Shown: piece by piece, positions 1 through 64,000 of the stretch
Layout of the letters: each line of letters begins with the position of its first letter
Position numbering within the stretch: position 1 is the stretch's first letter
From: Candidatus Eisenbacteria bacterium
GTDB taxonomy: Bacteria > Orphanbacterota > Orphanbacteria > Orphanbacterales > Orphanbacteraceae
Length of the DNA stretch: 64,000 bases
Assembly (NCBI GenBank): GCA_016930695.1
Contig: JAFGGD010000046.1
Span: 62,001-126,000, forward strand
Direction of reading: 5' to 3'
Translations under genes and position numbers: made by a program
Notes under the pieces: model-generated
The model's database searches: none
Seen by the model: the letters and a program-made list of their open reading frames with translations, nothing else
Told to the model about the DNA's origin: nothing

Positions 1-1165
1 GCCCGTTGAATCTGGTGTTCTTCTCCATGCGAAGCATCAGGTCGAGGGTCTCGCGCCGGTCGTCGTCGGTCTCGAAATTATTGGCCGTGATGAGATCGAT
101 CTGGACGCGGCACTTGAGTCCCTTGAGCACCGAAGCCGCCTCGAGGATCTTCGCCCGAGGTGTCTTCCGGTTGAACACCTCGAAGAGCGTGCGCTCGCTG
201 CCGGACTGCACGCCCATGGCGGTGTTGTTCAGGCCCGCGTCGACCAGCGCCTCCATCACGTCCTTCAACACGCGGCTCGGGTAGGTGTAGCACCAGAACG
301 GGAGACCGATCTTCTCTTTGTATTGCCGGGCGAACTCGAGAGTCCACTCCCGGTTGAAATTGAAGAGGTCGTCGTAAATGGAGATCATCGTCGTGCCGGG
401 GACCGCCTTCGCGCGTTCCATCTCGCCGATCACGCTCTCCACGCTCCTCTGGCGGCAATAGCGCTGGCCCCGGTACAGGTCGTGCACGTTCGAGTTGTGG
501 CAGTACGTGCAGGCGAAAGGGCAACCACGGGAGGTGAGCATCGGATAGGCGCCCACGTCGTTGTCGTAGCGCCCGTCGTTCTCCTTCAGCTCGCCCCGCA
601 CGATGGAGTATTTGTTGTCCGGCGCGTAGTCGATATAGGGGAGATCGGAAAGCTCCTCCTTGGTCACCAACCTCTCCAAAGGGTTCCGGACGATCTCCCC
701 GCCGGATCGGTGCCACAGGTTCGGCACGTCCGGCGCCGCCGCCGCGAGGGAGCCGCGCTCGTCCATCAGGTCGAGCAGCCGGGGAAGCACGAAGTCCGCC
801 TCGCCGATGCAAACCGCCTCGGCGCGTTCCATCGCCTCCTCGGGATCGGATGTGGCGCCGATTCCCCCCATCAGAATAGGGATGTCGAACCGCTCACGGA
901 GCAGACCGGCCAGGTGCATCACCAACTCCCCCTGCACGGAACGGTAGGAGAAGCCGATCAGATCGGGGCGCAGCCTCGCGATGAGGTCCAGTAGGAGCCG
1001 TTCGTCGGCGGCGTGTCCCGGCTCCGCCGTGTAGCCGAACCGGGAGTGGTCGTACTCGCCGTAGCAAATCAGATGAAAAGCGTGCCTGTCCTTCACGAGC
1101 GACGAGAGCTGCCGCGCGCCCATGCAGCACCTGTCGTTGACGGTGATCACCGCGATACCGGCCAT
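1..1165 (-). CDS. B12-binding radical SAM protein (3' end beyond window)
   Basis: The reading frame is open from the ATG at 1165 to the window edge, so about 388 N-terminal residues are visible and the C-terminus is missing. The first ~140 residues look like a cobalamin-binding Rossmann domain, with a strand followed by the segment LIGFSYRS and then ILMGGIGAT. The radical SAM cluster motif CPFACTYCHN follows at about residue 215, which is the canonical CxxxCxxC for a [4Fe-4S] cluster. Later segments (ISIYDDLFNFNREW, MGVQSGSERTL) match the SAM barrel of B12-dependent radical SAM enzymes. A GGAGG lies about 6 nt before the ATG. Such enzymes act on many substrates (methylation, ring rearrangement, tRNA or lipid modification). 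No substrate can be inferred here because the gene stands alone. Confidence 0.85.
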   Translation of the reverse strand, partial: MAGIAVITVNDRCCMGARQLSSLVKDRHAFHLICYGEYDHSRFGYTAEPGHAADERLLLDLIARLRPDLIGFSYRSVQGELVMHLAGLLRERFDIPILMGGIGATSDPEEAMERAEAVCIGEADFVLPRLLDLMDERGSLAAAAPDVPNLWHRSGGEIVRNPLERLVTKEELSDLPYIDYAPDNKYSIVRGELKENDGRYDNDVGAYPMLTSRGCPFACTYCHNSNVHDLYRGQRYCRQRSVESVIGEMERAKAVPGTTMISIYDDLFNFNREWTLEFARQYKEKIGLPFWCYTYPSRVLKDVMEALVDAGLNNTAMGVQSGSERTLFEVFNRKTPRAKILEAASVLKGLKCRVQIDLITANNFETDDDRRETLDLMLRMEKNTRFNG

Positions 1166-1432
1166 GAGTTCCTCCCGCGCCGCTCGCCGGCGGCTCCCGA
1201 ATCGGGCACACCGGCCCGGAGCGTTCGATTCGCCTACACCCCGCGTATCGTCCGGGAAGGAGAAAAGTTGAGCCGGATTGACGCGGTTTCGTTGAAAACG
1301 GCGAAGCTGTCTTTTGAAGCGGCGGCGAAGGAAGATCCCCGAACCACGAAGAGTTCTTCTTCCCTCCACGGCTCCGCGCGAGATTCTTTTTCCGGATATT
1401 TCCGTGAGAACGGGGAAAGGGGAGGATCGGGC

Positions 1433-3538
1433 TCAGACGCCGACGCGGACTTCGCCGGCGAAGAGGGTACGCGCCATCTCCAGGTCCTCCGAGACCTCAC
1501 CGGCGATCTCCTCCAAGGAGCTTTCGTCTTTGATCGGTTCCAGCTCGCGGCGCACCGTCGGGTTCGCTTTCCGCACGAGCGCGTCGAAGAGGACGGGAGG
1601 TTCGAACGACTCGGCCCGCGCGAGGATGTCCGCCGTATGGACGACCCAGATGAGGCGCTCCAGCTCCGGATCGGCGGTCGGCGAGCCGGTGGGCTCGTGA
1701 TGCCAGCGAACCGCTTCCACCAGCGACTCGGGGAACTTCCAGCGCCCCGCCGCCCATCCACCCACCTGGGCGTGGTCGAAACCGATGCTGTCCCTCTCGA
1801 GGCTGCGGGCCTCGTCTTCTCCGAGGAGCCACTCCTTCAGCTTCAGCCGGTCCTCCGGAAGTTCCCGGAGGATGAGGTTCTTGCCGATATCGTGCAGCAA
1901 CCCGGCGGTGAACGCCTCTTCCGGATCGACCCCTTGGGTGCGGCGCGAGAGCGAACGGCACCAGACCCCCACGTCGATCCCGTGGTTCCAGAGATGATGC
2001 GCGTCCCGCGGTTCGTCCGTCAGCTTGCGGGCCAACTCGGCGAGGGCGGCGACGATCACCAGATTGCGGAGCGTGACCAAGCCGAGAATGGTGACCGCCA
2101 GTTGGATCGTCCCGATCCGGCCGGGGAGCCCGTAAAAAGCGGAGTTGGCGTACTTGAGGATGCGCGCCACCAACCCCTCGTCGGTTTGAATCACCTCGGC
2201 GAGGCGGCTCACGTCGCATTCCGGATCGCGCACCATCGCGTTCAGTTTGGCGACCGCCGCCGGCATGACCGGGATCCGATCGCCGATTCCCGAATGGGTG
2301 CTTTCGATGAGAGAGCCCTCATCATCCATGGAATAGCCGGGCGCGACGAAGCCGACGCGCACGTGCGCGAGCAGTCCCTTTTCCTGGGCGCGCACCAGCG
2401 CCTCCACGAGGTCCTTGGGGAAGAGGCCGCGCTTCTCGTCCTCCACGATCCGCCGAATCGCCTCTTCGTGGGGCATACCGGCGCGGAAGGCCCTGTCCGT
2501 GGTCATGGCGTCAAAGGTGTCGACAAGACCGATGATCCGGGCCACCAGAGGAATCTCGTCCCCCATGAGCCCGATCGGGTAGCCGGTTCCGTCGATCCTT
2601 TCGTGGTGGTATAGAACGCCGGGAATGACGTGGTCGAGGATCCCCGAACTCTTCAGAATCTCCTCCCCCACGATGGGATGGCGCTTGATGATGTCGTACT
2701 CCTCGTCGCTCAGGCTCTCCGGCTTATAGAGAATGCAGTCGCGAACGCCGACCTTGCCGATATCGTGGAAGAGCGCCGACAGACGGAGCTTGTCCCGAAA
2801 ACCGCCGGGATCGTCCGCGTCCGATTCCACGCCCAGCTCGTTGGCGAGGACCATGGAGTACATGGCGACCCGGTCCGCGTGTCCCCGGGTGTAGGCGTCC
2901 CGGGCGTCCAGGGCGGCGGCGAGGGACTGAATCATGGCGTAAAGGACGTTGTTGGTTTGGTCCTCTCCCACAACCTCCAGAACGGTCTGACCGAGAAGGA
3001 AGGCGCCCGACTTGAGAACCCTCGTCGCCCTCGGATCGAAGTCGGTTCCGGGAGCGCCGCGGATCGCCACGACACCGATCGTGCTTTGCCCGGCCGAAAC
3101 GGGGATCGCCAGAACGGGCGCCCCGGCGCCTTCCGGCGATTCGGAGGCGGGGAGGTGGGCGGAAACGGCGCCGCCCTCGGCGATGGCACGGGAGAGGAAC
3201 GCCCAGTTCTCCTCCGCCCAACCCGCGGCCGCTTCGGAATCGGGAAAACCGTCGCTCCAGATGGTGGCGGGATCGAGTCGGTCGTTCAGGGTGATCGCGA
3301 GAAACGAGCGGTCGCATTCGCTCCGGTTCCGCAGAGAGGCGATGTATCGATAAAGCAGCAGATCCCCGTTGCAATCAGGAGGAACCGGCGCGCCCTTTTC
3401 CCCGGAGGCGCCGCCTTCCGCCTCTCCCCAACCGGCTAACCGGAGATTACGAAAGAACCGGGAGGCGAAACGCCAGTCGGCGTGAATCTTCAGGACGAAA
3501 TCTTTCAGTGCGGGTTTCGCCAACTGCGAGATGATCAT
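1433..3538 (-). CDS. HD-GYP phosphodiesterase fused to HDOD domain
   Basis: This 701-residue cytosolic signalling protein probably degrades cyclic di-GMP. Residues ~60-190 resemble a GAF-type sensor. HD-GYP follows at ~200-395 with its signature residues visible: H220 in RGHADR, HD at 258-259, H287 in KRHP, HHER at 311-314, GTGYP at 317-321 and the D340/D343 segment. An HDOD domain occupies ~425-620, with MPAAVAKLN at its start and LLHDIGK at ~547-553. No transmembrane segment is seen. The start chosen is the ATG at 3538 (MIISQLAK), which has GGAG just upstream; an in-frame ATG 25 codons earlier gives a charged, unconserved extension. The family role is established; the input ligand and target process are unknown. 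Confidence 0.88.
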   Translation of the reverse strand: MIISQLAKPALKDFVLKIHADWRFASRFFRNLRLAGWGEAEGGASGEKGAPVPPDCNGDLLLYRYIASLRNRSECDRSFLAITLNDRLDPATIWSDGFPDSEAAAGWAEENWAFLSRAIAEGGAVSAHLPASESPEGAGAPVLAIPVSAGQSTIGVVAIRGAPGTDFDPRATRVLKSGAFLLGQTVLEVVGEDQTNNVLYAMIQSLAAALDARDAYTRGHADRVAMYSMVLANELGVESDADDPGGFRDKLRLSALFHDIGKVGVRDCILYKPESLSDEEYDIIKRHPIVGEEILKSSGILDHVIPGVLYHHERIDGTGYPIGLMGDEIPLVARIIGLVDTFDAMTTDRAFRAGMPHEEAIRRIVEDEKRGLFPKDLVEALVRAQEKGLLAHVRVGFVAPGYSMDDEGSLIESTHSGIGDRIPVMPAAVAKLNAMVRDPECDVSRLAEVIQTDEGLVARILKYANSAFYGLPGRIGTIQLAVTILGLVTLRNLVIVAALAELARKLTDEPRDAHHLWNHGIDVGVWCRSLSRRTQGVDPEEAFTAGLLHDIGKNLILRELPEDRLKLKEWLLGEDEARSLERDSIGFDHAQVGGWAAGRWKFPESLVEAVRWHHEPTGSPTADPELERLIWVVHTADILARAESFEPPVLFDALVRKANPTVRRELEPIKDESSLEEIAGEVSEDLEMARTLFAGEVRVGV

Positions 3539-3771
3539 GGTCTCCGCTCTCCGGTTCGAAGATCGGTCGCTCCGGTCTCGTCTCTTCTTCTTCCATGCAG
3601 AGCCATGATGCATTCAGGAGACGCACGGCGAACCGCCCTCACGTCGCTCTAATCATCGGCCGGTGGGGCGCATCGGTTTACATCAAGAACAGTTGTATTT
3701 TTTCTTTGGGTGGGCGGTGGAGAAAGGAAACGGCTAGTCGCCGGAACTGGTTGTTTCTATGGAGAATAGGC

Positions 3772-3796
3772 GGGGCGCCCGGCCGGCGGGCGCCCC
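3772..3796 (-). terminator. hairpin downstream of secreted protein gene
   Basis: A perfect 10-bp GC stem (3772-3781 with 3787-3796) with a 5-nt loop lies 13 nt beyond the stop of the gene ending at 3809. There is no run of T on the minus strand after it, so it may be a weak intrinsic terminator or an mRNA 3' protective hairpin. Confidence 0.5.
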
Positions 3797-3808
3797 CGAG
3801 AGAAAAGA

Positions 3809-4876
3809 TTACTTGATCAGGGTCATCTTGCGGACGCGCTCGAAGCCGCCGGCGCGAAGCCGGTAGAAGTAAACGCCCGCGGGGAGGGATCGTCCGGAGC
3901 GGTCCTCGCCCTTCCAGAGGATGGACTGTCCGCCTGCGGGAAGATCCCGGTCGAGCGGCGTCGCGACGAGTCGCCCGGAGGCGTCGAACACGTCGATCCT
4001 CGCGCGTGACGGCTCGACGAGGACGAACGAGATTTCCGTCGAGGGATTGAAGGGATTGGGTCGGTTGGGTTCCAGCCGGAAAGGAGCGGGGGCGGATGTT
4101 TCTCCGGCGACGGACGTCGCGGGATCCCAGCCCCACACCTCGGCCATCATCGCCCAAAACCCCTTACCCTTCAAGTAACAATTGAAACACTGGGAATGGG
4201 CGCACGCGCAGGATGGGCACTCGTGATTCCCGCACCAGGAGGTGCACCAGTTGCAATAGTCCGATTCGTCCGGGTAGTAGTTCCCGTCCGGGTCCCAGCT
4301 TTCGATATCGGCGAAGTCGAAGAGGATCTTGTCGTGGGCCTGGCAGTAGGCGCGGATCTGGTTGTTCCGGGCGTAGAGATTGCCCTCCACGCCGGTTCCG
4401 TCCAGATGCCCCGTCATGTAGATGAAGAGGACGTTCGGATACTCCGCCTCCAATCCCTCCATCGCGTTTAGGTAGATATCGATTCCCGCCTCGGTGTTGT
4501 CCGAGCAGCCGCCGCACCAGGACCACATCGCCACGTTGTACTCGGGGTGAGCGTCCAGCCAGGTCCGGGTCGGCGCGACCCAAGAGGTATCGCCGTTGTG
4601 GCCGAGATCGTCGCTGATCTCGTGGAACAAAGGCTTCTGGTAGAGTGTGTTTTCCGCGTAGAGCTGGTTCAGGCCGGTGACGATCTGGCTCCCGTGCGAG
4701 GTGTGCCCGTAGAAAACCGTGTACTGCGTGGACACGCTTTCGATCACCGCCTCCGGGATCTCCTCGAACCGGGAGACCGCGACATGATCGGCGATGATCG
4801 CCTCCGCCCCTGCCGCGGTCACGGCCGGGGGAAGCACGAGACAACAGAGAACGAGGGCGATGAGGCACGCGAACAT
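3809..4876 (-). CDS. secreted Cys-rich protein with FlgD-like C-terminal tail
   Basis: A 355-residue exported protein of unknown function. A hydrophobic signal peptide covers residues ~2-22. The body has short conserved-looking motifs (YGHTSHGSQ at ~56-64, GHNGDTSW at ~92-99, YMTGHLDG at ~153-160), suggestive of an SGNH-hydrolase-like or related fold, but no catalytic triad can be assigned. Residues 208-233 hold eight cysteines in CxxC-type pairs (208/211, 220/223, 230/233, plus 215 and 225); none is followed by His as a c-type heme site would need. Residues ~265-355 form a FlgD-like Ig domain ending in AGVYFYRLRAGG. The ATG at 4876 has AGGAGG about 7 nt upstream and is preferred over the ATG at 4906. 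Confidence 0.7.
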   Translation of the reverse strand: MFACLIALVLCCLVLPPAVTAAGAEAIIADHVAVSRFEEIPEAVIESVSTQYTVFYGHTSHGSQIVTGLNQLYAENTLYQKPLFHEISDDLGHNGDTSWVAPTRTWLDAHPEYNVAMWSWCGGCSDNTEAGIDIYLNAMEGLEAEYPNVLFIYMTGHLDGTGVEGNLYARNNQIRAYCQAHDKILFDFADIESWDPDGNYYPDESDYCNWCTSWCGNHECPSCACAHSQCFNCYLKGKGFWAMMAEVWGWDPATSVAGETSAPAPFRLEPNRPNPFNPSTEISFVLVEPSRARIDVFDASGRLVATPLDRDLPAGGQSILWKGEDRSGRSLPAGVYFYRLRAGGFERVRKMTLIK

Positions 4877-5285
4877 AAACAACCTCCTCTCGCCGGCGGT
4901 CTCCACCGCCGGCGGGGTTTCCGCGGCGAGTCTGCGTCGGTCTACGGCAAGGGGCGGTCCAGAAAGAAACGGATGGGGAGATCCCGGACGCCTACTCCAA
5001 TGAACAGCCTGATTATAAAGGATTTACATCAACCATTCCAACTGTTTTCTCCCAAGGACGGGGAGAAACCGGCCCTCGGATCGAACCGAAGATGATCAGG
5101 AATGGGGCTCCCTGTCCACTCAGCGAACGCCTTTCCCGCGGAATCGGGGCCCGGGGGGAAGCGCTCCCTTCTGTCGGCGGACGGGGCGCCGTAGTATACT
5201 GAGAAAAGCGCGACGACGAACGGAGGTCCCGGCGGGGCGGCGGAGAAGAGACGCCCGTGCCGAGACCCGAACCAAGGAAACGACG
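4877..5285. other. divergent intergenic region
   Basis: This 409-bp gap separates the divergent genes at 4876 (minus) and 5286 (plus). It holds a minus-strand promoter (separate entry). On the plus strand there is a possible -10, TATACT at 5195-5200, without a convincing -35. No small gene is supported: the short open frames here have no recognisable sequence or ribosome site. Confidence 0.6.
5012..5041 (-). promoter_or_regulatory. predicted sigma70-type promoter
   Basis: On the minus strand, TTGGAA (5041-5036), an 18-nt spacer and TATAAT (5017-5012) point toward the secreted Cys-rich protein gene starting at 4876. That leaves a leader of about 130 nt. The region is clearly more AT-rich than its surroundings. 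Confidence 0.55.
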
Positions 5286-6377
5286 ATGACCAAATCACGA
5301 GTCGCCGTCATCCGGACGAAGCCGGAGACGGTTTTGGACGATTACCGTCGGCTTTGCGACCTGGCGGGGATCCGCGGGGCGATGGACCAGTCGGCGACCA
5401 CCATTCTCAAGGACAACATCAGTTGGCACCTGCTCTTCCCCGGCTCCAACACGACGCCTTGGCAACTCGAGGGGACGATCCTCGGGCTGAAGGACGCCGG
5501 CTTCGAGGATCTGGTGGACGTGCACAACAAAACGGTGGTCACCATCGCCGATCTGGGCGACCGCTACAACAAGTTCGGTCCGGTTCTGGAGAAATACGGG
5601 ATCCCCAAGAAGTACAACTTCAAACCCGAAGACATGACCTGGGTCGAGTACAAGCCGAAGGCGAAGATGGCGGTGCTCGACAGGATCTTTCCCGACGGGA
5701 TTTTTCTGCCCGACTACTTCTTCGGCAAGAACATCGTCCACCTCCCCACCGTGAAGACCCACAGTTACACGGTGACCACCGGCGCCTTGAAAAACGCTTT
5801 CGGCGGCCTTCTGAACGTGAATCGTCACTACACCCATACATGGATCCACGACACCATCGTCGACCTGCTGGCGATTCAGAAGGAGATTCACACGGGAATC
5901 TTCTGCACCATGGACGGCACCACCGCCGGGAGCGGGCCCGGTCCGCGCACCCTCATCCCCCATCGGAAGGACGTGATCCTCGCCTCGGCGGACCAGGTGG
6001 CGATCGACGCCGTGGCGGCGCGGATGATGGGCTTCGATCCGATGTCGATGCAATACATCGCCCACGCCACCGAGAGAGGTCTCGGCCAAGGGGACCCGCG
6101 GGAGATCGAGATCGTCGGCGACGAGGACGTAGCCGCCGAGCGCTGGAACTTCAAGGTGGGCGTCAACCTCGGCACCGGCACGGGGATGCTCCTCTGGCGT
6201 TCCCCGCTGAAAGTTTTCCAGAAGCTCTTCTTCCGCACGCCTCTGGTGAACATCTTCGTCTTCGCCAGCGAGTACTACCACGACCATTTCTGGTATCCCC
6301 TCAAGGGGCGGAAGGTGGTGGAGCGATGGAAGAAAGAGAGCCCCTGGGGACGGCTGTTCGAGGAGTATCCGGAATAG
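5286..6377 (+). CDS. DUF362 domain-containing protein
   Basis: A 363-residue soluble protein without signal peptide. The arrangement fits DUF362: an N-terminal segment containing ILKDNISWHLLFPGSN, then NIVHLPTVKTHSYTVTTGALKNAFGGL at ~150-176 (the conserved core with K-H and GALKN), a later DGTTAGSGPG, and ADQVAIDAVAARMMG at ~230. DUF362 proteins are often linked to Fe-S or redox functions but have no agreed reaction. No ferredoxin-type Cys motif is present in this copy. AAGGAAA lies upstream of the ATG. The gene is monocistronic: the flanking genes are on the other strand. Confidence 0.8.
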   Translation: MTKSRVAVIRTKPETVLDDYRRLCDLAGIRGAMDQSATTILKDNISWHLLFPGSNTTPWQLEGTILGLKDAGFEDLVDVHNKTVVTIADLGDRYNKFGPVLEKYGIPKKYNFKPEDMTWVEYKPKAKMAVLDRIFPDGIFLPDYFFGKNIVHLPTVKTHSYTVTTGALKNAFGGLLNVNRHYTHTWIHDTIVDLLAIQKEIHTGIFCTMDGTTAGSGPGPRTLIPHRKDVILASADQVAIDAVAARMMGFDPMSMQYIAHATERGLGQGDPREIEIVGDEDVAAERWNFKVGVNLGTGTGMLLWRSPLKVFQKLFFRTPLVNIFVFASEYYHDHFWYPLKGRKVVERWKKESPWGRLFEEYPE

Positions 6378-6455
6378 CGGGGCTTCCGTTTCTCCCACTC
6401 CCTTCCTTCACCCTCTCGTAGCGGTTGTGGAAGGAGAATCCGACTCCGGGTATCT

Positions 6456-7811
6456 CTAGGCCGCCCCCGCCGCGCGCGCGCGGAAGGCGCGTAGCTGGGG
6501 GAGAAGGAAGGCGAGCGTGACCACCGTCGCCAGAGTGTCGGCGACGGGGAAGGCGATCCAAACGCCGCGCACGCTCCAAAAGAGCGGGAGAACGAGCACC
6601 AGCGGAAGAAGGAAGATCACCTGCCGCGACAGGGTCAAAAAGAGCGCCGGCAGCGCCCGGCCGACGGCGAGAAAGACGGTCGAGCCGACGATCTGCAAAC
6701 CCACCAACGGGAGGGCGAGTATGATCCAGCGGAGTGCGCGCACCCCCTCGTCGATCAGCGCGGCGTCCCGTGTGAAAATCGAAAGAATCGGGCGCGGAAG
6801 AAGAAGAAGCACGAGGAACGCCCCGGTCGCGAAGACGGTGGCCGCGGCGAGGGCGATCCGCACCACCCGATCGGTCTTGTCGAGCCGGCCGGCGCCGAAA
6901 TTGAACCCGGCGATCGGCTGCAACCCCTGGGCGATTCCGATGAGCGGCGTTAGCGTGAACATCACGAGCCGCCCCACAACCCCCCATACCGCCACGTAGA
7001 GATCACCGCCGACCGAACCGAGGGTCCGGTTCAACGCCACCGCGAGCACGCTCCCCGAGACGGAGCGGGCGAAGGCGGAGGAACCGAGGGCGAATGTCTC
7101 CCGGAGCACCGGCCAGTCCGGCCGGTAACGCCGCGCTCCCGGCTTCAAGCCGGTCCTCGCCGAGAGGAAGTAGGCGGCCATCCACCCCATGGACACGAAC
7201 TTGGAAATCGTCGTCGCCCAAGCCGCGCCGCGAATTCCCCAGCCGAAACCGAAGATCAGGATCGGATCGAGGATGATGTTCAGCGCCGCGCCGACCAGCA
7301 TGGTCATCATGGCGGTTCGGGCGCTCCCCTCGGCGCGGATCACGTTGTTTCCCGCCATGGCGAACGTGTGGGGGAGCGTGCCGATGAGAAGAACCCACAT
7401 GTAGTCCCGGGCGTAGGGAAGAATCGCGTCACTCGCTCCGAAGGCGCGGAGAAGCGGTTCCAAAAAGGCGTAGCCGGCCACGGTGAGCGCCGCCGAGAAG
7501 AGCGCCGTCACGAGAAGCATGTTGGCGAAGGCGGTTTCCGCCCGCGCAAGGTCCCCGGCCCCGATCGCCCGCGAGATGATCGACGCGGCGCCGATCCCGA
7601 GCATCTGGCCGATCGCCATGGTGAAGACCTGAATCGGGAAGACGACGATGATCCCGGCGATGCCGAGGGTTCCCACGCCGCGGCCGACGAAAACGGTGTC
7701 CACCATGTTGTAGAGACCCATCACGAGCATGCCGATCACGGCGGGAGTGGAGAGCCGGAAGAGCAGCCGGCCGAGCCGGTCCCCGGCGAGCACGTGGTTG
7801 TTTCCGTTCAT
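6456..7811 (-). CDS. MATE family efflux transporter
   Basis: A 451-residue polytopic inner-membrane protein with about 12 hydrophobic segments. The N-terminus (RLSTPAVIGMLVMGLYNMVDTVFVGRGVG) and the mid-protein repeat (GSSAFARSVSGSVLAVALNRTLG) give the two-fold MATE pattern. ALPLVGLQIVGSTVFLAVGRALPAL lies near the C-terminus. Such proteins export drugs or other small organic molecules using Na+ or H+ gradients. The start at 7811 has GAGGAAC upstream. It stands alone; no regulator gene is adjacent, so the substrate cannot be inferred. Confidence 0.92.
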   Translation of the reverse strand: MNGNNHVLAGDRLGRLLFRLSTPAVIGMLVMGLYNMVDTVFVGRGVGTLGIAGIIVVFPIQVFTMAIGQMLGIGAASIISRAIGAGDLARAETAFANMLLVTALFSAALTVAGYAFLEPLLRAFGASDAILPYARDYMWVLLIGTLPHTFAMAGNNVIRAEGSARTAMMTMLVGAALNIILDPILIFGFGWGIRGAAWATTISKFVSMGWMAAYFLSARTGLKPGARRYRPDWPVLRETFALGSSAFARSVSGSVLAVALNRTLGSVGGDLYVAVWGVVGRLVMFTLTPLIGIAQGLQPIAGFNFGAGRLDKTDRVVRIALAAATVFATGAFLVLLLLPRPILSIFTRDAALIDEGVRALRWIILALPLVGLQIVGSTVFLAVGRALPALFLTLSRQVIFLLPLVLVLPLFWSVRGVWIAFPVADTLATVVTLAFLLPQLRAFRARAAGAA

Positions 7812-8153
7812 CGGTTCCTCGGGTCCTCTCGATCCTTCGTGGAAACGGTCCGTCCGGGGAGGGGATGGAAATCCCGGCCATCATACCGCGGCGCGCCGGT
7901 TCGCGCAACGGAGCGACGCAAGGTTTTCGCCGCAAATCGCCAGAGCCGGTTTTCCGGCGCGCACGACTCGACCTTTATCCTCTCTTGACCGGAATGTGCT
8001 TGGCGTGTATCCTATTCATGTTCTTTTCTTAGCTGGGATACGCGCGCGGTCGCACTATCAAAAGAATCACTTCCCGTTCCGCCGTCCACTGTCCCGCTGC
8101 GCGGTCTTTTGACCCGATTTCATCACCATGACAACAGGGTCGAGGTGGCTAAC
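7812..8153. other. intergenic region upstream of dGTPase-like gene
   Basis: The 342-bp gap between the divergent MATE and dGTPase-like genes shifts from GC-rich near the MATE gene to distinctly AT-richer from about 7975, matching the gene downstream. It contains the promoter entered at 7985-8013. A TTG at 8109 would extend the downstream gene by 15 codons but has no ribosome site. Confidence 0.6.
7985..8013 (+). promoter_or_regulatory. predicted sigma70-type promoter for dGTPase-like gene
   Basis: TTGACC (7985-7990), a 17-nt spacer and TATCCT (8008-8013) lie about 140 nt upstream of the ATG at 8154. This is among the closest matches to the sigma70 consensus in the window. Confidence 0.65.
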
Positions 8154-10694
8154 ATGTGCGTGTACAGTCAGTTCTGGCTAAAATGGGAAAAGAAAAACTT
8201 GGCCCCATACGCGGTGCACAGCGATCACCCCTGGTACACCAATCGTAACATCCGAGACACCGTCGAGTATGCACTGGACCGTCATGGCACGCGCAGCCGG
8301 TACCGAACGGCTTTCGAAATCGACAAGGATCGTGTCGCCAAAAGCCAGGCTTTCCGGCGAATGGAATACAAAACCCAGGTTTTTGTAACCCATGAAGGCG
8401 ACAACTATCGTACCCGACTCACTCACTCTATTGAAGTCGCGGAAACGGCCCGCCATATCGCCCGCGGTTTGCGTTTGAATGAGCATCTGGTTGAGGCAAT
8501 CGCTCTCGGCCATGATCTCGGTCACGCTCCTTATGGCCACGTGGCGGAAAAGGCGATTAACGATTGGATCCGTTCTCTCGGCGATGCGTATCGTCACGGA
8601 TACTATTTTTGTCACAATCGCCAATCCGTCGAAATTGTCGAGCACCTTGAGCCCGGCTATGATTGGGATGATCGGATGTTTCGAGAGGGCTTCGGGCAGG
8701 GGTTGAATCTTACAACGGGGGTCCGCGAGGGCCTCCTTGTTCATTCCCGAAACGGTTATCGAGGGCCCGCCCATGAAAATGCGGTTTTCGACAAGTCCTT
8801 TGAAACAGCAATTCGAAAATTAGCTCGAAACCACCGAGAGAAGAATCTGTTTTTCCCCGGCTCCCTGGAAGCCCAGGTCGTATGCATCGCAGACAGGCTC
8901 GCCCAGAGGATCCACGATCTTGAAGACGGCTTCCGCTCGGGAATACTGAAGAAGGAGCACATTCGTCGCCTCTTAAAGGGGTTTTTGGATAAACTGGAGC
9001 CAACGATCATTGACCGTAGGCGATCCGCACCGAAAACCCAGCCGGATCAAACCTCTCTGATCCACGAAGATCCACTCGGCCGGGGGGATCATCTCATACA
9101 CCGTACTCTTCACACGAAGGTCTCCAGGCTTTTCTTGGACCAGATCGTGACAATGGTGGAATACCACGGCGAGGAGAAAGACTCCATCGGCAAGTATATG
9201 TACACGTACAAAAGGAAACCTGGAGCGGAGGGGAACCCGTCGGAAGGTGCGGAACCGAAGCGTGAGGATCAAAACGAAGAGAAAATACGCCAGGAGAGAA
9301 TCGACGAAATAAATAGAAAGCTGATGGACGATGCGAAATACAGGGGACTCTTTCTCAAGGCCGCCATGGTCGCTTTCCTGCTTCATATGTGGAGGGACGA
9401 AGAATACCTGACTTGGCAAATGAGCGAGGAAGATCAACGCTGGGCACGCAGCCGAGTCCTGAAATACTTAAAACTCCTCCTTCGAATTATCGGCGATGAA
9501 GGAGGAAGCACCCACCGAACGACGGGCACGGAGTATCCTCCTTCATACCACATCATCGCTTTTCTAAGGGGTGTCATGCTCGCGAACGCCATCGAGCACT
9601 CTTTTTGGAATATCCACTCCCTTCTCGATCCGAGCTTTCGCCTCCACTACGACACGTACCGAGTAGAGAAGAATCAACACGTACCGGAGACGCTTTCTCC
9701 GGAAGACGAAGCAAACCACTTCTATTACATGGTGTTCGTGATCGTCGACGGGATCACTCACCACGATGCTACTTTCGAGCCGTATAACAAAGACCGGGAT
9801 AAAGAACGGCGTTTCTGCTTTCGTTTCCAAACGGAAAAACAGATGACGAACTTTATTCGCCGTTACTATCCGATCATTCTGGAAAGCAATGGAAGGGCGC
9901 TTGTCGACGGCTCCGTCGAGGAACGTCTTTATTCCAAGCCGGAGCGGATCTGCTGGCTTAATAAGTCGTCGTCTCCTCAAGAGACGGAATGGGTCGAATT
10001 CGACATGGGGAGCGCCGGGCAACAAGTCCCCCCGATTCCCCTGCAGAACGTTAAGATCTGTTTTACGGGCTACCGCGATCTCTGCCCGGGCATCGACGAG
10101 CCCCCCTGCAAAATCGGTCGAGGTCATGCCCAGGTCTGCGACAAGAACACGGATCAATGCCCCTTCTACTCGAGTCGAGTCCGATATCCGGATGTGGAGC
10201 GTCTGATCGATTTACACGATCATGTCCACATGCTCGACAGAGAGTTAAAAGGTTTGATCAAGAAGCGGATCCATTCGAGTTCCCGTGTCGCCCGGATGAA
10301 TCACATGGGAGAAAAGGTTATACGATATCTGCTGAATATGTATCTTGAGAATCCTCGGACCATGCATGACCGCGTCTGGTCGAGACTTCGAGCCTATCAG
10401 GAAATGCCGAACGTTCATCCTATCGTGAAACGCTACATCGACAAATCGACGGTAGAACGGGAAACCGACACGATCCCTCAAGACGTACTCATGTCGCTTC
10501 TTGAAGATCCCACAGCCGAAATGGAAGGTTACATTGAGGAAAAATGGCGAACGAGCAACCGTTATGCTCTTGTTCGCCGAATTATTGAGCACGTAACCGG
10601 AATGACCGATCGTTTCATAGCCAACGAGTACAATCGCGCGAACCAGTGCGGGAGGGAAGTAGAACTCCAGGACGAAACCTACTTCATCTCCTGA
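8154..10694 (+). CDS. long dGTPase-like HD-domain protein
   Basis: An 846-residue protein whose N-terminal ~300 residues match deoxyguanosine triphosphate triphosphohydrolases. H91 (RLTHSIEV), H120-D121 (ALGHDLGHAPYGH), the FCHNRQSVEIVEH segment and SLEAQVVCIADRLAQRIHDLEDG give the full HD metal and active-site pattern. Known relatives are usually 350-500 residues; this one carries some 450 extra C-terminal residues. These include five cysteines at ~636, 644, 652, 662 and 669 (a possible metal or Fe-S site) and a basic helical end. Base composition is close to half G+C, well below its neighbours, and more AT-ending codons are used, suggesting horizontal acquisition. The ATG at 8154 has GAGGTGG 5 nt upstream. 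Hydrolysis of a dNTP is inferred from the intact motifs; a phage-defence role is possible but unproven. Confidence 0.85.
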   Translation: MCVYSQFWLKWEKKNLAPYAVHSDHPWYTNRNIRDTVEYALDRHGTRSRYRTAFEIDKDRVAKSQAFRRMEYKTQVFVTHEGDNYRTRLTHSIEVAETARHIARGLRLNEHLVEAIALGHDLGHAPYGHVAEKAINDWIRSLGDAYRHGYYFCHNRQSVEIVEHLEPGYDWDDRMFREGFGQGLNLTTGVREGLLVHSRNGYRGPAHENAVFDKSFETAIRKLARNHREKNLFFPGSLEAQVVCIADRLAQRIHDLEDGFRSGILKKEHIRRLLKGFLDKLEPTIIDRRRSAPKTQPDQTSLIHEDPLGRGDHLIHRTLHTKVSRLFLDQIVTMVEYHGEEKDSIGKYMYTYKRKPGAEGNPSEGAEPKREDQNEEKIRQERIDEINRKLMDDAKYRGLFLKAAMVAFLLHMWRDEEYLTWQMSEEDQRWARSRVLKYLKLLLRIIGDEGGSTHRTTGTEYPPSYHIIAFLRGVMLANAIEHSFWNIHSLLDPSFRLHYDTYRVEKNQHVPETLSPEDEANHFYYMVFVIVDGITHHDATFEPYNKDRDKERRFCFRFQTEKQMTNFIRRYYPIILESNGRALVDGSVEERLYSKPERICWLNKSSSPQETEWVEFDMGSAGQQVPPIPLQNVKICFTGYRDLCPGIDEPPCKIGRGHAQVCDKNTDQCPFYSSRVRYPDVERLIDLHDHVHMLDRELKGLIKKRIHSSSRVARMNHMGEKVIRYLLNMYLENPRTMHDRVWSRLRAYQEMPNVHPIVKRYIDKSTVERETDTIPQDVLMSLLEDPTAEMEGYIEEKWRTSNRYALVRRIIEHVTGMTDRFIANEYNRANQCGREVELQDETYFIS

Positions 10695-10804
10695 TTCGTT
10701 TCCGGAATATTACCTGGGACCGACACGTCTCCTGCAGCGGGTTTTCCCGGCGTGCTCGTTCCAGCTTTACAACAAAGTGACTCTTACCCCTAAGGAGGAG
10801 CCCC

Positions 10805-11314
10805 TTGGACCTTTTCGAGGCGATTCACGATCGAAGGAGCATCCGCGAGTACGAGGAGCGACCGGTGTCGGAGGAGACGATGGAAGCGCTGCTCCGGGCG
10901 GCGATGGCCGCGCCGAGCGCGGGGAACGCTCGCCCCTGGGCGTTCCTGACTCTCACGGACCGGAAGCTGTTGGACGCGATCCCGGAAATACACCCCCACG
11001 CGAAGATGGCCGCCCGCGCCCCGGCCGCGGTGCTGGTCTGCGCGGAACCCGGCCGCGAGAAGTACCCGGGCAACTGGCCTCAGGACTGCGCGGCGGCGAC
11101 GCAGAACCTTCTCCTCGCCGCCCACGCCTCCGGCCTCGGCGCGGTCTGGTGCGGCGTCTGGCCGAACCGGGAGAGGATGGAAAATTTCCGGCGGGTCTTC
11201 GCGCTCCCCGAAGGGATCGAGCCGCACGCCCTGGTCTGCCTGGGCTATCGGGCGGAGACGAAAACGCGCGCCGACCGCTACGAGCCGGAGCGCGTCCACC
11301 GGAACGGTTGGTAG
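10805..11314 (+). CDS. nitroreductase family protein
   Basis: A 169-residue flavin (FMN)-dependent oxidoreductase of the nitroreductase fold. It shows the N-terminal RRSIREYEERPV motif, then AAMAAPSAGNARPWAF at ~34-49 (FMN phosphate contact region), QDCAAATQNLLLAAHASGLGAVWCGVW at ~97-123, and ALVCLGYRAE near the end. The start is TTG at 10805, supported by AAGGAGG seven nt upstream; no better ATG exists. Physiological substrates of such short nitroreductases are usually unknown (quinones, nitroaromatics, flavins). It lies 110 nt after the dGTPase-like gene but has the high-G+C composition typical of the window, so it is not part of the same transferred segment. Confidence 0.88.
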   Translation: MDLFEAIHDRRSIREYEERPVSEETMEALLRAAMAAPSAGNARPWAFLTLTDRKLLDAIPEIHPHAKMAARAPAAVLVCAEPGREKYPGNWPQDCAAATQNLLLAAHASGLGAVWCGVWPNRERMENFRRVFALPEGIEPHALVCLGYRAETKTRADRYEPERVHRNGW

Positions 11315-11381
11315 TGAGACCGATCAAAAATGAACGGATCGACGGGAAACGGACCGGTGCGATCCACCTCCCCCCTTCCCG

Positions 11382-13016
11382 TCATCCTTTCATCAGCTTC
11401 CGCCCCCAGGCGGCGAGGTTCCTCAGGCGGGCGATGATCCGTCCTTCGTCGCACCCCACCTCCAGATCCTCCTTCGAAAGGGAGGCGATCTTCTCGAGGA
11501 AGGCGCGGTTCTGCTCGTTGCGCGCGGCGACGAGACGGGCGATCTCGGCGGCCACCTCCTCGTGCCGCGCGAGGAGCTTCGCGAAAGCCTCCCTCGGAAT
11601 CTCGATCAGCTCCGCCTCCTCCTTGAAGAGACCGGTGGCGGTCCGAGGCATGCCGGTGAAGAGGGACATCTCACCGATAATCTCCCCCGGCCCGGTACGG
11701 AAGGCGAAACGGTGTTCCTCGCCCCCCTCACGGTAATCGATGAAGCCGTCCACGGCGCCGCGGGCGACGACGTAACACGCCTCGCCCGCGTCCCCCTGTC
11801 GAAAGAGGACCTCCCCCTTGGTGTAGCGGACGGCGCGGCAGCCTCGGGCGAATTCCCCGATCGCTTCTTCCGGCAGGAGCCTCTCCGGCGTGCCGCCCTC
11901 CACGGCGGGCGGGCGGGAGAGGAAGGCGCTCGAAGCGAGGACCCGCGCCGCCTCCTCCGTCGACTCCTCCGGCGGCGGGAGGCGGCGCTGGTTGTAAACC
12001 ACCGCCATGAAATCGTTCAGTAGCTGATCGCTCATGGGGAAAGGGATCTCGATGCCGCGACGCTTGAACTTGTACCAGATCAGTCGAGCGACTTCACCGC
12101 GGATCGGGTTCTTCCGCCAGTAGTTGCGCGACCAAAAATAAAGCCGGTAGTTGATCCCGAAGTCGAGATAATCAACGACATACGCGACCGGCGGCGGCGT
12201 GTCGGCCGTGAGAGACGCCTCCCGGGCCGCCTCTTCCAGCGCTGCGATGACATCCGCCGGCGCGTCGGAATAGCTCGCCCCCACTTCGATATTGTGGCGG
12301 TGGAGCTGGTCCGGCTTGCTGTAGTTGACGATCGTCTCCGAGGCGAGCACGCTGTTCGGGATACACACGTAGTCGTCGTCCCGCGTGCGGATCACCGTCT
12401 CCCGCCAGTTGGTGCGCACCACCTTCCCTTCCTTGTCGCCGATCCCGATCAGGTTTCCCGTCTCCACGGTGCGCACCAGGTTCAGCGAGATGCCGGCGAG
12501 GAGATTGCCGAGCACTCCCTGCAGCGCGAGGCCGATCACCATGGAGAGAATCGCCGACGTGGCGAGCAGGGGAGTGATATTCACACCCAAAATGGTTCGG
12601 AGAACCGCGAGCGCGGCGACCAGGTAGAGAACGCCGAGGAGGATCCGCCGGAGAAGGGTCGGCACGGGAAAGGGGATTTCCCGGTTTCTCTGATGGACAT
12701 GATAGATGACGCCGTCCAACAGTCGAACGAGGCAAAAGACGATCCAGAAGATGTTCCAGGCGAGGACGCGGTCCGAGAAGACCGCCCCTTCGCGGAAACC
12801 CCAGGGGCTCCGGAGCAGCGTGGCGACCAGCGTGAGAAGGAGGACCGACGCCGGGAAGGAGACGCGGAGAAGGAGGGCATGCAGGGGCCGCCGTCGAAAT
12901 CCGTATCGCGCGCCGACGTGGAGCGCGCCGGCGAGCGACAAAATCGCCAGAAACCGGAGCGCCTGCGTCCATGTAGGCACCGCTTGGGTCAATGCATCCG
13001 CGACCTGCGTGTCCAA
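11382..13016 (-). CDS. MscS-type channel with C-terminal cyclic-nucleotide-binding domain
   Basis: A 544-residue inner-membrane protein. About four hydrophobic segments (residues ~20-38, 50-68, 85-105, 125-145) precede the MscS pore helix and beta domain at ~150-340 (SMVIGLALQGVLGNLLAG, then GNLIGIGDKEGKVVRTNWRET). Residues ~375-500 form a cNMP-binding domain with an intact phosphate cassette: G448-E449 and R458-T459 in GEMSLFTGMPRTAT. This is the architecture of bacterial cyclic-nucleotide-gated MscS relatives. The TTG start at 13016 is backed by AAGGAGG. It begins 15 nt after the MBL gene and shares an operon with a nucleotide cyclase, so gating by the cyclase product is the natural inference. 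Confidence 0.9.
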   Translation of the reverse strand: MDTQVADALTQAVPTWTQALRFLAILSLAGALHVGARYGFRRRPLHALLLRVSFPASVLLLTLVATLLRSPWGFREGAVFSDRVLAWNIFWIVFCLVRLLDGVIYHVHQRNREIPFPVPTLLRRILLGVLYLVAALAVLRTILGVNITPLLATSAILSMVIGLALQGVLGNLLAGISLNLVRTVETGNLIGIGDKEGKVVRTNWRETVIRTRDDDYVCIPNSVLASETIVNYSKPDQLHRHNIEVGASYSDAPADVIAALEEAAREASLTADTPPPVAYVVDYLDFGINYRLYFWSRNYWRKNPIRGEVARLIWYKFKRRGIEIPFPMSDQLLNDFMAVVYNQRRLPPPEESTEEAARVLASSAFLSRPPAVEGGTPERLLPEEAIGEFARGCRAVRYTKGEVLFRQGDAGEACYVVARGAVDGFIDYREGGEEHRFAFRTGPGEIIGEMSLFTGMPRTATGLFKEEAELIEIPREAFAKLLARHEEVAAEIARLVAARNEQNRAFLEKIASLSKEDLEVGCDEGRIIARLRNLAAWGRKLMKG

Positions 13017-13031
13017 TCCGATCCCTCCTTA

Positions 13032-13859
13032 TTACGATCGAGCGACGGGGATCGTCATCCCCTCCCGCGCCGCCTCCGCCCCGGCGAACCGCCGGCGCGC
13101 CTCCTGAACGAGCCGGTCCATGCCGCCGTCTTCCCTTTCCGGATTGTGATGGACCAGAACGAGCCGCCGCGCGCCCGCCCCCTCGGCGAGGCGCGCCCCC
13201 GCTTCCCACGTGCTGTGCCCCCAGCCTCGGTGGGCTTCATACTCGAAGGCGTCGTACTGCGCATCATACAGGATCACGCCCGCGCCGGAACAGAGCGCCA
13301 GAAGCCCCTCGTCGATCCCCGATTCCGGATGCTCGGTGTCGGTGGCGAGGACGGCGCTCCCCACCGGCCCGTCCAAGCGATAGGCGAGGGCTCCGCCCGG
13401 ATGCCGGAGAGGCGCGTGGGTGATCGCCACGTCTTCGATCTCGAGTCGTTCCGGCAATGGGTGAAAGGTGATCCGCGCCTCCATGCGGTCCCAGCCGACG
13501 GGATAGTACGGCGGTGAAGCGATTCTCTCCAGCGCCCGCCTTCCGTCCTCCATCCGCTCAGCGGGGAGATAAACGCTCACCCGAAATTCCTCGCGATAAA
13601 GCGGCGCGAAGGCGGGGAGGCCGACGACGTGGTCGAGATGGAAATGGGTGAAGACCCAATCCACCCGGCGCGGAGCCTCGGGGGACCCGAGCAGCCGGGC
13701 GCCGAAGGGGACGACGCCTGTCCCCGCGTCGATGAGGAGCGTCGTCTCCCGGAGGGGGAGCGCGAGGGAGGTGGTGTGGCCGCCGTACTTCGCGAAGGCC
13801 GCGCCCGGCGTGGGATTGCTCCCGCGCGCGCCGAGCACGGTCAGCGACCCGCGTCTCAT
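13032..13859 (-). CDS. MBL-fold metallohydrolase (possible phosphodiesterase)
   Basis: A 275-residue cytosolic metallo-beta-lactamase-fold enzyme with a complete two-metal site: H72, H74, D76 and H77 (HFHLDH), H153 (LRHPGG), D174 (LATDTEH) and H237/H238 (LVHHNP). The N-terminus (LTVLGARGSNPTPG..YGGHTTSL) is typical of the RNase Z / PhnP / cyclic-nucleotide-phosphodiesterase branch, which cleaves phosphodiester bonds. The ATG at 13859 overlaps the stop of the upstream cyclase gene as ATGA, indicating translational coupling; an ATG six codons upstream is an alternative. Position between a cyclase and a cNMP-gated channel suggests turnover of the second messenger. This is inference: the substrate is not readable from sequence. 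Confidence 0.85.
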   Translation of the reverse strand: MRRGSLTVLGARGSNPTPGAAFAKYGGHTTSLALPLRETTLLIDAGTGVVPFGARLLGSPEAPRRVDWVFTHFHLDHVVGLPAFAPLYREEFRVSVYLPAERMEDGRRALERIASPPYYPVGWDRMEARITFHPLPERLEIEDVAITHAPLRHPGGALAYRLDGPVGSAVLATDTEHPESGIDEGLLALCSGAGVILYDAQYDAFEYEAHRGWGHSTWEAGARLAEGAGARRLVLVHHNPEREDGGMDRLVQEARRRFAGAEAAREGMTIPVARS

Positions 13860-15958
13860 TTGCTCGTCATTTCCCATACACCGTCCCAACCGGGCGGCAA
13901 GGCGCCCCCGGAGAGCGCGTCGATCCTGTCGACATAGGCGCCGGCGACCGGGTCGTCGGCGAGGGCGGCGAAGATTTCTCCGGCCCGCGCGAGGTCCCCC
14001 GCTTCGAAGGCGCGCAGCCCTTCCTCGAAGGAGCGGTCCCCCTCGCGCCACCAGGGAAAGAGGTAAGGCCCTCCGGCCGGGCCCGCCGCCTGGAATACAC
14101 GCGTCGGTTCGCGCCTCCCCACCACGCGCACCCGCCCCACTTCACGCCCCGCCGCCGCTCCCTCCGCCGCGTTCCAGGTCGCCTCGCTCACCAGAATCGG
14201 CGAGCGAAACACCTTGCCGAGCCCCTCGAGCCGGGAGGCGAGGTTCGCCGCGTCGCCGATCACGGAGTAATCGAACCGCTCGCGGGAGCCCATGTTCCCC
14301 ACCACAACCGACCCGGTGTGAATGCCGATCCGCATGCAAAGCGGCCTTCCCGCGTCCCGCTCCAGCTCCGGGTTGATCTCATCGAGCCGGCGGAGCGCGC
14401 CGATCCCGGCGCGGAGGGCGCGCGCCGCGTGGTCCGGTTGGTCGAGAGGCGCGTTCCAGAAGGCGATGATCGCGTCCCCCTCGTACTTGTCCACCGTCCC
14501 CCCCTCCGCCTGGATCAGATCGGTCATCTCCGAAAGATAACGATTGAGGAGCGCCGTCAGCCGCTCCGGATCGAGTCCCTCCGAGAGAGAGGTGAAGCCG
14601 GCCAGGTCGGAGAAGAAGAGGGTCAGTTCCTTCCGTTCGCCCCCCAGGGCGAGGCGGTCCGGGTTCTCGAGGATCTTCTCGATCACTTGTGGGCTCAAGT
14701 AATGGCGAAAGGCGTGTTTCAGGAAACGGCGGCGGCGGCCCTCGACGGCGTACTGCGCGGTCTGCGCGGCGAGAAAAGCGAGCAGCACGGCGAGCACGGG
14801 GGAAACGATCGGCACCCACCGGCCCAAACGGAAGAAGAGAAGGGGGGCGCCGGCGAGCACCGCGACGAAGAGCGGCAGGAGAAGGGCGCCCCGCCAGGGG
14901 CTCCGCGCGCGCCCGACGAGGAAGCCGAGCAGCGCCGCCGCGAGAACGCAACGGAGCGCTTCGATCCAGCGGGGCGTCCGGAGGAGGAAGTCTCCGGCGA
15001 GAAGGTTGTCCAGGACCGTGGCGTGCAACTCCACGCCGGGATAGACCCGGCTCATCGGCGTGGGTCGAAGGTCCAGGAGCCCCGGCGCGCTCGATCCGAT
15101 GAAGACGATCCGCCCCCGGAGCAGCTCTTTCGGGAGCGAGATCTCCCCCCCCTCCCGTTCGCGCACCCACGACTGGATCGCGCTCGCGATGGAATAGGAA
15201 GGGATCGTTCCCGCCGGACCACGGAAGCGGACCAGCATGCGCCCCTCGCCGTCCAGGGGGACGGTCCGATCGCCGAGGAAAAGACGGCCGCCGTCCGCGC
15301 GGACCGGCGTTCCCTCCGTCACGGACCAGACGGCGAAGGGGAGGGCGAGCGCCTCCGCTCCGCCGCCGGAACGGAAAACCGCCGGTACGCCGCGAAAAAC
15401 GCCGTCCCGGTCGGGAAGAAAGAGCACGTTGCCGAGGCCCGCCGCTCCGTCGCGGATCGATTCGACCGGAAGCGTGGCCGAGAGAAAGGGGACGGCGGGA
15501 ACGGTTCCATCCCCCTCCGGCGCCGGCCGGAAACGCGCGGGAGGCGGCGCACCCTCGTCGCCGGCGTGGGCGAGGAAGGGGAGGATCACCCCGCCGCCGG
15601 CTACCGAGGCTCCCAGTTCGGCGTCGTCCCCCTCGCCGTAGACCGACGGCTCGGTGAAGAGCAGGTCGAAGACGACCGCACGCGCCTCCGCGTCGCGGCA
15701 GTACTCGATCACCGGGGCGTAGAGCGACCGGGGCCACGGCCACGGAAGGTCCTCCTCCGCCGCCATGTGGTCGAGGCTCTTCTGATCCACGAGGAGGATC
15801 GCGATCCGCTCCGCGACCCGCCCCGGCCCGGCGAGCCGCGCGAGCCGCCAGTCCAGCGTTTTCCACTCGAGCGTGTCGAGCGCCCCGGCGAGGGAGAGCA
15901 GAAACGCGACGAGACCCGCCGCCGCCCCGATCATCGCGCCGAGGCCGATCCGCCTCAT
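13856..15958 (-). CDS. CHASE2-domain class III nucleotide cyclase
   Basis: A 700-residue membrane enzyme. One N-terminal helix (~5-27) is followed by a periplasmic CHASE2 sensor at ~30-325 (WPWPRSLYAPVIE, VVFDLLFTEPS, GRIVFIGSSAPG), then three helices (~332-402) and a cytosolic class III cyclase domain at ~440-585. Catalytic residues are intact: metal-binding D451 and D495, base-selecting K491 with S565, and transition-state N572 and R576 (NLASR). The Lys plus Ser/Thr pairing resembles CyaC-type adenylate cyclases, so cAMP is the likely product. A short helical tail (~640-685) looks TPR-like. It lies 29 nt downstream of the M48 protease gene and overlaps the MBL gene. Confidence 0.92.
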   Translation of the reverse strand: MRRIGLGAMIGAAAGLVAFLLSLAGALDTLEWKTLDWRLARLAGPGRVAERIAILLVDQKSLDHMAAEEDLPWPWPRSLYAPVIEYCRDAEARAVVFDLLFTEPSVYGEGDDAELGASVAGGGVILPFLAHAGDEGAPPPARFRPAPEGDGTVPAVPFLSATLPVESIRDGAAGLGNVLFLPDRDGVFRGVPAVFRSGGGAEALALPFAVWSVTEGTPVRADGGRLFLGDRTVPLDGEGRMLVRFRGPAGTIPSYSIASAIQSWVREREGGEISLPKELLRGRIVFIGSSAPGLLDLRPTPMSRVYPGVELHATVLDNLLAGDFLLRTPRWIEALRCVLAAALLGFLVGRARSPWRGALLLPLFVAVLAGAPLLFFRLGRWVPIVSPVLAVLLAFLAAQTAQYAVEGRRRRFLKHAFRHYLSPQVIEKILENPDRLALGGERKELTLFFSDLAGFTSLSEGLDPERLTALLNRYLSEMTDLIQAEGGTVDKYEGDAIIAFWNAPLDQPDHAARALRAGIGALRRLDEINPELERDAGRPLCMRIGIHTGSVVVGNMGSRERFDYSVIGDAANLASRLEGLGKVFRSPILVSEATWNAAEGAAAGREVGRVRVVGRREPTRVFQAAGPAGGPYLFPWWREGDRSFEEGLRAFEAGDLARAGEIFAALADDPVAGAYVDRIDALSGGALPPGWDGVWEMTSK

Positions 15959-15987
15959 CCATCTCCTCCGCGGCGCGGCGCTCGCGC

Positions 15988-16908
15988 CTATCCGATCGAC
16001 CGGGTGCTCCGCTTGAAGCGCTCCGTCCGCGCCGACGGGTCGGTCCCCTCGGCCAAGCGGCTCTTCACGACGGGCTCCACGTCCCGGATCCGGTCCTTCG
16101 CCGGCGGGTGTGTGGCGAACATACCGGCGCCGCCGGAGCCGGATTCATCCATCCGCTCCAGGAACCGGGTAATGCCGTCGGCGCGATAACCGACGGCGGA
16201 GGCGAACTCCACCGCCATGCGGTCCGCCTCTTTCTCCTGACTCCTGCTGTAACCACGCTCCACCAAGGTCCGCACCACGTCCCCCACGGCGCCGTCGAAC
16301 AGGTCGGTGAGCTTCACCAACTCCTCCTTGTTCCAGGCGGTCCCCGCCTCGCGACCGAGGATGGCGAAGGCGTCGATGAGACGGCTCTTCTGGATCGCCG
16401 CGAGGCCGTGGCGGCCGGCGACGTGACCCACCTCGTGGGCGAGCACGCAGGCGAGCGCGTCCTCGTCCGGGAGGATGGCGAGCATCCCCCGCGTGATCAG
16501 GATCGTTCCCCCCGGCGCGGCGAAGGCGTTCACCTCGTCCACGTCGAGCACGGCGAAATGCCAGCCGCCGTAGATCTCGGGGCGACTCGAGTAGAGCGCC
16601 ACCGCTCGGCCGACACGGTTCACGTAGCCGGTCACCTCGTCGTTCTTATAGAGGGGATAACGGCCGAGGAGCGTCGCCGCGACGGCGCGGCCGATGTAAT
16701 ACTCCTCCTCCTCGGTCAGTTCCTCGAAGCTCTTCCGGAACGCCTCGCCGGTCCGGTCGATCGCTCCCTTCTGGTCGTCGGAGATGTAACCCTGATTCGC
16801 CGCGATGCTCGTGCCGATCTTGCCGAGATCGGTGGCGGTGCAACCGGCGATCAGCAACGCGGCCGCCCCGACCACCGCGAGAAATCCGATGAAGACCGTC
16901 CTTCTCAT
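15988..16908 (-). CDS. M48 family metalloprotease, lipoprotein
   Basis: A 306-residue zinc protease anchored as a lipoprotein: a signal peptide ends in LLIAGC, with C23 as the lipidated residue. The zinc site HEVGH is at ~145-149 and the third ligand Glu sits in SQEKEADRMAVEF further on, as in BepA/LoiP-type periplasmic M48 peptidases that handle outer-membrane proteins. FAAPGGTILITRGML precedes the zinc helix as usual for the family. The ATG at 16908 follows GGAGGGGG and overlaps the stop of the SH3 gene (ATGA). Co-transcription with the CHASE2 cyclase is implied by the 29-nt spacing. Confidence 0.9.
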   Translation of the reverse strand: MRRTVFIGFLAVVGAAALLIAGCTATDLGKIGTSIAANQGYISDDQKGAIDRTGEAFRKSFEELTEEEEYYIGRAVAATLLGRYPLYKNDEVTGYVNRVGRAVALYSSRPEIYGGWHFAVLDVDEVNAFAAPGGTILITRGMLAILPDEDALACVLAHEVGHVAGRHGLAAIQKSRLIDAFAILGREAGTAWNKEELVKLTDLFDGAVGDVVRTLVERGYSRSQEKEADRMAVEFASAVGYRADGITRFLERMDESGSGGAGMFATHPPAKDRIRDVEPVVKSRLAEGTDPSARTERFKRSTRSIG

Positions 16909-17387
16909 GACCGCCCCCTCCAATCACCCAGCTTCCCCTGCTCCAGGAATTTGCGGAGTTCCTCGTCCGAAACTCGGATGCGGTCGACCCGGTCCACGGC
17001 TTCGTAGTCCAGCCCCTTGCCGCTCTTCTTGTACTCCGCCTCCACCTCCTCGGTGAAGCCCTTGCTCGCCAGGCTCACCTCGTGGTCCGAGGCGTTCCGA
17101 TCCACCGTGCCGCCTCCTCCGGAGAGGGCGATCTTCTTGGTGGTGACGGCGCTCTCGTGAACCCAACCGGTCGCGCCTCCGGCGCTCACGCGGATCCACT
17201 CACCCTGCCGGCCCGTTTCCTCCAGCTTCGCGCCGATCTCCACGGTCTTCACCGCGCCCGCCCAAAACTTAGGCTCCTTGCGAAGCTTGGTGCTCTTCAC
17301 CTGCACCGTCCACTGCGTTCCCGCGTAGAGGACGGCCGCCGCCAGAAGCATGCCGAGCGTCCCCAACGCCTTCGTTTTCCATCGCAA
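16905..17387 (-). CDS. exported SH3-domain protein
   Basis: A 160-residue protein with an N-terminal hydrophobic segment (~8-24) that works as a signal peptide or anchor. It is followed by a bacterial SH3-type domain at ~25-80, with VKSTKLRKEPKFWAGAVKTV, then GEWIRVSAGGATGWVHESAV, the usual cell-wall or peptide-binding fold. The C-terminal half is charged and helical. The TTG at 17387 with GGGGGG upstream gives a sensible signal peptide; the next in-frame ATG would cut into the hydrophobic core. It is the first gene of the five-gene minus-strand block. Confidence 0.72.
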   Translation of the reverse strand: MRWKTKALGTLGMLLAAAVLYAGTQWTVQVKSTKLRKEPKFWAGAVKTVEIGAKLEETGRQGEWIRVSAGGATGWVHESAVTTKKIALSGGGGTVDRNASDHEVSLASKGFTEEVEAEYKKSGKGLDYEAVDRVDRIRVSDEELRKFLEQGKLGDWRGRS

Positions 17388-17547
17388 GTCGATCCCCCCT
17401 TCCCGGCCTTTCCGAGCCCGCGCCGGATCCTGTGTCGTTTCGCACGATCCTATCACCGCCGAACCCGCGCGCCAAGCGGAGCATAGGCCTTGCGGCGCCC
17501 CGCCGCGAGCGTTAGGATGGAGATTTCCCGGGCCGGAGGTAAGAAGC

Positions 17548-18294
17548 ATGGGCCTTCTGGAAGAGGCGCGGGAGCGCCTGCGAGCGCTCTTGCGGGAGAG
17601 CGGATTCGACGGCGGCGCGCCGGTCGAGGTGACGCCGCTTCACCCGGACGACGCCATCGGCGCGCGCGCGGACGAAAACTTCGTCCTGAAAAAGGGGAAG
17701 GAGCGCGTAATCGAGGCGCGGATCGGCGGCGCCCGCGGCCAAGCCTTCACCGACCGCCCCACCTCTTGGAGGGGAACGCCGGCGGAGGCTCTCCGCCTCG
17801 ACCTCTCACGGATCGAAGATCGGGCGGTCTTCACGGCGGTGTTGAACGGCGCCCTCCGAATGCTCGGCCGGGTGGAGGGGACGGTTCACTGCCGGGACGA
17901 GGACCCCACTCGCTGCGGACCTCTGCTGGCGGAGGAACTGGAACGACGCTTCGGGGCGGTTCGGATCGGCATGGTGGGATTGCAGCCGGCCATTCTCCGG
18001 GGGCTCGTGGAGCGCTTCGGGGCGGAGCGCGTGCGCGTCGTCGACCGGAATCCGGACAACATCGGCGCCGAGAGTTCCGGCGTTCCCGTCTGGGACGGGG
18101 ACAGGGAGATGGAGCGCCTCGTCGATTCCTCCGACATCGGGCTGATCACCGGGTCGAGCGTGGTGAACGGGACGGCGGATGAAATCATCCGCCTCTTCCG
18201 GGACGCGGGGAAACCCTACCTCCTCTTCGGCAACACCGTCGCCGGCGTCGCGGCCCTCCTCGACCTCCCGCGCATCTGCCCCCTGAGCGGGTAG
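17548..18294 (+). CDS. DUF364 / putative heavy-metal-chelation domain protein
   Basis: A 248-residue soluble protein. The N-terminal part contains GQAFTDRPTSWRGTPAE, a signature of the DUF4213/DUF364 pair. The C-terminal half is Rossmann-like, with RIGMVGLQPAILRGL, VRVVDRNPDNIG, then GLITGSSVVNGTADEIIR and YLLFGNTVAG. Members are annotated as putative heavy-metal chelators, but the reaction is not established. GGAGGT lies 8 nt upstream of the ATG. The gene is 65 nt upstream of cysteine synthase on the same strand, so co-transcription is possible. Confidence 0.78.
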   Translation: MGLLEEARERLRALLRESGFDGGAPVEVTPLHPDDAIGARADENFVLKKGKERVIEARIGGARGQAFTDRPTSWRGTPAEALRLDLSRIEDRAVFTAVLNGALRMLGRVEGTVHCRDEDPTRCGPLLAEELERRFGAVRIGMVGLQPAILRGLVERFGAERVRVVDRNPDNIGAESSGVPVWDGDREMERLVDSSDIGLITGSSVVNGTADEIIRLFRDAGKPYLLFGNTVAGVAALLDLPRICPLSG

Positions 18295-18359
18295 AGGCGC
18301 CTCATAGAACTCTCACCTCTTTTCTCCTCCCGTCCGATACATGGTCCGAGGAGGCAGAC

Positions 18360-19262
18360 GTGTACTATTCCACCGACGTCAGCGATCTGATCGGCGATAC
18401 GCCGCTCGTCAAGCTCACCCGGATGACCGACATGGCGGTCTTCGCCAAGGCGGAGTTTCTCAATCCGGGCGGCAGCATCAAGGACCGCGTGGCGAAGCAC
18501 ATCATTTTCCACGCCGAGAAGAACGGCGAACTCCCCCCCGGAACGCGCATCGTCGAGGCGACCAGCGGCAACACCGGAATCGGCATCGCCCTCGTCGGCG
18601 TGCAGCGCGGCCACCCGGTCACCATCGTCATGCCCGAGAACATGAGCGAAGAGCGGAAGAAGATCATCCAAGCGCTCGGCGCCGAGTTGATTCTTACGCC
18701 GGCGAAGGGCTCGATGGAGGAGGCGTGCCGCCTCGCCGACGAGATCCGCGATCGCGAGGGGGGCTGGCAGCTCCGTCAGTTCACCAATCCGTTGAATCCC
18801 GAAACGCATTACCTCTTCACGGGACCGGAGATCTGGGACCGTCTCGACGGACGGATCGAAGCCTTCGTGGCGGGGATCGGGAGCGGCGGCACCCTGGGCG
18901 GCGTGGGACGTTTTCTGAAGGAGCGCAACCCTTCGGTCCGCATCATCGCCGTCGAGCCGAAGAAGACGGCCGCCCTCCTCAGGCAGGAACCGGGACTGCA
19001 CGCCATCCAGGGGATCGGCGACGGCTTCGTCCCCGAGTGCCTCGACACGAGCCTGATCGACGACCTGATCACGGTGAGCGACGAGGACGCTATCGAAACC
19101 ACCCGCGAACTCGCCCGGAAGCAGGGGCTCCTCGCCGGCACCAGCTCCGGCGCCAACGTCTGGGCCGCCACCTTCATCGCCCGCGCCATGGGGCCGACGC
19201 GGAACGTGGTGACCGTCCTTCCGGACCGCGCGGAGCGCTATTTCAGCACCGCCCTCATCTGA
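18360..19262 (+). CDS. cysK: cysteine synthase (O-acetylserine sulfhydrylase)
   Basis: A 300-residue PLP enzyme making L-cysteine from O-acetyl-L-serine and sulfide. The PLP lysine lies in NPGGSIKDRVA (K42), the substrate loop is EATSGNTGIGIA at ~66-77, and the phosphate loop is GIGSGGTLGG at ~171-180. The GTSSGANVWAA segment with Ser near the C-terminus completes the family pattern. The start is GTG at 18360 with GAGGAGG upstream. Length matches CysK/CysM. Cystathionine beta-synthase-like activity cannot be excluded, but no CBS domain is present. Confidence 0.93.
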   Translation: MYYSTDVSDLIGDTPLVKLTRMTDMAVFAKAEFLNPGGSIKDRVAKHIIFHAEKNGELPPGTRIVEATSGNTGIGIALVGVQRGHPVTIVMPENMSEERKKIIQALGAELILTPAKGSMEEACRLADEIRDREGGWQLRQFTNPLNPETHYLFTGPEIWDRLDGRIEAFVAGIGSGGTLGGVGRFLKERNPSVRIIAVEPKKTAALLRQEPGLHAIQGIGDGFVPECLDTSLIDDLITVSDEDAIETTRELARKQGLLAGTSSGANVWAATFIARAMGPTRNVVTVLPDRAERYFSTALI

Positions 19263-19293
19263 ACCGTTTGATCCGGAGCCGGACCGATTGCGG

Positions 19294-19321
19294 TTGTTTT
19301 CCCCCTCGTTTCTGGTAGAAT
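19294..19321 (+). promoter_or_regulatory. predicted promoter for yitT-like gene
   Basis: TTGTTT (19294-19299), a 16-nt spacer and TAGAAT (19316-19321) lie 32 nt after the cysteine synthase stop. Transcription would begin near 19328, directly at the first of three hairpins. Confidence 0.45.
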
Positions 19322-19327
19322 AGTTCA

Positions 19328-19489
19328 TGCGTCCGGCCGGTTTCCCCGGCCGGATCGTTGCGTCCGGGCCCGAACCGGGTCCGGCGGACGCCCGAAGGAA
19401 CCCCCGGATTTCGACGTGAGCGGCCGGTTCCGCCGGCCGCTCCTTTGCGCCCGTCCCCGCCCGGGACGGCGCGCGCGAGGAACGCGAAG
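19328..19489 (+). promoter_or_regulatory. structured 5' leader, candidate cis-acting RNA
   Basis: Three GC-rich hairpins can be drawn in this 162-nt leader: 19332-19354 (perfect 9-bp stem, 5-nt loop), 19361-19390 (CGTCCG with CGGACG plus an inner CCCG/CGGG stem) and 19418-19442 (perfect 10-bp stem, 5-nt loop, then CTTTG). I could not match it to a known riboswitch class. The first hairpins could also end cysK transcription, although no long U tract follows any of them. Confidence 0.4.
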
Positions 19490-20515
19490 ATGCGATGGAG
19501 CCACCTAACCCGAGGCGGCGGAGCGGGCGCGCGGATCGGTCGTTTCCGCCTGCCGGCGCTCACGCCCGACGAATTCGAAGCGCGGCGAAGCGCCTTTCTC
19601 GAAAAGAGCCGTTCCGCCTTCCCCCGGATCCTCCGGGCCTACACCGTCATGGCATTCGGCTGCCTGGTGATGGCGGCCGGCTACGCCTTTTTCATGGTTC
19701 CCCAAAGGATCGCCCCCGGCGGCGTCTACGGCATCGCCACCGTGATCCACTACGCCTCGACGGGGATCATCGGCCGGCCCCTGCCGGTCGGCGCCGTCGC
19801 GCTCGTGCTCAACATCCCCCTCTTCCTCTGGGGGCTTCACTCGCTCGGCGGACGATTCATCTCCCGCACCGTCTTCGGGATGGTGCTCGCGTCGATTTTC
19901 ATCGACCTCCTCGGATGGCTCATCCCGCGCCTCGGGTGGGGGGAGGCGGTCTTCCGGCTCGACCCGATGCTCGCCAGCCTTTTCGGCGGCCTCGCCATCG
20001 GCGTCGGTCTCGGCCTGATCTTCCGGCACATGGGATCCACCGGCGGCACCGACGTGGTCGGCCAGATCCTCGGCCGGAAGACCAACGTCAGCGTCGGCGC
20101 ATGGATGATGATCACGGACGCGTCGGTGGTCGCCCTCGCCGCCTGGTTCTTCCACGACCTGAATCTCTCCCTCTACGCGGTGGTCACCATCTTCGTGACC
20201 GGCAAGGTGATCGACCAGATACTCGCGGGCCGCAGTTATTCCCGGGCGGTCACGATCATCACCGAAAAGGGGGAAGAGATTCGCGAGGCGATCCTCTTCG
20301 GGCTCGACAAAACCGGCACCTACCTGGAGGGGCAGGGACTCTACCGCGGCCGGCGAAAGGCGGTGATTCTCTGCGTGGTGAACCGAAAGCACCTGATCCA
20401 CCTGGAGCGGCTCGTCGCCGCGGCGGATCCGGAAGCGTTCCTGGTGGTGAGTGAAGCGCATGAGGTTTTAGGCGAGGGATTCAAGCCCCTCCGGGAGCGC
20501 CTGCAGACCATCTAG
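19490..20515 (+). CDS. YitT family membrane protein (DUF2179 C-terminus)
   Basis: A 341-residue protein with about five membrane segments between residues ~50 and 245. The hallmark MAAGYAFFMVPQRIAPGGVYGIATVI and IFRHMGSTGGTDVVGQIL motifs are present. The final ~90 residues form a soluble DUF2179 domain (RAVTIITEKGEEIREAIL, GLYRGRRKAVILCVVNRKHL). The family is widespread and its transport role is uncertain. About 45 polar residues precede the first helix. The ATG at 19490 follows GAGGAA; the frame stays open upstream, but the leader there is better explained as structured RNA. Confidence 0.85.
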   Translation: MRWSHLTRGGGAGARIGRFRLPALTPDEFEARRSAFLEKSRSAFPRILRAYTVMAFGCLVMAAGYAFFMVPQRIAPGGVYGIATVIHYASTGIIGRPLPVGAVALVLNIPLFLWGLHSLGGRFISRTVFGMVLASIFIDLLGWLIPRLGWGEAVFRLDPMLASLFGGLAIGVGLGLIFRHMGSTGGTDVVGQILGRKTNVSVGAWMMITDASVVALAAWFFHDLNLSLYAVVTIFVTGKVIDQILAGRSYSRAVTIITEKGEEIREAILFGLDKTGTYLEGQGLYRGRRKAVILCVVNRKHLIHLERLVAAADPEAFLVVSEAHEVLGEGFKPLRERLQTI

Positions 20516-20555
20516 GTCGAGGCTAATTCTTTTACGGTTTAATCGTTCTCGGGGA

Positions 20556-22325
20556 TCAACCGCGCCGGAAAACGAGGCGGCCGAGTCTCTCGCCCGACCC
20601 GTGGATCAGGCGGACGAAGTAGACCCCCGCCGCGGCGTCCCGCCCCGCGCCGTTCCGTCCGTCCCAGACCCGGTCGTGGACCCCCGCGTCCAGGCTCCCT
20701 TCGGCGAGGAGCGCCACCCGGCGCCCCGCCGCGTCGTATACGGCGAGCCGCACCGTCTCGCGGCGATTCAGAAAGAAGCGGATCGTCGCCCGGTCCGACG
20801 CCGGGTTCGGCTCCACCCGAAGCCATCCCGTTCGCCGCGCCCCTTCCCCGTCCGGGGCCGCCGTCTCCTCGATCGGAGCGATCCGGTAGGAGCACTCCCT
20901 CTCGTCCAGGCGAAAGACGTAGGAGCCAGTGGAGGGAAACTCGATCCGGCCGAGCGCCGTTCCGGCATGGGCGGCCGGACAGAGGGATCCGGCGGGCGGG
21001 ACGACGCAGCCGGGATGCTCGCCGTCGCAGGAGCCGTAGTCGAGAGGGTCGTCCCAGGCGCCGTCGGTGCGGAACTTGAGGAGGTGGCACCCCGCTTCGA
21101 CCAGGAGCGTGTCGAACCAGAGCCCCGGCTCGGTTTGGCTCATGTCCGGCGCGTCCGGGTCCCAGCCGTTCCAGTCGCCGATCACCTGGACGCGGTCGTG
21201 GGGGGAAGAGTCCCAGGGTGCGGCGAAGTCGAGTCCGGGAAGCGCGTCGCCGTCCGAGTCGAAGAGGGTGAGGTTGTCGTTCGGGTTGGATGGGCCGCCC
21301 ACCACGGCGAGGAACGCGGGCTCCCAGACGAGCACACCCGCGCCGAGCCCTCCGGGGACGCCGCGCACCACCGCGCGCAGCCGGCGAAGAAAGGCGAGCT
21401 GCCCCTCCGGCGTCGCGTCATCTCCCGGGTGGAGCTGATCCGACGAAGAGACGAAGTTTCCGTCGCCGTCGAAGTCCTCGAGCGTCCACGGATAGGAAGT
21501 CTCGATGATCCAGACCGGCTTGCCGTATCGCGCGGCCGCGTCGTGCAGTGCGGCGCCCGCGTCGGCCAGCGTGCCGTGCCACCAGGGATAAAAAGAGAAG
21601 GCGATTCCGTCGAAGTCGGTTCCGGCGGCGATCAGATTGTCGAAGAACCAGCGGCACCGCTCGACATCCCCGCCCTCGGCGATATGGATGAGGATCTCCG
21701 GCGGATCGTCCGGCGCCGCCCCCGCGCGCGCCCCGTCGATCGCCGCGCCGAGGAGGGCCGTAAAGGCGGACCACCGCTCCGGCGTGTCCCAGACGCTTCC
21801 CGGCCAACCGACGCGGCCGTCGTCCCAGAGAAAACCGCCGCCGATCTCGTTGCCGATCTGCAGGTAGCGGGGAAGGATCCCTTCGTCACGGAAGCGGGCG
21901 ACCACGGCCGCGGTGTACGCGCGAATCGAATCGACCAGCGCCGCGGAGTCGAGCGCCGCCCAGGCGGCCGGCTTCGTTTGTTGTCCCGGATCGGCCCATC
22001 CGTCGGAGTAGTGGAAATCGAGAAGCAGATCGAATCCGGCGCCCTCGAAACGATGCGCCGCGGCGAGGGTCGAGTCGAGGGCGTGCCACGGTTCCGGAGG
22101 CGTGTGCCAGAGACGGAGGCGAACGATGTCGTATCCGCGCGCGCGGAAGAGAGCGTGAGGATCGACCGGCGCGCCGTCCTCTCGATATTCCGCGCCGAGG
22201 GAGAGCATTCTCGCCAGGTAGGAGAGATCCGCGCCGGTCGCCGGTTCGCTCTCCGCGGCCGCCGCGGCGTTCGCCGCGATCAGGAGTGCAAAAAGCAGGA
22301 TCCGCGGAATCGATCGGGCGGGCAT
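20556..22325 (-). CDS. secreted GH53 endo-beta-1,4-galactanase with FlgD-like tail
   Basis: A 589-residue secreted enzyme. A signal peptide (~5-24) leads into a GH53 (beta/alpha)8 barrel at ~28-350. The family motifs are seen: GADLSYL, the acid/base E160 in QIGNEIGGG, and the nucleophile E275 in WIIETSYPW. GH53 enzymes cleave beta-1,4-galactan in type I arabinogalactan. Residues ~360-480 look like a beta-rich linker module with CBM-like segments, and ~490-589 form a FlgD-like Ig domain ending in AAGVYFVRLIHG. The ATG at 22325 with GAGGGAG upstream is chosen over one 13 codons earlier. A TATAAT-like -10 lies on this strand at 22385-22380. Confidence 0.85.
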   Translation of the reverse strand: MPARSIPRILLFALLIAANAAAAAESEPATGADLSYLARMLSLGAEYREDGAPVDPHALFRARGYDIVRLRLWHTPPEPWHALDSTLAAAHRFEGAGFDLLLDFHYSDGWADPGQQTKPAAWAALDSAALVDSIRAYTAAVVARFRDEGILPRYLQIGNEIGGGFLWDDGRVGWPGSVWDTPERWSAFTALLGAAIDGARAGAAPDDPPEILIHIAEGGDVERCRWFFDNLIAAGTDFDGIAFSFYPWWHGTLADAGAALHDAAARYGKPVWIIETSYPWTLEDFDGDGNFVSSSDQLHPGDDATPEGQLAFLRRLRAVVRGVPGGLGAGVLVWEPAFLAVVGGPSNPNDNLTLFDSDGDALPGLDFAAPWDSSPHDRVQVIGDWNGWDPDAPDMSQTEPGLWFDTLLVEAGCHLLKFRTDGAWDDPLDYGSCDGEHPGCVVPPAGSLCPAAHAGTALGRIEFPSTGSYVFRLDERECSYRIAPIEETAAPDGEGARRTGWLRVEPNPASDRATIRFFLNRRETVRLAVYDAAGRRVALLAEGSLDAGVHDRVWDGRNGAGRDAAAGVYFVRLIHGSGERLGRLVFRRG

Positions 22326-22518
22326 GGCTCCCTCGGGGTCGCGAGGTGGGTCGGTTCTCTTCATACACGGAGATATTTGATTATAGCACAATCGGATCCG
22401 CGCCCCCGCCCCGTCTCGCGCTCTCGGTCGAATCTGATACAGAAAGTCCCTCCGCGGGCCGATCATCCGGGAGGAGAAACATCGAGAGGTCGCAACCCCC
22501 CGCGGTGGATATAAGGGT

Positions 22519-23061
22519 ATGGTACGGAAGAGGATGCGTGGATTCACGCTCGTCGAGTTGCTGATCGTCGTGATGATTCTGGGCATCATCGCCGGCATCG
22601 CCATCCCGCAGTTCACCAACTCGTCGGATCAGGCGAAGGACGCGGCTACGGAGAGCGACCTGACGGCGCTCCAGAACGCGGTGGAGATGTACTATCACCA
22701 GCATGGCGGCCGCTACCCGGGCGCCTTCAAGGCGAGCGACGGCACGGAGGTAGATAACAAAGCGCAAGCGGAGGAGGCCTTCGAGAAGCAGCTCACCCTC
22801 TACACCGACTCCCAAGGCCGGGCGAGCAACTCCAAGGACGCGACCTACCGCTACGGGCCCTACATTAAAAAGAGCCTTCCGGTGAATCCCTTCAACGGCG
22901 CTTCCGGCGTGACCTGCGACATCAGCGAGGCGGACATCACCGTCGCCGAGGGGAACGCCGGCGACGGAACGGGCTGGAAGTTCTACATCAAGACCGGCCG
23001 GGTCATCGCCAACCACACCGGCCACTTCATGCCAAAAGAGATGATACCCGCCGAACTGTAG
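22519..23061 (+). CDS. type II secretion / type IV pilin-like prepilin (GspG-like)
   Basis: A 180-residue pseudopilin. The class III signal RMRG|FTLVELLIVVMILGIIAG carries the prepilin peptidase site after Gly8, with the conserved Glu at +5 of the mature protein. A GspG-like body follows: a helix rich in AKDAATESDLTALQNAVEMY, then a loop with LPVNPFNGAS, common in these minor pilins. No other secretion or pilus gene is nearby, so it probably serves a machine encoded elsewhere. The ATG at 22519 has AAGGG only 2-3 nt upstream, so the exact start (22519 or 22534) is uncertain. It is divergent from the GH53 gene. Confidence 0.87.
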   Translation: MVRKRMRGFTLVELLIVVMILGIIAGIAIPQFTNSSDQAKDAATESDLTALQNAVEMYYHQHGGRYPGAFKASDGTEVDNKAQAEEAFEKQLTLYTDSQGRASNSKDATYRYGPYIKKSLPVNPFNGASGVTCDISEADITVAEGNAGDGTGWKFYIKTGRVIANHTGHFMPKEMIPAEL

Positions 23062-23105
23062 CGGCGGTTCGGCGCGCCCGTTCCTCCCCCTTTACTCGGC
23101 GGACG

Positions 23106-23156
23106 AAAAAGGGCGCCCGCTCATCACCGCGGACGCCCTCTTCTCTTTTCTTTTTC
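23106..23156. terminator. bidirectional intrinsic terminator
   Basis: An 11-bp stem with one mismatch (23110-23120 with 23129-23139) and an 8-nt loop separates the converging pilin and DUF6259-like genes. The plus strand continues with a T-rich stretch to 23156 and the minus strand with TTTTT (23110-23106), so it can serve both genes. Confidence 0.85.
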
Positions 23157-23164
23157 CCGCCGGA

Positions 23165-25819
23165 TCAGCGAACCAGAACGACCTTGCGGGTGAGCGTCTC
23201 CTCTCCGGCGCGAAGCCGCAGGAAGTAGGCGCCCGAAGCGGCCGGCCGGCCGGCGTTGTCCCGCCCGTCCCAGACCGCGATCCGCCGGCCCGCCTCCTCG
23301 ACGCGGCCGGCGACGAGGACGCGGACGCTCCGCCCCGTCACGTCGTGCACCGTCAGGCGGACCGTCGTTCGCCGCGGCAACTCATAGGCGACGCGCGTCT
23401 CCGGATTGAACGGGTTCGGCGCCGCGGCCAGGGAGAGCCGTTTCGGCGGGGCGGAATCCGCCACTCCGGTCTGCGGATCATGTTCCGGAAGTCCTCCGTA
23501 GGACAGCAGGATCTCCCGCACCGGTTCGCCCTCCTCCTCGCTCCGGAAGGGGAACTTGATGAAGGAGGGGCGCACGACCGTGCTCGGATCGTTGCTGAGA
23601 TCGACCCACCCCCCGTCCTCGGTGACGGCGATCACATGGATCTGGCTCGAGACGACCCAGTTCGCCGGACGATCCTCCTTGAACACGCCGTCTCCGCCGG
23701 AGGGATGCTCCATACGGACACGGTTCGCCTTGAACCGTTCCACCGCGAGGAAATGTTCGCCGCTCAGATCGGCCCCTTTCCACCGGGTGAAAACGCCCGC
23801 CTCGAGATCGCCGGCGTCGCTGAAGGCGTAGAAACCTTGCGGAGCGATCTGGTGCTCCCCCCAATCGTAGGACGAGGTCCCGTGATTGCCGATCACCGTC
23901 ACGTCCTCGAAAACGCTCCGGCTAACGGTCTCCCCCGGATCGAGGTATTCGAACTCGGTCATCCGCTTTCCGGTGCAACGCGCCGCGACGGTTCTCTGGA
24001 ACACTTCGTCGATCTCCAGCCACTCGTTGTCGATCATTCCCGGCTGGCCGGTCATATCGAAGTTGAGTCCGAACCCGTAGGCGAGATTGTAGGTGAGCTT
24101 CTCCTTGTCGTGGGTCATCACCTCCACGGCGAGGTTGTGTTGGTAGAAGCCCATTTTATCGTGCGCCAGCCGCATGGTGAGCGGATAGACGGACCAGTTG
24201 TCGTTGCCCCAGGCGGAAACCCATCCCGCCTTCTTGTCGAGCAGAACGGAATCGAAAAAGAGGAGCTCCGATCCCATCAGGGCGTCCAGCATCCCCTCCG
24301 TCGCGAGCCCGATGTCCCGGGCGCTCCGGCGCGCGTTGTCGATCAGATGGTCCGTGTAGGAGAGGTAGTCCGTCTCGGAGGGATTGGTGTCGTAAAGCCA
24401 GGGGCGGTCCGCCACCTGGTCCTCGAAGAGAAGGTCGGCGGGGAAGACGTCGGTGAACTCCTCCGCGGTCATGTAGACACGGTCCTTCACCGCCTGGTGC
24501 GCCGGCGAGACGATGTAGCCGCAGTTCGCGCCGTAGCATTCATAGACCGGATTGCCCGAGAGATCCCGGACGGTCACCTCCATGCCGAGAGAATCGAAAG
24601 TGGGCGACTCGTCGTCCCACCAGGTCGGATTGGTATAGGGCATGACGAGCTGCTTGCGGTTGTGGGAATTGTCGAAGATCGCCAGGAACTCCGCCTCCGT
24701 GCCGTAATCCTCGTTGGGCGGGACGTAGTCGGGGTAGTTGTTGTCGAACCCCTCCGGCCAGAAGGAGACGAGATGGACGATCGCGTTCGAGGAGAGCCGG
24801 CCCGCGACGCTGTCCACCCAGGCGAAGGTCTCGCCCGGCTGCGCCCAGCCCCAGTCGTTCACGTGTTGGCAGTCGAACTTGACGAGCACCCCCTGCCGGA
24901 TCCCGTTGTAGAGATCGCCCGCCCTCGTCTCGAGATCCGGCGTCGCGTCCCAGCCCCTGTCGGTGCGCACGTCCTCGAGGACTTCCTCGATCCCCTCGCC
25001 GATCCGCAGGCGGAGCGTCGGCCCCTTCCACTCGCCGTTCTCCTGGAGGTAGGCATAGAACATGTGGTGGTACACGCTCACGCCGCCGTTCCAGCCGCTG
25101 AAACTGAGCCCCAGATTGGCCGGCCGGAAGTCGTCGTCCGGAAGCGTGTAAAGCGCCCAATTCCCGTTCACGGACTGGAGCGCGCCGAAATCCATGAAGA
25201 CGTGTTGGTAGGTTTGGTAGGTGCTCCGGTACTCCTGGAAAAAGGAGCGATTGAAGGCGACCCCCTCGTAATAGGGGAAGTAGAACCGCTCCACGTCGTC
25301 CTGGCGGAAGGAGATCTGACCGGGGAAGTAGACCTTCAGTACTTCGTCGTCTGTGTGGTTTTCGACGTGGATGTCCCAATCCGAACGGTTCTCCTCGGAG
25401 GCGCGGATCGTGACGGTCACCTCCAGCCGGTCGCCGGAGAGATCCTTCTCGTAAACGAAGGTGAGAACGGTGTCCGCGGGATTCCAATCATAGGAGAAGG
25501 CGAGCACCGATGAGCCGCCACTGAAGGAGGAACTCTGCACGAGGCCCGAGGCGGCGTACTGGATCCTCCAGAGGTCGCCGTAGGCGTTCCCCGGCGATAC
25601 GTCCTCCCCGGTGGTCTTGTCCCGGAGGTACGCGATTCCTCCGTCGTCCGCGCGAAAGCCGATCTCATACCAACCGTCGTTCCCCAGAACAAGGGTGTCC
25701 GGCGAGACCTGGAAGTAAACCGCCGCCCCGGCGGTTCCGGCCGCGCCGAACAGGATCGGAATGGCGAAACAGATGGCGAGCGCGGTCCTCGAGATGATCG
25801 GATGCGTCCGTTCTCTCAC
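23165..25819 (-). CDS. secreted glycosidase-like protein (DUF6259 type) with FlgD-like tail
   Basis: An 884-residue secreted protein. A signal peptide (~10-33) is followed by a beta-sandwich-rich region (~35-290) and then an apparent barrel region (~300-620) with WPEGFDNNYPDYVP and FDCQHVNDWGW segments like those of DUF6259 glycosidase-type proteins. Acidic residues suited to catalysis are present, but I cannot name the pair. The last ~100 residues form a FlgD-like Ig domain (FNPETRVAYELP, then SGAYFLRLRAGE). The GTG start at 25819 follows GAGGG. Proximity to the GH53 gene suggests polysaccharide or glycoprotein breakdown. Family assignment is by resemblance only. Confidence 0.65.
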   Translation of the reverse strand: MRERTHPIISRTALAICFAIPILFGAAGTAGAAVYFQVSPDTLVLGNDGWYEIGFRADDGGIAYLRDKTTGEDVSPGNAYGDLWRIQYAASGLVQSSSFSGGSSVLAFSYDWNPADTVLTFVYEKDLSGDRLEVTVTIRASEENRSDWDIHVENHTDDEVLKVYFPGQISFRQDDVERFYFPYYEGVAFNRSFFQEYRSTYQTYQHVFMDFGALQSVNGNWALYTLPDDDFRPANLGLSFSGWNGGVSVYHHMFYAYLQENGEWKGPTLRLRIGEGIEEVLEDVRTDRGWDATPDLETRAGDLYNGIRQGVLVKFDCQHVNDWGWAQPGETFAWVDSVAGRLSSNAIVHLVSFWPEGFDNNYPDYVPPNEDYGTEAEFLAIFDNSHNRKQLVMPYTNPTWWDDESPTFDSLGMEVTVRDLSGNPVYECYGANCGYIVSPAHQAVKDRVYMTAEEFTDVFPADLLFEDQVADRPWLYDTNPSETDYLSYTDHLIDNARRSARDIGLATEGMLDALMGSELLFFDSVLLDKKAGWVSAWGNDNWSVYPLTMRLAHDKMGFYQHNLAVEVMTHDKEKLTYNLAYGFGLNFDMTGQPGMIDNEWLEIDEVFQRTVAARCTGKRMTEFEYLDPGETVSRSVFEDVTVIGNHGTSSYDWGEHQIAPQGFYAFSDAGDLEAGVFTRWKGADLSGEHFLAVERFKANRVRMEHPSGGDGVFKEDRPANWVVSSQIHVIAVTEDGGWVDLSNDPSTVVRPSFIKFPFRSEEEGEPVREILLSYGGLPEHDPQTGVADSAPPKRLSLAAAPNPFNPETRVAYELPRRTTVRLTVHDVTGRSVRVLVAGRVEEAGRRIAVWDGRDNAGRPAASGAYFLRLRAGEETLTRKVVLVR

Positions 25820-25881
25820 GATGTACCCTCGGCTGCTTTCGAGTTGTCTTTTCCTTTCGCCCGACCGGGGGGATAGCGGAA

Positions 25882-25902
25882 AGGAGCCTTTGCGAGGCTC
25901 CT
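25882..25902 (-). terminator. hairpin after beta-sandwich protein gene
   Basis: A perfect 8-bp stem (25882-25889 with 25895-25902, loop TTGCG) lies 60 nt past the stop at 25962. On the minus strand it is followed by TTTCC, a short and weak U tract. Confidence 0.5.
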
Positions 25903-25961
25903 CTCCGACTCCGACTAAGATCCCGCAAACACGGTCCGCGGAACGGGCCGTGATCGGAACG

Positions 25962-26933
25962 CTAACGGAATAGCTGTTTCACCTGGCCCCAGCTGGTGTC
26001 CTCGGTGGAGACCGGCGGCGGAGCGTCGGAACAATCCAAAATGACCGAGTCGAAGATCGCCCATCCGTCCAGGTCCTGCGACTCGACGCCGAGCTGAATC
26101 GAGAAGCTGTGCTCCCCGTTCCAACCGGTGATCGCCTGGTAGTCGTAAACGAAGATGCCCGCCTCGTAGCCGCGGCCGAGCTCGAAGTACTGGTACGCGC
26201 CCTCTTCCTCCTGGATCGCGATGACGAAGTTGGAGTTGAGCTCGTCGGAGACGCAGACGACGGTCAGCGTCGGCGCGGCGTCCACGTCGATGGTGAGCAC
26301 CGGCGAGAGCACCTTGCCGTAATCCACGCCAGCCGCCTCCTGGACGATCGCGTAGGGACCGGCGAGGTCATTGATGTAGGCGTTGTAACCCGGATTGGTG
26401 TCCTCGTCCCGCCAGCCGACGGCGATCGGCTCGAAGTCGTCCGCCCAGCCGTCGGTGTTGACCAGGCTGATATGGTCGAAGGTGGCCGACGCGGGGGTCG
26501 CCCACTCCACCCAGATCACCACCTTGAAGGACTTCTGGCCGGTCCAGCCGGTGATGTCGCTCACGTCCACGGCGTAATCACCGGGCGCGTCCGCGGTGAG
26601 AAGATTGATCTCGGAGTAGGGCGGTACCTCCTCCATGATCCGCACGTGGAAACGCCCCGTCACGGCGGTGCAACTCACGTAAAGCGAATCGGAGTGCGGT
26701 CCGCAGCCGAATTCGGCGGTGGTCCAAGCGTTCGGCTCCACCTTCCCGTAGTCGACGTCGGCGGTAACGGTTCCGAGGAATCCGTCGGTGACAAGGCTCG
26801 CCTGGAAACCCGACCAGTCACTCACGGAGCAGAAGTCCTCCTCCCAGAGGACGAGCTGCGCCGAGGCGGCGCCGGCGAAAAGGGCGAGCACGGCGAGCGG
26901 GAGTGCCCACCGCAGGATAGTAGCTTTTTTCAT
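25962..26933 (-). CDS. secreted protein with two related beta-rich modules
   Basis: A 323-residue exported protein of unknown function. A clear signal peptide (MKKATIL.. to ~25) precedes two related halves. VDYGKV occurs in both halves, followed in each by a DITGWTGQKSF- or AITGWNGEHSF-type segment and an F-D-x-(I/V)-x-L ending, so each module is ~145 residues. The pattern suggests a tandem jelly-roll or carbohydrate-binding-like fold, but no known family is recognised. AAGGGGGAA precedes the ATG. It has its own promoter (27082-27110). There is no FlgD-like tail, unlike its neighbour. Confidence 0.65.
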   Translation of the reverse strand: MKKATILRWALPLAVLALFAGAASAQLVLWEEDFCSVSDWSGFQASLVTDGFLGTVTADVDYGKVEPNAWTTAEFGCGPHSDSLYVSCTAVTGRFHVRIMEEVPPYSEINLLTADAPGDYAVDVSDITGWTGQKSFKVVIWVEWATPASATFDHISLVNTDGWADDFEPIAVGWRDEDTNPGYNAYINDLAGPYAIVQEAAGVDYGKVLSPVLTIDVDAAPTLTVVCVSDELNSNFVIAIQEEEGAYQYFELGRGYEAGIFVYDYQAITGWNGEHSFSIQLGVESQDLDGWAIFDSVILDCSDAPPPVSTEDTSWGQVKQLFR

Positions 26934-27081
26934 TCTCTTCCCCCTTGTCCGTTTCTGGACAGAATCTACGTTGGAACCCAACGGGCACCCGCCAACACGA
27001 CGGACCGCCTTAAGTCCGTCGATAGTCGGCAACCCTAAGATGATCGATTCGGGAGGCCGTCGGGTCTTTTACGACGGAGGT
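26934..27081 (-). promoter_or_regulatory. long 5' leader with hairpins
   Basis: The roughly 140-nt leader between promoter and start codon contains a perfect 8-bp stem (26998-27005 with 27014-27021) and a smaller CGTTGG/CCAACG stem near 26970. No riboswitch class is recognised. Confidence 0.3.
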
Positions 27082-27110
27082 AGCATATCACCCCGGGAGC
27101 CCGAAGTCAA
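27082..27110 (-). promoter_or_regulatory. predicted sigma70-type promoter
   Basis: Minus-strand TTGACT (27110-27105), a 17-nt spacer and TATGCT (27087-27082) point at the beta-sandwich protein gene at 26933. Confidence 0.65.
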
Positions 27111-27371
27111 GCCGTTTCAGAATGTCAAGATCGCCGATCGCGCGCGGAGTCTGCGCGAAGACCCTTGCATTAATTGAAGTTAGGAAGACAGAAGGCAACG
27201 GCCGAATCGGGGGATCCGGGGCCGGGGGCCGCCGTCGGTATTCCCGGTAGGTCTCGCCGATTCTTCGGCCGGTGACGGGCAAGGCGGGGGGCGCCCCAGA
27301 GCCAGGAGAGACCGGGGATCACCGCCCGGGGACCGATGCACCAACGGGGGAACCGCGCCACCGTCCGCCCC
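27111..27371. other. intergenic region, nothing recognised
   Basis: Together with the promoter and leader this forms a 438-bp gap. Between the promoter and the end of the TauE-type gene at 27372 I see no gene, no strong terminator and no repeat, only a weak 5-bp hairpin near 27260-27275. Confidence 0.5.
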
Positions 27372-28112
27372 CTATCCGGTGAGGAGCTTCACGATCGCCG
27401 CCACGGCCGCCACCACCACCAACGCCCGCACCCAGGTCGCCCCTTTCAGCATCACCAGGCGGGCGCCGATGATCCCGCCCAGGGCGGTGCCGATGGCGAG
27501 AATCAGTCCCACCCCCCATCGCACCTGCCCGAAACCGGCGAAGGCGACCAGGGAGACACCGGTAAAGACGAAGGCGAGGGAAAATTTAAGGGCGTTTCCG
27601 CGCACCACGTCGTAACCGCCGAGGAGCACGAAAGTGCTGATCAGGAGTACGCCCACCCCCGCCTGTAGAAAGCCGCCGTAGATCCCCATCAGGAAGAAGA
27701 TCGGATAGAGCGCCGGGCGAATGCGGGCGTTCGCGCCGGTCCCCGCCCACTTCCTCGGGTTGATGAAGACCGTGGTGAGCATGACGGCGAAGAGGATCGC
27801 CGCGGCGCGGCGGAAGAGCGTCTCGTCCACGGTCGCGGCGAGCCAGGCGCCGCCGAAGGCGCCGAGGGCGGTGACGAGGGCGATCGGCGGAAGGGCGCGC
27901 CAGGGGCGAACCCCGTGGACGTGGTAGGTGGCGACGCCGGCGAAGGTCTGCACGGTGATCGCCACCCGGTTGGTGGCGTTCGCGATCTGGGGCGGCAGGC
28001 CGTAGAGAAGGAGGATCGGGAGCGTGATGAAGCTGCCGCCGCCGGCGGCGGCGTTGATGATCCCGCAGAGGAAACCGCCCGCCAGCAACGCGGGGATGTG
28101 CCACCATTCCAC
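27372..28112 (-). CDS. TauE/SafE family sulfite exporter-type permease
   Basis: A 246-residue inner-membrane protein with about seven to eight helices. The N-terminal repeat has FLCGIINAAAGGGSFITLPILLLYGLPPQIANATNRVAI, the diagnostic TauE/SafE block, and the second repeat has MGIYGGFLQAGVGVLLIS. These permeases export sulfite, sulfoacetate or related anions; the substrate here is unknown. The start at 28112 is the only reasonable ATG. No sulfur gene is adjacent. Confidence 0.9.
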   Translation of the reverse strand: MEWWHIPALLAGGFLCGIINAAAGGGSFITLPILLLYGLPPQIANATNRVAITVQTFAGVATYHVHGVRPWRALPPIALVTALGAFGGAWLAATVDETLFRRAAAILFAVMLTTVFINPRKWAGTGANARIRPALYPIFFLMGIYGGFLQAGVGVLLISTFVLLGGYDVVRGNALKFSLAFVFTGVSLVAFAGFGQVRWGVGLILAIGTALGGIIGARLVMLKGATWVRALVVVAAVAAIVKLLTG

Positions 28113-28204
28113 GACTCGATCCTCTCCTTCCCCGCCCGGAGCGCGGGCCGATCCCCCGCAGTATACAGACCGGAGGCTCCGGACTCACGCGGGGAAAGAG
28201 AAGA

Positions 28205-28229
28205 GGGGCGCGCCCGGCCGACGCGCCCC
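28205..28229 (-). terminator. intrinsic terminator after porin gene
   Basis: An 8-bp stem (28205-28212 with 28222-28229) and 9-nt loop are followed on the minus strand by TCTTCTCTTT, just beyond the porin stop at 28245. Confidence 0.75.
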
Positions 28230-28244
28230 CTCCCGGCGGGCCGA

Positions 28245-29246
28245 TCAGAAGGTGTAGGTCATCTCGAAGGCGACGGTCGTCTCCGATCCGTCCGTCTCGC
28301 CGTCCCCGTCGATGAAAACGTCCTCGCTCGACTGATCGACGCGAACCTCGATGAGCGCGCCCATGCCGTCGCCGAGGGTAAAAGTGGGGGCGATGGTGAA
28401 GGCGGTGCGGGTCTCCCCCGCGGCGCCCCCGAAGACGTAGGTGTCGGGGTCGTCCAAATAATCGAAACGCCCGGTCAGTCCGATCCGGCCGGTGATGTCG
28501 TAGTGGGCCATGGCGAGGCATCCGGTCCAGGTCGCCTCATTGCCGCCCGCCTCGACCTTTCCGTAATTGAACTCGCCGCCGAAAAACAAGTCTTTCCGCG
28601 GCTTCACGGTCAGGTCGAGATCGACGACGGTGCGCATGTCCTGCTGGTCCGCCCCTTCCGATCCGCGGATCGCCGAGAGCCCCGCGGCGACGACTTCGCC
28701 GGGCATGTAGCCGAGACGCCCGCCAAAGGTTTTCACCCCGTTGGACTCCTGGTTGTTGTCCCACCCATTGACCAGATAGGCGGCGAGATCGAAACCCTCG
28801 GCCAGATCGGCGTTCACCATGGCGCCCGTCAGATTGGTCGGCAGCGCATAAATGAAAACGAGGGCGTGGGAATACTGGTAAATATCCGGCGCGTCGAGAA
28901 GCTCGAAACCGATGGGCGCGTTAAACTTACCGAGAGTAAAGGCGAGGCGCTCCGCACCATCCGGCCGGTAGGTGAGATAGCCCTGTTCCGCGGCGAGCGT
29001 CCAATCGTCTCCGTTCTTCACCCATTCCAGGTCCGCATGGAGCGTTCCGTTCTCCCCGAAGACCCTCTCCACGTCCACCTCGACCTGGTCGAGACCGAAG
29101 GTCTCCTCCTTGGTGTCCACGTTGCCGAAGTAGCTGGCGTCGACGAAACCGCTGATCGTCGTTTCCTCCCCGGCCCGAACCGATCCCGCGAGAACCGCGA
29201 CGACGAAAACAACGGATCCCGCCGCTCCGAGCGATCGTCGAATCAT
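28245..29246 (-). CDS. outer-membrane beta-barrel porin-type protein
   Basis: A 333-residue outer-membrane protein. A signal peptide ends near residue 25 (..GSVRAGEET), then many alternating amphipathic strands follow and the chain ends in MTYTF with C-terminal Phe, the classic signal for barrel assembly. LTLGKFNAPIG-like and YSHALVF segments resemble BBP2/porin-like barrels of FCB bacteria. The ATG at 29246 has GGGAGGGG upstream. It sits 115 nt downstream of the ammonium transporter on the same strand, so it may be co-expressed. A role in uptake of small nitrogen compounds is a guess from position only. Confidence 0.75.
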   Translation of the reverse strand: MIRRSLGAAGSVVFVVAVLAGSVRAGEETTISGFVDASYFGNVDTKEETFGLDQVEVDVERVFGENGTLHADLEWVKNGDDWTLAAEQGYLTYRPDGAERLAFTLGKFNAPIGFELLDAPDIYQYSHALVFIYALPTNLTGAMVNADLAEGFDLAAYLVNGWDNNQESNGVKTFGGRLGYMPGEVVAAGLSAIRGSEGADQQDMRTVVDLDLTVKPRKDLFFGGEFNYGKVEAGGNEATWTGCLAMAHYDITGRIGLTGRFDYLDDPDTYVFGGAAGETRTAFTIAPTFTLGDGMGALIEVRVDQSSEDVFIDGDGETDGSETTVAFEMTYTF

Positions 29247-29361
29247 CTCATTCCCCTCCCTGTTTTGCTTCGCGCGCCCGATCGCGCGGCGGAACGGACC
29301 GTTACCGCTCCACGCGAATCCTGGAAAATCGGGAGCCGAGCGGCAAGCGTCCATTCTCCGG

Positions 29362-30573
29362 CTAGAGCTCCTCGTAGTAGGCTTTCTCACCGTGCAGCGA
29401 CTCGTCCAGAGTCCCCTCCTCGATTTCGCTCGTCCTGACCCGCGTGACCTTGTTGATCAACCAGAGCATCACATAGGTAAAGGCGAAGGCATACACCGAG
29501 GATCCCACCACCGCGCCGACCTGTTTCCCGAAGAAGGCGGCGCCGCCGTAGATGAGCCCATCGGCGCCGGCGGCGTTCACCGCGGTGGAACCGAATAGGC
29601 CGAGCAAGATGATACCCAGGGCGCCGCCCACTCCGTGAACTCCCCAGACGTCCAGCGCGTCGTCCCAACCGAGACGGTTCTTTAAACCGACGGCGCCGTA
29701 ACAGACCAAACCGGCGATCACGCCGATAACCGCGGCATAACCCGGGGAAATGAAACCCGCGGCGGGAGTGATCGTGGCGAGACCGGCGACGGCGCCGGTC
29801 AAGAGGCCGACGAACTTCGGCTTCTTCTCGAGGGACCAGGCGATGACGAGCCAGGAGATCGCCGCGAAGGAGGCGGCGATGTCGGTGTTCAGAAAGGCGA
29901 GGCAGGTGATCGCGTCCACCTGAAGCTCGCTTCCGGCGTTGAACCCGTACCAACCAAACCAGAGAAGACCGGTGCCGAGCGCCACCAGAGGAATGCTGTG
30001 GGGGACGCTGTCCTTGATCCGGCGCCGCCCGACGTAGAGGATCGATGCGAGTGCCGCCATCCCCGCGATGTTGTGGACCACGATTCCGCCGGCGAAATCG
30101 AGCACGCCGATTTTCGCGAGCAGGCCGCCCCCCCAAACCATGTGCACGAAGGGGAAGTAGACGCAGAGCAGCCAGAGCACGAGGAAGATCAGATAGGCGG
30201 AGAAGCGGACGCGGTTGGAAAAGGCGCCGGTGATGAGTGCCGGCGTGATGATGGCGAACATCATTTGGTAGGCGATGAAGACGAACATCGGAATCTGGCC
30301 GGCGCCGAAGGGAGTGGTCGGATCGATACCGCGGAGAAAGGCCATGTCCAGGTTGCCGATGATCCCCCCTTCGCCGCCGCTGAAGCAGAGCGAGAAACCG
30401 ACGGCGTACCAGAGAATCGTCGTGACGCCAAGTGAAACGAAGCTCTGGATCATGATGGAGAGAACGTTGCGGCGGCCGACCAGCCCGCCGTAGAAGAACG
30501 CCAGGCCAGGCGTCATGAGCATGACCAAGCTGGTCGCCACGAGCATGAATCCTGTGTTTCCGGTGTTGAACAT
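29362..30573 (-). CDS. amtB: ammonium transporter (Amt/MEP/Rh family)
   Basis: A 403-residue channel with about 11 helices. Family motifs are complete: an N-terminal AFFYGGLVGRRNVL, the pore His pair in FVHMVWGGG (~H143) and WGVHGVGG (~H305), and DFAGGIVVHNIAG. The N-terminus begins directly with a helix (MFNTGNTGFM), so either a short leader is missing or the family signal peptide is absent. No glnK/PII gene is adjacent, which is unusual because amtB and glnK are commonly paired. The upstream 191-bp gap contains a perfect palindrome that could bind a regulator. Confidence 0.95.
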   Translation of the reverse strand: MFNTGNTGFMLVATSLVMLMTPGLAFFYGGLVGRRNVLSIMIQSFVSLGVTTILWYAVGFSLCFSGGEGGIIGNLDMAFLRGIDPTTPFGAGQIPMFVFIAYQMMFAIITPALITGAFSNRVRFSAYLIFLVLWLLCVYFPFVHMVWGGGLLAKIGVLDFAGGIVVHNIAGMAALASILYVGRRRIKDSVPHSIPLVALGTGLLWFGWYGFNAGSELQVDAITCLAFLNTDIAASFAAISWLVIAWSLEKKPKFVGLLTGAVAGLATITPAAGFISPGYAAVIGVIAGLVCYGAVGLKNRLGWDDALDVWGVHGVGGALGIILLGLFGSTAVNAAGADGLIYGGAAFFGKQVGAVVGSSVYAFAFTYVMLWLINKVTRVRTSEIEEGTLDESLHGEKAYYEEL

Positions 30574-30663
30574 TCCTTTTCCCTCCCGTTACAAAATCGT
30601 GCCGCGGACGGTTCTCGCCCATAGACGGATTTTCCCGTCCGGAAGATGGCGGGGGCAATCAGG

Positions 30664-30677
30664 GGAAACCGGTTTCC
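30664..30677. promoter_or_regulatory. 14-bp perfect palindrome, candidate operator
   Basis: GGAAACCGGTTTCC lies 91 bp upstream of amtB in the gap between the response regulator and transporter genes. It could be an operator or a small RNA hairpin. No clear -10/-35 pair is seen in the gap. Confidence 0.35.
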
Positions 30678-30764
30678 GGGGTTCGAAATCCCTTAGCCGG
30701 GGAGCGTGGACCGGTGGGGAAACGGGGCGGCACGGCTGGAGGGTCCGCGCGGGCGCCGGCGGAA

Positions 30765-31409
30765 TCACTCCAGCGTTGTGAGTCCCTCGCGGATGGCGTA
30801 CTTCGTTAGCTCGGCCACGCTTCGGAGGTGGAGCTTCTCCATGATCCGGCCGCGGTGGGTTTCTATCGTCTTGACGCTCACGTGCAGGCGCGCGGCGATC
30901 TCCTTGGTCGCCGATCCCTCGGCGATCAATTGCAGGACCTCCCTTTCCCGACCGCTCAGCACGGCGAAGGCGGATTCCTCCCCCGAACCTGCGATGCGGA
31001 TGTAGTCGCGAAGCGCGGACTCCGCGAGCCGCGGGCTGAGGAAGACCCGGCTCTCGCGCGCCGCTTCGATGGCGAGGAGCAGATCCTCGAAGGCGGATTC
31101 CTTGAGAAGGTAACCGAGTGCGCCCGCCTTCAGCGCCTCGACCACGAAGCGCCTGTCGTCGTGCATGGAAAGGACGATCACCCGAACCGATGGGATCTCC
31201 TCCACGATCCGCGCCGTGGCGTCGATGCCGTTCATGCACGGCATGGAGATGTCCATCACCACCAAATCCGGGGCATGTTCCCGGGCGAGACGGACCGCGG
31301 CTGCCCCGTCCTCCGCCTCGGCGACCACGCGGAATCCGGGGCACCCGTCCAACAGGTGGCGGAGCCCGTCGCGAAAAATCTTGTGGTCGTCGGCGATGAG
31401 AATTCTCAT
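30765..31409 (-). CDS. NarL/LuxR-type response regulator
   Basis: A 214-residue DNA-binding regulator. The receiver domain (~1-120) has phospho-acceptor D53 in VVMDISMP, acidic D7/D8 and K103 in YLLKES. A LuxR-type helix-turn-helix occupies ~148-210 (LSGREREVLQLIAEGSATKEIAARLHVS). Its ATG overlaps the stop of the sensor kinase gene (ATGA), so the two are a cognate pair. Targets are unknown; the adjacent amt and porin genes and the RND operon on either side are candidates by position. Confidence 0.94.
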   Translation of the reverse strand: MRILIADDHKIFRDGLRHLLDGCPGFRVVAEAEDGAAAVRLAREHAPDLVVMDISMPCMNGIDATARIVEEIPSVRVIVLSMHDDRRFVVEALKAGALGYLLKESAFEDLLLAIEAARESRVFLSPRLAESALRDYIRIAGSGEESAFAVLSGREREVLQLIAEGSATKEIAARLHVSVKTIETHRGRIMEKLHLRSVAELTKYAIREGLTTLE

Positions 31410-32602
31410 TCGCCGCCCCCTCCCCGGCCGCGAAGCGGCGCTTCGAGACGCACGACGGTTCCGGCGCCCAGGTCGGAGTTCACCTCCAGGCGGCCGCCGA
31501 GTTGGCTCATCCTTTCGCGAATGCTGAAGAGACCGAAGCCGTCGCTCGAGCCGGAGCGCGAAGGATCGAAGCCGCGGCCGTCGTCACGGACGAGGATCGT
31601 CACGCGCTCCCCCTCGCCGCGCACTTCCACCTCCACACGTTCGGCGGCCGCGTGCTTCCGCACGTTGAAGAGCAGCTCACGGACCGACTTGAAGAGCATG
31701 ATCCGCATCTCCTCCGAAAGCCCCTCGAAAGAGCCGGCGGAACGGACCTCCACCGGCAGGCCCCTCTTCTCGCGGAACCACCCGGCGAGCCACTCCAGCG
31801 CGGCGTCGAGCCCGAACTGATGCAGCACCGGCGGGCTGATCTCGCCGGTCAGCGTGCGTGTGTAGCGGATGGTCTGGTCGAGAAGAGTGACGATCTCCGC
31901 CAAGGAACGCTCAAACCCGCAAAAGACCGCGTCCCCCTGAAATTCGTTCACGCGCATGCGGATGAACGCGAGCGCCTGACCGACATGATCGTGCAGGTCC
32001 GCTGCTATGGCGCGGCGCTCCCTCTCCTCGGCGAGGACCAGTTCCGACGCGAGCCGCCGCAGCTGCCGCCGGTGCGCCTCCACCTTCTCCCGAGTCGCCC
32101 GATGCCCGTCGATCTCCGCGCGGAGCGCCCCGACCACTCTCTCCAGCTCGGCGGTCCTTTCCCTCACCTGCCGTTCCAGGTCGTCGTGGGCCGCCCGGAG
32201 CGCGTCGTCCGCCGCCCGCCGCTGGAAGTGGACGCGCAGCATCTCCGCCAGCGAACCGATGAGATCCCTCTCTTCCTTCAGAAAGGGCCCCTCGTCCGCC
32301 GGTGGGCGCTCCTCGCGGTAGACCACCTCCACCCGTCCCCGCCCGCCGCCGCGGACGACGAAATCGGCGGTCTGCGCATAAGGGGTTTCGCGAAAACCGG
32401 GGGTGGTGATCTCCCGATCGCCGAAGCGGAGACGCGCCTCCGTCACCTCCGGATACTGCCAAGCCGGAGGAAGCAAGCGGAGGATCTCCCGCAACACCGC
32501 GTCGACCGGCTTGTCGTCGTCCTGGAGAACACGCGCGGCGCGGTGAAGGAGGGTCAGCTCCTTGACGCGTTCGTTCAGGCGATGGAGGATTTCGTTCTTC
32601 AT
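31406..32602 (-). CDS. cytosolic sensor histidine kinase (HisKA_3 type)
   Basis: A 398-residue kinase with no transmembrane segment. Residues ~10-130 look GAF-like, a coiled coil covers ~130-195, and the phospho-acceptor H204 sits in ADLHDHVGQAL, the NarX/DegS-type HisKA_3 motif. The ATPase domain has N-box ELLFNVRKHA and G-box VRDDGRGF with GLFSIRERM. Being soluble, it probably senses an internal signal or redox or ligand state. It overlaps the response regulator by 4 nt and starts 87 nt after the RND permease stop, so it may be part of the same transcript. Confidence 0.9.
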   Translation of the reverse strand: MKNEILHRLNERVKELTLLHRAARVLQDDDKPVDAVLREILRLLPPAWQYPEVTEARLRFGDREITTPGFRETPYAQTADFVVRGGGRGRVEVVYREERPPADEGPFLKEERDLIGSLAEMLRVHFQRRAADDALRAAHDDLERQVRERTAELERVVGALRAEIDGHRATREKVEAHRRQLRRLASELVLAEERERRAIAADLHDHVGQALAFIRMRVNEFQGDAVFCGFERSLAEIVTLLDQTIRYTRTLTGEISPPVLHQFGLDAALEWLAGWFREKRGLPVEVRSAGSFEGLSEEMRIMLFKSVRELLFNVRKHAAAERVEVEVRGEGERVTILVRDDGRGFDPSRSGSSDGFGLFSIRERMSQLGGRLEVNSDLGAGTVVRLEAPLRGRGGGGE

Positions 32603-32689
32603 GGCCGGTCCGGCCGGCGGATTCGCGCGGGTTTCATCGCATCGATTCTAACGGGCGCGGCGGCGGCGGCGCAAGCACGGTTCCCCGCG

Positions 32690-35600
32690 CTATTCCGGCG
32701 CGCCTCCCCCCATCGCCTGGCCGGGCCGCTTCGCCTCCCGCCAGGGGAGAGGGCTCCGGCCCATCCCCCAGGCGACGGTCCGCCGCAGGTAGGCGGCGGC
32801 GCCCTCGGCGAGAACGTAGAAGGTGGGGAGCACGACCAGCGTGAGGATCGTGCTGGCGGCGAGGCCGCCCATCACCGCCCGGGCGAGCGGGAAATAGTAG
32901 CCGCCGGTGATGTCCGCCTTGCCGAGAGCGAGGGGCGTGAGGCCGAGTATGGTGGTGGACGCGGTCATCAGGATCGGCCGGAACCGGTCCCGGCACCCCT
33001 CGAGAATCGCCGCTTCCCGGGGAAGACCGCTCCGGCGGAGGCCGTTCACGTGGTCGATGAGGACGATGCCGTTGTTGACGACCACGCCGATCAGAATCAC
33101 CACGCCGATCATGGCGAGCAGGTTGAAGGGGGTCGCCGTCAGCATCATCGTCCAGACGACGCCGAGCGCGGCGAAGGGAATGCAGAGCATGATCACCAAA
33201 GGATGGAGGAAAGACTCGAAAAGCGCCGCCATGAGCAGATAGACGCAACAGAGCGCGATCAGGATGTTCACCATCATTTCGTTCTGCTCGGCCCGCGCCT
33301 CCTGTAGTTCACGCCCGAAGGACCACTGGTACCCGGAGGGGAGATCCATGCCGTTCATCAGCTGCTCCACCCGGCCGGTGATCTCCCCGAAATCCTCCCC
33401 CTCGTAGACGCCGGTCACCGTGAGCGCCGTCTTCTGCCGTTCCCGGTAAATGCGGGCCGGACTCTTACCGAACTCGAAACGCGCCACCTGGCCGAGCAGG
33501 ATCGGCCGCCCTTCCCGGTAGGTGATCGGAAGCTTGGCGAGGTTGTCGATGTTGCGGCGGTCCGACGGCTCGAGCACGATATCCATCTCGATCTCCCGGT
33601 CCCGCCCCTGGAAATCCCTGAGAGGCACCCCCCGGAAGGTGAGCCCCAGGATCTGCGCCAGCGTGGCCGGGCTGATTCCGAAACGGCCTCCCCGGTCCCG
33701 ATCGAGCACCACCCGCACCTCGTCCCGTCCCTCCTCGACGCCGGTTCGCGTTTCCGTGACACCCGGCAACATGCCGATTCGGCGCGCCGCCTCCTCCGAC
33801 AGCTCACGGAGCAGGTCCGTGTCCTCGCCGAAGAGGGTGACCGAAACGCCCCGCGCGCCTCCGCCGACGTCCTCGTCGGTGCCGAAACGGTACCGCGTCC
33901 CGGCCAGCTCGGGGAGGTTTTCCCGGAGATACTGCCGCAGATCCCGCAGCTTTTCCTCGGTCGGGGTGTAGTCTTTCGGGAAATAGAGCCCGAATCCGGC
34001 CTGGTTGTCTCGGTAATAGACGTAAACGGATTCGATGTTCAGCGAATCCCGGCGCGGCACGAGAAATTCCTCGATCGCGAGGACCTTGTCGTGGACGCCG
34101 TAGATGTTCGTGTTGTCGGTGAACTCCACGTTGAAGTAAAGCTCCTCCTGCTTGACCCCCTTTCCGTCCATCTCCTCGGGGGCGAATCCGGTCGCCTTGA
34201 TCGCGCCGATGGTCACCAACAGAAAGAGGGGAACGAAAACGAGGCCGGTCCGCTTCGGGTGCTCCGTGACGGTCCAGCGGAGCATGCGCATGTAACGCTC
34301 CCGGAGGCGGGCGAGAAAACGGAATTCCCGCTGCGCGCCGCCGAAGGTGGTTCGCGCCGCCATGACGGGCACCAGGGTGAGACAGATGAAGAGCGAAAAG
34401 ACGAGGGTGACCGAGATGGTGATCCCCACCGATGAAAGCCAAACCGTGAGCATGCTCCCCTTGGACAGGATGATCGGCGCGAAAACGATGACGGAGGTGA
34501 GGGTGGACGCGGTGACCGCCATCGCCACCTCACGGGCGCCGCCGGCGGCGGCCTCGGCGGGGGTCTCCCCCTTTTCCTGGCGGCGGAACACCGACTCGAG
34601 GACCACGATGGCGTTGTCCACCAGCATCCCCACGGCGAGCATGAGCCCCATCATGGTGAGCACGTTCAGCGTCCGCCCCGACAGATAGAGATAGACGCAG
34701 GTGGCGATCACGCAGAAGGGGATGGCGATGCTGACGATCAGCGTGGGACGGAGCCGCCGGAGGAAGACGAAGAGCACCGCCACCGCCAGGATCGATCCGA
34801 TGAGCCCCGACTGGAAAAGGCTGTTCAGCGAGTTTTTGATCTGCTCCGCCTGATCGAAGAAGAGGACCACGTCGACGCCTTCCAACGCCGGGTCCTTGTC
34901 GATGCGGTCCAGCTCTTCCCTCACGCGCCGGGAAAGCTCGACGATGTTGGCGCCGGAAGCCTTCTTGATCTCGAAAGCGATCGCCGGCTCACCGTTGATG
35001 TGCCTGTACCAATGCGGCGCCGGCTCGCCGTAATCGATTTCCGCCACGTCGGCGAGGCGGACACCCGCGTCGTTCACCGGCATCTCGCCGATCTCGTCGA
35101 ACTCGCGGAACTGGCCGAGGGCGCGCACGGTGAGTTCCCGCCGGCCGTCCACGACCCGCCCCACCGAAAGGTCCAGGTTGTTCCCGTTCAGGTCGCGGAA
35201 GAGCCTCTCCACGTCGACGGCGTGCTCCACGATCTTGTCCAGCATCAGATAGATCCGGATGCTCTTCGGCGCGATCCCGTCGACCTCCACCTGGCCCACC
35301 CCCTCGGTGCGGCGGAGCCGGTTGATCACGCGGTGTTCCAATAGATCGTAGGAGCCGGAGAGATCCTCCCCCTTGGAGCTGATCCGGCCGACCATCACCG
35401 GGATGTCGTTGGTGTTGAAGGTGAGAATGAAGATGTCCCGGATGTCCTCGGGGAGGAGGGGCCGGACCTGCTCGATCTTCTCCCTCACGTCCATGCGGAG
35501 CACGTCCACGTTGCGGCCGAACTCGAACTCCACCGCCACCCAGACGAAGTCCTCCTCCGAATAGGAGCGGATCTCGCGCAGGTCCCCGAGGGTGGCGAGC

Positions 35601-35809
35601 ACTTCCTCCAGGGGACGAGCGATTTCCTTCTCCATCTGCGTGGGGACGCCGTTCGGATACGGGATGTAGACGCCGAGGAAGGGGGCGTCGAGATTGGGAA
35701 ACATGTCCAGCTTGAGGCGGGAGAGGGAGACGGCGCCGAGAACGAGAAGCGCCGCGGTGGCCACGATGACCGTCACCGGCCGGCGGAGCGCGTGGTCCGA
35801 GAGCTTCAT
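32690..35809 (-). CDS. RND efflux permease (HAE1-like), second of operon
   Basis: A 1039-residue inner-membrane proton-driven exporter of AcrB-like length. It has 12 predicted helices and two large periplasmic loops. The start MKLSDHALRRPVTVIVATAALL and the fourth-helix segment MLAVGMLVDNAIVVLESVFRR (one Asp followed by Asn) match HAE1-type permeases of diderm bacteria. The C-terminal half has FESFLHPLVIMLCIPFAALGV and GVVVNNGIVLIDHVNGLR. It follows another RND permease by 61 nt and shares one adaptor gene, implying either a heteromeric pump or two pumps sharing an adaptor. No TolC-like channel is in the window. Confidence 0.93.
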   Translation of the reverse strand: MKLSDHALRRPVTVIVATAALLVLGAVSLSRLKLDMFPNLDAPFLGVYIPYPNGVPTQMEKEIARPLEEVLATLGDLREIRSYSEEDFVWVAVEFEFGRNVDVLRMDVREKIEQVRPLLPEDIRDIFILTFNTNDIPVMVGRISSKGEDLSGSYDLLEHRVINRLRRTEGVGQVEVDGIAPKSIRIYLMLDKIVEHAVDVERLFRDLNGNNLDLSVGRVVDGRRELTVRALGQFREFDEIGEMPVNDAGVRLADVAEIDYGEPAPHWYRHINGEPAIAFEIKKASGANIVELSRRVREELDRIDKDPALEGVDVVLFFDQAEQIKNSLNSLFQSGLIGSILAVAVLFVFLRRLRPTLIVSIAIPFCVIATCVYLYLSGRTLNVLTMMGLMLAVGMLVDNAIVVLESVFRRQEKGETPAEAAAGGAREVAMAVTASTLTSVIVFAPIILSKGSMLTVWLSSVGITISVTLVFSLFICLTLVPVMAARTTFGGAQREFRFLARLRERYMRMLRWTVTEHPKRTGLVFVPLFLLVTIGAIKATGFAPEEMDGKGVKQEELYFNVEFTDNTNIYGVHDKVLAIEEFLVPRRDSLNIESVYVYYRDNQAGFGLYFPKDYTPTEEKLRDLRQYLRENLPELAGTRYRFGTDEDVGGGARGVSVTLFGEDTDLLRELSEEAARRIGMLPGVTETRTGVEEGRDEVRVVLDRDRGGRFGISPATLAQILGLTFRGVPLRDFQGRDREIEMDIVLEPSDRRNIDNLAKLPITYREGRPILLGQVARFEFGKSPARIYRERQKTALTVTGVYEGEDFGEITGRVEQLMNGMDLPSGYQWSFGRELQEARAEQNEMMVNILIALCCVYLLMAALFESFLHPLVIMLCIPFAALGVVWTMMLTATPFNLLAMIGVVILIGVVVNNGIVLIDHVNGLRRSGLPREAAILEGCRDRFRPILMTASTTILGLTPLALGKADITGGYYFPLARAVMGGLAASTILTLVVLPTFYVLAEGAAAYLRRTVAWGMGRSPLPWREAKRPGQAMGGGAPE

Positions 35810-35870
35810 CGTTTGTCCGTCCCCTTAGTCCGGAGCATGCGCAAGATTATTCCTTCGCGCATAATCCATA

Positions 35871-38800
35871 CTACGGCTTGCGGTCGAGGGTGGCGTAGAC
35901 CACCGGGATCACCACCAGGGTGAGCAGGGTGCCGAGGGTGAGCCCGCCGATCACGGCAATCGCCATCGGCGCACGGAGTTCGGCCCCCTGGCCGAGGCCG
36001 AGGGCCATCGGCAGGAGCGCGAGCACCGTGGTCAACGTGGTCATGAAAATCGGACGGAGCCGCGCCCGCGCCCCCTCCAGAATCGCGTCGATCTTCGCCA
36101 TGCCGGCGCGGCGGCGCTGGTTGATGAAGTCGATCAGGACGATGGCGTTGTTCACCACGATGCCGGTGAGCATCACCACGCCGATCAGCACGACCACGCT
36201 CACCGCCGTCCCCGTCAGGGCGAGGGCGAAAACCACTCCCACGATGCCGAGGGGGACGGTGACGAGGATCACCAGCGGGTGCAGAAACGACTCGAACTGG
36301 CTCGCCATGACCAGATAGACCATGAAGACGGCGAGGAACGCCGCCAGCGCCAGGCTGCGGAACGAGGTGGCCACCTCCCGGTTCTGACCGCTCAGCACGG
36401 CGGAGAACATGGGGGGGGCGGGCGTGCGGAGCAGCAGAGCCTCGATCTCCTCGCCGGCGCTACCCAGGTCCCGGTCCACCAGGTTCGCCTGGATGACCGC
36501 GGCGCGGGCCTGACCGACCCGCGTGATCTGGGCCGGGCCGCGCCCGATCGCCACGTCCGCCACCGACGAGAGAGGGATCGGGATCCCGTCCACCTGGTTC
36601 ACCACGAGCCCCGCCACCTGATCCACGCGGATTTCCTCGGCGTTGGCGTTCCGCACCAGAATGTCGATCTGTCGATCCCGCTCCTTGAGGCGGGTCGCCA
36701 CCTCGCCGCGGATCTTGTGGCGAAGCGTACGGGAAACGGTTTCCAGATCGAGACCGAGCGCCGCCATCCGGTCCCGCCGGAAGGAGATCTGCACCTCCGG
36801 GCTCCCCTCCTCCAGGCTGTTCCTCACGTCCCGGAGTCCTTCCACTTCGCGAAGCCGGGCGGTCAACATGTCCGAGTAGCGGGCCAACTCGTCCAGATCG
36901 TACCCGAAGGCGTGCACCTCGATGGGAGTTTTAAAACTGAAATAAGTGGGCCGCCGGAAAGTGTAGTCGACGGAAGGCTCCCGGTCGAGCCGGCGACGCA
37001 CCGTCTCGATCACGGCCTCTTCCCGGCGGTGATCCCCCGGGTTTTCGATCGCCACGTTGAGGCGCGCCACGTTTTCCCTGCGTTCCGCCGTCGCGCTCCC
37101 CAGCTCCGGGCTCTCGCCGACGGTCGTGAAGAGCGAGTGGATCCGTCGATCGCCGACCAGATCCGCCTCGATCCCCCGGACGAGTCTCTCGCTCACGTCG
37201 AGCGGCGTGCCGGGGGGCATCTCCAGCTCGAAGCTGAACTCCCCTTGGGAGAATGGGGGAACCAGCTCCACGCCGAGACGCGGGATGAGCAGCGCCGCCG
37301 AGACCGTGAGCGCCCCCGCGACCGCCAGCGAGCGCCACCGGTGTGCGAGCGCCCCCTCGAGAATCCGCGGGTAAACCCATTCGAGACGGCCCCAGGCCGA
37401 ATCGAAAACCCGCCGCACCGGGCGGAAGAGAATGCCGAGAGCGGCGCTTATATATCGGAAGACGTAACGGAAGGCCAGAATCGCCAGGCCCGGGAGCAGA
37501 ACCACCAGGGCGCGCCCGATCCAAACCAGAAGGAAGCGAATCCCCCGGAGAATCGGCAGAAAGAGGAAACGCCCGGGATAGCGGAAGACGAAACGGAGAC
37601 CGCGCCCCAACGGCCGGAAGGGGCGGGCGGCGGTGCGGAAGAAACGGGCCGCCCGCGAGGGGGAGCTCTCCGCGGCCCTCACTTGCGCGCCGGCGCCGAT
37701 CGCCGCGGTCGCCCGCCCGACCGAAGCGGACTCGGCGGCGCGCCCCCCCAGGCTCGACAACACCGGAATCAGCGTCAGCGCCGCGGCGAGCGACACCAGC
37801 AGCGACGAAGCGACGGTGAGAGCCTGATCACGGAAGATCTGTCCGGCGATCCCCTCGACAAATACGATCGGCACGAAAACCGCCACCGTGGTGAGCGTGG
37901 ACGCGGTCACCGCCCGTGAAACCTCCGACGCCCCCTCCAGGGTCGCATCCCAGACGGAGAGGCCCAGGGAACGGTGCCGGCTCACCGCCTCCAGCACCAC
38001 GATGGCGTTGTCCACCAGCATCCCCACGCCGAGAGCGAGACCGCCCAGGGACATGATGTTGAGCGACACGTCGAGCTGTTGCATCACGAAGAACGTGCCG
38101 AGCACGGAGAGGGGAATGACCAGCGCGATGATCCCCGTGCTCCGCCGATCCCGCAGAAAGAGGAAGAGGATGATCACGGCGAGCATGCCGCCGATCAACG
38201 CGTTGGAACGCACCTCGCCGATGGACGATTCGATGAAGGTCGACTGGTCGAAAAGAACGCGCGCATCGACTCCATCCGGGAGGTTCCCGGCGAGCGCCGC
38301 CAGGCGCCTTTTTACGCTCCGGGCCACCTGCACCGTGTTGGCGTTCCCTTCCTTATAGACGGCGAGTTCCACCGCCTCTTCCCCCTGCACCCGGGCGATC
38401 ATCTCCCGTTCTTTATACCCGCGGACTATGGAGGCCACGTCCTCGAGAAGAACCCGCCGCCCCTCTTCCTCGTAAAGAATCGAGCGGCCGATCTCGTCCA
38501 TGTCCACGAACTCGTTCACCGTCCGGACCAGGAACTCCGCCTCGCGGTCCCGGAGCTGCCCTCCGGCGGCGTTGAGGTTCTGTCCCTCCAGGAAGAGACC
38601 GACGGTGGAAATGGGGATGCCGAGGGTGGCCAGCTTCGCCTCGTCCACCTCCACGTGGATCTCCTCCTCCAGCCCGCCGCGCACGCGCACGGAGGCGACC
38701 CCCTCGAGCGATTCCAGGTCCTTCTTCAAGACCCGATCCGCCAGATAACGGAGCGTCACCAGGTCTTTCTCGCCGTGGAGCCCGATGCGGAGAATCGGAT

Positions 38801-39200
38801 CGAGTGAGGGGTCGTAACGGAGAAGGACGGGAAGCTCGACGTCCTCGGGGAGGTCGACCAGGTCGATCTTCTCGCGCACGTCGAGCGCCGCGTAGTCCAT
38901 GTTGGTCTTCCAGGCGAACTCGAGGGTGATCTCCGATACGCCGGGCCGCGACACGGAGCGCAGGTTGCGGAGGCCCCGCACCACCGAGACCGCTTCCTCC
39001 AGCGGCTCGGTGACCAGCTTCTCCACCTCGGCCGGCGCCGAGTCCGGGTAGAGGGTGCGAACGGTGAGTGTGGGATAGGAGATCTCCGGGAGCAGGTTCA
39101 GGGGGAGGCGGGAAAGAGCGACGGCCCCGAAGAGCACCGCCGCCAGCGTGACCATCGTAACGGTGACCGGCCGTTTCATCGAGCCTTCGACGATTCGCAT
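35871..39200 (-). CDS. RND efflux permease with extra ~110-residue central segment
   Basis: A 1109-residue RND permease. The N- and C-halves are canonical (ESSMKRPVTV-type start, GVGMLVDNAIVVLEAV in helix 4 with D397, SQFESFLHPLVILVTVPLG and GIVVNNAIVLIDFINQRRR late). Between helices 6 and 7, residues ~485-600 are an insertion not usual in AcrB-type pumps: a basic, Ala/Arg-rich stretch, then a strongly hydrophobic run (~545-592), then WGRLEWVYPRILEGALAHRW leading into helix 7. Such segments could be an extra amphipathic or membrane hairpin. The ATG lies 1 nt after the adaptor stop. Confidence 0.92.
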   Translation of the reverse strand: MRIVEGSMKRPVTVTMVTLAAVLFGAVALSRLPLNLLPEISYPTLTVRTLYPDSAPAEVEKLVTEPLEEAVSVVRGLRNLRSVSRPGVSEITLEFAWKTNMDYAALDVREKIDLVDLPEDVELPVLLRYDPSLDPILRIGLHGEKDLVTLRYLADRVLKKDLESLEGVASVRVRGGLEEEIHVEVDEAKLATLGIPISTVGLFLEGQNLNAAGGQLRDREAEFLVRTVNEFVDMDEIGRSILYEEEGRRVLLEDVASIVRGYKEREMIARVQGEEAVELAVYKEGNANTVQVARSVKRRLAALAGNLPDGVDARVLFDQSTFIESSIGEVRSNALIGGMLAVIILFLFLRDRRSTGIIALVIPLSVLGTFFVMQQLDVSLNIMSLGGLALGVGMLVDNAIVVLEAVSRHRSLGLSVWDATLEGASEVSRAVTASTLTTVAVFVPIVFVEGIAGQIFRDQALTVASSLLVSLAAALTLIPVLSSLGGRAAESASVGRATAAIGAGAQVRAAESSPSRAARFFRTAARPFRPLGRGLRFVFRYPGRFLFLPILRGIRFLLVWIGRALVVLLPGLAILAFRYVFRYISAALGILFRPVRRVFDSAWGRLEWVYPRILEGALAHRWRSLAVAGALTVSAALLIPRLGVELVPPFSQGEFSFELEMPPGTPLDVSERLVRGIEADLVGDRRIHSLFTTVGESPELGSATAERRENVARLNVAIENPGDHRREEAVIETVRRRLDREPSVDYTFRRPTYFSFKTPIEVHAFGYDLDELARYSDMLTARLREVEGLRDVRNSLEEGSPEVQISFRRDRMAALGLDLETVSRTLRHKIRGEVATRLKERDRQIDILVRNANAEEIRVDQVAGLVVNQVDGIPIPLSSVADVAIGRGPAQITRVGQARAAVIQANLVDRDLGSAGEEIEALLLRTPAPPMFSAVLSGQNREVATSFRSLALAAFLAVFMVYLVMASQFESFLHPLVILVTVPLGIVGVVFALALTGTAVSVVVLIGVVMLTGIVVNNAIVLIDFINQRRRAGMAKIDAILEGARARLRPIFMTTLTTVLALLPMALGLGQGAELRAPMAIAVIGGLTLGTLLTLVVIPVVYATLDRKP

Positions 39201-39201
39201 A

Positions 39202-40587
39202 TTACTTGTCGAAGCGGCTCGTCGTGTCGGCCGTCTCCGCCTCCTCCTCCGAATCGGATTGTTCCTCGTGCCGTTTCACTTCGCGGATCTTGGACCCGCT
39301 CTTGAGGGCGCCCTGGCCGACGCTCACCACGCGGTCGCCCGGTTCGAGCCCTCCGGAAACCTCCACCAGCGTGTCGTTTCCGCCGGCGGCGATGATGGGG
39401 ATCTTCACGACCGAATCGCCCACGGCGCGGAAAACGTAGCTCTCCGATCCCTCGGGGACGAGCGCCCTCTTGGGGATGACGAGCACCCCCTCGTGAACGT
39501 CCGTCTCCACCTTCACGCGAACGAAGGAGCCGGGCCGCAGCGAGCCCTTTCGCTCCCTCACGATGCAGGTCACCTTGATCGTGCCGGTGCGGCTGTCCAC
39601 CACCGGGGCGACGCGGACCACTTCCCCCTCCACCTCTTCCCCGCCGTCCCTGTCCGAACGGACCATCACCCTCTGGCCCGGCGAGAGTCGGACCGCCACC
39701 GCTTCGGGGAGATAGACGCAGGCGAGGAGCGGCTCGGTGTCCACGAGCGTGAAGAGCGCCGCGCCGACGGCGACGGTCCGCCCCGGATCGACGAGGCGCG
39801 CCGCGATTTGGCCGGAGAAGGGGGCCCGGATCTCGGTATAGGAGAGCCGCAATTCGGCCGCCTTTCTCTGGGCATCCGCCTGTTCGAACTGGCTGCGGGC
39901 GTCGTGGAGGTCCTTGTCGCTGGTGAACTCCTGACGGTGCAGCGCCTCGGCCCGCTCCAGGTCCCCGCGGAAGGCGCGCGCCCGGGCGTCCGCCTCCTCG
40001 AGCGCCACTCGCTGGACCGCGCCGTCGAGCACGGCGAGGATCTGCCCTTCCCGGACCAAGTCCCCCTCTTCCACCAGGATCTTCCGGATCGTCCCGTCGA
40101 TCTTGGCGAGAACGTCCGCCTGCTTCTCCGGCTCCAACGTCGCGGTGGCGCCGATGTATGACGGGAGGTCCCGCGTCTCCGCCGCGACCAGCTCGACCGG
40201 AACCGCCTCCTCCTTCTCCTCCTCGGGCTTCTCCTTGTTCCTATTGAAGATCCGGCTGAGGAAACCGCCCCGGTCCGCGGGGGCGGCGAGGCTGTCCGTT
40301 GCGGCGCTGTCCGGCGCCGAAGCCGAGTCCGGCGCCGAAATCGCCGCCGCGCTGTCTCCCGTCGCTTCCACCGCCGCCTGGGCGACGCGGGGCTCCTCGG
40401 ATCGTCCGCATCCCGACCCGAGGGCGAGAAGGAGGAGCGCGAGTACCAGAATCGAAGAAATCCAAAGGAAGCATTCCCGGTACCCGAGGGATCGGAGAGA
40501 GCCGGCTCGCGCCGCCCCACGAACAGCGTCCGGGCGGCGGCGTGGCTGGTTTCCCGGCCGGGGGGGAGTGGGCCTATGGGTTTGCAT
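39202..40587 (-). CDS. RND periplasmic adaptor (membrane fusion protein)
   Basis: A 461-residue adaptor. A single membrane segment or lipoprotein-type leader at ~41-60 (ends LALGSGC; the lipobox is imperfect) follows ~40 basic residues, so anchoring is by helix or lipid. The body has the lipoyl/hairpin order: VLAKIDGTIRKILVEEGDLVREGQILAVLDG, a coiled coil (~220-270), SYTEIRAPFSGQIAARLVDPGRTV, and beta-barrel and membrane-proximal domains. The tail is acidic and Ser-rich. GGAGG precedes the ATG at 40587. First gene of a three-gene pump operon. Confidence 0.9.
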   Translation of the reverse strand: MQTHRPTPPRPGNQPRRRPDAVRGAARAGSLRSLGYRECFLWISSILVLALLLLALGSGCGRSEEPRVAQAAVEATGDSAAAISAPDSASAPDSAATDSLAAPADRGGFLSRIFNRNKEKPEEEKEEAVPVELVAAETRDLPSYIGATATLEPEKQADVLAKIDGTIRKILVEEGDLVREGQILAVLDGAVQRVALEEADARARAFRGDLERAEALHRQEFTSDKDLHDARSQFEQADAQRKAAELRLSYTEIRAPFSGQIAARLVDPGRTVAVGAALFTLVDTEPLLACVYLPEAVAVRLSPGQRVMVRSDRDGGEEVEGEVVRVAPVVDSRTGTIKVTCIVRERKGSLRPGSFVRVKVETDVHEGVLVIPKRALVPEGSESYVFRAVGDSVVKIPIIAAGGNDTLVEVSGGLEPGDRVVSVGQGALKSGSKIREVKRHEEQSDSEEEAETADTTSRFDK

Positions 40588-40892
40588 GAAAAGCCTCCAC
40601 GGCGAAGGAGATGATTTGCCGAGTCCGGAAAGAATACGGTCCCTGCGGTGATTCGGTTCCATGAGACCGGGGGTCCCTCTTCCTCTCTTTGAGACGACCA
40701 TTCCCGGCGGAACGTTTCAGATTTCGGCTTCCTCCGGTCGATGAGGACCGGCGCCGATGCCGGTGCCGCGTCGAATACCGATTACCGGCCCCTTCTCTTC
40801 AAACGAGGGGGCGGGCTCGAGAAGCGATGAAGGAAAGTGGCTCCCCCGCGCGCGGGAAGGGCCCGTGACGGAATCTTCCGACGCGGCCCGGG
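40588..40892. other. intergenic region upstream of efflux operon
   Basis: This 305-bp gap contains no supported gene. A 6-bp hairpin (40747-40752 with 40759-40764) and a poor promoter candidate (minus-strand TTGAAG, 19-nt spacer, TATTCG near 40775) are the only structures seen. Confidence 0.4.
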
Positions 40893-41795
40893 CTAGAAGA
40901 ACGCGAGGGTGGCCGGCAGGTAGCGGCTCATGTCGGCGTAGGATCGGTCGGACTGAAAGAGGAGCATCTCCCTGTTCCGAAAACCGGCGCCGAGGAAAAA
41001 CCGGTACATCTCTCCATTTTTGTTCGGGCAGAAGACGAGAATCCCGTCCCGCCCCTCTTCCAGGGCGAAACGCGCCGTCTCCGCCGCCGCCGGGATCAGG
41101 TCCGACGGATCCGCCGCGCCGACGGGGGCGAGAAAGCCCCTTTCATCCAGCATGCCGTAGGCGACTCGGCGCCCCCCGCGCCGGAAGAGGACGATTCGCC
41201 CGCCCCCCTCGCCGCGCCAGAAGTCCCACTCCTCCGGCCGGGCGAAGCCGCGGATCCTCTTTTCCAGGCGGTGAATCCAGGCGAAGTCTTCTTCTCGGAG
41301 GTCGAGAACCCTCTCCAGGCCGGCCGGTTCGGGGAGGCGTATCTTCTCCCGGCGACCCTCCATCAGTGTGATCAGCTCCTTCGGGATCATGCCGAAGCTG
41401 CTGTAGAGCCCGACCGCCTGCATGTTGTACGTGAAGGTGCCGAGAGAGTGGACCATGCCCGGGCCGTCGCGCCACACCTTCCGGAGCAACCGGCCGCCGA
41501 CGCCGCGGTCCTGGTAGCGGGGATGGACGAAAAGCCAGGCCAGATACCACTGGCGGCCGCGCTGCAGCGCGCCGGCGAAACCGACCAATCGCGAGCCGGC
41601 CCAGGCGCAGACCATCTTGTCCGGATCGGTTTCGAACACGTGCCGGATGAGAGGGGACGGCCCGGTGACGCGGCTCAGCATCACCTCTTTACCGGTCCGG
41701 ACCCGCAGATCGTTCGCGGTGGACAGGATCAGGCGGGTGGCGGCGAGCAGGTCCTTCTTCCGGCACTTTCGATATCGAATTTCGACGGGGGGCAT
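40893..41795 (-). CDS. GNAT family N-acetyltransferase-like protein
   Basis: A 300-residue protein with two GNAT-like halves. The N-terminal half holds the acetyl-CoA loop, VHPRYQDRGVGGRLLRK (~86-102), preceded by QWYLAWLF. The C-terminal half (~190-300) repeats a GNAT-like fold (VLFRRGGRRVAYGMLDERGFLAPV) without a clear CoA loop, and ends FFLGAGFRNREMLLFQSD. The acceptor substrate is unknown. The ATG at 41795 with AGGAGAG upstream is preferred to one 8 codons earlier. Confidence 0.82.
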   Translation of the reverse strand: MPPVEIRYRKCRKKDLLAATRLILSTANDLRVRTGKEVMLSRVTGPSPLIRHVFETDPDKMVCAWAGSRLVGFAGALQRGRQWYLAWLFVHPRYQDRGVGGRLLRKVWRDGPGMVHSLGTFTYNMQAVGLYSSFGMIPKELITLMEGRREKIRLPEPAGLERVLDLREEDFAWIHRLEKRIRGFARPEEWDFWRGEGGGRIVLFRRGGRRVAYGMLDERGFLAPVGAADPSDLIPAAAETARFALEEGRDGILVFCPNKNGEMYRFFLGAGFRNREMLLFQSDRSYADMSRYLPATLAFF

Positions 41796-41835
41796 GCGTC
41801 TCTCCTGCAAACGCTCCATCGGGAAAGGAGAAGGG

Positions 41836-41862
41836 GGGCGGCGGCCGCGGGGACCGCCGCCC
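41836..41862 (-). terminator. hairpin after tricorn-type protease gene
   Basis: A perfect 9-bp GC stem (41836-41844 with 41854-41862) lies just past the stop at 41877. The minus strand continues CCCTTCTCCTTT, a weak pyrimidine tail. Confidence 0.6.
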
Positions 41863-41876
41863 TCCCGCGAATCGCA

Positions 41877-44800
41877 TTACCGGTTCAGCTCCTTGCGGAA
41901 GGCTTCACGGCTGTAGTCGGGGGCGGGCCCGAACTCGGGCTTCACCGGCGGATGCTCGGCGTGCAGGCGGAGCACCTCCTGAATCGCGCGATCGAGTTGA
42001 GCGTCCACGCCGCGGCCGAGATCCTGGGGCAGGTTCTCCACCTCGATATCCGGATCGACGCCGCGGTTTTCCATCCCCCAGCCGCGGACCCGGTCCCAGT
42101 GGGCGTACTCGGGCTGCGTTTCCATCCCGCCGTCCACGAAAGGCTTGTCGCCGCGGATGCCGACCACGCCGCCCCAGGAGCGCTTGCCGATCACCGGCGC
42201 GGCGCCGGTGAGTTGGATCGCGTTCGGTCCGATGTCGCCGTCCGATCCGGCGAACTCGTTCGTGAGCGCCACGAAGGGACCGTTCAGCAGCTTGTCCGGG
42301 TAGCTCGAGACACCGCCGCCGCGGGAGCGGCCCCACATGATCGGTTTCCGAAGCAGGCGGCTCACGATCATCTGCGAGACGTTGCCGCCGCCGTTCCACC
42401 GGAAATCGACGACCATCCCTTCCTTGTCGAGCTGCGGGTAGAACCATTTGTCGAATTCCGAAAGTCCCCAGCCTCCCATGTCCGGGATGTGGACGTAGGC
42501 GATCTTTCCGCCCGACTTCTCCGCCACGTACTCCCGGTTGCGGCGCACCCAATCGTGATAATGGAGCCGGAAAGCGTCCCCGCTATCCATCGGCTCGATC
42601 ACGATCTCGCGGGCCCCTTTCGGATCGTTGCGGTCGTTCACGGTGAGGAGCACCTTCTTGCCGGCCAGTTCCTCCAGGCTCGCCTCGAAGGGACGATCCG
42701 CCGGGAAAGGAAGCCGATTCACGGCGAGGATGTATTCACCCTCCTTCACGTTCACGCCCGGCTCGTCGAGGGGCGAACGGATCCGATCGACCATCGAGGC
42801 GCGGTAGATCCGCTGCACGCGGTAGGCACTCCCCTCGCGTACCAGCACGGCGCCCAGGTCGCCGTTGGAACGGCTCGGAACCTTCACGCCCGAATCGCCC
42901 CCCCAGATGTACGTATGGGAGTTGCAGAGTTCGCCGATCACCTCTTTCATCAGATCCTGCAGTTCCTCGCGCGTGGAGATCCGCGGCAGGAGCGCGGCGT
43001 ACTGGTCGCCCACCGCCTTCCAATCGACGCCGTGCATTCCCTCGTCCCAGTAGAAGTCCCGCATCATCCGCCAGCCTTCGTAGTAGATCTGGCGCCACTC
43101 GTCGAGCGGGTCCAGCTCGATATGCACGTTCTCGAAGGAGACGGCGGCGTCGGAGAGATCGTCACCGGGCTTCGAGGAGGCGCCGATCACGTACAGGTCC
43201 CCTTCCCCCTTGGCGACCACCATCTTCCCCGCCTTCGGGTTCAGCTCGAAGTGGGTGACGCCGCCGAGGAACTTCTCCGCCTCCTTCTCCTCCCAATCGA
43301 AGGCCATCAGCTCGGCGGAGCGCTTCCCTTTCCGGAACTCGCCGGTGCGGTCGAAGTGGGGCCAAGACTCGAAGAAGACCTTGTCCGTCGTCGCCTGGAG
43401 GTTGTAGTAGCGGCCCGGGTCGACGGGAAGCTCCAGGGTCCTTTCCTCGATTCCGGTGAAGTCGATTTCCACCGGCTCGACGGCTTCGTCCTCCCCGCCC
43501 TTCTCCTCGTCGTCGTCCTTCTTCTTCTCGTCCTTCTCCGCTTTGTCATCCTCTTCGTCGCCCGGGGGGAGCCCTTCCATCTCGAGGAAGGGATTCTCCA
43601 CGTCCGGCCGGAGCAGGATCGCGTAGACGAGAGACGGGTAGAGGGTGACCGTCTCGTAATCGCGCATCCCCTGGAAGGGCTGCACCGCCCGCTGGCTCAG
43701 GAAGTAGAGATAGCGGCCGTCCGGATCCCAGGAGGGGGAGTAATCGTCGGCCAGCTCGCTCGTGACCCGGCGGGTCTTCCGATCCTTCGTGTCGTAAATG
43801 AAGATGGAGGAGAATTCCGTTTCATGGTTCTTGGCGTAGGCGAGCCAGCGGCCGTCGGGGCTCCAGGCGTACTCGCGGATCTCGTCGATCGTCCCGCGGT
43901 CCACCAATTGCGCCTCACCGCCGTCGGCGGGCACGACCCTCAGGCTCTGGGTCTGATCGGCGAAGGCGATCCACTTCCCGTCCGGCGAATAGATCGGCGG
44001 AAAGAGCCAGTTGCTCTCCACGGGAACGGCGATCTCCTTCTCCTCTCCGCGACCCCAGGCGTCGGCGCTCACCATGCGCTCCTCCCCCTTGTCGTCGGAG
44101 ACGTACAGGACGCGCTTCCCCTTCGGATCGAAGTCGATCCAACGCTCGCGGGCGCCGCTCCCCCGGGTGAGGGGAAGGGTGATCCCCTTCTCGACGGGAA
44201 TGGAAAAGATTTCACCGCGGGCGACCACCGCCACCCGTTCACCGTCCGGCGAAAGGGCGAAGGAGGACACATAGCGCCCCGGGTCGGGATAGCGAACGCG
44301 GGTGCGAAGCCGCTCGCTGGGGATATCGATGGGGATCACCTCGTCGGTCCCCTTCGCCGTATCGAAGAGGTGGATATCGCCGGCGGCGGTGAAGACGATC
44401 TTCCCCTCCGGCCCCATGGCGGCGTGCCGGATATCCCATTTGCCGTAATCGGTGTGTCTCTTGAGCTCGCTCCCGTCGGGACGCATGGACCAGATGTTCA
44501 TCGTCCCGCCCTGGTCGCGGAGGAACCAGATCCTCCCGCCGTGCCACATCGGGTTATGGTCGATCCCGTCGAAACCGGTCACATTCCTGTAATCCGACCT
44601 CTCCGGATCGCCGACCCAGATCTCGGGCGCCGTGCCGCCGCGGTACCGCTTCCAGGTGCCGCCGCCGCGGAGCCGCGTGAATGCGTACCGCCCGGTCAAC
44701 GGATCGACGGAGAAATCATGCACGTATCCGATGGGGACCTCTTGGGGATCGCCGCCGGCGACGGGGACGGACCAGAGGGCGGCCGTCCTCATCAGCGTGT

Positions 44801-45206
44801 TCCTGTTGCTGATGAAGAAGACGCTCTTGCCGTCGGGAGACCAGTCGACGACCAGGTCGATGAAGGGGCTCCAGGTGAGCCGCCGCGGCTCGCCGCCGTC
44901 GGCGGGGATGACGAACACGTCCGTGTTGCCGTCATAGGATCCGGTGAAGGCGATCCACTTCCCGTCGGGCGAGAAACGCGGAAAGACCTCCGATCCCACG
45001 TGGGTGGTGATCCTCCGCACCTGCTCTCCATAAGATGTGCAGGTCCAGAGGTCTCCTTCCGCGGTGAACACCAACCGATCGCCGTGGATGTCCGGGTCCA
45101 TCAGATACCCGGAACGGGCCTCCGCGAAAGGCGCGGCCGCCCCGAAGGCGCAGAGGGCGACCGATAGCGCGAACAGACGAATAAACAAGGTGTTCCAGTG
45201 TCTCAT
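41877..45206 (-). CDS. tricorn-type S41 protease with WD40-like propeller and PDZ domains
   Basis: A 1109-residue exported protease. A signal peptide (~8-30) precedes two beta-propeller blocks made of TolB/WD40-like repeats (~35-690; repeated FSPDGKWIAF-type strands). An unusually long Asp/Glu/Lys-rich insertion lies at ~545-575. A tricorn core and PDZ domain follow (~740-850), then an S41 domain with the nucleophile Ser near residue 988 in NEFAGSDGDIG. Tricorn homologs trim peptides downstream of larger proteases; the signal peptide places this one in the envelope. AAGG precedes the ATG at 45206. It is bounded by terminators on both sides, so it is monocistronic. Confidence 0.92.
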   Translation of the reverse strand: MRHWNTLFIRLFALSVALCAFGAAAPFAEARSGYLMDPDIHGDRLVFTAEGDLWTCTSYGEQVRRITTHVGSEVFPRFSPDGKWIAFTGSYDGNTDVFVIPADGGEPRRLTWSPFIDLVVDWSPDGKSVFFISNRNTLMRTAALWSVPVAGGDPQEVPIGYVHDFSVDPLTGRYAFTRLRGGGTWKRYRGGTAPEIWVGDPERSDYRNVTGFDGIDHNPMWHGGRIWFLRDQGGTMNIWSMRPDGSELKRHTDYGKWDIRHAAMGPEGKIVFTAAGDIHLFDTAKGTDEVIPIDIPSERLRTRVRYPDPGRYVSSFALSPDGERVAVVARGEIFSIPVEKGITLPLTRGSGARERWIDFDPKGKRVLYVSDDKGEERMVSADAWGRGEEKEIAVPVESNWLFPPIYSPDGKWIAFADQTQSLRVVPADGGEAQLVDRGTIDEIREYAWSPDGRWLAYAKNHETEFSSIFIYDTKDRKTRRVTSELADDYSPSWDPDGRYLYFLSQRAVQPFQGMRDYETVTLYPSLVYAILLRPDVENPFLEMEGLPPGDEEDDKAEKDEKKKDDDEEKGGEDEAVEPVEIDFTGIEERTLELPVDPGRYYNLQATTDKVFFESWPHFDRTGEFRKGKRSAELMAFDWEEKEAEKFLGGVTHFELNPKAGKMVVAKGEGDLYVIGASSKPGDDLSDAAVSFENVHIELDPLDEWRQIYYEGWRMMRDFYWDEGMHGVDWKAVGDQYAALLPRISTREELQDLMKEVIGELCNSHTYIWGGDSGVKVPSRSNGDLGAVLVREGSAYRVQRIYRASMVDRIRSPLDEPGVNVKEGEYILAVNRLPFPADRPFEASLEELAGKKVLLTVNDRNDPKGAREIVIEPMDSGDAFRLHYHDWVRRNREYVAEKSGGKIAYVHIPDMGGWGLSEFDKWFYPQLDKEGMVVDFRWNGGGNVSQMIVSRLLRKPIMWGRSRGGGVSSYPDKLLNGPFVALTNEFAGSDGDIGPNAIQLTGAAPVIGKRSWGGVVGIRGDKPFVDGGMETQPEYAHWDRVRGWGMENRGVDPDIEVENLPQDLGRGVDAQLDRAIQEVLRLHAEHPPVKPEFGPAPDYSREAFRKELNR

Positions 45207-45383
45207 CCTTCTTGATTCTCCTTTCCCTTCCCGCGGGAGGATCCGGTGGGCCGCCGGTGGCTTCCATGGAACAATATCACTTATTAAGACGGAGCCGGTC
45301 GGAGAAAGATCCCCGTTTTTTTGATCGGACCGCCGGGGACGATGCGGCGGCCGATCGAGTCCGCGAAAGAGGCGCGGCGGGTG

Positions 45384-45420
45384 AAAAAAGGGCGCCGCGG
45401 CCTTCTCGCCCGCGACGCCC
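45384..45420 (-). terminator. intrinsic terminator after porin gene
   Basis: An 11-bp stem with one mismatch (45390-45400 with 45410-45420), a 9-nt loop and TTTTTT (45389-45384) on the minus strand form a strong rho-independent terminator for the porin gene ending at 45449. Confidence 0.9.
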
Positions 45421-45448
45421 TTGATGTCGAACAAGCCGATTCGCCGGC

Positions 45449-46546
45449 TTACAGGAAAATCTGCATCTGCACGACGAACTTGTCGTTGGTGACCTCGTTC
45501 TGCCCGTCGTCCTCGGTCACCGTGGAGAAAGAGGCGCTCGCCTTCCAGTTGTTCTTGTGGAAGTAGTAGTTGGCGCCGGCGGTGATCTCCGTGTCCTCGG
45601 GGTCCCCCTCGTAATCGATCGTGGAGAAGCGGCCGAAGAGTTGAACCTTCTCCGCGGTCGGGATCGGGAAAACGGCGGCCTGGACGTAGAAGCCGTTGTC
45701 CGTCGACTCGGCGCCGCCGTCCGGCTCGGTCTTCCGGCTGAAGTACTCCGCCTGGGCGATCACCTTCCGCCAGTTGAAGACCGCCTCGCCGCCGAAACCG
45801 GTCATGTCCGTCACCGGATCGGTGGTGGTGGCGTCGGTCTTGTTCAGGTAGAACTTGCCGCCGATGGAGAGGAGCGGATCTTCGGGCTTCGCCAGGCCGG
45901 TCTCGTCGCAGGCGAGCGCGCCGAGGGGATGGAGAAGCACCTTGCCGGCATAGAGGAAGTTGGTGTCGTCGTTCACCCTGGCGCTGCCGCCGTTCCCGTT
46001 CCAGGCCCCCACTTCGTACTCGACCAGGTGATCCTGGAAGGAGCCGACCGCCTTGAGGCCCGTGTCGAACTTGAGGGAGAACTCACCCGTTACGATGCTG
46101 ACGTCCGGCGTGAGTCTCTTCATCCATCCCGTCAGGTAGCCGCGGGAATACCCGGTCTTCTGGCGGCCCGCGCGAAGCTGGAACTCGTCGGCGAACTCGT
46201 AATCCAGTCGGGCGTGGAGGAGCTTGACCTGCGTGGTGGTCGCGTTTGACAGTTCATATTGAAAATAATATTTGAGCCGCGGATCGACCACGCTACCTTT
46301 GAAGATGATCCTGGCTTTCTCGACGCTGAGCTCGGGCTTCTCTTCCCCTACCTCGGGCATGTAAACCTGGAGACGCTGCTGCATCCCGCCGGTGAAGAGG
46401 AAAGAGTAATTTCCCGTTTCATCGACGATCTGAAAACCGTTCTTCCAGCCGGTGAAAGAACAGTCCTTCCCCGCCGACGCGATCGCCGGCAGCGCCGCGA
46501 TCAACACCGCCGCCAAGATCGCGGAAACCAACATGGTTCTCTTCAT
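45449..46546 (-). CDS. phosphate-selective (OprO/OprP-type) porin
   Basis: A 365-residue outer-membrane barrel. The signal peptide is ~1-25. The family start FSFLFTGGMQQRLQVYM-like strand, VEKARIIFKGSVVDPRLKYYFQYEL, and LRAGRQKTGYSRGYLTGW (the OprO/P-type repeat) are present. The C-terminus VVQMQIFL ends in an aromatic-aliphatic barrel signal. These porins take up anions such as phosphate or polyphosphate. GGGGAGG lies upstream of the ATG at 46546. Palindromic sequence lies ~92 nt upstream (separate entry); a PHO box could not be read convincingly. Confidence 0.82.
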   Translation of the reverse strand: MKRTMLVSAILAAVLIAALPAIASAGKDCSFTGWKNGFQIVDETGNYSFLFTGGMQQRLQVYMPEVGEEKPELSVEKARIIFKGSVVDPRLKYYFQYELSNATTTQVKLLHARLDYEFADEFQLRAGRQKTGYSRGYLTGWMKRLTPDVSIVTGEFSLKFDTGLKAVGSFQDHLVEYEVGAWNGNGGSARVNDDTNFLYAGKVLLHPLGALACDETGLAKPEDPLLSIGGKFYLNKTDATTTDPVTDMTGFGGEAVFNWRKVIAQAEYFSRKTEPDGGAESTDNGFYVQAAVFPIPTAEKVQLFGRFSTIDYEGDPEDTEITAGANYYFHKNNWKASASFSTVTEDDGQNEVTNDKFVVQMQIFL

Positions 46547-46637
46547 TCGGTACCTCCCCATTCCTTCCCCCACCAGCGGGGGAAAACATTTCCGCTCGCC
46601 TCCCGCGAGAATAGTCGAAACACCCCCCCCTTGATCA

Positions 46638-46649
46638 ACAGAATTCTGT
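46638..46649. promoter_or_regulatory. 12-bp perfect palindrome near porin promoter
   Basis: ACAGAATTCTGT is a perfect dyad ~92 bp upstream of the porin start. It is flanked by CTTGAT (46630-46635) and ATCAAG (46665-46670) as a second, wider inverted pair. It is a candidate operator. Confidence 0.35.
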
Positions 46650-46792
46650 CTATAACAGCATGAAATCAAGAGATTTCCCGTGTTGAGGTTTTCAAACGGT
46701 ATCCTTTCGGTTTAACTCGTATTCACCCGCGCGCTTCTCTTTCGATTCGCCGGACCGGATGCGCGACGAAGACTCGCTCGGCGAGAGCCCTG

Positions 46793-46821
46793 TTGGATCG
46801 CGCCCTTCCTTGTATTATGAT
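46793..46821 (+). promoter_or_regulatory. predicted promoter
   Basis: TTGGAT (46793-46798), a 17-nt spacer and TATGAT (46816-46821) lie ~110 nt before the acetolactate-synthase-like gene. Confidence 0.5.
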
Positions 46822-46930
46822 TTTCTCGTGACGAATCGGAGACGCGCCCGCCGGGGACGGAGAGAACGCCCGGGAGCGGAGCGCCGAAACCGAGCGGATA
46901 CCGCCGCCGTCACGGACCGGGGGGAGCTTC

Positions 46931-48628
46931 ATGAAGGCATCCGACCTGTTTCTCCGCGCCCTGGAAGAGGAGGGAGTGGAGTACATCTTCGGAGTCCCGG
47001 GCGAGGAGAACGCGGACATCATGATCTCCCTCCTCGACTCGCCGATCCGGTTCATCATGAATCGGCACGAGCAGGGCTCCGCTTTTCAGGCGGATCTGTA
47101 CGGGCGGTTCACGCGCAAGCCCGGCGTCTGTCTGGGCACGCTGGGACCGGGGGCGACCAACCTGGTCACCGGCGTGGCGAACGCCCACTTCGACCGGTCT
47201 CCGGTGGTGGCGATCACCGGACAGGCGCCGACCCGCCGCCTCCACAAGGAATCGCACCAGAACATGAACGCCGTCGCTCTCTTCGCGCCGATCACCAAAT
47301 GGTCTACGTCGGTGCGCCGGGCGGAGAACATCCCCGAGGTTATTCGCAAGGCATTCAAGCTCGCCACCACCGAGAAGTCCGGAGCGGTGCACATCGAGCT
47401 TCCCGAGGACATCGCGCGAAGCGAGACCGACGCGGTCCCCCTGCCGGTGCCGTCCATGGAGCTTCGAAGGCCCGCGGCGGACGAAAAGGCGGTGGAGCGG
47501 ACCGTCGAGATCCTCCGGGCGGCGAAGAAGCCGATCGTCCTCGCCGGCAACGGATGCATCCGCCGGCGCGCCTCGAAGCAGCTCAAACGTTTCGTCGAAC
47601 GCACCGGCGTGATGGTGACGCACACATTTATGGGTAAAGGGGCGATCGATGACAGGGACGCCCATTCGCTCTTCACCGCCGGACTCGGCTCACGGGACCA
47701 TGTGACCGAGGCTTTCGAGAAGGCGGACGTGGTGATCTGCATCGGTTACGACATGATCGAGTGGCACCCGGAGCGGTGGAACCGGGGGCTGGACAAGAAA
47801 ATCATTCACATCGACTTCGAGCCCGCCGAGGTGGACGACCACTACCAATGCGAAGTGGAGATCGTCTCCGACATCGCCTCGGCGCTCGCCCGCATCAACG
47901 AGCGGATCGGCGACTCGGTCCGCTTCGACTATCCCTTGCTCACTCATATCCGCGACCACCTGGTCTACGAACTCGGATTTCCGGAACTCGCCTGCTGTCC
48001 CCACGACGACATCGATCGCGAGGCGGCCGCCAAGGCGCGGTCGGACGGTTTTCCGATGAAGCCGCAGAGAATTCTCCGCGACCTCCGGCTCCTCATGGAC
48101 GAGCAGGACATCCTGATCTCCGACGTGGGCGCCCACAAGATGTGGATCGCCCGCCACTATCCGGTTTACGCGCCGAACACCTGCGTCATCTCCAACGGGT
48201 TCGCCTCCATGGGGATCGCGCTCCCCGGCGCGATCAGCGCCAAGATGGTTTATCCGGAACAGAAAGTGGTCGGCCTCTCCGGCGACGGCGGCTTCATGAT
48301 GAACCTGCAGGAGCTGGCCACGGCGGTGCAGTATCGCGTCCCCTGCGTCATCCTGGTTTGGGAGGACGGCGGGTACGGACTGATCGAGTGGAACCAAGAG
48401 CTGCACTTCGGCCGCTCCTCCCACGTGCGATTCCGGAACCCGGACCTGGTGAACCTCGCCGCCGCCTTCGGCGCCCGCGCTTTCCGGGTCGAGTCGGCCG
48501 AGGGTTTCTCCGAAGCGATGCGCGAGGCATTCACCGAGCGGGAGCGGCCGAGCGTGGTCGTCGTCCCTGTGGACTACTCCGAGAACCGGCGGCTGACGGA
48601 GCGGCTCGGCCGGCTGATCACCCATTGA
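46931..48628 (+). CDS. acetolactate-synthase-like ThDP enzyme, large subunit
   Basis: A 565-residue thiamine-diphosphate enzyme with three domains. The catalytic Glu lies in FGVPGEENADI (~25). The FAD or middle-domain region includes HTFMGKGAIDDRD (~209). The C-terminal ThDP motif is GLSGDGGFMMNLQELATAVQ (GDG...N, ~454-473). It resembles the GEEN-type acetolactate synthase large subunits that condense pyruvate. No ilvN-type small subunit is adjacent, so it may be catabolic or stand-alone, or be a related carboligase. It probably forms an operon with the dehydrogenase 55 nt downstream. Confidence 0.83.
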   Translation: MKASDLFLRALEEEGVEYIFGVPGEENADIMISLLDSPIRFIMNRHEQGSAFQADLYGRFTRKPGVCLGTLGPGATNLVTGVANAHFDRSPVVAITGQAPTRRLHKESHQNMNAVALFAPITKWSTSVRRAENIPEVIRKAFKLATTEKSGAVHIELPEDIARSETDAVPLPVPSMELRRPAADEKAVERTVEILRAAKKPIVLAGNGCIRRRASKQLKRFVERTGVMVTHTFMGKGAIDDRDAHSLFTAGLGSRDHVTEAFEKADVVICIGYDMIEWHPERWNRGLDKKIIHIDFEPAEVDDHYQCEVEIVSDIASALARINERIGDSVRFDYPLLTHIRDHLVYELGFPELACCPHDDIDREAAAKARSDGFPMKPQRILRDLRLLMDEQDILISDVGAHKMWIARHYPVYAPNTCVISNGFASMGIALPGAISAKMVYPEQKVVGLSGDGGFMMNLQELATAVQYRVPCVILVWEDGGYGLIEWNQELHFGRSSHVRFRNPDLVNLAAAFGARAFRVESAEGFSEAMREAFTERERPSVVVVPVDYSENRRLTERLGRLITH

Positions 48629-48683
48629 CCCATTCCGCCGCGGGCAGAAGCGGGCCGCCCCGCCGTCCCGGCCGAGGAACGTC

Positions 48684-49904
48684 TTGAAGGGCGAGGAGCC
48701 ACGAGTCATCACCGTGGAGGACCGCGAGGCCGGGCTCCTCGGCTGGGTCGTTATCGACAGCGCGGTGGCGGGACAATCGAGCGGCGGCCTCCGCATGCAT
48801 CCGCGGGTGGACGACACCGAACTCCGTCTCCTCGCCCGGACCATGACGCGCAAGTACGCATTCCTGGGAATGCCGAAGGGGGGCGCCAAGGCGGGGATCC
48901 GTCACGACCCCGAGGACGACCCGGAGCGCGTGTTCGATCTACTGGCCCGGTTCGGCAGGGTGATCCGCCCGCTCATTCTCTCTCGCGCGTACATACCCGG
49001 ACCGGACATGGGAACCGACGACGAGAGGATCCGCGCCCTCTTCCGGGCGAGCGGCGCTCCGTTCCGTCCGGGGGACCTGTGGCGTTACGAGCTGTCCGGA
49101 CGCTTCACCGCCGCCGGCGTAACGGAAAGCTTCTTTCGCGCCGTCGCCGCCCTCGGGATTCCGGAAAAGGACCTGTCCGTCGCCGTGGAAGGGGTGGGCG
49201 CCGTCGGTTTGGAGGCGGCGCGGATGCTCGCCCGCCGCGGAGTACGGATCGCGGCGATCGCGAACGCCTACGGCCGGATCGCGAAAGCCGGCGGGATCGA
49301 TCCCGAGGACTGGGCCGGTTTCGCCCGCCGCGCCGGCTGTGAGAAGATCGCCGGGTTTCCCGGCGCGACTCCATTGACGCACGAAGAATTTCTCGCCCTA
49401 CCGGTGACGGCCTTCCTTCCGTGCGCGACGATCCATACCATCGACGAGAAGGATGCGGGACGCCTCGCCGCGCCGGTGATCGTCCCCGGCGCCAACGACC
49501 CCCTCGCCCCCGGCGCCCGATCGGCGCTGGAGGCGCGGGGCGTACTCGTCCTTCCCGACTTCGTCGTGAACGCCGGAGGTGTTCTCGGGGGCGCGCTCGC
49601 CCACGCCGGCATCGGCGAGACGGAGGTTCTGGAGCGAACGTCGGCGCTGATCGGCGACGTCGTGGAGCATCTCCTCCGGCGGTCCGACTCGCTCGGCGCG
49701 GCGCCGGCGGCTCTCGCGGAGCGGCTCGCCCACACCCGCAGGGAACGCGCGGTCCGGGGGCTCCGCCCCCGCCTTCTCCTCCTCGGCCTCGTACTGCAAC
49801 GGACCGGCCTTCTCTTCCCCGCGGCGCGGCGGGCGGCGGCGCGGCGTTACGCCGCCGGGCTCGCGAAGAGCCTGGCGCGCGACATCGATGCGATTCGTAC
49901 TTAA
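48684..49904 (+). CDS. Glu/Leu/Phe/Val dehydrogenase family protein
   Basis: A 406-residue NAD(P)-dependent amino-acid dehydrogenase. The glycine-rich substrate loop has the catalytic Lys in MPKGGAKAGIRHDP (~63-76), the GPDMGTDDERI motif follows (~106-116), and the Rossmann domain starts with VAVEGVGAVGLEAARMLARRG (~163-183). The VVNAGGVLGGALAH segment near ~295 is also family-typical. It is slightly shorter at the N-terminus than GdhA. The TTG start at 48684 follows GAGGAA. Whether it uses glutamate or branched-chain amino acids is not readable; adjacency to an acetolactate-synthase-like gene favours branched-chain metabolism but is only positional. Confidence 0.87.
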   Translation: MKGEEPRVITVEDREAGLLGWVVIDSAVAGQSSGGLRMHPRVDDTELRLLARTMTRKYAFLGMPKGGAKAGIRHDPEDDPERVFDLLARFGRVIRPLILSRAYIPGPDMGTDDERIRALFRASGAPFRPGDLWRYELSGRFTAAGVTESFFRAVAALGIPEKDLSVAVEGVGAVGLEAARMLARRGVRIAAIANAYGRIAKAGGIDPEDWAGFARRAGCEKIAGFPGATPLTHEEFLALPVTAFLPCATIHTIDEKDAGRLAAPVIVPGANDPLAPGARSALEARGVLVLPDFVVNAGGVLGGALAHAGIGETEVLERTSALIGDVVEHLLRRSDSLGAAPAALAERLAHTRRERAVRGLRPRLLLLGLVLQRTGLLFPAARRAAARRYAAGLAKSLARDIDAIRT

Positions 49905-49908
49905 ATAG

Positions 49909-50964
49909 TTAATCGTCGCCGTAGGGATAGGAGGCGGGCTCCGCGTCCGCGTCGGGCCCGAACGGCTCGATCGCCGCCGCCGGACCGCGGAAAACGGCGC
50001 GCAGGCGACGCAGGCTCTCCCGGGCGAATACATGGAAGGCGGCGGCTCCGAGGACGAGACCGAGCAGAAAATCCATGCCGAAGGCGGCCGGGAGGAAGAG
50101 GGGGCGCTTCTCGGCCACGGTGCGCCAGAGGTCGTGGTTGCAGGCGAGGTAGACGGCGAGCCCCGCCCCGGTGAGGACGAGGGCGTGGGGAGCGAGCGCC
50201 GCGAAGGGGAGCGCGACGACCGCCGCCGTCGCGGCGAGCCTGCCCACCGCACGGCGGGGCGTACTCAGGTAATCGTCGAAAATCCGGTGCGTGAACCAGA
50301 TCTCCACCCAGAGCGATCCGCGCGTGAAGTGGTCCTTTACGTTCTTACGGAGCGTGACGGGGAAGTGGTGCCGTACCCGCACGGCCCGATTCAGATAGAT
50401 CGGCGTTCGCTTCGAGATCCGCCGGCCCAGCTCCAAATCCTCCATGCAGGGGAGATCGTAGCGGTCGTCGAACCCGCCGCTTTCGAGATAGAGGTCCCTC
50501 CGGAAGGCGGCCACCGCCGCCCAGAGCAACGTCACCCGCCGCACCTCGGGGAAAGAGCGGTAATAACTGTAGCACTGAAGAGCCTTGTAGAGCGGCCAGG
50601 CGCCCCGGTTCGCCGGCTCCGGGTCGTAGACGCCGATCATGACCGAGCGCTCCGGATGCTCCCGGAAAAAGCGCGCCGTTCTCTCGAGCGTATCCGACCA
50701 AACGACCACGTCCGCGTCGAGGAAAAGAAGGACATCACCCCGCGCCTCCCGGGCGCCCAGGTTGCGCGCCGCCGAGGGTCCGCCGTTGCGCGGCATCCGG
50801 AAATAGCGGACGCCGAAGGGGCGGATCGCCTCCACCGTGTCGTCCGTGGAAAGGTCGTCCACCACGAGGATCTCGCAGTCGTCGAAACCGGACCCGCGGA
50901 TGGAACGGAGCAGCTTGACCAGGGTCCGGGAGGAATTGTAAGTGGGGATAATGATGGAGAGCAT
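49909..50964 (-). CDS. family 2 glycosyltransferase with C-terminal membrane segments
   Basis: A 351-residue GT2 enzyme. The GT-A fold starts with MLSIIIPTYNSSRTL, the nucleotide-sugar Asp pair is in VVDDLSTD (~35-42), the DxD motif is FLDADVV (~82-88) and the catalytic-base ED motif is CMEDLELGRR (~169-178). Residues ~235-300 hold two hydrophobic helices, anchoring it to the inner membrane. It likely transfers a sugar to a lipid-linked or surface glycan. It is divergent from the methyltransferase gene and shares the operator-like repeat at 50998-51025. Confidence 0.9.
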   Translation of the reverse strand: MLSIIIPTYNSSRTLVKLLRSIRGSGFDDCEILVVDDLSTDDTVEAIRPFGVRYFRMPRNGGPSAARNLGAREARGDVLLFLDADVVVWSDTLERTARFFREHPERSVMIGVYDPEPANRGAWPLYKALQCYSYYRSFPEVRRVTLLWAAVAAFRRDLYLESGGFDDRYDLPCMEDLELGRRISKRTPIYLNRAVRVRHHFPVTLRKNVKDHFTRGSLWVEIWFTHRIFDDYLSTPRRAVGRLAATAAVVALPFAALAPHALVLTGAGLAVYLACNHDLWRTVAEKRPLFLPAAFGMDFLLGLVLGAAAFHVFARESLRRLRAVFRGPAAAIEPFGPDADAEPASYPYGDD

Positions 50965-50997
50965 GGACCCTCTCGCTTTGTCCTTTGCCCGATGGAT

Positions 50998-51025
50998 AAC
51001 CTAACGTAAGGTTTGTGCAACCTTA
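50998..51025. promoter_or_regulatory. three alternating half-sites, candidate divergent operator
   Basis: AACCT (50998-51002), AGGTT (51009-51013) and AACCT (51019-51023) alternate in orientation with start-to-start spacing of 11 and 10 bp, about one helical turn. The latter two form a perfect 7-5-7 inverted repeat (51007-51025). It lies between the divergent glycosyltransferase and methyltransferase starts. Confidence 0.4.
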
Positions 51026-51072
51026 TCCGCCGGCGGCGGCGGAGGCAATCTTTTTCGGAGACCGGAGAAACC

Positions 51073-51894
51073 TTGGAAAGCGGCTATTGGGACCGCGTCG
51101 CGGAGCGGATGGAGGCGGGCTACCACCTGGACCCGGTGATGGCGCGCCACAAGAGAAAGGTCCACCTGGACCTTCTCCGCGAGTGGTGCCCCGCCACGGC
51201 CGGGGAGCGGGTTCTGAAAACGGACCTCTTCGAGGAGGCCCTCGCCGAAGACCGGATCCTTCCCGACTGGCCCGACCCGGAGGGGGACGCGCGCGTCTTC
51301 GGCGTGGACATCGCGCCGCGCATCGCCGCGGGCGCGGCGCGGCGTCTCGGCGGGCGGCGATCGAGGCCGGTCCACGTCGCCGCGGGAGACGCCCTTCGCC
51401 TCCCCTTCCGGGACGGCGCCTTCGACGTGGTATATAGCTGTTCCACACTCGATCACTTTCCGGAACGAGCGGCCCTGCTCCGCGGGATCGCCGAGGCGGC
51501 CCGGGTTCTGCGGCCGGGAGGGCGCCTCATCGTCGCGCTCGACAACCCGGAGGCGCTTTTCCATCCGCTCGCCCGGCTGTTCGATCGGCTCGGCGTGTTG
51601 CGTTTCCGCCTCGGCGAGACTCTGTCCGGAGAGCGGCTCGAGGAGGAGCTGGCCCGGCTCGGGCTCCGCGTGCTCGACCGAAGGAACATATTTCACGTAC
51701 CAAGGGTTTGGTGTTCCGCGTTGCTGGGCGCGCTCCGGGTTCTTCGCATCCCGGCGGACCGCTTCGCCGGCGACCGGTTGGAGAGGATGGAGCGGGCCGG
51801 ACGGAAAAGGAAGGGACGACGGACCGCGTGGTACGTGGCGGCGCTCGCCCGTCTCCCCGAGGAGAAGGACGAAACGGCGGGGGAGTCGCGATGA
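51073..51894 (+). CDS. class I SAM-dependent methyltransferase
   Basis: A 273-residue methyltransferase. The SAM-binding glycine region is replaced by GERVLKTDLFEEAL (~45-58), so motif I is degenerate; FGVDIAPRIAAGAARR (~80) supplies the adenine-binding acidic turn. VAAGDALRLPFRDGAFDVVYSCSTLDHF (~102-129) and LRPGGRLIVALDNPEA (~149-164) match the rest of the fold. The chosen start is TTG at 51073 after a GGAG-rich stretch; an upstream TTG at 51013 would run through the operator-like repeat. Overlap (ATGA) with the next gene shows coupling. Confidence 0.8.
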   Translation: MESGYWDRVAERMEAGYHLDPVMARHKRKVHLDLLREWCPATAGERVLKTDLFEEALAEDRILPDWPDPEGDARVFGVDIAPRIAAGAARRLGGRRSRPVHVAAGDALRLPFRDGAFDVVYSCSTLDHFPERAALLRGIAEAARVLRPGGRLIVALDNPEALFHPLARLFDRLGVLRFRLGETLSGERLEEELARLGLRVLDRRNIFHVPRVWCSALLGALRVLRIPADRFAGDRLERMERAGRKRKGRRTAWYVAALARLPEEKDETAGESR

Positions 51895-53867
51895 CCCGCC
51901 GGGAAGGGATCTTCGCGACCCTCGTCGCGGCGGCGGTCGCGACGGCGGTCTTCTTCGCCTTTCATCCCTCCACGACGTTCTGGGCGCTTTCGAACGGCGC
52001 GGATCTCGGCCCGGCGGCGCGCGCGGTCTGGGCGGCCTGCGCCCCGATCCCCTTCCTCCTCTTCCTCGCCGCGCGCCGGACCGGTGGCGGCGAACGGCCG
52101 GCCGGGGGAAGGCGGCGAACACCCCCGCCCCCCCTCGTCATGACCGTGGTCGCCGCCGCCGCTTTTCTGCTCTTCTTCCATTTTCGTTCCCGGAACCTTT
52201 TTCACGGCGACGGCTGGCTCCTCACCACCTTTTTAGAGAGGAACAACGACCCCATCGCGCTTCGCCCCGGTTGGGGGACAATCTGGATCCACCGCTTGGT
52301 CTACCGCGCCCTCCTTTCGCTCGGGGCGGCGAGCGCGCAGCTCTACGCCTTCGCCCTTCTTTCCTCTCTGGCCGGCGCGGCCTCCGTGCTCCTGGCGGCG
52401 AGGGGGGCGCGGGCCGTCGCGGCGGATCTGCCCCCGGAGGCAAGGCGCGTCGGCGCGGCGATCGGCGCGAGCCTGTTGCTCACGACCGGCGCGATGCAGC
52501 TCTTCTTCGGACACGTGGAAAACTACTCCCTCGTTCAGGTCCCCCTCCTCGCCTTCCTGGCGACGGGAACGGAGACGCTCTTCTCGGGGCGTCGCCCCCT
52601 CCTCCCCCTACTCTGTTTCGCCGTCGCGGTCTTTCTTCACACAGCAAGCGTTCTCCTCCTGCCGGCGGTCCTCTTCCTCATGGCCGCGACGCTCCGCCCC
52701 GCTCTTCTCCGCCCGGCGCGGATTCTCGCGTGGTCCGGCGTCGTCGCCCTTCTCCTCCTCCCCCCCACGGGCGCGCAACTCCGGATGCTCGTCGCCTTCC
52801 ATCCCTGGACAAGCCATGGTCATCCTTTTTCGATCGGGCATCTCTCCGCCGCGCACGGCCTCATTCTGTTCAACCTCTTCGTCCTTCTCGTCCCCGTTCC
52901 CGCGGCGGCGCTCCTGGCCGGCGCGGCGCGCGGCGTTCGCCCCGCCGAAAACCTCCGCGATCGCCGAACCGGCTCCTTCCTCGCCCTCGCCGCCCTCTCC
53001 TTTCTCGCCTTCACCGTCACCGTGAAACCCTTTCTCGGCAACCGCGACTGGGACCTGTGCGCGTTCCTCGCCCCCCCCGTCGCGCTCTGGGCGGCGTGGC
53101 GATTCATCCGCTCCGTCCGCCCCGCGGCGCTCCTCCCCTCCACCCTTCTCGCCGCGGGTGCCGGGCTCTTTCTCCTGTTCCCCTGGGTGGCGGGAAACGC
53201 GGACCCCGCAGCCGCGGGCGAGCGCACACTCCGCTTCACCATCGATGATCCCTACCAATGGCACGGCGACCGCCCGCGCGCGCTCGACGTGGCCACGGTG
53301 ACGGCGGAGCGGGGACAGACCGGCGCCGCCCGGGTTCTCATGGAGGAGATCACCCGCCGCAGGCCGGATCTCGCGATCGCCCGCGCCGACTGGGGAATCC
53401 TCCTCTGGGAAGAGGGCCGCTACGGCGAAGCGAGAGAGCACCTCGAGGCGGCGGTCGCCCTCGACCCCTCCCTCGATCCGCCCCTCTACTACCTGGGAGC
53501 GACCCTCTTCCACCTCCTCGAGGAAGACCTGGGGGAATCGCGTTTCCGGGAGTTCCTGGAGAGGCGGCCCGGCAATCCGAGCGCGGCCGGCTATCTCGGC
53601 AGGGCGCTCATGGCGCGGGGCGAGTGGGCGGAGGCGAAGGAGTGGCTTCTGGTCGCGGAAGAATCGCTGCCGGGGAACGCCGACCTGCAGGCGTGGCTCG
53701 GGCGAACCTGCCTCATGCTCGGCGACAGGGAAGAGGCGCGGCGGCGCGGTGACCGGGCGCTCCGCCTCGACCCGAACCACGAGGAAGCACGCCGCCTGAT
53801 CGCGGAAGCGCGGCCGGAACCGGAGCGGGAGAAGAAACCGGGAAGGACCTACGCGACGCCGCGGTGA
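51891..53867 (+). CDS. polytopic membrane protein with C-terminal TPR repeats
   Basis: A 658-residue protein. About ten hydrophobic helices span residues ~10-450, then a soluble TPR region (~470-640; repeats such as LGIAxADWGILLWEEGRYGEAREHLEAAVALDPS) ends in a charged tail. The periplasmic loop after helix 2 (GDGWLLTTFLERN) resembles the first loop of GT-C or DUF2723-like glycosyltransferase membrane proteins, but no diagnostic motif is certain. It overlaps the methyltransferase gene by 4 nt. A role in surface glycan assembly is inferred from the neighbours. Confidence 0.7.
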   Translation: MTRREGIFATLVAAAVATAVFFAFHPSTTFWALSNGADLGPAARAVWAACAPIPFLLFLAARRTGGGERPAGGRRRTPPPPLVMTVVAAAAFLLFFHFRSRNLFHGDGWLLTTFLERNNDPIALRPGWGTIWIHRLVYRALLSLGAASAQLYAFALLSSLAGAASVLLAARGARAVAADLPPEARRVGAAIGASLLLTTGAMQLFFGHVENYSLVQVPLLAFLATGTETLFSGRRPLLPLLCFAVAVFLHTASVLLLPAVLFLMAATLRPALLRPARILAWSGVVALLLLPPTGAQLRMLVAFHPWTSHGHPFSIGHLSAAHGLILFNLFVLLVPVPAAALLAGAARGVRPAENLRDRRTGSFLALAALSFLAFTVTVKPFLGNRDWDLCAFLAPPVALWAAWRFIRSVRPAALLPSTLLAAGAGLFLLFPWVAGNADPAAAGERTLRFTIDDPYQWHGDRPRALDVATVTAERGQTGAARVLMEEITRRRPDLAIARADWGILLWEEGRYGEAREHLEAAVALDPSLDPPLYYLGATLFHLLEEDLGESRFREFLERRPGNPSAAGYLGRALMARGEWAEAKEWLLVAEESLPGNADLQAWLGRTCLMLGDREEARRRGDRALRLDPNHEEARRLIAEARPEPEREKKPGRTYATPR

Positions 53868-53883
53868 CGTCGGCGGGCGCGGC

Positions 53884-54756
53884 TCAGCCGAACTGCGCCA
53901 TGAACTTGTCTACCTCGAGCCGCAGATCGTACACGTCCCCCATGATCAGAATGAACTCCTGATCGGTGCAGCCGAGGGCGGCGCGGGCCGCCACGTCGAT
54001 CTCTCCCTTCTTTTCCTCTCCGAGACCGTCGGCGGCGAGAAGGGCGAGAAGGTTGCCCAGGCAGATCATCCGGCGGAACGCTTCGGCGGGGCCGTCCCCG
54101 TCGAGGAGGAGCAACTCCTTCAGGGTGTGCGCTTCGCATGCCTCGCGCACCTTGGCCGGCAGCCTCCAGTGATCGCAGAGGAGCGTGCCGAAATAGGAGC
54201 TGGCGGGGAAACCGAGCCGTTCCTCCGCCTCGCTGAAGAGCCCGCCCGCCTCGCGAGCGGTGGCGATCAACGCCCTGTAGTGCTCGGGGTAGAACTTGAA
54301 GTAGACGAGTTTACCGATATCGTGCAAGAGGGCGGCGGACCAGAGTTCCTCGAAGTTGAGATGCGGCTCGTATTTCTTCGCCAGGTATTTGGCGCAGATC
54401 GCCACATAGAAGGAATGCCGCCAGTAGCTCTTCAGTTCGCCGTTCTCGTGAACGCCGATCGTGTTGATCACCGAGAGGGAGAGCACGAGACGGAAAACCT
54501 CGTTGAAGCCGAGAAAGGCGATCGCGAAACGCGCCTTGACGATCTCCCGGGGGAGGCCGTAATAGGCGGAGTTGACCACCTTGAGAACCTGCGCGAGGAG
54601 GGCGGGATCGCTGCTGATCAACTCGGACACCTTTTCGATGTCCGCGTCGTCGTCGTTCACCAACCCCTGGATCTTCTGCACGACCTCCGGCAACGCGGGA
54701 AGATTGCAGTGCTCCCGAAGAAACGTCTTGGGATCGATCTCGATAGGTTGGAGCAT
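53884..54756 (-). CDS. HDOD domain signalling protein
   Basis: A 290-residue protein. An HDOD domain fills ~18-215 (NLPALPEVVQKIQGLVNDDDADIEKVSELISSDPALLAQVLKVVNSAYYGLP) and retains an HD pair in SAALLHDIGKLVYF (~151). The C-terminal ~75 residues are helical with an acidic end. HDOD proteins act in signalling, chemotaxis or motility control without proven catalysis. AAGGAG precedes the ATG at 54756. It converges with the membrane-TPR gene, only 16 nt apart, with no clear terminator. Confidence 0.88.
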   Translation of the reverse strand: MLQPIEIDPKTFLREHCNLPALPEVVQKIQGLVNDDDADIEKVSELISSDPALLAQVLKVVNSAYYGLPREIVKARFAIAFLGFNEVFRLVLSLSVINTIGVHENGELKSYWRHSFYVAICAKYLAKKYEPHLNFEELWSAALLHDIGKLVYFKFYPEHYRALIATAREAGGLFSEAEERLGFPASSYFGTLLCDHWRLPAKVREACEAHTLKELLLLDGDGPAEAFRRMICLGNLLALLAADGLGEEKKGEIDVAARAALGCTDQEFILIMGDVYDLRLEVDKFMAQFG

Positions 54757-54866
54757 GGAGGACTCCTTCCGGGGGACTCTCACCATCTATCGGCCACATA
54801 CCGGAATGGTCTGAATCTACCACTCGCCCCGACAGGCGGCAAGAACGGATCGAGCACGGAACCGCC

Positions 54867-54896
54867 TTGCACTCGCCCACCGAACTGCGTTATAAT
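54867..54896 (+). promoter_or_regulatory. predicted sigma70-type promoter
   Basis: TTGCAC (54867-54872), an 18-nt spacer and a perfect TATAAT (54891-54896) lie about 78 nt before the M14 carboxypeptidase ATG. Confidence 0.7.
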
Positions 54897-54973
54897 GAAT
54901 AAGTTCCATGATCGCTTCCCCACGACACCTCTCATTGACGAAACCGTCGTTCACTCCGCCTGGAGGGCAGGCT

Positions 54974-57685
54974 ATGTACCGTTCCCGCTCCGTTCGCCCG
55001 GTCGCGCTCGCGCTTTTCCTCGCCGCGGCGGCTTTCTTCGCGACCTCCGCGACATCCGCCGACCCCGTCCATCAGAAGATCCGACTCCCTTGGCCGACGG
55101 CCGAGGAATCGGCGGTGGTCCGTTCCATCCCCGACCTGGAGGTGATGGGGATCCAACCCGGCTCGTCGATTACGCTCCTCTCCACCCCGGAACTCACCGC
55201 CGCGCTGGAGGAGGCCGGCCTGCGCCCCGAGATCCTCGTCGATCCCTACGGCGCCTTCCACCTCGTCTCCGAGGGGAGAGCTTGGGCCGGCCTGGGCGAC
55301 TTCATCAGCTATGACGAGGCGGTCGTCTTTTTGGACAGCATGCACACTCTTTATCCCGCGATCACCACGGCGAAGGACTCTATAGGAACCACCTGGGAGG
55401 GGCGCACGATCTGGGCGATCAAGATCAGCGATAACCCGAACGTGGACGAGGAGGAGCCGGAGCTGCTCATCGATGCGCTTCACCACGCCCGCGAGCCGAT
55501 CGGCGTCTCGGTGGTGTGCAGCTTCATCTCCCATCTCTGCGACAACTACGGCGGCGACGAGGAGGCGACCTTCCTCGTGGACGAGCGCGAGATCTGGGTG
55601 ATCCCGGTGGTGAACCCGGACGGATATGTTTACAACGAAACGGTCAGTTCCGATCTGCTGTGGAGGAAAAACCGCCGGGACAATCCGGGAGAGGACGAGG
55701 GGGTCGACCTGAACCGCAACTACGACGCCAACTTCGGCGGCGCCGGTTCATCGAGCACATACCGCGACCAGACCTACCACGGTCCCTACGCCTTCTCCGA
55801 GCCGGAGACGCAGGCGATGCGCGACTTCATCCTCGGCCGGAACTTCGTCACCCATGACAGCTACCACAGCGTCGCCTCGGCGATCCTTTATCCCTGGGGT
55901 TATCTGAGTTCGCCCACGGCGGACGACTTCGCTTTCAGCGGCCTCGGCCTGGAGCGGTCCCGGGACAACGGCTACGACGTGAGCCAGATCTACTACTTCG
56001 ACGTCGTCTCCGGATCCACCTGTGACTGGGCCTACGCGACGAAAGAGGTGATCTCCTTCGCCACCGAGGTGGGGGGAAGCCACTTCTGGCCGCAGGAGAG
56101 CGAGATCCCCGGCCTGGTGGCGGAAAACCTCTACTCCAACCTGACCCTCGCGTGGAACGCCGGCTCCCGGGCGCGGCTCGCCGGCGCCGAGGCGGACCCC
56201 TCCGGTAACGGGCGTCTCGATCCGGGCGAGACGGCGGACCTCGTGCTGTCCATCGAGAACCCGGGATACGTGGTGGGCGCCGAAGACGTGCGCGTCGTCC
56301 TCTCGAGTGACAACGCCTACCTCCAGCTGCTGGACGCCGCCGCCGACTTCGGGAACATCGCCGTCCGGGAGAGCGCCGACAACGCCGCCGATCCCTTCTC
56401 CGTCGCCGTCGACGAGGCGGCCCCCTCCGGCACGGCCGCGGAGATCCTCGTCCGGATCGAGTGGGACGGCGGCCTCCTCTGGGAGGAGACCCTCTCCCTC
56501 ACCATCGGCGAGTCTACGGTGATCGTGTCGGACGATTTCGAGAGCGGGAACGCGGGCTGGTCCGCCGACCCGATCCAGGACGCCTCCACCGGCGCCTTCG
56601 TCCTCATCGACCCGAACGCCACCGACTACCAGCCCGGCGACGACCACACCCCCGCGCCGGGAACGGTCGCCTGGGTCACCGGCCAGAACACGAGCGTCGG
56701 CGCGGACGACGTGGACGGCGGCACGGCGGCGATCCGCTCGCCCGTCTGGGATCTCTCCGGCCGCGACCGGGTCCGACTCTCCCTCGCCTGGTTTCACGGC
56801 CAGAGGGACGCCGGCGACGACGCCGCGGACGGTTTCGCCGTCGAGATCTCCGACGACGGCGGCGCCACGTTCCCGGAGGCACTCGTCTCCATCGGCGACG
56901 TCTACAACGAGGCGGCCTGGTCGGTCCTCGAGGCGGACCTGCACGATGTCATCTCCCTCACCGACCAGGTGGTGCTCCGTGTGCGCACCGCCGACGGCGC
57001 GAGCACCGGGGACATCATCGAGGCCGGCTTCGACGACCTGGTCCTGGTCGACCTCGGGCCGGACGACGACCCGCCCGGCGCCCCCGCGCCCCTCTCCCCC
57101 GCCGACGGCGGGGTCGCCCTTCCGGCGGCGCTCCTCACGGTGCAGAACGCCGTCGATCCCGAGGGCGGCCCGCTCACCTACGGCTTCTTCGTCTACGCCG
57201 ACTCCCTCTTCACCGATCGGGCGCGCGTCGTGACCGGCATCGCCGAGGGATCGGGGGAGACTTCCTGGGCCGTGAATCCCCCTCTGCCCGATGGAGACTA
57301 CTGGTGGCGCGCCTTCGCCGAGGACTCCCTCCGGCGCGGCCCTCTCTCCGCCGCGCGCCGATTCACCGTGGATCAGGCGACCGGCGCGGGCGAGGCCGGC
57401 GCCGCGCCCGCCTTCGCGCTCCTGCCGGCCAGACCGAATCCTTCCCGGGACGATGCGGTGATTCGATTCATTCTCCCCCGGGAGGGGCGCGTGCGGGCGG
57501 ACGTGTTCGACGCGAGCGGGCGCGCGATCCGCAACCTGGTCCGGGGGCGTCTGAGTGCGGGTCCGCAGGCGCTCCTCTGGGACGGCCGCGACTCCCGGGG
57601 CCGGACCACGCCGGCGGGGGTGTACTTCGTCCGGCTTCGAACCGAGCGGGAGGAGCGGGCGATCAAGATCGTTCGGATTCGGTAG
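54974..57685 (+). CDS. secreted M14 zinc carboxypeptidase with FlgD-like tail
   Basis: A 903-residue secreted protein. A signal peptide (~10-29) and a short prodomain precede an M14 carboxypeptidase domain (~90-400): zinc ligands H171 and E174 in HHAREP, third ligand H298 in DSYHSVAS, substrate-binding DLNRNYDANFG (~235) and catalytic Glu near 365 in FATEVGG. Two beta-rich modules follow (~410-540 and ~550-700), then an Ig-like fibronectin-type segment and a FlgD-like tail ending in PAGVYFVRLR. It is exported, probably to the cell surface. GGAGGG precedes the ATG at 54974; an ATG 22 codons earlier is rejected because it sits right after the -10. Confidence 0.92.
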   Translation: MYRSRSVRPVALALFLAAAAFFATSATSADPVHQKIRLPWPTAEESAVVRSIPDLEVMGIQPGSSITLLSTPELTAALEEAGLRPEILVDPYGAFHLVSEGRAWAGLGDFISYDEAVVFLDSMHTLYPAITTAKDSIGTTWEGRTIWAIKISDNPNVDEEEPELLIDALHHAREPIGVSVVCSFISHLCDNYGGDEEATFLVDEREIWVIPVVNPDGYVYNETVSSDLLWRKNRRDNPGEDEGVDLNRNYDANFGGAGSSSTYRDQTYHGPYAFSEPETQAMRDFILGRNFVTHDSYHSVASAILYPWGYLSSPTADDFAFSGLGLERSRDNGYDVSQIYYFDVVSGSTCDWAYATKEVISFATEVGGSHFWPQESEIPGLVAENLYSNLTLAWNAGSRARLAGAEADPSGNGRLDPGETADLVLSIENPGYVVGAEDVRVVLSSDNAYLQLLDAAADFGNIAVRESADNAADPFSVAVDEAAPSGTAAEILVRIEWDGGLLWEETLSLTIGESTVIVSDDFESGNAGWSADPIQDASTGAFVLIDPNATDYQPGDDHTPAPGTVAWVTGQNTSVGADDVDGGTAAIRSPVWDLSGRDRVRLSLAWFHGQRDAGDDAADGFAVEISDDGGATFPEALVSIGDVYNEAAWSVLEADLHDVISLTDQVVLRVRTADGASTGDIIEAGFDDLVLVDLGPDDDPPGAPAPLSPADGGVALPAALLTVQNAVDPEGGPLTYGFFVYADSLFTDRARVVTGIAEGSGETSWAVNPPLPDGDYWWRAFAEDSLRRGPLSAARRFTVDQATGAGEAGAAPAFALLPARPNPSRDDAVIRFILPREGRVRADVFDASGRAIRNLVRGRLSAGPQALLWDGRDSRGRTTPAGVYFVRLRTEREERAIKIVRIR

Positions 57686-58027
57686 CCGTCGCGAGTGCGG
57701 GGGGCCGGCGCCGGTCGCCCCCCATCGTGCGCCCCCCCTTGACGGGAGAGCGGCCTCTCCCTGTATAATGTTAGCTTTCGAAAGGGAATCCCCCCGGCAT
57801 TCCCGAGCCGGCCGATCCGGTCGGCGTCATGGGCATCCTGTCCATAAAATTGAAGTTAGGGAATGATGCGGGTGCCTTGGCTGACGGCTTCTTCCCGCCC
57901 CCTCCGACGCGCCCGAACGTCTTCGCCCTACCCGGTTTCGGTCCGGGGCCTGCGACCACGGGAAGGCGCGGGAACGCGGCGACCACCCGGAAGAGACGAA
58001 GCCTCGATCGCCTGAGGAGAGAGCACC
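57686..58027. other. intergenic region before NfnA-like gene
   Basis: The 342-bp gap holds a GC-rich hairpin without T tract (57699-57704 with 57718-57723) right after the carboxypeptidase and a promoter with internal dyad (separate entry). A leader of about 250 nt follows in which I see no gene and no recognised riboswitch. Confidence 0.5.
57739..57769 (+). promoter_or_regulatory. promoter with 19-bp spacer containing a perfect dyad (MerR-like layout)
   Basis: TTGACG (57739-57744) and a perfect TATAAT (57764-57769) are separated by 19 bp. A perfect 7-4-7 inverted repeat (57744-57750 with 57755-57761) fills the spacer. MerR-family activators use exactly this overlong, dyad-bearing spacer. 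It would drive the NfnAB-like operon. Confidence 0.5.
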
Positions 58028-58936
58028 ATGTTTCGAATACTGGAAGCCCGGTTCCTGTCCGCCGACGTGAAGCTGTTCCGCATCCGTGCGCCCAAGATCG
58101 CCGAGAAGCGGAAGGCGGGGCAGTTCGCGATCCTCCGAGTCACCAAGGAGGGGGAACGGATCCCCCTGACCATCGCCGACTCGGACGCGGCCGAGGGATC
58201 GATCACGCTGATCGTGCAGGGCGTCGGAAAAACCACCAAGATGCTGAACTCCCTCGAGACGGGCGATTTTCTGGCCGACCTGGCCGGCCCTCTCGGCACG
58301 CCCTCCCACATCGAGAACTTCGGAACCGCCGTCAGCATCGGCGGCGGTGTGGGAACCGCCATCGCTTTTCCGACGGCGAAGGCGCTCAAGGAGGCGGGGA
58401 ACCACACCATCGCCATCATCGGCGGCCGGACCAAGGAGTTGGTCATTCTCGAGGACGAGTTAAAAGAGATCTGCGACGAGGTCTACCCGACCACCGACGA
58501 CGGCTCCTACGGATTCCACGGGTTCGTCACCCAGAAACTGCAGGAGCTGATCGACGAGGGACGCAAGATCGACTTCGTCCTCGCCATCGGGCCGATCCCG
58601 ATGATGCAGGCCGTCGCCGAGGTGACCCGCCCCCACCGCATCCACACCGTGGTCAGCCTCAACCCGATCATGGTGGACGGCACCGGCATGTGCGGCGGCT
58701 GCCGGGTGATGGTCGGGAACGAGACCAAATTCGCGTGCGTGGACGGCCCCGAGTTCGACGGCCACGAGGTCGACTTCGATCTGCTGACGCGTCGCAACAA
58801 ATCGTACCTCGGTTTCGAGCGGGACCGCCGCGAGGAACTCGACCACCTCGACCGATGCCGATTGGAGGAGAAGATCGCCGAGCTGCGCCGGGAAGGGGAA
58901 CGGGAAGAGAAGGCGCGCGAAGGGGAGGGCCGCTAG
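58028..58936 (+). CDS. nfnA: NfnA/SudB-type FAD and [2Fe-2S] oxidoreductase subunit
   Basis: A 302-residue flavoprotein of the ferredoxin-NADP reductase fold. FAD domain ~1-95 (RIPLTIADSD loop), NAD-binding SIGGGVGTAIAFPTAKAL (~107-125), and a C-terminal [2Fe-2S] site with the Cys pattern C-x2-C at MCGGCRV plus a later FACVDG (~218-240). This matches the small subunit of NADH-dependent reduced ferredoxin:NADP+ oxidoreductase (NfnA), also annotated as sulfide dehydrogenase subunit. It is immediately followed by the large subunit with no gap, confirming the pairing. Confidence 0.88.
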   Translation: MFRILEARFLSADVKLFRIRAPKIAEKRKAGQFAILRVTKEGERIPLTIADSDAAEGSITLIVQGVGKTTKMLNSLETGDFLADLAGPLGTPSHIENFGTAVSIGGGVGTAIAFPTAKALKEAGNHTIAIIGGRTKELVILEDELKEICDEVYPTTDDGSYGFHGFVTQKLQELIDEGRKIDFVLAIGPIPMMQAVAEVTRPHRIHTVVSLNPIMVDGTGMCGGCRVMVGNETKFACVDGPEFDGHEVDFDLLTRRNKSYLGFERDRREELDHLDRCRLEEKIAELRREGEREEKAREGEGR

Positions 58937-60397
<1,461 letters not shown>

Positions 60398-60750
60398 TAC
60401 CCGCCCCCGCGCATCGACCGCGATTCCGCCCCGCCGGCGCCGTCCGGCGGGGTTTTTCGTCTCTCCTTGACCACCTTCCTCCCGCTTGGGAGAATCGCCG
60501 CACGGGGCGGACCAATCCTCACTCCACGCCTCCCGGTGCGGGGTCGCCGGTTTCCGCGCGGCGCCGGAGAGCCCGCGGTACTCCGCGCCGCGTGGCCCGG
60601 GGGAGGATCGCGGGCGCCGGGCACGTCTTTGCATTATCTTATTTTTCTTGCGCGGGGGGCGGCCGGCACCTCGCGGCGGCCGCCGCGGACCCGTGGGAAG
60701 CGGGAAGGGAGCGCCGGGGCCACCGGTAACGACCAAAAGGGGGGCGAACC
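60398..60750. other. intergenic region between nfn and pnt operons
   Basis: The 353-bp gap holds the nfn terminator (60429-60457) and an AT-rich patch at 60628-60650 that may carry the pnt promoter, although no convincing -35 was found. GC-rich hairpins lie nearer the pnt start. No gene is supported. Confidence 0.5.
60429..60457 (+). terminator. intrinsic terminator of nfn operon
   Basis: A perfect 9-bp stem (60429-60437 with 60444-60452), a 6-nt loop and TTTTT (60453-60457) lie 32 nt after nfnB. Confidence 0.92.
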
Positions 60751-61905
60751 GTGATCGTTGGAGTTCCGAAGGAGACCTTCCCGGGCGAAAACCGGACCGC
60801 CCTGATCCCGGCGAACATTCCCACCCTCGGAAAGTACGGGATCGAGGTCTTGATCGAGAGTGGGGCGGGCGTGGCGGCGGGCTTCCCCGACGACGCCTAC
60901 CGCGAGAAAGGGGCCCGGATCGCCGGCGAACGGGCGGAGATATTCGGCAAGGCGGACGCGATCGCCCAGGTGCGCGCCGCCGGGGCCAACCCCGAAGCGG
61001 GCGGAGCGGATCTCCCCCTTCTGCGCGGCGGCCAGGCGCTGATCGCCTTTCTGGAGCCGCTCGCCGACCCGGAGGCGGCCGAGAAGGTCGCGGGAACGGG
61101 CGTTTCCCTCTTCTCCATGGAGATGATCCCGCGGATCACGCGCGCCCAGAGCATGGACGCCTTGAGTTCGATGGCGAACATCGCCGGCTATCTGGCGGTG
61201 CTCCTCGGCGCGACGACGCTTCCCAAGTTCTTCCCCATGTTCATGACCGCCGCCGGAACGATCTCCGCCGCCCGGGTGCTGGTGATCGGCGCCGGCGTGG
61301 CGGGGCTCCAAGCGATCGCCACCGCGAAGCGGCTCGGCGCGGTGGTGGAGGCGTACGACATCCGCCCGGCGGTGAAGGAACAGATCCAGAGCCTGGGCGC
61401 CCGGTTCGTCGAGCTTCCGATGGAGGCGGGGGACGCGGAGGACTCCGGCGGTTACGCCAAGGAGCAGACGGAGGAGCAGAAGCGGAAGCAGGCGGAACTG
61501 ATGGCGGACCACGTGCGCGCCTCGGACGTGGTGATCACCACCGCGGCGGTGCCGGGGAAGCGCTCCCCGGTGCTGATCCCCGCGTCGGTGGTGGAGGGAA
61601 TGCAGCCGGGGTCCGTGATCGTGGACATCGCCGCCGAGAAGGGGGGCAACTGCGAGCTGACCGTCCCGGGCGAGACGGTGGTCCGCCACGGCGTGACCAT
61701 CGTCGGGCCGCTCAACCTCCCCTCGCGGCTCGCCTTTCACGCGAGCCAGATGTACTCGAAGAACATGTCCACGTTCCTCGCCCACCTGACCGAGGAGGGT
61801 TCGCTCAGCCTCGACCGGGAGGACGAAATCATCCGGGGCTCCCTCGTGGCGCGGGGGGGAAAAATCGTGCACCCCGCCGTGCTCCAGGCGCTGGGACGGT
61901 CCTGA
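60751..61905 (+). CDS. pntA: NAD(P) transhydrogenase alpha subunit, NAD-binding part (PntAA)
   Basis: A 384-residue soluble alpha-1 subunit of proton-translocating transhydrogenase. The alanine-dehydrogenase-like start VGVPKETFPGENRTALIPANIPTL, the RAQSMDALSSMANIAGYLAV segment and the Rossmann VIGAGVAGLQAIATAKRLGA (~178-197) followed by YDIRPAVKEQ are diagnostic. The start is GTG at 60751 after AAAGGGGGGCG. It is the first gene of a three-gene split pnt operon (16 nt, then 4 nt, to the next genes), as in Rhodospirillum-type enzymes. Confidence 0.94.
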   Translation: MIVGVPKETFPGENRTALIPANIPTLGKYGIEVLIESGAGVAAGFPDDAYREKGARIAGERAEIFGKADAIAQVRAAGANPEAGGADLPLLRGGQALIAFLEPLADPEAAEKVAGTGVSLFSMEMIPRITRAQSMDALSSMANIAGYLAVLLGATTLPKFFPMFMTAAGTISAARVLVIGAGVAGLQAIATAKRLGAVVEAYDIRPAVKEQIQSLGARFVELPMEAGDAEDSGGYAKEQTEEQKRKQAELMADHVRASDVVITTAAVPGKRSPVLIPASVVEGMQPGSVIVDIAAEKGGNCELTVPGETVVRHGVTIVGPLNLPSRLAFHASQMYSKNMSTFLAHLTEEGSLSLDREDEIIRGSLVARGGKIVHPAVLQALGRS

Positions 61906-61921
61906 AAGGAGGGGCGGAATC

Positions 61922-62200
61922 ATGATGCTGGTGCCTCTGCTGACCATCTTCGTGCTCGCGATATTCGTCGGTTTCGAGATCATCACCAAGGTACCGCCGA
62001 CGCTGCACACCCCGCTGATGTCCGGGTCGAACGCCATTTCCGGAATCACCGTGATCGGGGCGATCCTGGCGACCGGCGCCTCCCATGGAACGGCGGCGAC
62101 GGTGCTCGGTTTCATCGCCCTGGTGTTCGCCGTGATCAACGTGGTGGGCGGTTTCGTCGTGACCAACCGGATGCTCGAGATGTTCCGGAAGAAGGACTGA
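61922..62200 (+). CDS. pntAB: NAD(P) transhydrogenase alpha subunit, membrane part (PntAB)
   Basis: A 92-residue membrane protein with three helices, corresponding to the C-terminal membrane part of fused PntA. The conserved FVGFEIITKVPPTLHTPLMSGSNAISGI and AVINVVGGFVVTNRMLEMF segments are present. It contributes to the proton channel. Starts 16 nt after PntAA; the ATG at 61922 has GGGCGG upstream, with a second ATG right after it. Confidence 0.93.
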   Translation: MMLVPLLTIFVLAIFVGFEIITKVPPTLHTPLMSGSNAISGITVIGAILATGASHGTAATVLGFIALVFAVINVVGGFVVTNRMLEMFRKKD

Positions 62201-62204
62201 CGCC

Positions 62205-63584
62205 GTGAGAGAGATCGTGATTCCTCTGGCTTATCTGGTCGCTTCGGTCCTGTTCATCGTCGGGCTGAAGGGATTGACCCATCCCCGGACCGCTGTCCGG
62301 GGGAACCGTCTCGGCGCTCTCGGCATGCTCATCGCCGTCGTGGCGGTGCTGTTCGACCGCGCCGTGCTCACCTTTCCCCTGATCCTGATCGGATTCGCCG
62401 GCGGCGGCGCGATCGGCGTGGCGCTCGCCCTGCGGGTTCCCATGACCTCCATGCCCCAGCTGGTGGCGGTCTTCAACGGTTTCGGCGGCGCCGCTTCGGC
62501 GCTGGTGGTGGGCGCCGAACTGATCGCCGGCCAAGGAAAGGGCGTTTCCTTCGGCATCGCCGCCGGGCTCTCGGGGCTGATCGGCGCGGTCACCTTCACC
62601 GGCAGTCTGATCGCCTACGGGAAGCTGCAGGAGATCCTACCCGGAAAAGCGCTCACCTATCCCGGCCACCAGATCGTGAAGATTCTACTGGCCGCCCTCT
62701 CCCTCGGCGCGGTCGCGGCGCTCGTGGCGGACCCGGCCGACCCGTCCGCCTTCTGGGTGCTGCTCGCCGCGGCGGGCGCTCTCGGCGTGCTGGCGGTCCT
62801 CCCCATCGGCGGAGCGGACATGCCCGTGGTGATCGCCCTCCTGAACTCCTACTCCGGTCTCGCCGCGTCGGCGACCGGCTTCGTCCTCTCCAACAACGTG
62901 CTGATCATCGCCGGCTCTCTGGTGGGGGCTTCGGGCATCATCCTCACCATGATCATGTGCAAGGCGATGAACCGCTCTCTGGCGAACGTGCTCTTCGGCA
63001 CCTGGGGGGGCGGGGAAACGGTCGAGGGGCCGGGCGCGGAGATTTACGAGGGAAAGATCAAGAGCACGTCGGCGGAGGAGCTGGCGATGATTCTGGACGG
63101 CGTGTCGAAGGTGGTCATCGTGCCCGGCTACGGGCTCGCGGTGGCGCAGGCGCAGCACGCGGTGCGGGATCTGGCGAACGTGCTCAAGGAGCGGGGCGTG
63201 CAGGTGCAGTACGCCATCCACCCCGTCGCGGGACGCATGCCCGGACACATGAACGTGCTTCTCGCCGAGGCGGACGTCCCCTATGAGGAACTGGTGGAGA
63301 TGGACGTGATCAATCCCCAGTTCGCGCAGACCGACGTATCGCTGATCCTCGGCGCCAACGACGTGGTGAACCCGGTGGCGCGGGACGATCCGAAGAGCCC
63401 GATCGCGGGGATGCCGATCCTGGACGTGGACAAATCGCGCACCGTGGTGGTCGTGAAACGGAGCCTCAGCCCGGGATTCGCCGGGATTCCGAACCCGCTC
63501 TTCGCGGCGGACAACACGCTGATGTTCTTCGGAGACGCGAAAAAGAACATCCTCGACCTAACCGCGGCGATAAAGGAGAACTAG
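62205..63584 (+). CDS. pntB: NAD(P) transhydrogenase beta subunit (PntB)
   Basis: A 459-residue subunit. About eight membrane helices (~1-260) precede the NADP-binding domain (~280-459) with VVIVPGYGLAVAQAQHAVRDLANVL, YAIHPVAGRMPGHMNVLLAEADVPY and LGANDVVNPVARDDP, all typical. Together with PntAA/AB it couples proton re-entry to NADPH formation from NADH. The GTG start at 62205 lies 4 nt after the PntAB stop. A strong terminator follows at 63644. Confidence 0.95.
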   Translation: MREIVIPLAYLVASVLFIVGLKGLTHPRTAVRGNRLGALGMLIAVVAVLFDRAVLTFPLILIGFAGGGAIGVALALRVPMTSMPQLVAVFNGFGGAASALVVGAELIAGQGKGVSFGIAAGLSGLIGAVTFTGSLIAYGKLQEILPGKALTYPGHQIVKILLAALSLGAVAALVADPADPSAFWVLLAAAGALGVLAVLPIGGADMPVVIALLNSYSGLAASATGFVLSNNVLIIAGSLVGASGIILTMIMCKAMNRSLANVLFGTWGGGETVEGPGAEIYEGKIKSTSAEELAMILDGVSKVVIVPGYGLAVAQAQHAVRDLANVLKERGVQVQYAIHPVAGRMPGHMNVLLAEADVPYEELVEMDVINPQFAQTDVSLILGANDVVNPVARDDPKSPIAGMPILDVDKSRTVVVVKRSLSPGFAGIPNPLFAADNTLMFFGDAKKNILDLTAAIKEN

Positions 63585-63643
63585 GCGGAGGAGAAGCAAA
63601 ACTTCCGCGGAGACGCGGAGGCTCGAAGGAGAGGATTATCGTG

Positions 63644-63669
63644 AGGGGGGATTGCACTCCCCCCTTTTT
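63644..63669 (+). terminator. intrinsic terminator of pnt operon
   Basis: A perfect 7-bp stem (63645-63651 with 63658-63664), loop TTGCAC and T tract 63665-63669 lie 60 nt after pntB. Confidence 0.9.
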
Positions 63670-63701
63670 CCATGTCTACCGCGAGGGAAGGCGTTTCGTT
63701 T

Positions 63702-63731
63702 TCCGATTTGGATTTCGATTTCGATACCGAT
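63702..63731. repeat. five imperfect tandem hexamers
   Basis: TCCGAT, TTGGAT, TTCGAT, TTCGAT and ACCGAT follow one another without gap, sharing NNSGAT. It lies in non-coding DNA just after the pnt terminator. Confidence 0.7.
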
Positions 63732-64000
63732 AAAGGCACGCTCACCCTCTCCCGCTATCCCCTCCGCCTCCTCTTCGGACGGACGGTGTGATCCTTCGAG
63801 GAGAAGGGGCGGGACGGGGGCCCCCACCTCTCGAGGTGCGTGAGAAATGGCCGCGCGAGGTCGCAGTCTTGTGGGAACTCCGTGGCGATCATGAACCCAC
63901 CCGGGGGGCGGCACGCCCCGGACTCCGAGAGGGATACCCCGTCCGTCCCTCTCCCCCCAACGTGCCCCGAAGGGAGACCGGCGGGGGAAGAAAAGGCACC

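Follow-up and report, generated by a model that had tools for sequence, protein, structure and literature searches.

Reports of channels in the MscS superfamily that are gated by cyclic nucleotides (bCNG channels) go back to 2010 (references in PMC4560390), and the title of one paper listed there describes such a channel as a unique member whose gating responds to tension. In these proteins, a CNBD with its phosphate-binding cassette intact comes after the MscS beta and C-terminal domains. The papers that we found assign them neither a cyclase nor a cue nor an eraser. Several other families bear on the locus described here. In the known CHASE2 class III adenylate cyclases, a CHASE2 domain is combined with a catalytic domain whose active site is complete; the periplasmic proteases LoiP and BepA share an M48 domain; and Pycsar systems pair a cyclase with a CNBD membrane protein. 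At the degradative end, YhfI, CpdA and Rv1339 define the atypical class II phosphodiesterases, which carry the signature [T/S]HxHxDH and are close to RNase Z (PMC9293780). Among these, YhfI acts preferentially on cAMP and cGMP rather than on cCMP and cUMP (PMC9117128).

Proteins of these kinds are encoded side by side, together with an SH3 protein, in the window (the whole 64,000-nt stretch of DNA that was analysed). The features of the block are as follows.

17387-16905, minus strand: SH3 protein gene, first gene of the operon; TTG start; 160 aa
16908-15988, minus strand: M48 protease gene; 306 aa; predicted lipoprotein
15958-13856, minus strand: CHASE2 - class III nucleotide cyclase gene; 700 aa
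13859-13032, minus strand: MBL-fold hydrolase gene (Lactamase_B_2); 275 aa; probable cyclic-nucleotide phosphodiesterase
13016-11382, minus strand: MscS-family channel gene with a C-terminal CNBD; TTG start; 544 aa
17388-17547, no strand: intergenic stretch between the operon and a divergent DUF364 gene; presumed site of the operon promoter

An earlier note on this DNA had described five genes in a single direction with two ATGA overlaps and gaps of 29 and 15 nt, a layout that proved exact to the base when the window was re-read. The 4-nt overlaps join the SH3 and M48 genes (16905-16908) and the cyclase and MBL genes (13856-13859), while the gaps separate the M48 gene from the cyclase gene (29 nt, 15959-15987) and the MBL gene from the channel gene (15 nt, 13017-13031). 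Beyond the channel gene lies a nitroreductase gene (10805-11314, plus strand), and beyond the SH3 gene lie DUF364 and cysteine synthase (cysK) genes, likewise on the plus strand; these flanking genes occupy the opposite strand and so mark a limit of the operon at either end. The five genes probably share one transcript. Provided that the DUF364 gene begins near 17548, positions 17388-17547 form the sole substantial upstream non-coding gap and are thus the presumed promoter region. Consensus scans returned no sigma-70-like site within that gap and no convincing candidate for a promoter or terminator of the block, and no Rfam matches were obtained in the 64,000-nt window.

The cyclase scores above the cut-off for both CHASE2 (173.3 bits) and Guanylate_cyc (76.0 bits), and it resembles the known CHASE2 class III adenylate cyclases in joining the sensor domain to a complete active site. 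Indeed, the metal-binding Asp pair (D451, D495), the transition-state residues N572 and R576, and the adenine-type residues K491 and S565 are all present. Five of these six residues (D451, K491, D495, N572 and R576) are identical in the window cyclase and the 30 tabulated linked relatives; position 565 is Ser in the window cyclase and Thr in all other tabulated copies. In class III cyclases, Lys together with Thr or Ser constitutes the ATP-type pair. ATP thus fits as the substrate, given K491 with Ser/Thr565, and the product would be cAMP. The enzyme is the sole class III cyclase of the source genome. A second cyclase, of class IV, might be represented by a CYTH-domain protein encoded elsewhere in that genome.

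The channel exceeds the Pfam cut-offs for MS_channel_2nd (57.1 bits), MS_channel_3rd (36.9 bits) and cNMP_binding (73.0 bits), and has the domain order of bCNG channels, in which the CNBD, here likewise with an intact cassette, comes after the MscS beta and C-terminal domains. This cassette, GEMSLFTGMPRTA, contains G448, E449, R458, T459 and A460 and is conserved in the orthologues; wherever a module channel could be read, it has GERTA or GERSA. Thr459 is compatible with cGMP as well as cAMP. The catalytic and pocket residues singled out by the earlier note (D451, K491, D495, N572 and R576 in the cyclase, HxHxDH in the hydrolase, and E449 and R458 in the channel) were all located at the positions given and are invariant in the module alignments. 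We consider that a cyclic nucleotide probably gates the channel, and the ligand may open, close or sensitise it. Unlike most MscS-CNBD channels outside the module, which have no cyclase neighbour, the window channel sits in an operon with a cyclase, a probable phosphodiesterase and envelope proteins.

Comparison within the phylum sharpens this association. The sample comprised seven genomes of one family and five genera, and the search for circuit components covered class III cyclases and CNBD receptors. Exactly one class III cyclase was found in each of the three module genomes and none in the other four. CNBD proteins occur in six of the seven genomes, with an intact Gly-Glu...Arg-Thr-Ala cassette in the module channels only; in the other CNBD proteins with a readable segment, the cassette Glu and Arg are replaced (one fragment, L274, from a genome lacking the module, is unreadable). 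The source genome itself encodes two further CNBD proteins, which look like CRP/FNR-type regulators and have degenerate cassettes. Since the cyclase is the sole one of its class and the channel carries the sole intact cassette, writer and intact receptor co-occur in one operon within the phylum; the three module genomes are related and do not amount to three independent events.

On balance, we favour the reading that the operon encodes a self-contained cAMP circuit whose output is an ion channel. The CHASE2 domain would lie on the periplasmic side and be tuned by the state of the envelope, where the co-encoded M48 lipoprotein and SH3 protein would act. On the cytoplasmic side, the cyclase would make cAMP from ATP; binding of cAMP to the C-terminal domain of the MscS-type channel would alter its opening or tension threshold, and hydrolysis of cAMP by the MBL protein would reset the circuit. 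The combined sequence and comparative evidence supports a coupling of the five genes. Points that weigh against the circuit are the possible class IV cyclase, the compatibility of Thr459 with cGMP, the slightly better scores of the MBL protein against RNase Z, the wide occurrence of its relatives away from cyclases, and the lack of a cyclase neighbour for most MscS-CNBD channels outside the module. The proposal in the earlier note that one operon holds a writer, a likely eraser and a reader is borne out in part, namely by gene order and content, the active sites, the sole cyclase and receptor, and the MBL fold.

Conservation of gene order in relatives had been the main test set by the earlier note, and the block passed it: the same order recurs in other genera and in Aminicenantes/Acidobacteriota. 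Two other genera of the phylum contain the complete block in unchanged order (L035 and L036), with 46-65% identity. The flanks of these two loci differ, as none of the window's neighbours (nitroreductase, DUF364 and cysK genes) was found adjoining them. The remaining four genomes of the phylum yielded neither a class III cyclase nor a close channel relative, and no SH3 relative was found there. When the channel was used as a single-protein query over the contigs of species genomes, no matches were obtained; an alignment-based scan of species genomes did find relatives, including three Aminicenantes loci with all five genes in unchanged order (L103, L104 and L113) and two in which the block is partial at contig ends (L102 and L105). 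The Aminicenantes module proteins are 34-46% identical to those of the window. A survey of 199 genomes from the phylum of Aminicenantes, which we take to be Acidobacteriota in GTDB, added four further loci with the same order (L200, L202, L203 and L204).

A separate SH3-profile survey of 386 mostly unrelated genomes uncovered one locus (L220) in which all five genes are present but reordered as SH3-M48-MscS-cyclase-MBL. Gene spacing is operon-like almost throughout the module loci. The channel gene is split in two of them: in L113, unknown bases (NN) stand at the break, and in L220 the split is a simple frame change that is probably a sequencing error. Conservation of the block exceeds chance, for two other genera, with differing flanks, and another phylum retain it whole. 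Its retention in distant phyla suggests that, in these cells, envelope state directly controls an ion channel by way of cAMP.

The SH3 protein has a hydrophobic N-terminus, as read from its sequence, is of an exported type and scores 31.9 bits against Pfam SH3_3 (cut-off 27); its orthologues in the aligned full modules are 34-52% identical, with a conserved C-terminal segment, and its predicted structure has a pLDDT of 41. The M48 protein scores 103.9 bits against Peptidase_M48, above the cut-off, and contains a lipobox (LIAGC) and an HExxH motif. Cys28, H163/E164/H167, E230 and D234 are invariant in six orthologues, these residue numbers following a 311-aa form of the protein, which is called at 306 aa. 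Like LoiP and BepA, it has an M48 domain, and its predicted export as a lipoprotein parallels that of LoiP. It differs from both in being a 306-aa protein linked in an operon to a cyclase and in scoring far under both of their cut-offs; against the M48_BAM_BepA model, the score is 78.6 bits for a cut-off of 570, and the match ends at 253/483. We regard the M48 and SH3 proteins as a probable envelope input to the cyclase. Indeed, the wide occurrence of an SH3-M48-cyclase core suggests that both belong to the sensory half of the circuit; they could instead be regulated partners, an output or housekeeping companions.

This core is evident from the 386-genome survey, in which the SH3 and M48 genes are almost always neighbours. 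Ten of the 14 stronger SH3 matches outside the phylum (L220-L222 and L227-L233) have a CHASE2 cyclase no more than about 4 kb away. In most lineages, L156-L158 included, SH3-M48-cyclase units have no MBL or channel gene nearby. A second variant, cyclase-M48-MscS, was found in four Acidobacteriota (L209, L213, L215 and L219), where SH3 and MBL genes were undetected. In a quick tree with SH-aLRT support only, nearly all cyclases linked to SH3 or M48 group together, and those of the five-gene set form a subclade; the window cyclase, with a probable eraser and a channel adjoining, falls within the SH3-M48-linked group and is thereby set apart from the described CHASE2 class III adenylate cyclases.

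Such a distribution lends some weight to a different account, in which the ancestral unit consists of SH3, M48 and the CHASE2 cyclase, serves envelope maintenance and signals to any available receptor. The MBL and channel genes would then be optional, and the channel would be mainly an osmotic valve whose CNBD fine-tunes gating by tension. The core does occur in many families with neither MBL nor channel (L156-L158, L221, L227-L230 and L233), the five-gene set is nested among the SH3/M48-linked cyclases, and the paper title already mentioned has one bCNG channel gating in response to tension (reference in PMC4560390). We nevertheless find this account rather unlikely: the three module genomes of the phylum yielded no second CNBD receptor with an intact cassette, which leaves the channel as the obvious output, and adjacency of a channel recurs in the cyclase-M48-MscS arrangement.

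The proposed eraser belongs to Lactamase_B_2 (PF12706; 69.1 bits, above the cut-off). Its THFHLDH motif (H72, H74, D76 and H77), together with H153, D174 and H237, is invariant in 12 tabulated module copies, and no five-gene locus of sufficient length lacks an MBL gene. The hydrolase thus shares PF12706, [T/S]HxHxDH and the MBL fold with the atypical class II phosphodiesterases (Rv1339, Corynebacterium CpdA and YhfI) and with Apyc1; this fold is common to RNase Z and hence does not discriminate. Its sequence similarity to these phosphodiesterases and Apyc1 is low, and its score against NF041851, the NCBI cyclic-nucleotide phosphodiesterase model, is 57.9 bits, far from the cut-off of 400. The RNase Z model TIGR02651 gives a slightly higher score (66.0 bits), also far under its cut-off (292.95). 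RNase Z is the best fold match to the AlphaFold model (pLDDT 87.9), followed by YhfI (6kns, E about 1e-12), PhnP and, lower, Apyc1 (7u2s, E about 1e-9), and it is the best PDB sequence match as well.

With RNase Z models and structures as top scorers and no detectable MBL in the cyclase-M48-MscS variant, the protein might instead cleave another substrate, as an RNase Z-like enzyme or some other phosphodiesterase, which would reduce the circuit to a writer and a reader. We hold this to be doubtful: closeness to RNase Z is a trait of the atypical class II phosphodiesterases too (PMC9293780), MBL accompanies all five-gene loci that could be judged, and a better-scoring RNase Z candidate (C20), itself under the cut-off, is encoded elsewhere in the source genome. 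On account of that candidate, the specific assignment as the housekeeping RNase Z was also judged less likely. Relatives of the MBL protein are common away from cyclases, and some are fused to receiver domains or, in one case, to CNBD and GGDEF domains, a signalling context. Judging from motif and modelled fold, the MBL protein is likely to hydrolyse a cyclic nucleotide, as the preferred circuit has it.

A cyclase encoded with a membrane CNBD protein is the architecture of Pycsar immunity, in which a phage would trigger the cyclase and the cyclic nucleotide would open a lethal membrane channel; the earlier note had offered this as an alternative. PADLOC models for PycC and PycTIR do match the block, at domains that are shared generically by cyclases and CNBD proteins and nowhere else. 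Among the nine proteins in or around the block, the only other defence-model match was an HD phosphohydrolase, and PADLOC identified neither a TIR nor a PycTM protein. The block has a CHASE2 sensor and a probable eraser of its own, whereas it lacks a Pycsar effector and a defence context. Moreover, the operon is kept as a unit across phyla, and K491 with Ser/Thr565 points to ATP rather than CTP or UTP. To our knowledge, Pycsar systems include neither a self-encoded eraser nor CHASE2, M48 or SH3 proteins. We therefore rejected this alternative, which appears highly improbable.

Each component of the operon belongs to a known family, and the combination appears to be undescribed in the searchable papers. 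Open-licence full texts contained none that joins CHASE2 with M48 and SH3, CHASE2 with mechanosensitive, or a mechanosensitive channel with a CNBD and a cyclase, and the papers searched held no description of the SH3-M48-CHASE2 cyclase unit. This broadly distributed unit links envelope proteins to second-messenger signalling. For bCNG-type channels, the operon supplies a candidate cyclase, cue and eraser, so that the purpose of the channel becomes directly testable with five genes. It is quite possible, if short of probable, that a private cAMP pathway with one writer, one eraser and one reader has been built on the SH3-M48-CHASE2 core, such that the periplasmic state of the envelope would gate the channel directly, without a transcription factor. 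If true, this would mean that MscS-type cyclic-nucleotide channels have a cyclase of their own and respond to a physiological cue.

The channel tree bears on how often the linkage arose. Twelve module channels, including those on contig fragments L102 and L201, form a clade with 100/100 support, which L220 joins weakly; the channels of the cyclase-M48-MscS loci form a separate clade. The tree suggests that the latter group of Acidobacteriota recruited its channel independently, a reading that we do not claim, and a single origin of the channel linkage is compatible with the data (AU p 0.095 and 0.066).

Three genes of the block, encoding the SH3 protein, the M48 protease and the CHASE2 cyclase, also form a unit that is widespread across many bacterial families, with no channel or metallo-beta-lactamase-fold hydrolase (MBL) gene nearby; no description of this unit was found in the open-licence literature searched. 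An alternative layout is seen in Acidobacteriota, where CHASE2 cyclase, M48 and MscS-CNBD (the channel with a cyclic-nucleotide-binding domain) genes form a tight row and SH3 and MBL were not detected. In other lineages, separate CNBD proteins adjoin either CHASE2 cyclases or an ORF with the catalytic domain of a cyclase. The loci are as follows:

L156-L158, L221, L227-L230, L233: SH3-M48-CHASE2 cyclase unit
L209, L213, L215, L219: CHASE2 cyclase-M48-MscS-CNBD row
L037, L040, L041, L051, L104:12114-16507: cyclase or catalytic-domain ORF with separate CNBD protein

At L220, which carries all five genes reordered, a frame change inside the CNBD splits the channel gene (9737-11232), probably through sequencing error. 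Pelagibacter and Methylophilales phages also encode a cyclase (KC465899.1 12047-13714; MZ577095-MZ577098), the match covering 81% of the window CHASE2 cyclase at 26-29% identity.

Among relatives of the MBL, a single-frame ORF of 879 aa (L240:4845-7484) combines MBL, receiver-like, CNBD and GGDEF domains, and further receiver-domain fusions occur at L246-L249.

Two other proteins of the source genome were noted:

window 8109-10694: HD-domain phosphohydrolase of unusual length (861 aa), scoring 205 bits with the PADLOC dGTPase model and carrying Pfam HD and HD_assoc
G000:C31:91742-92224 (elsewhere in the genome): CYTH-domain protein of ~175 aa, possibly a class IV cyclase or triphosphatase
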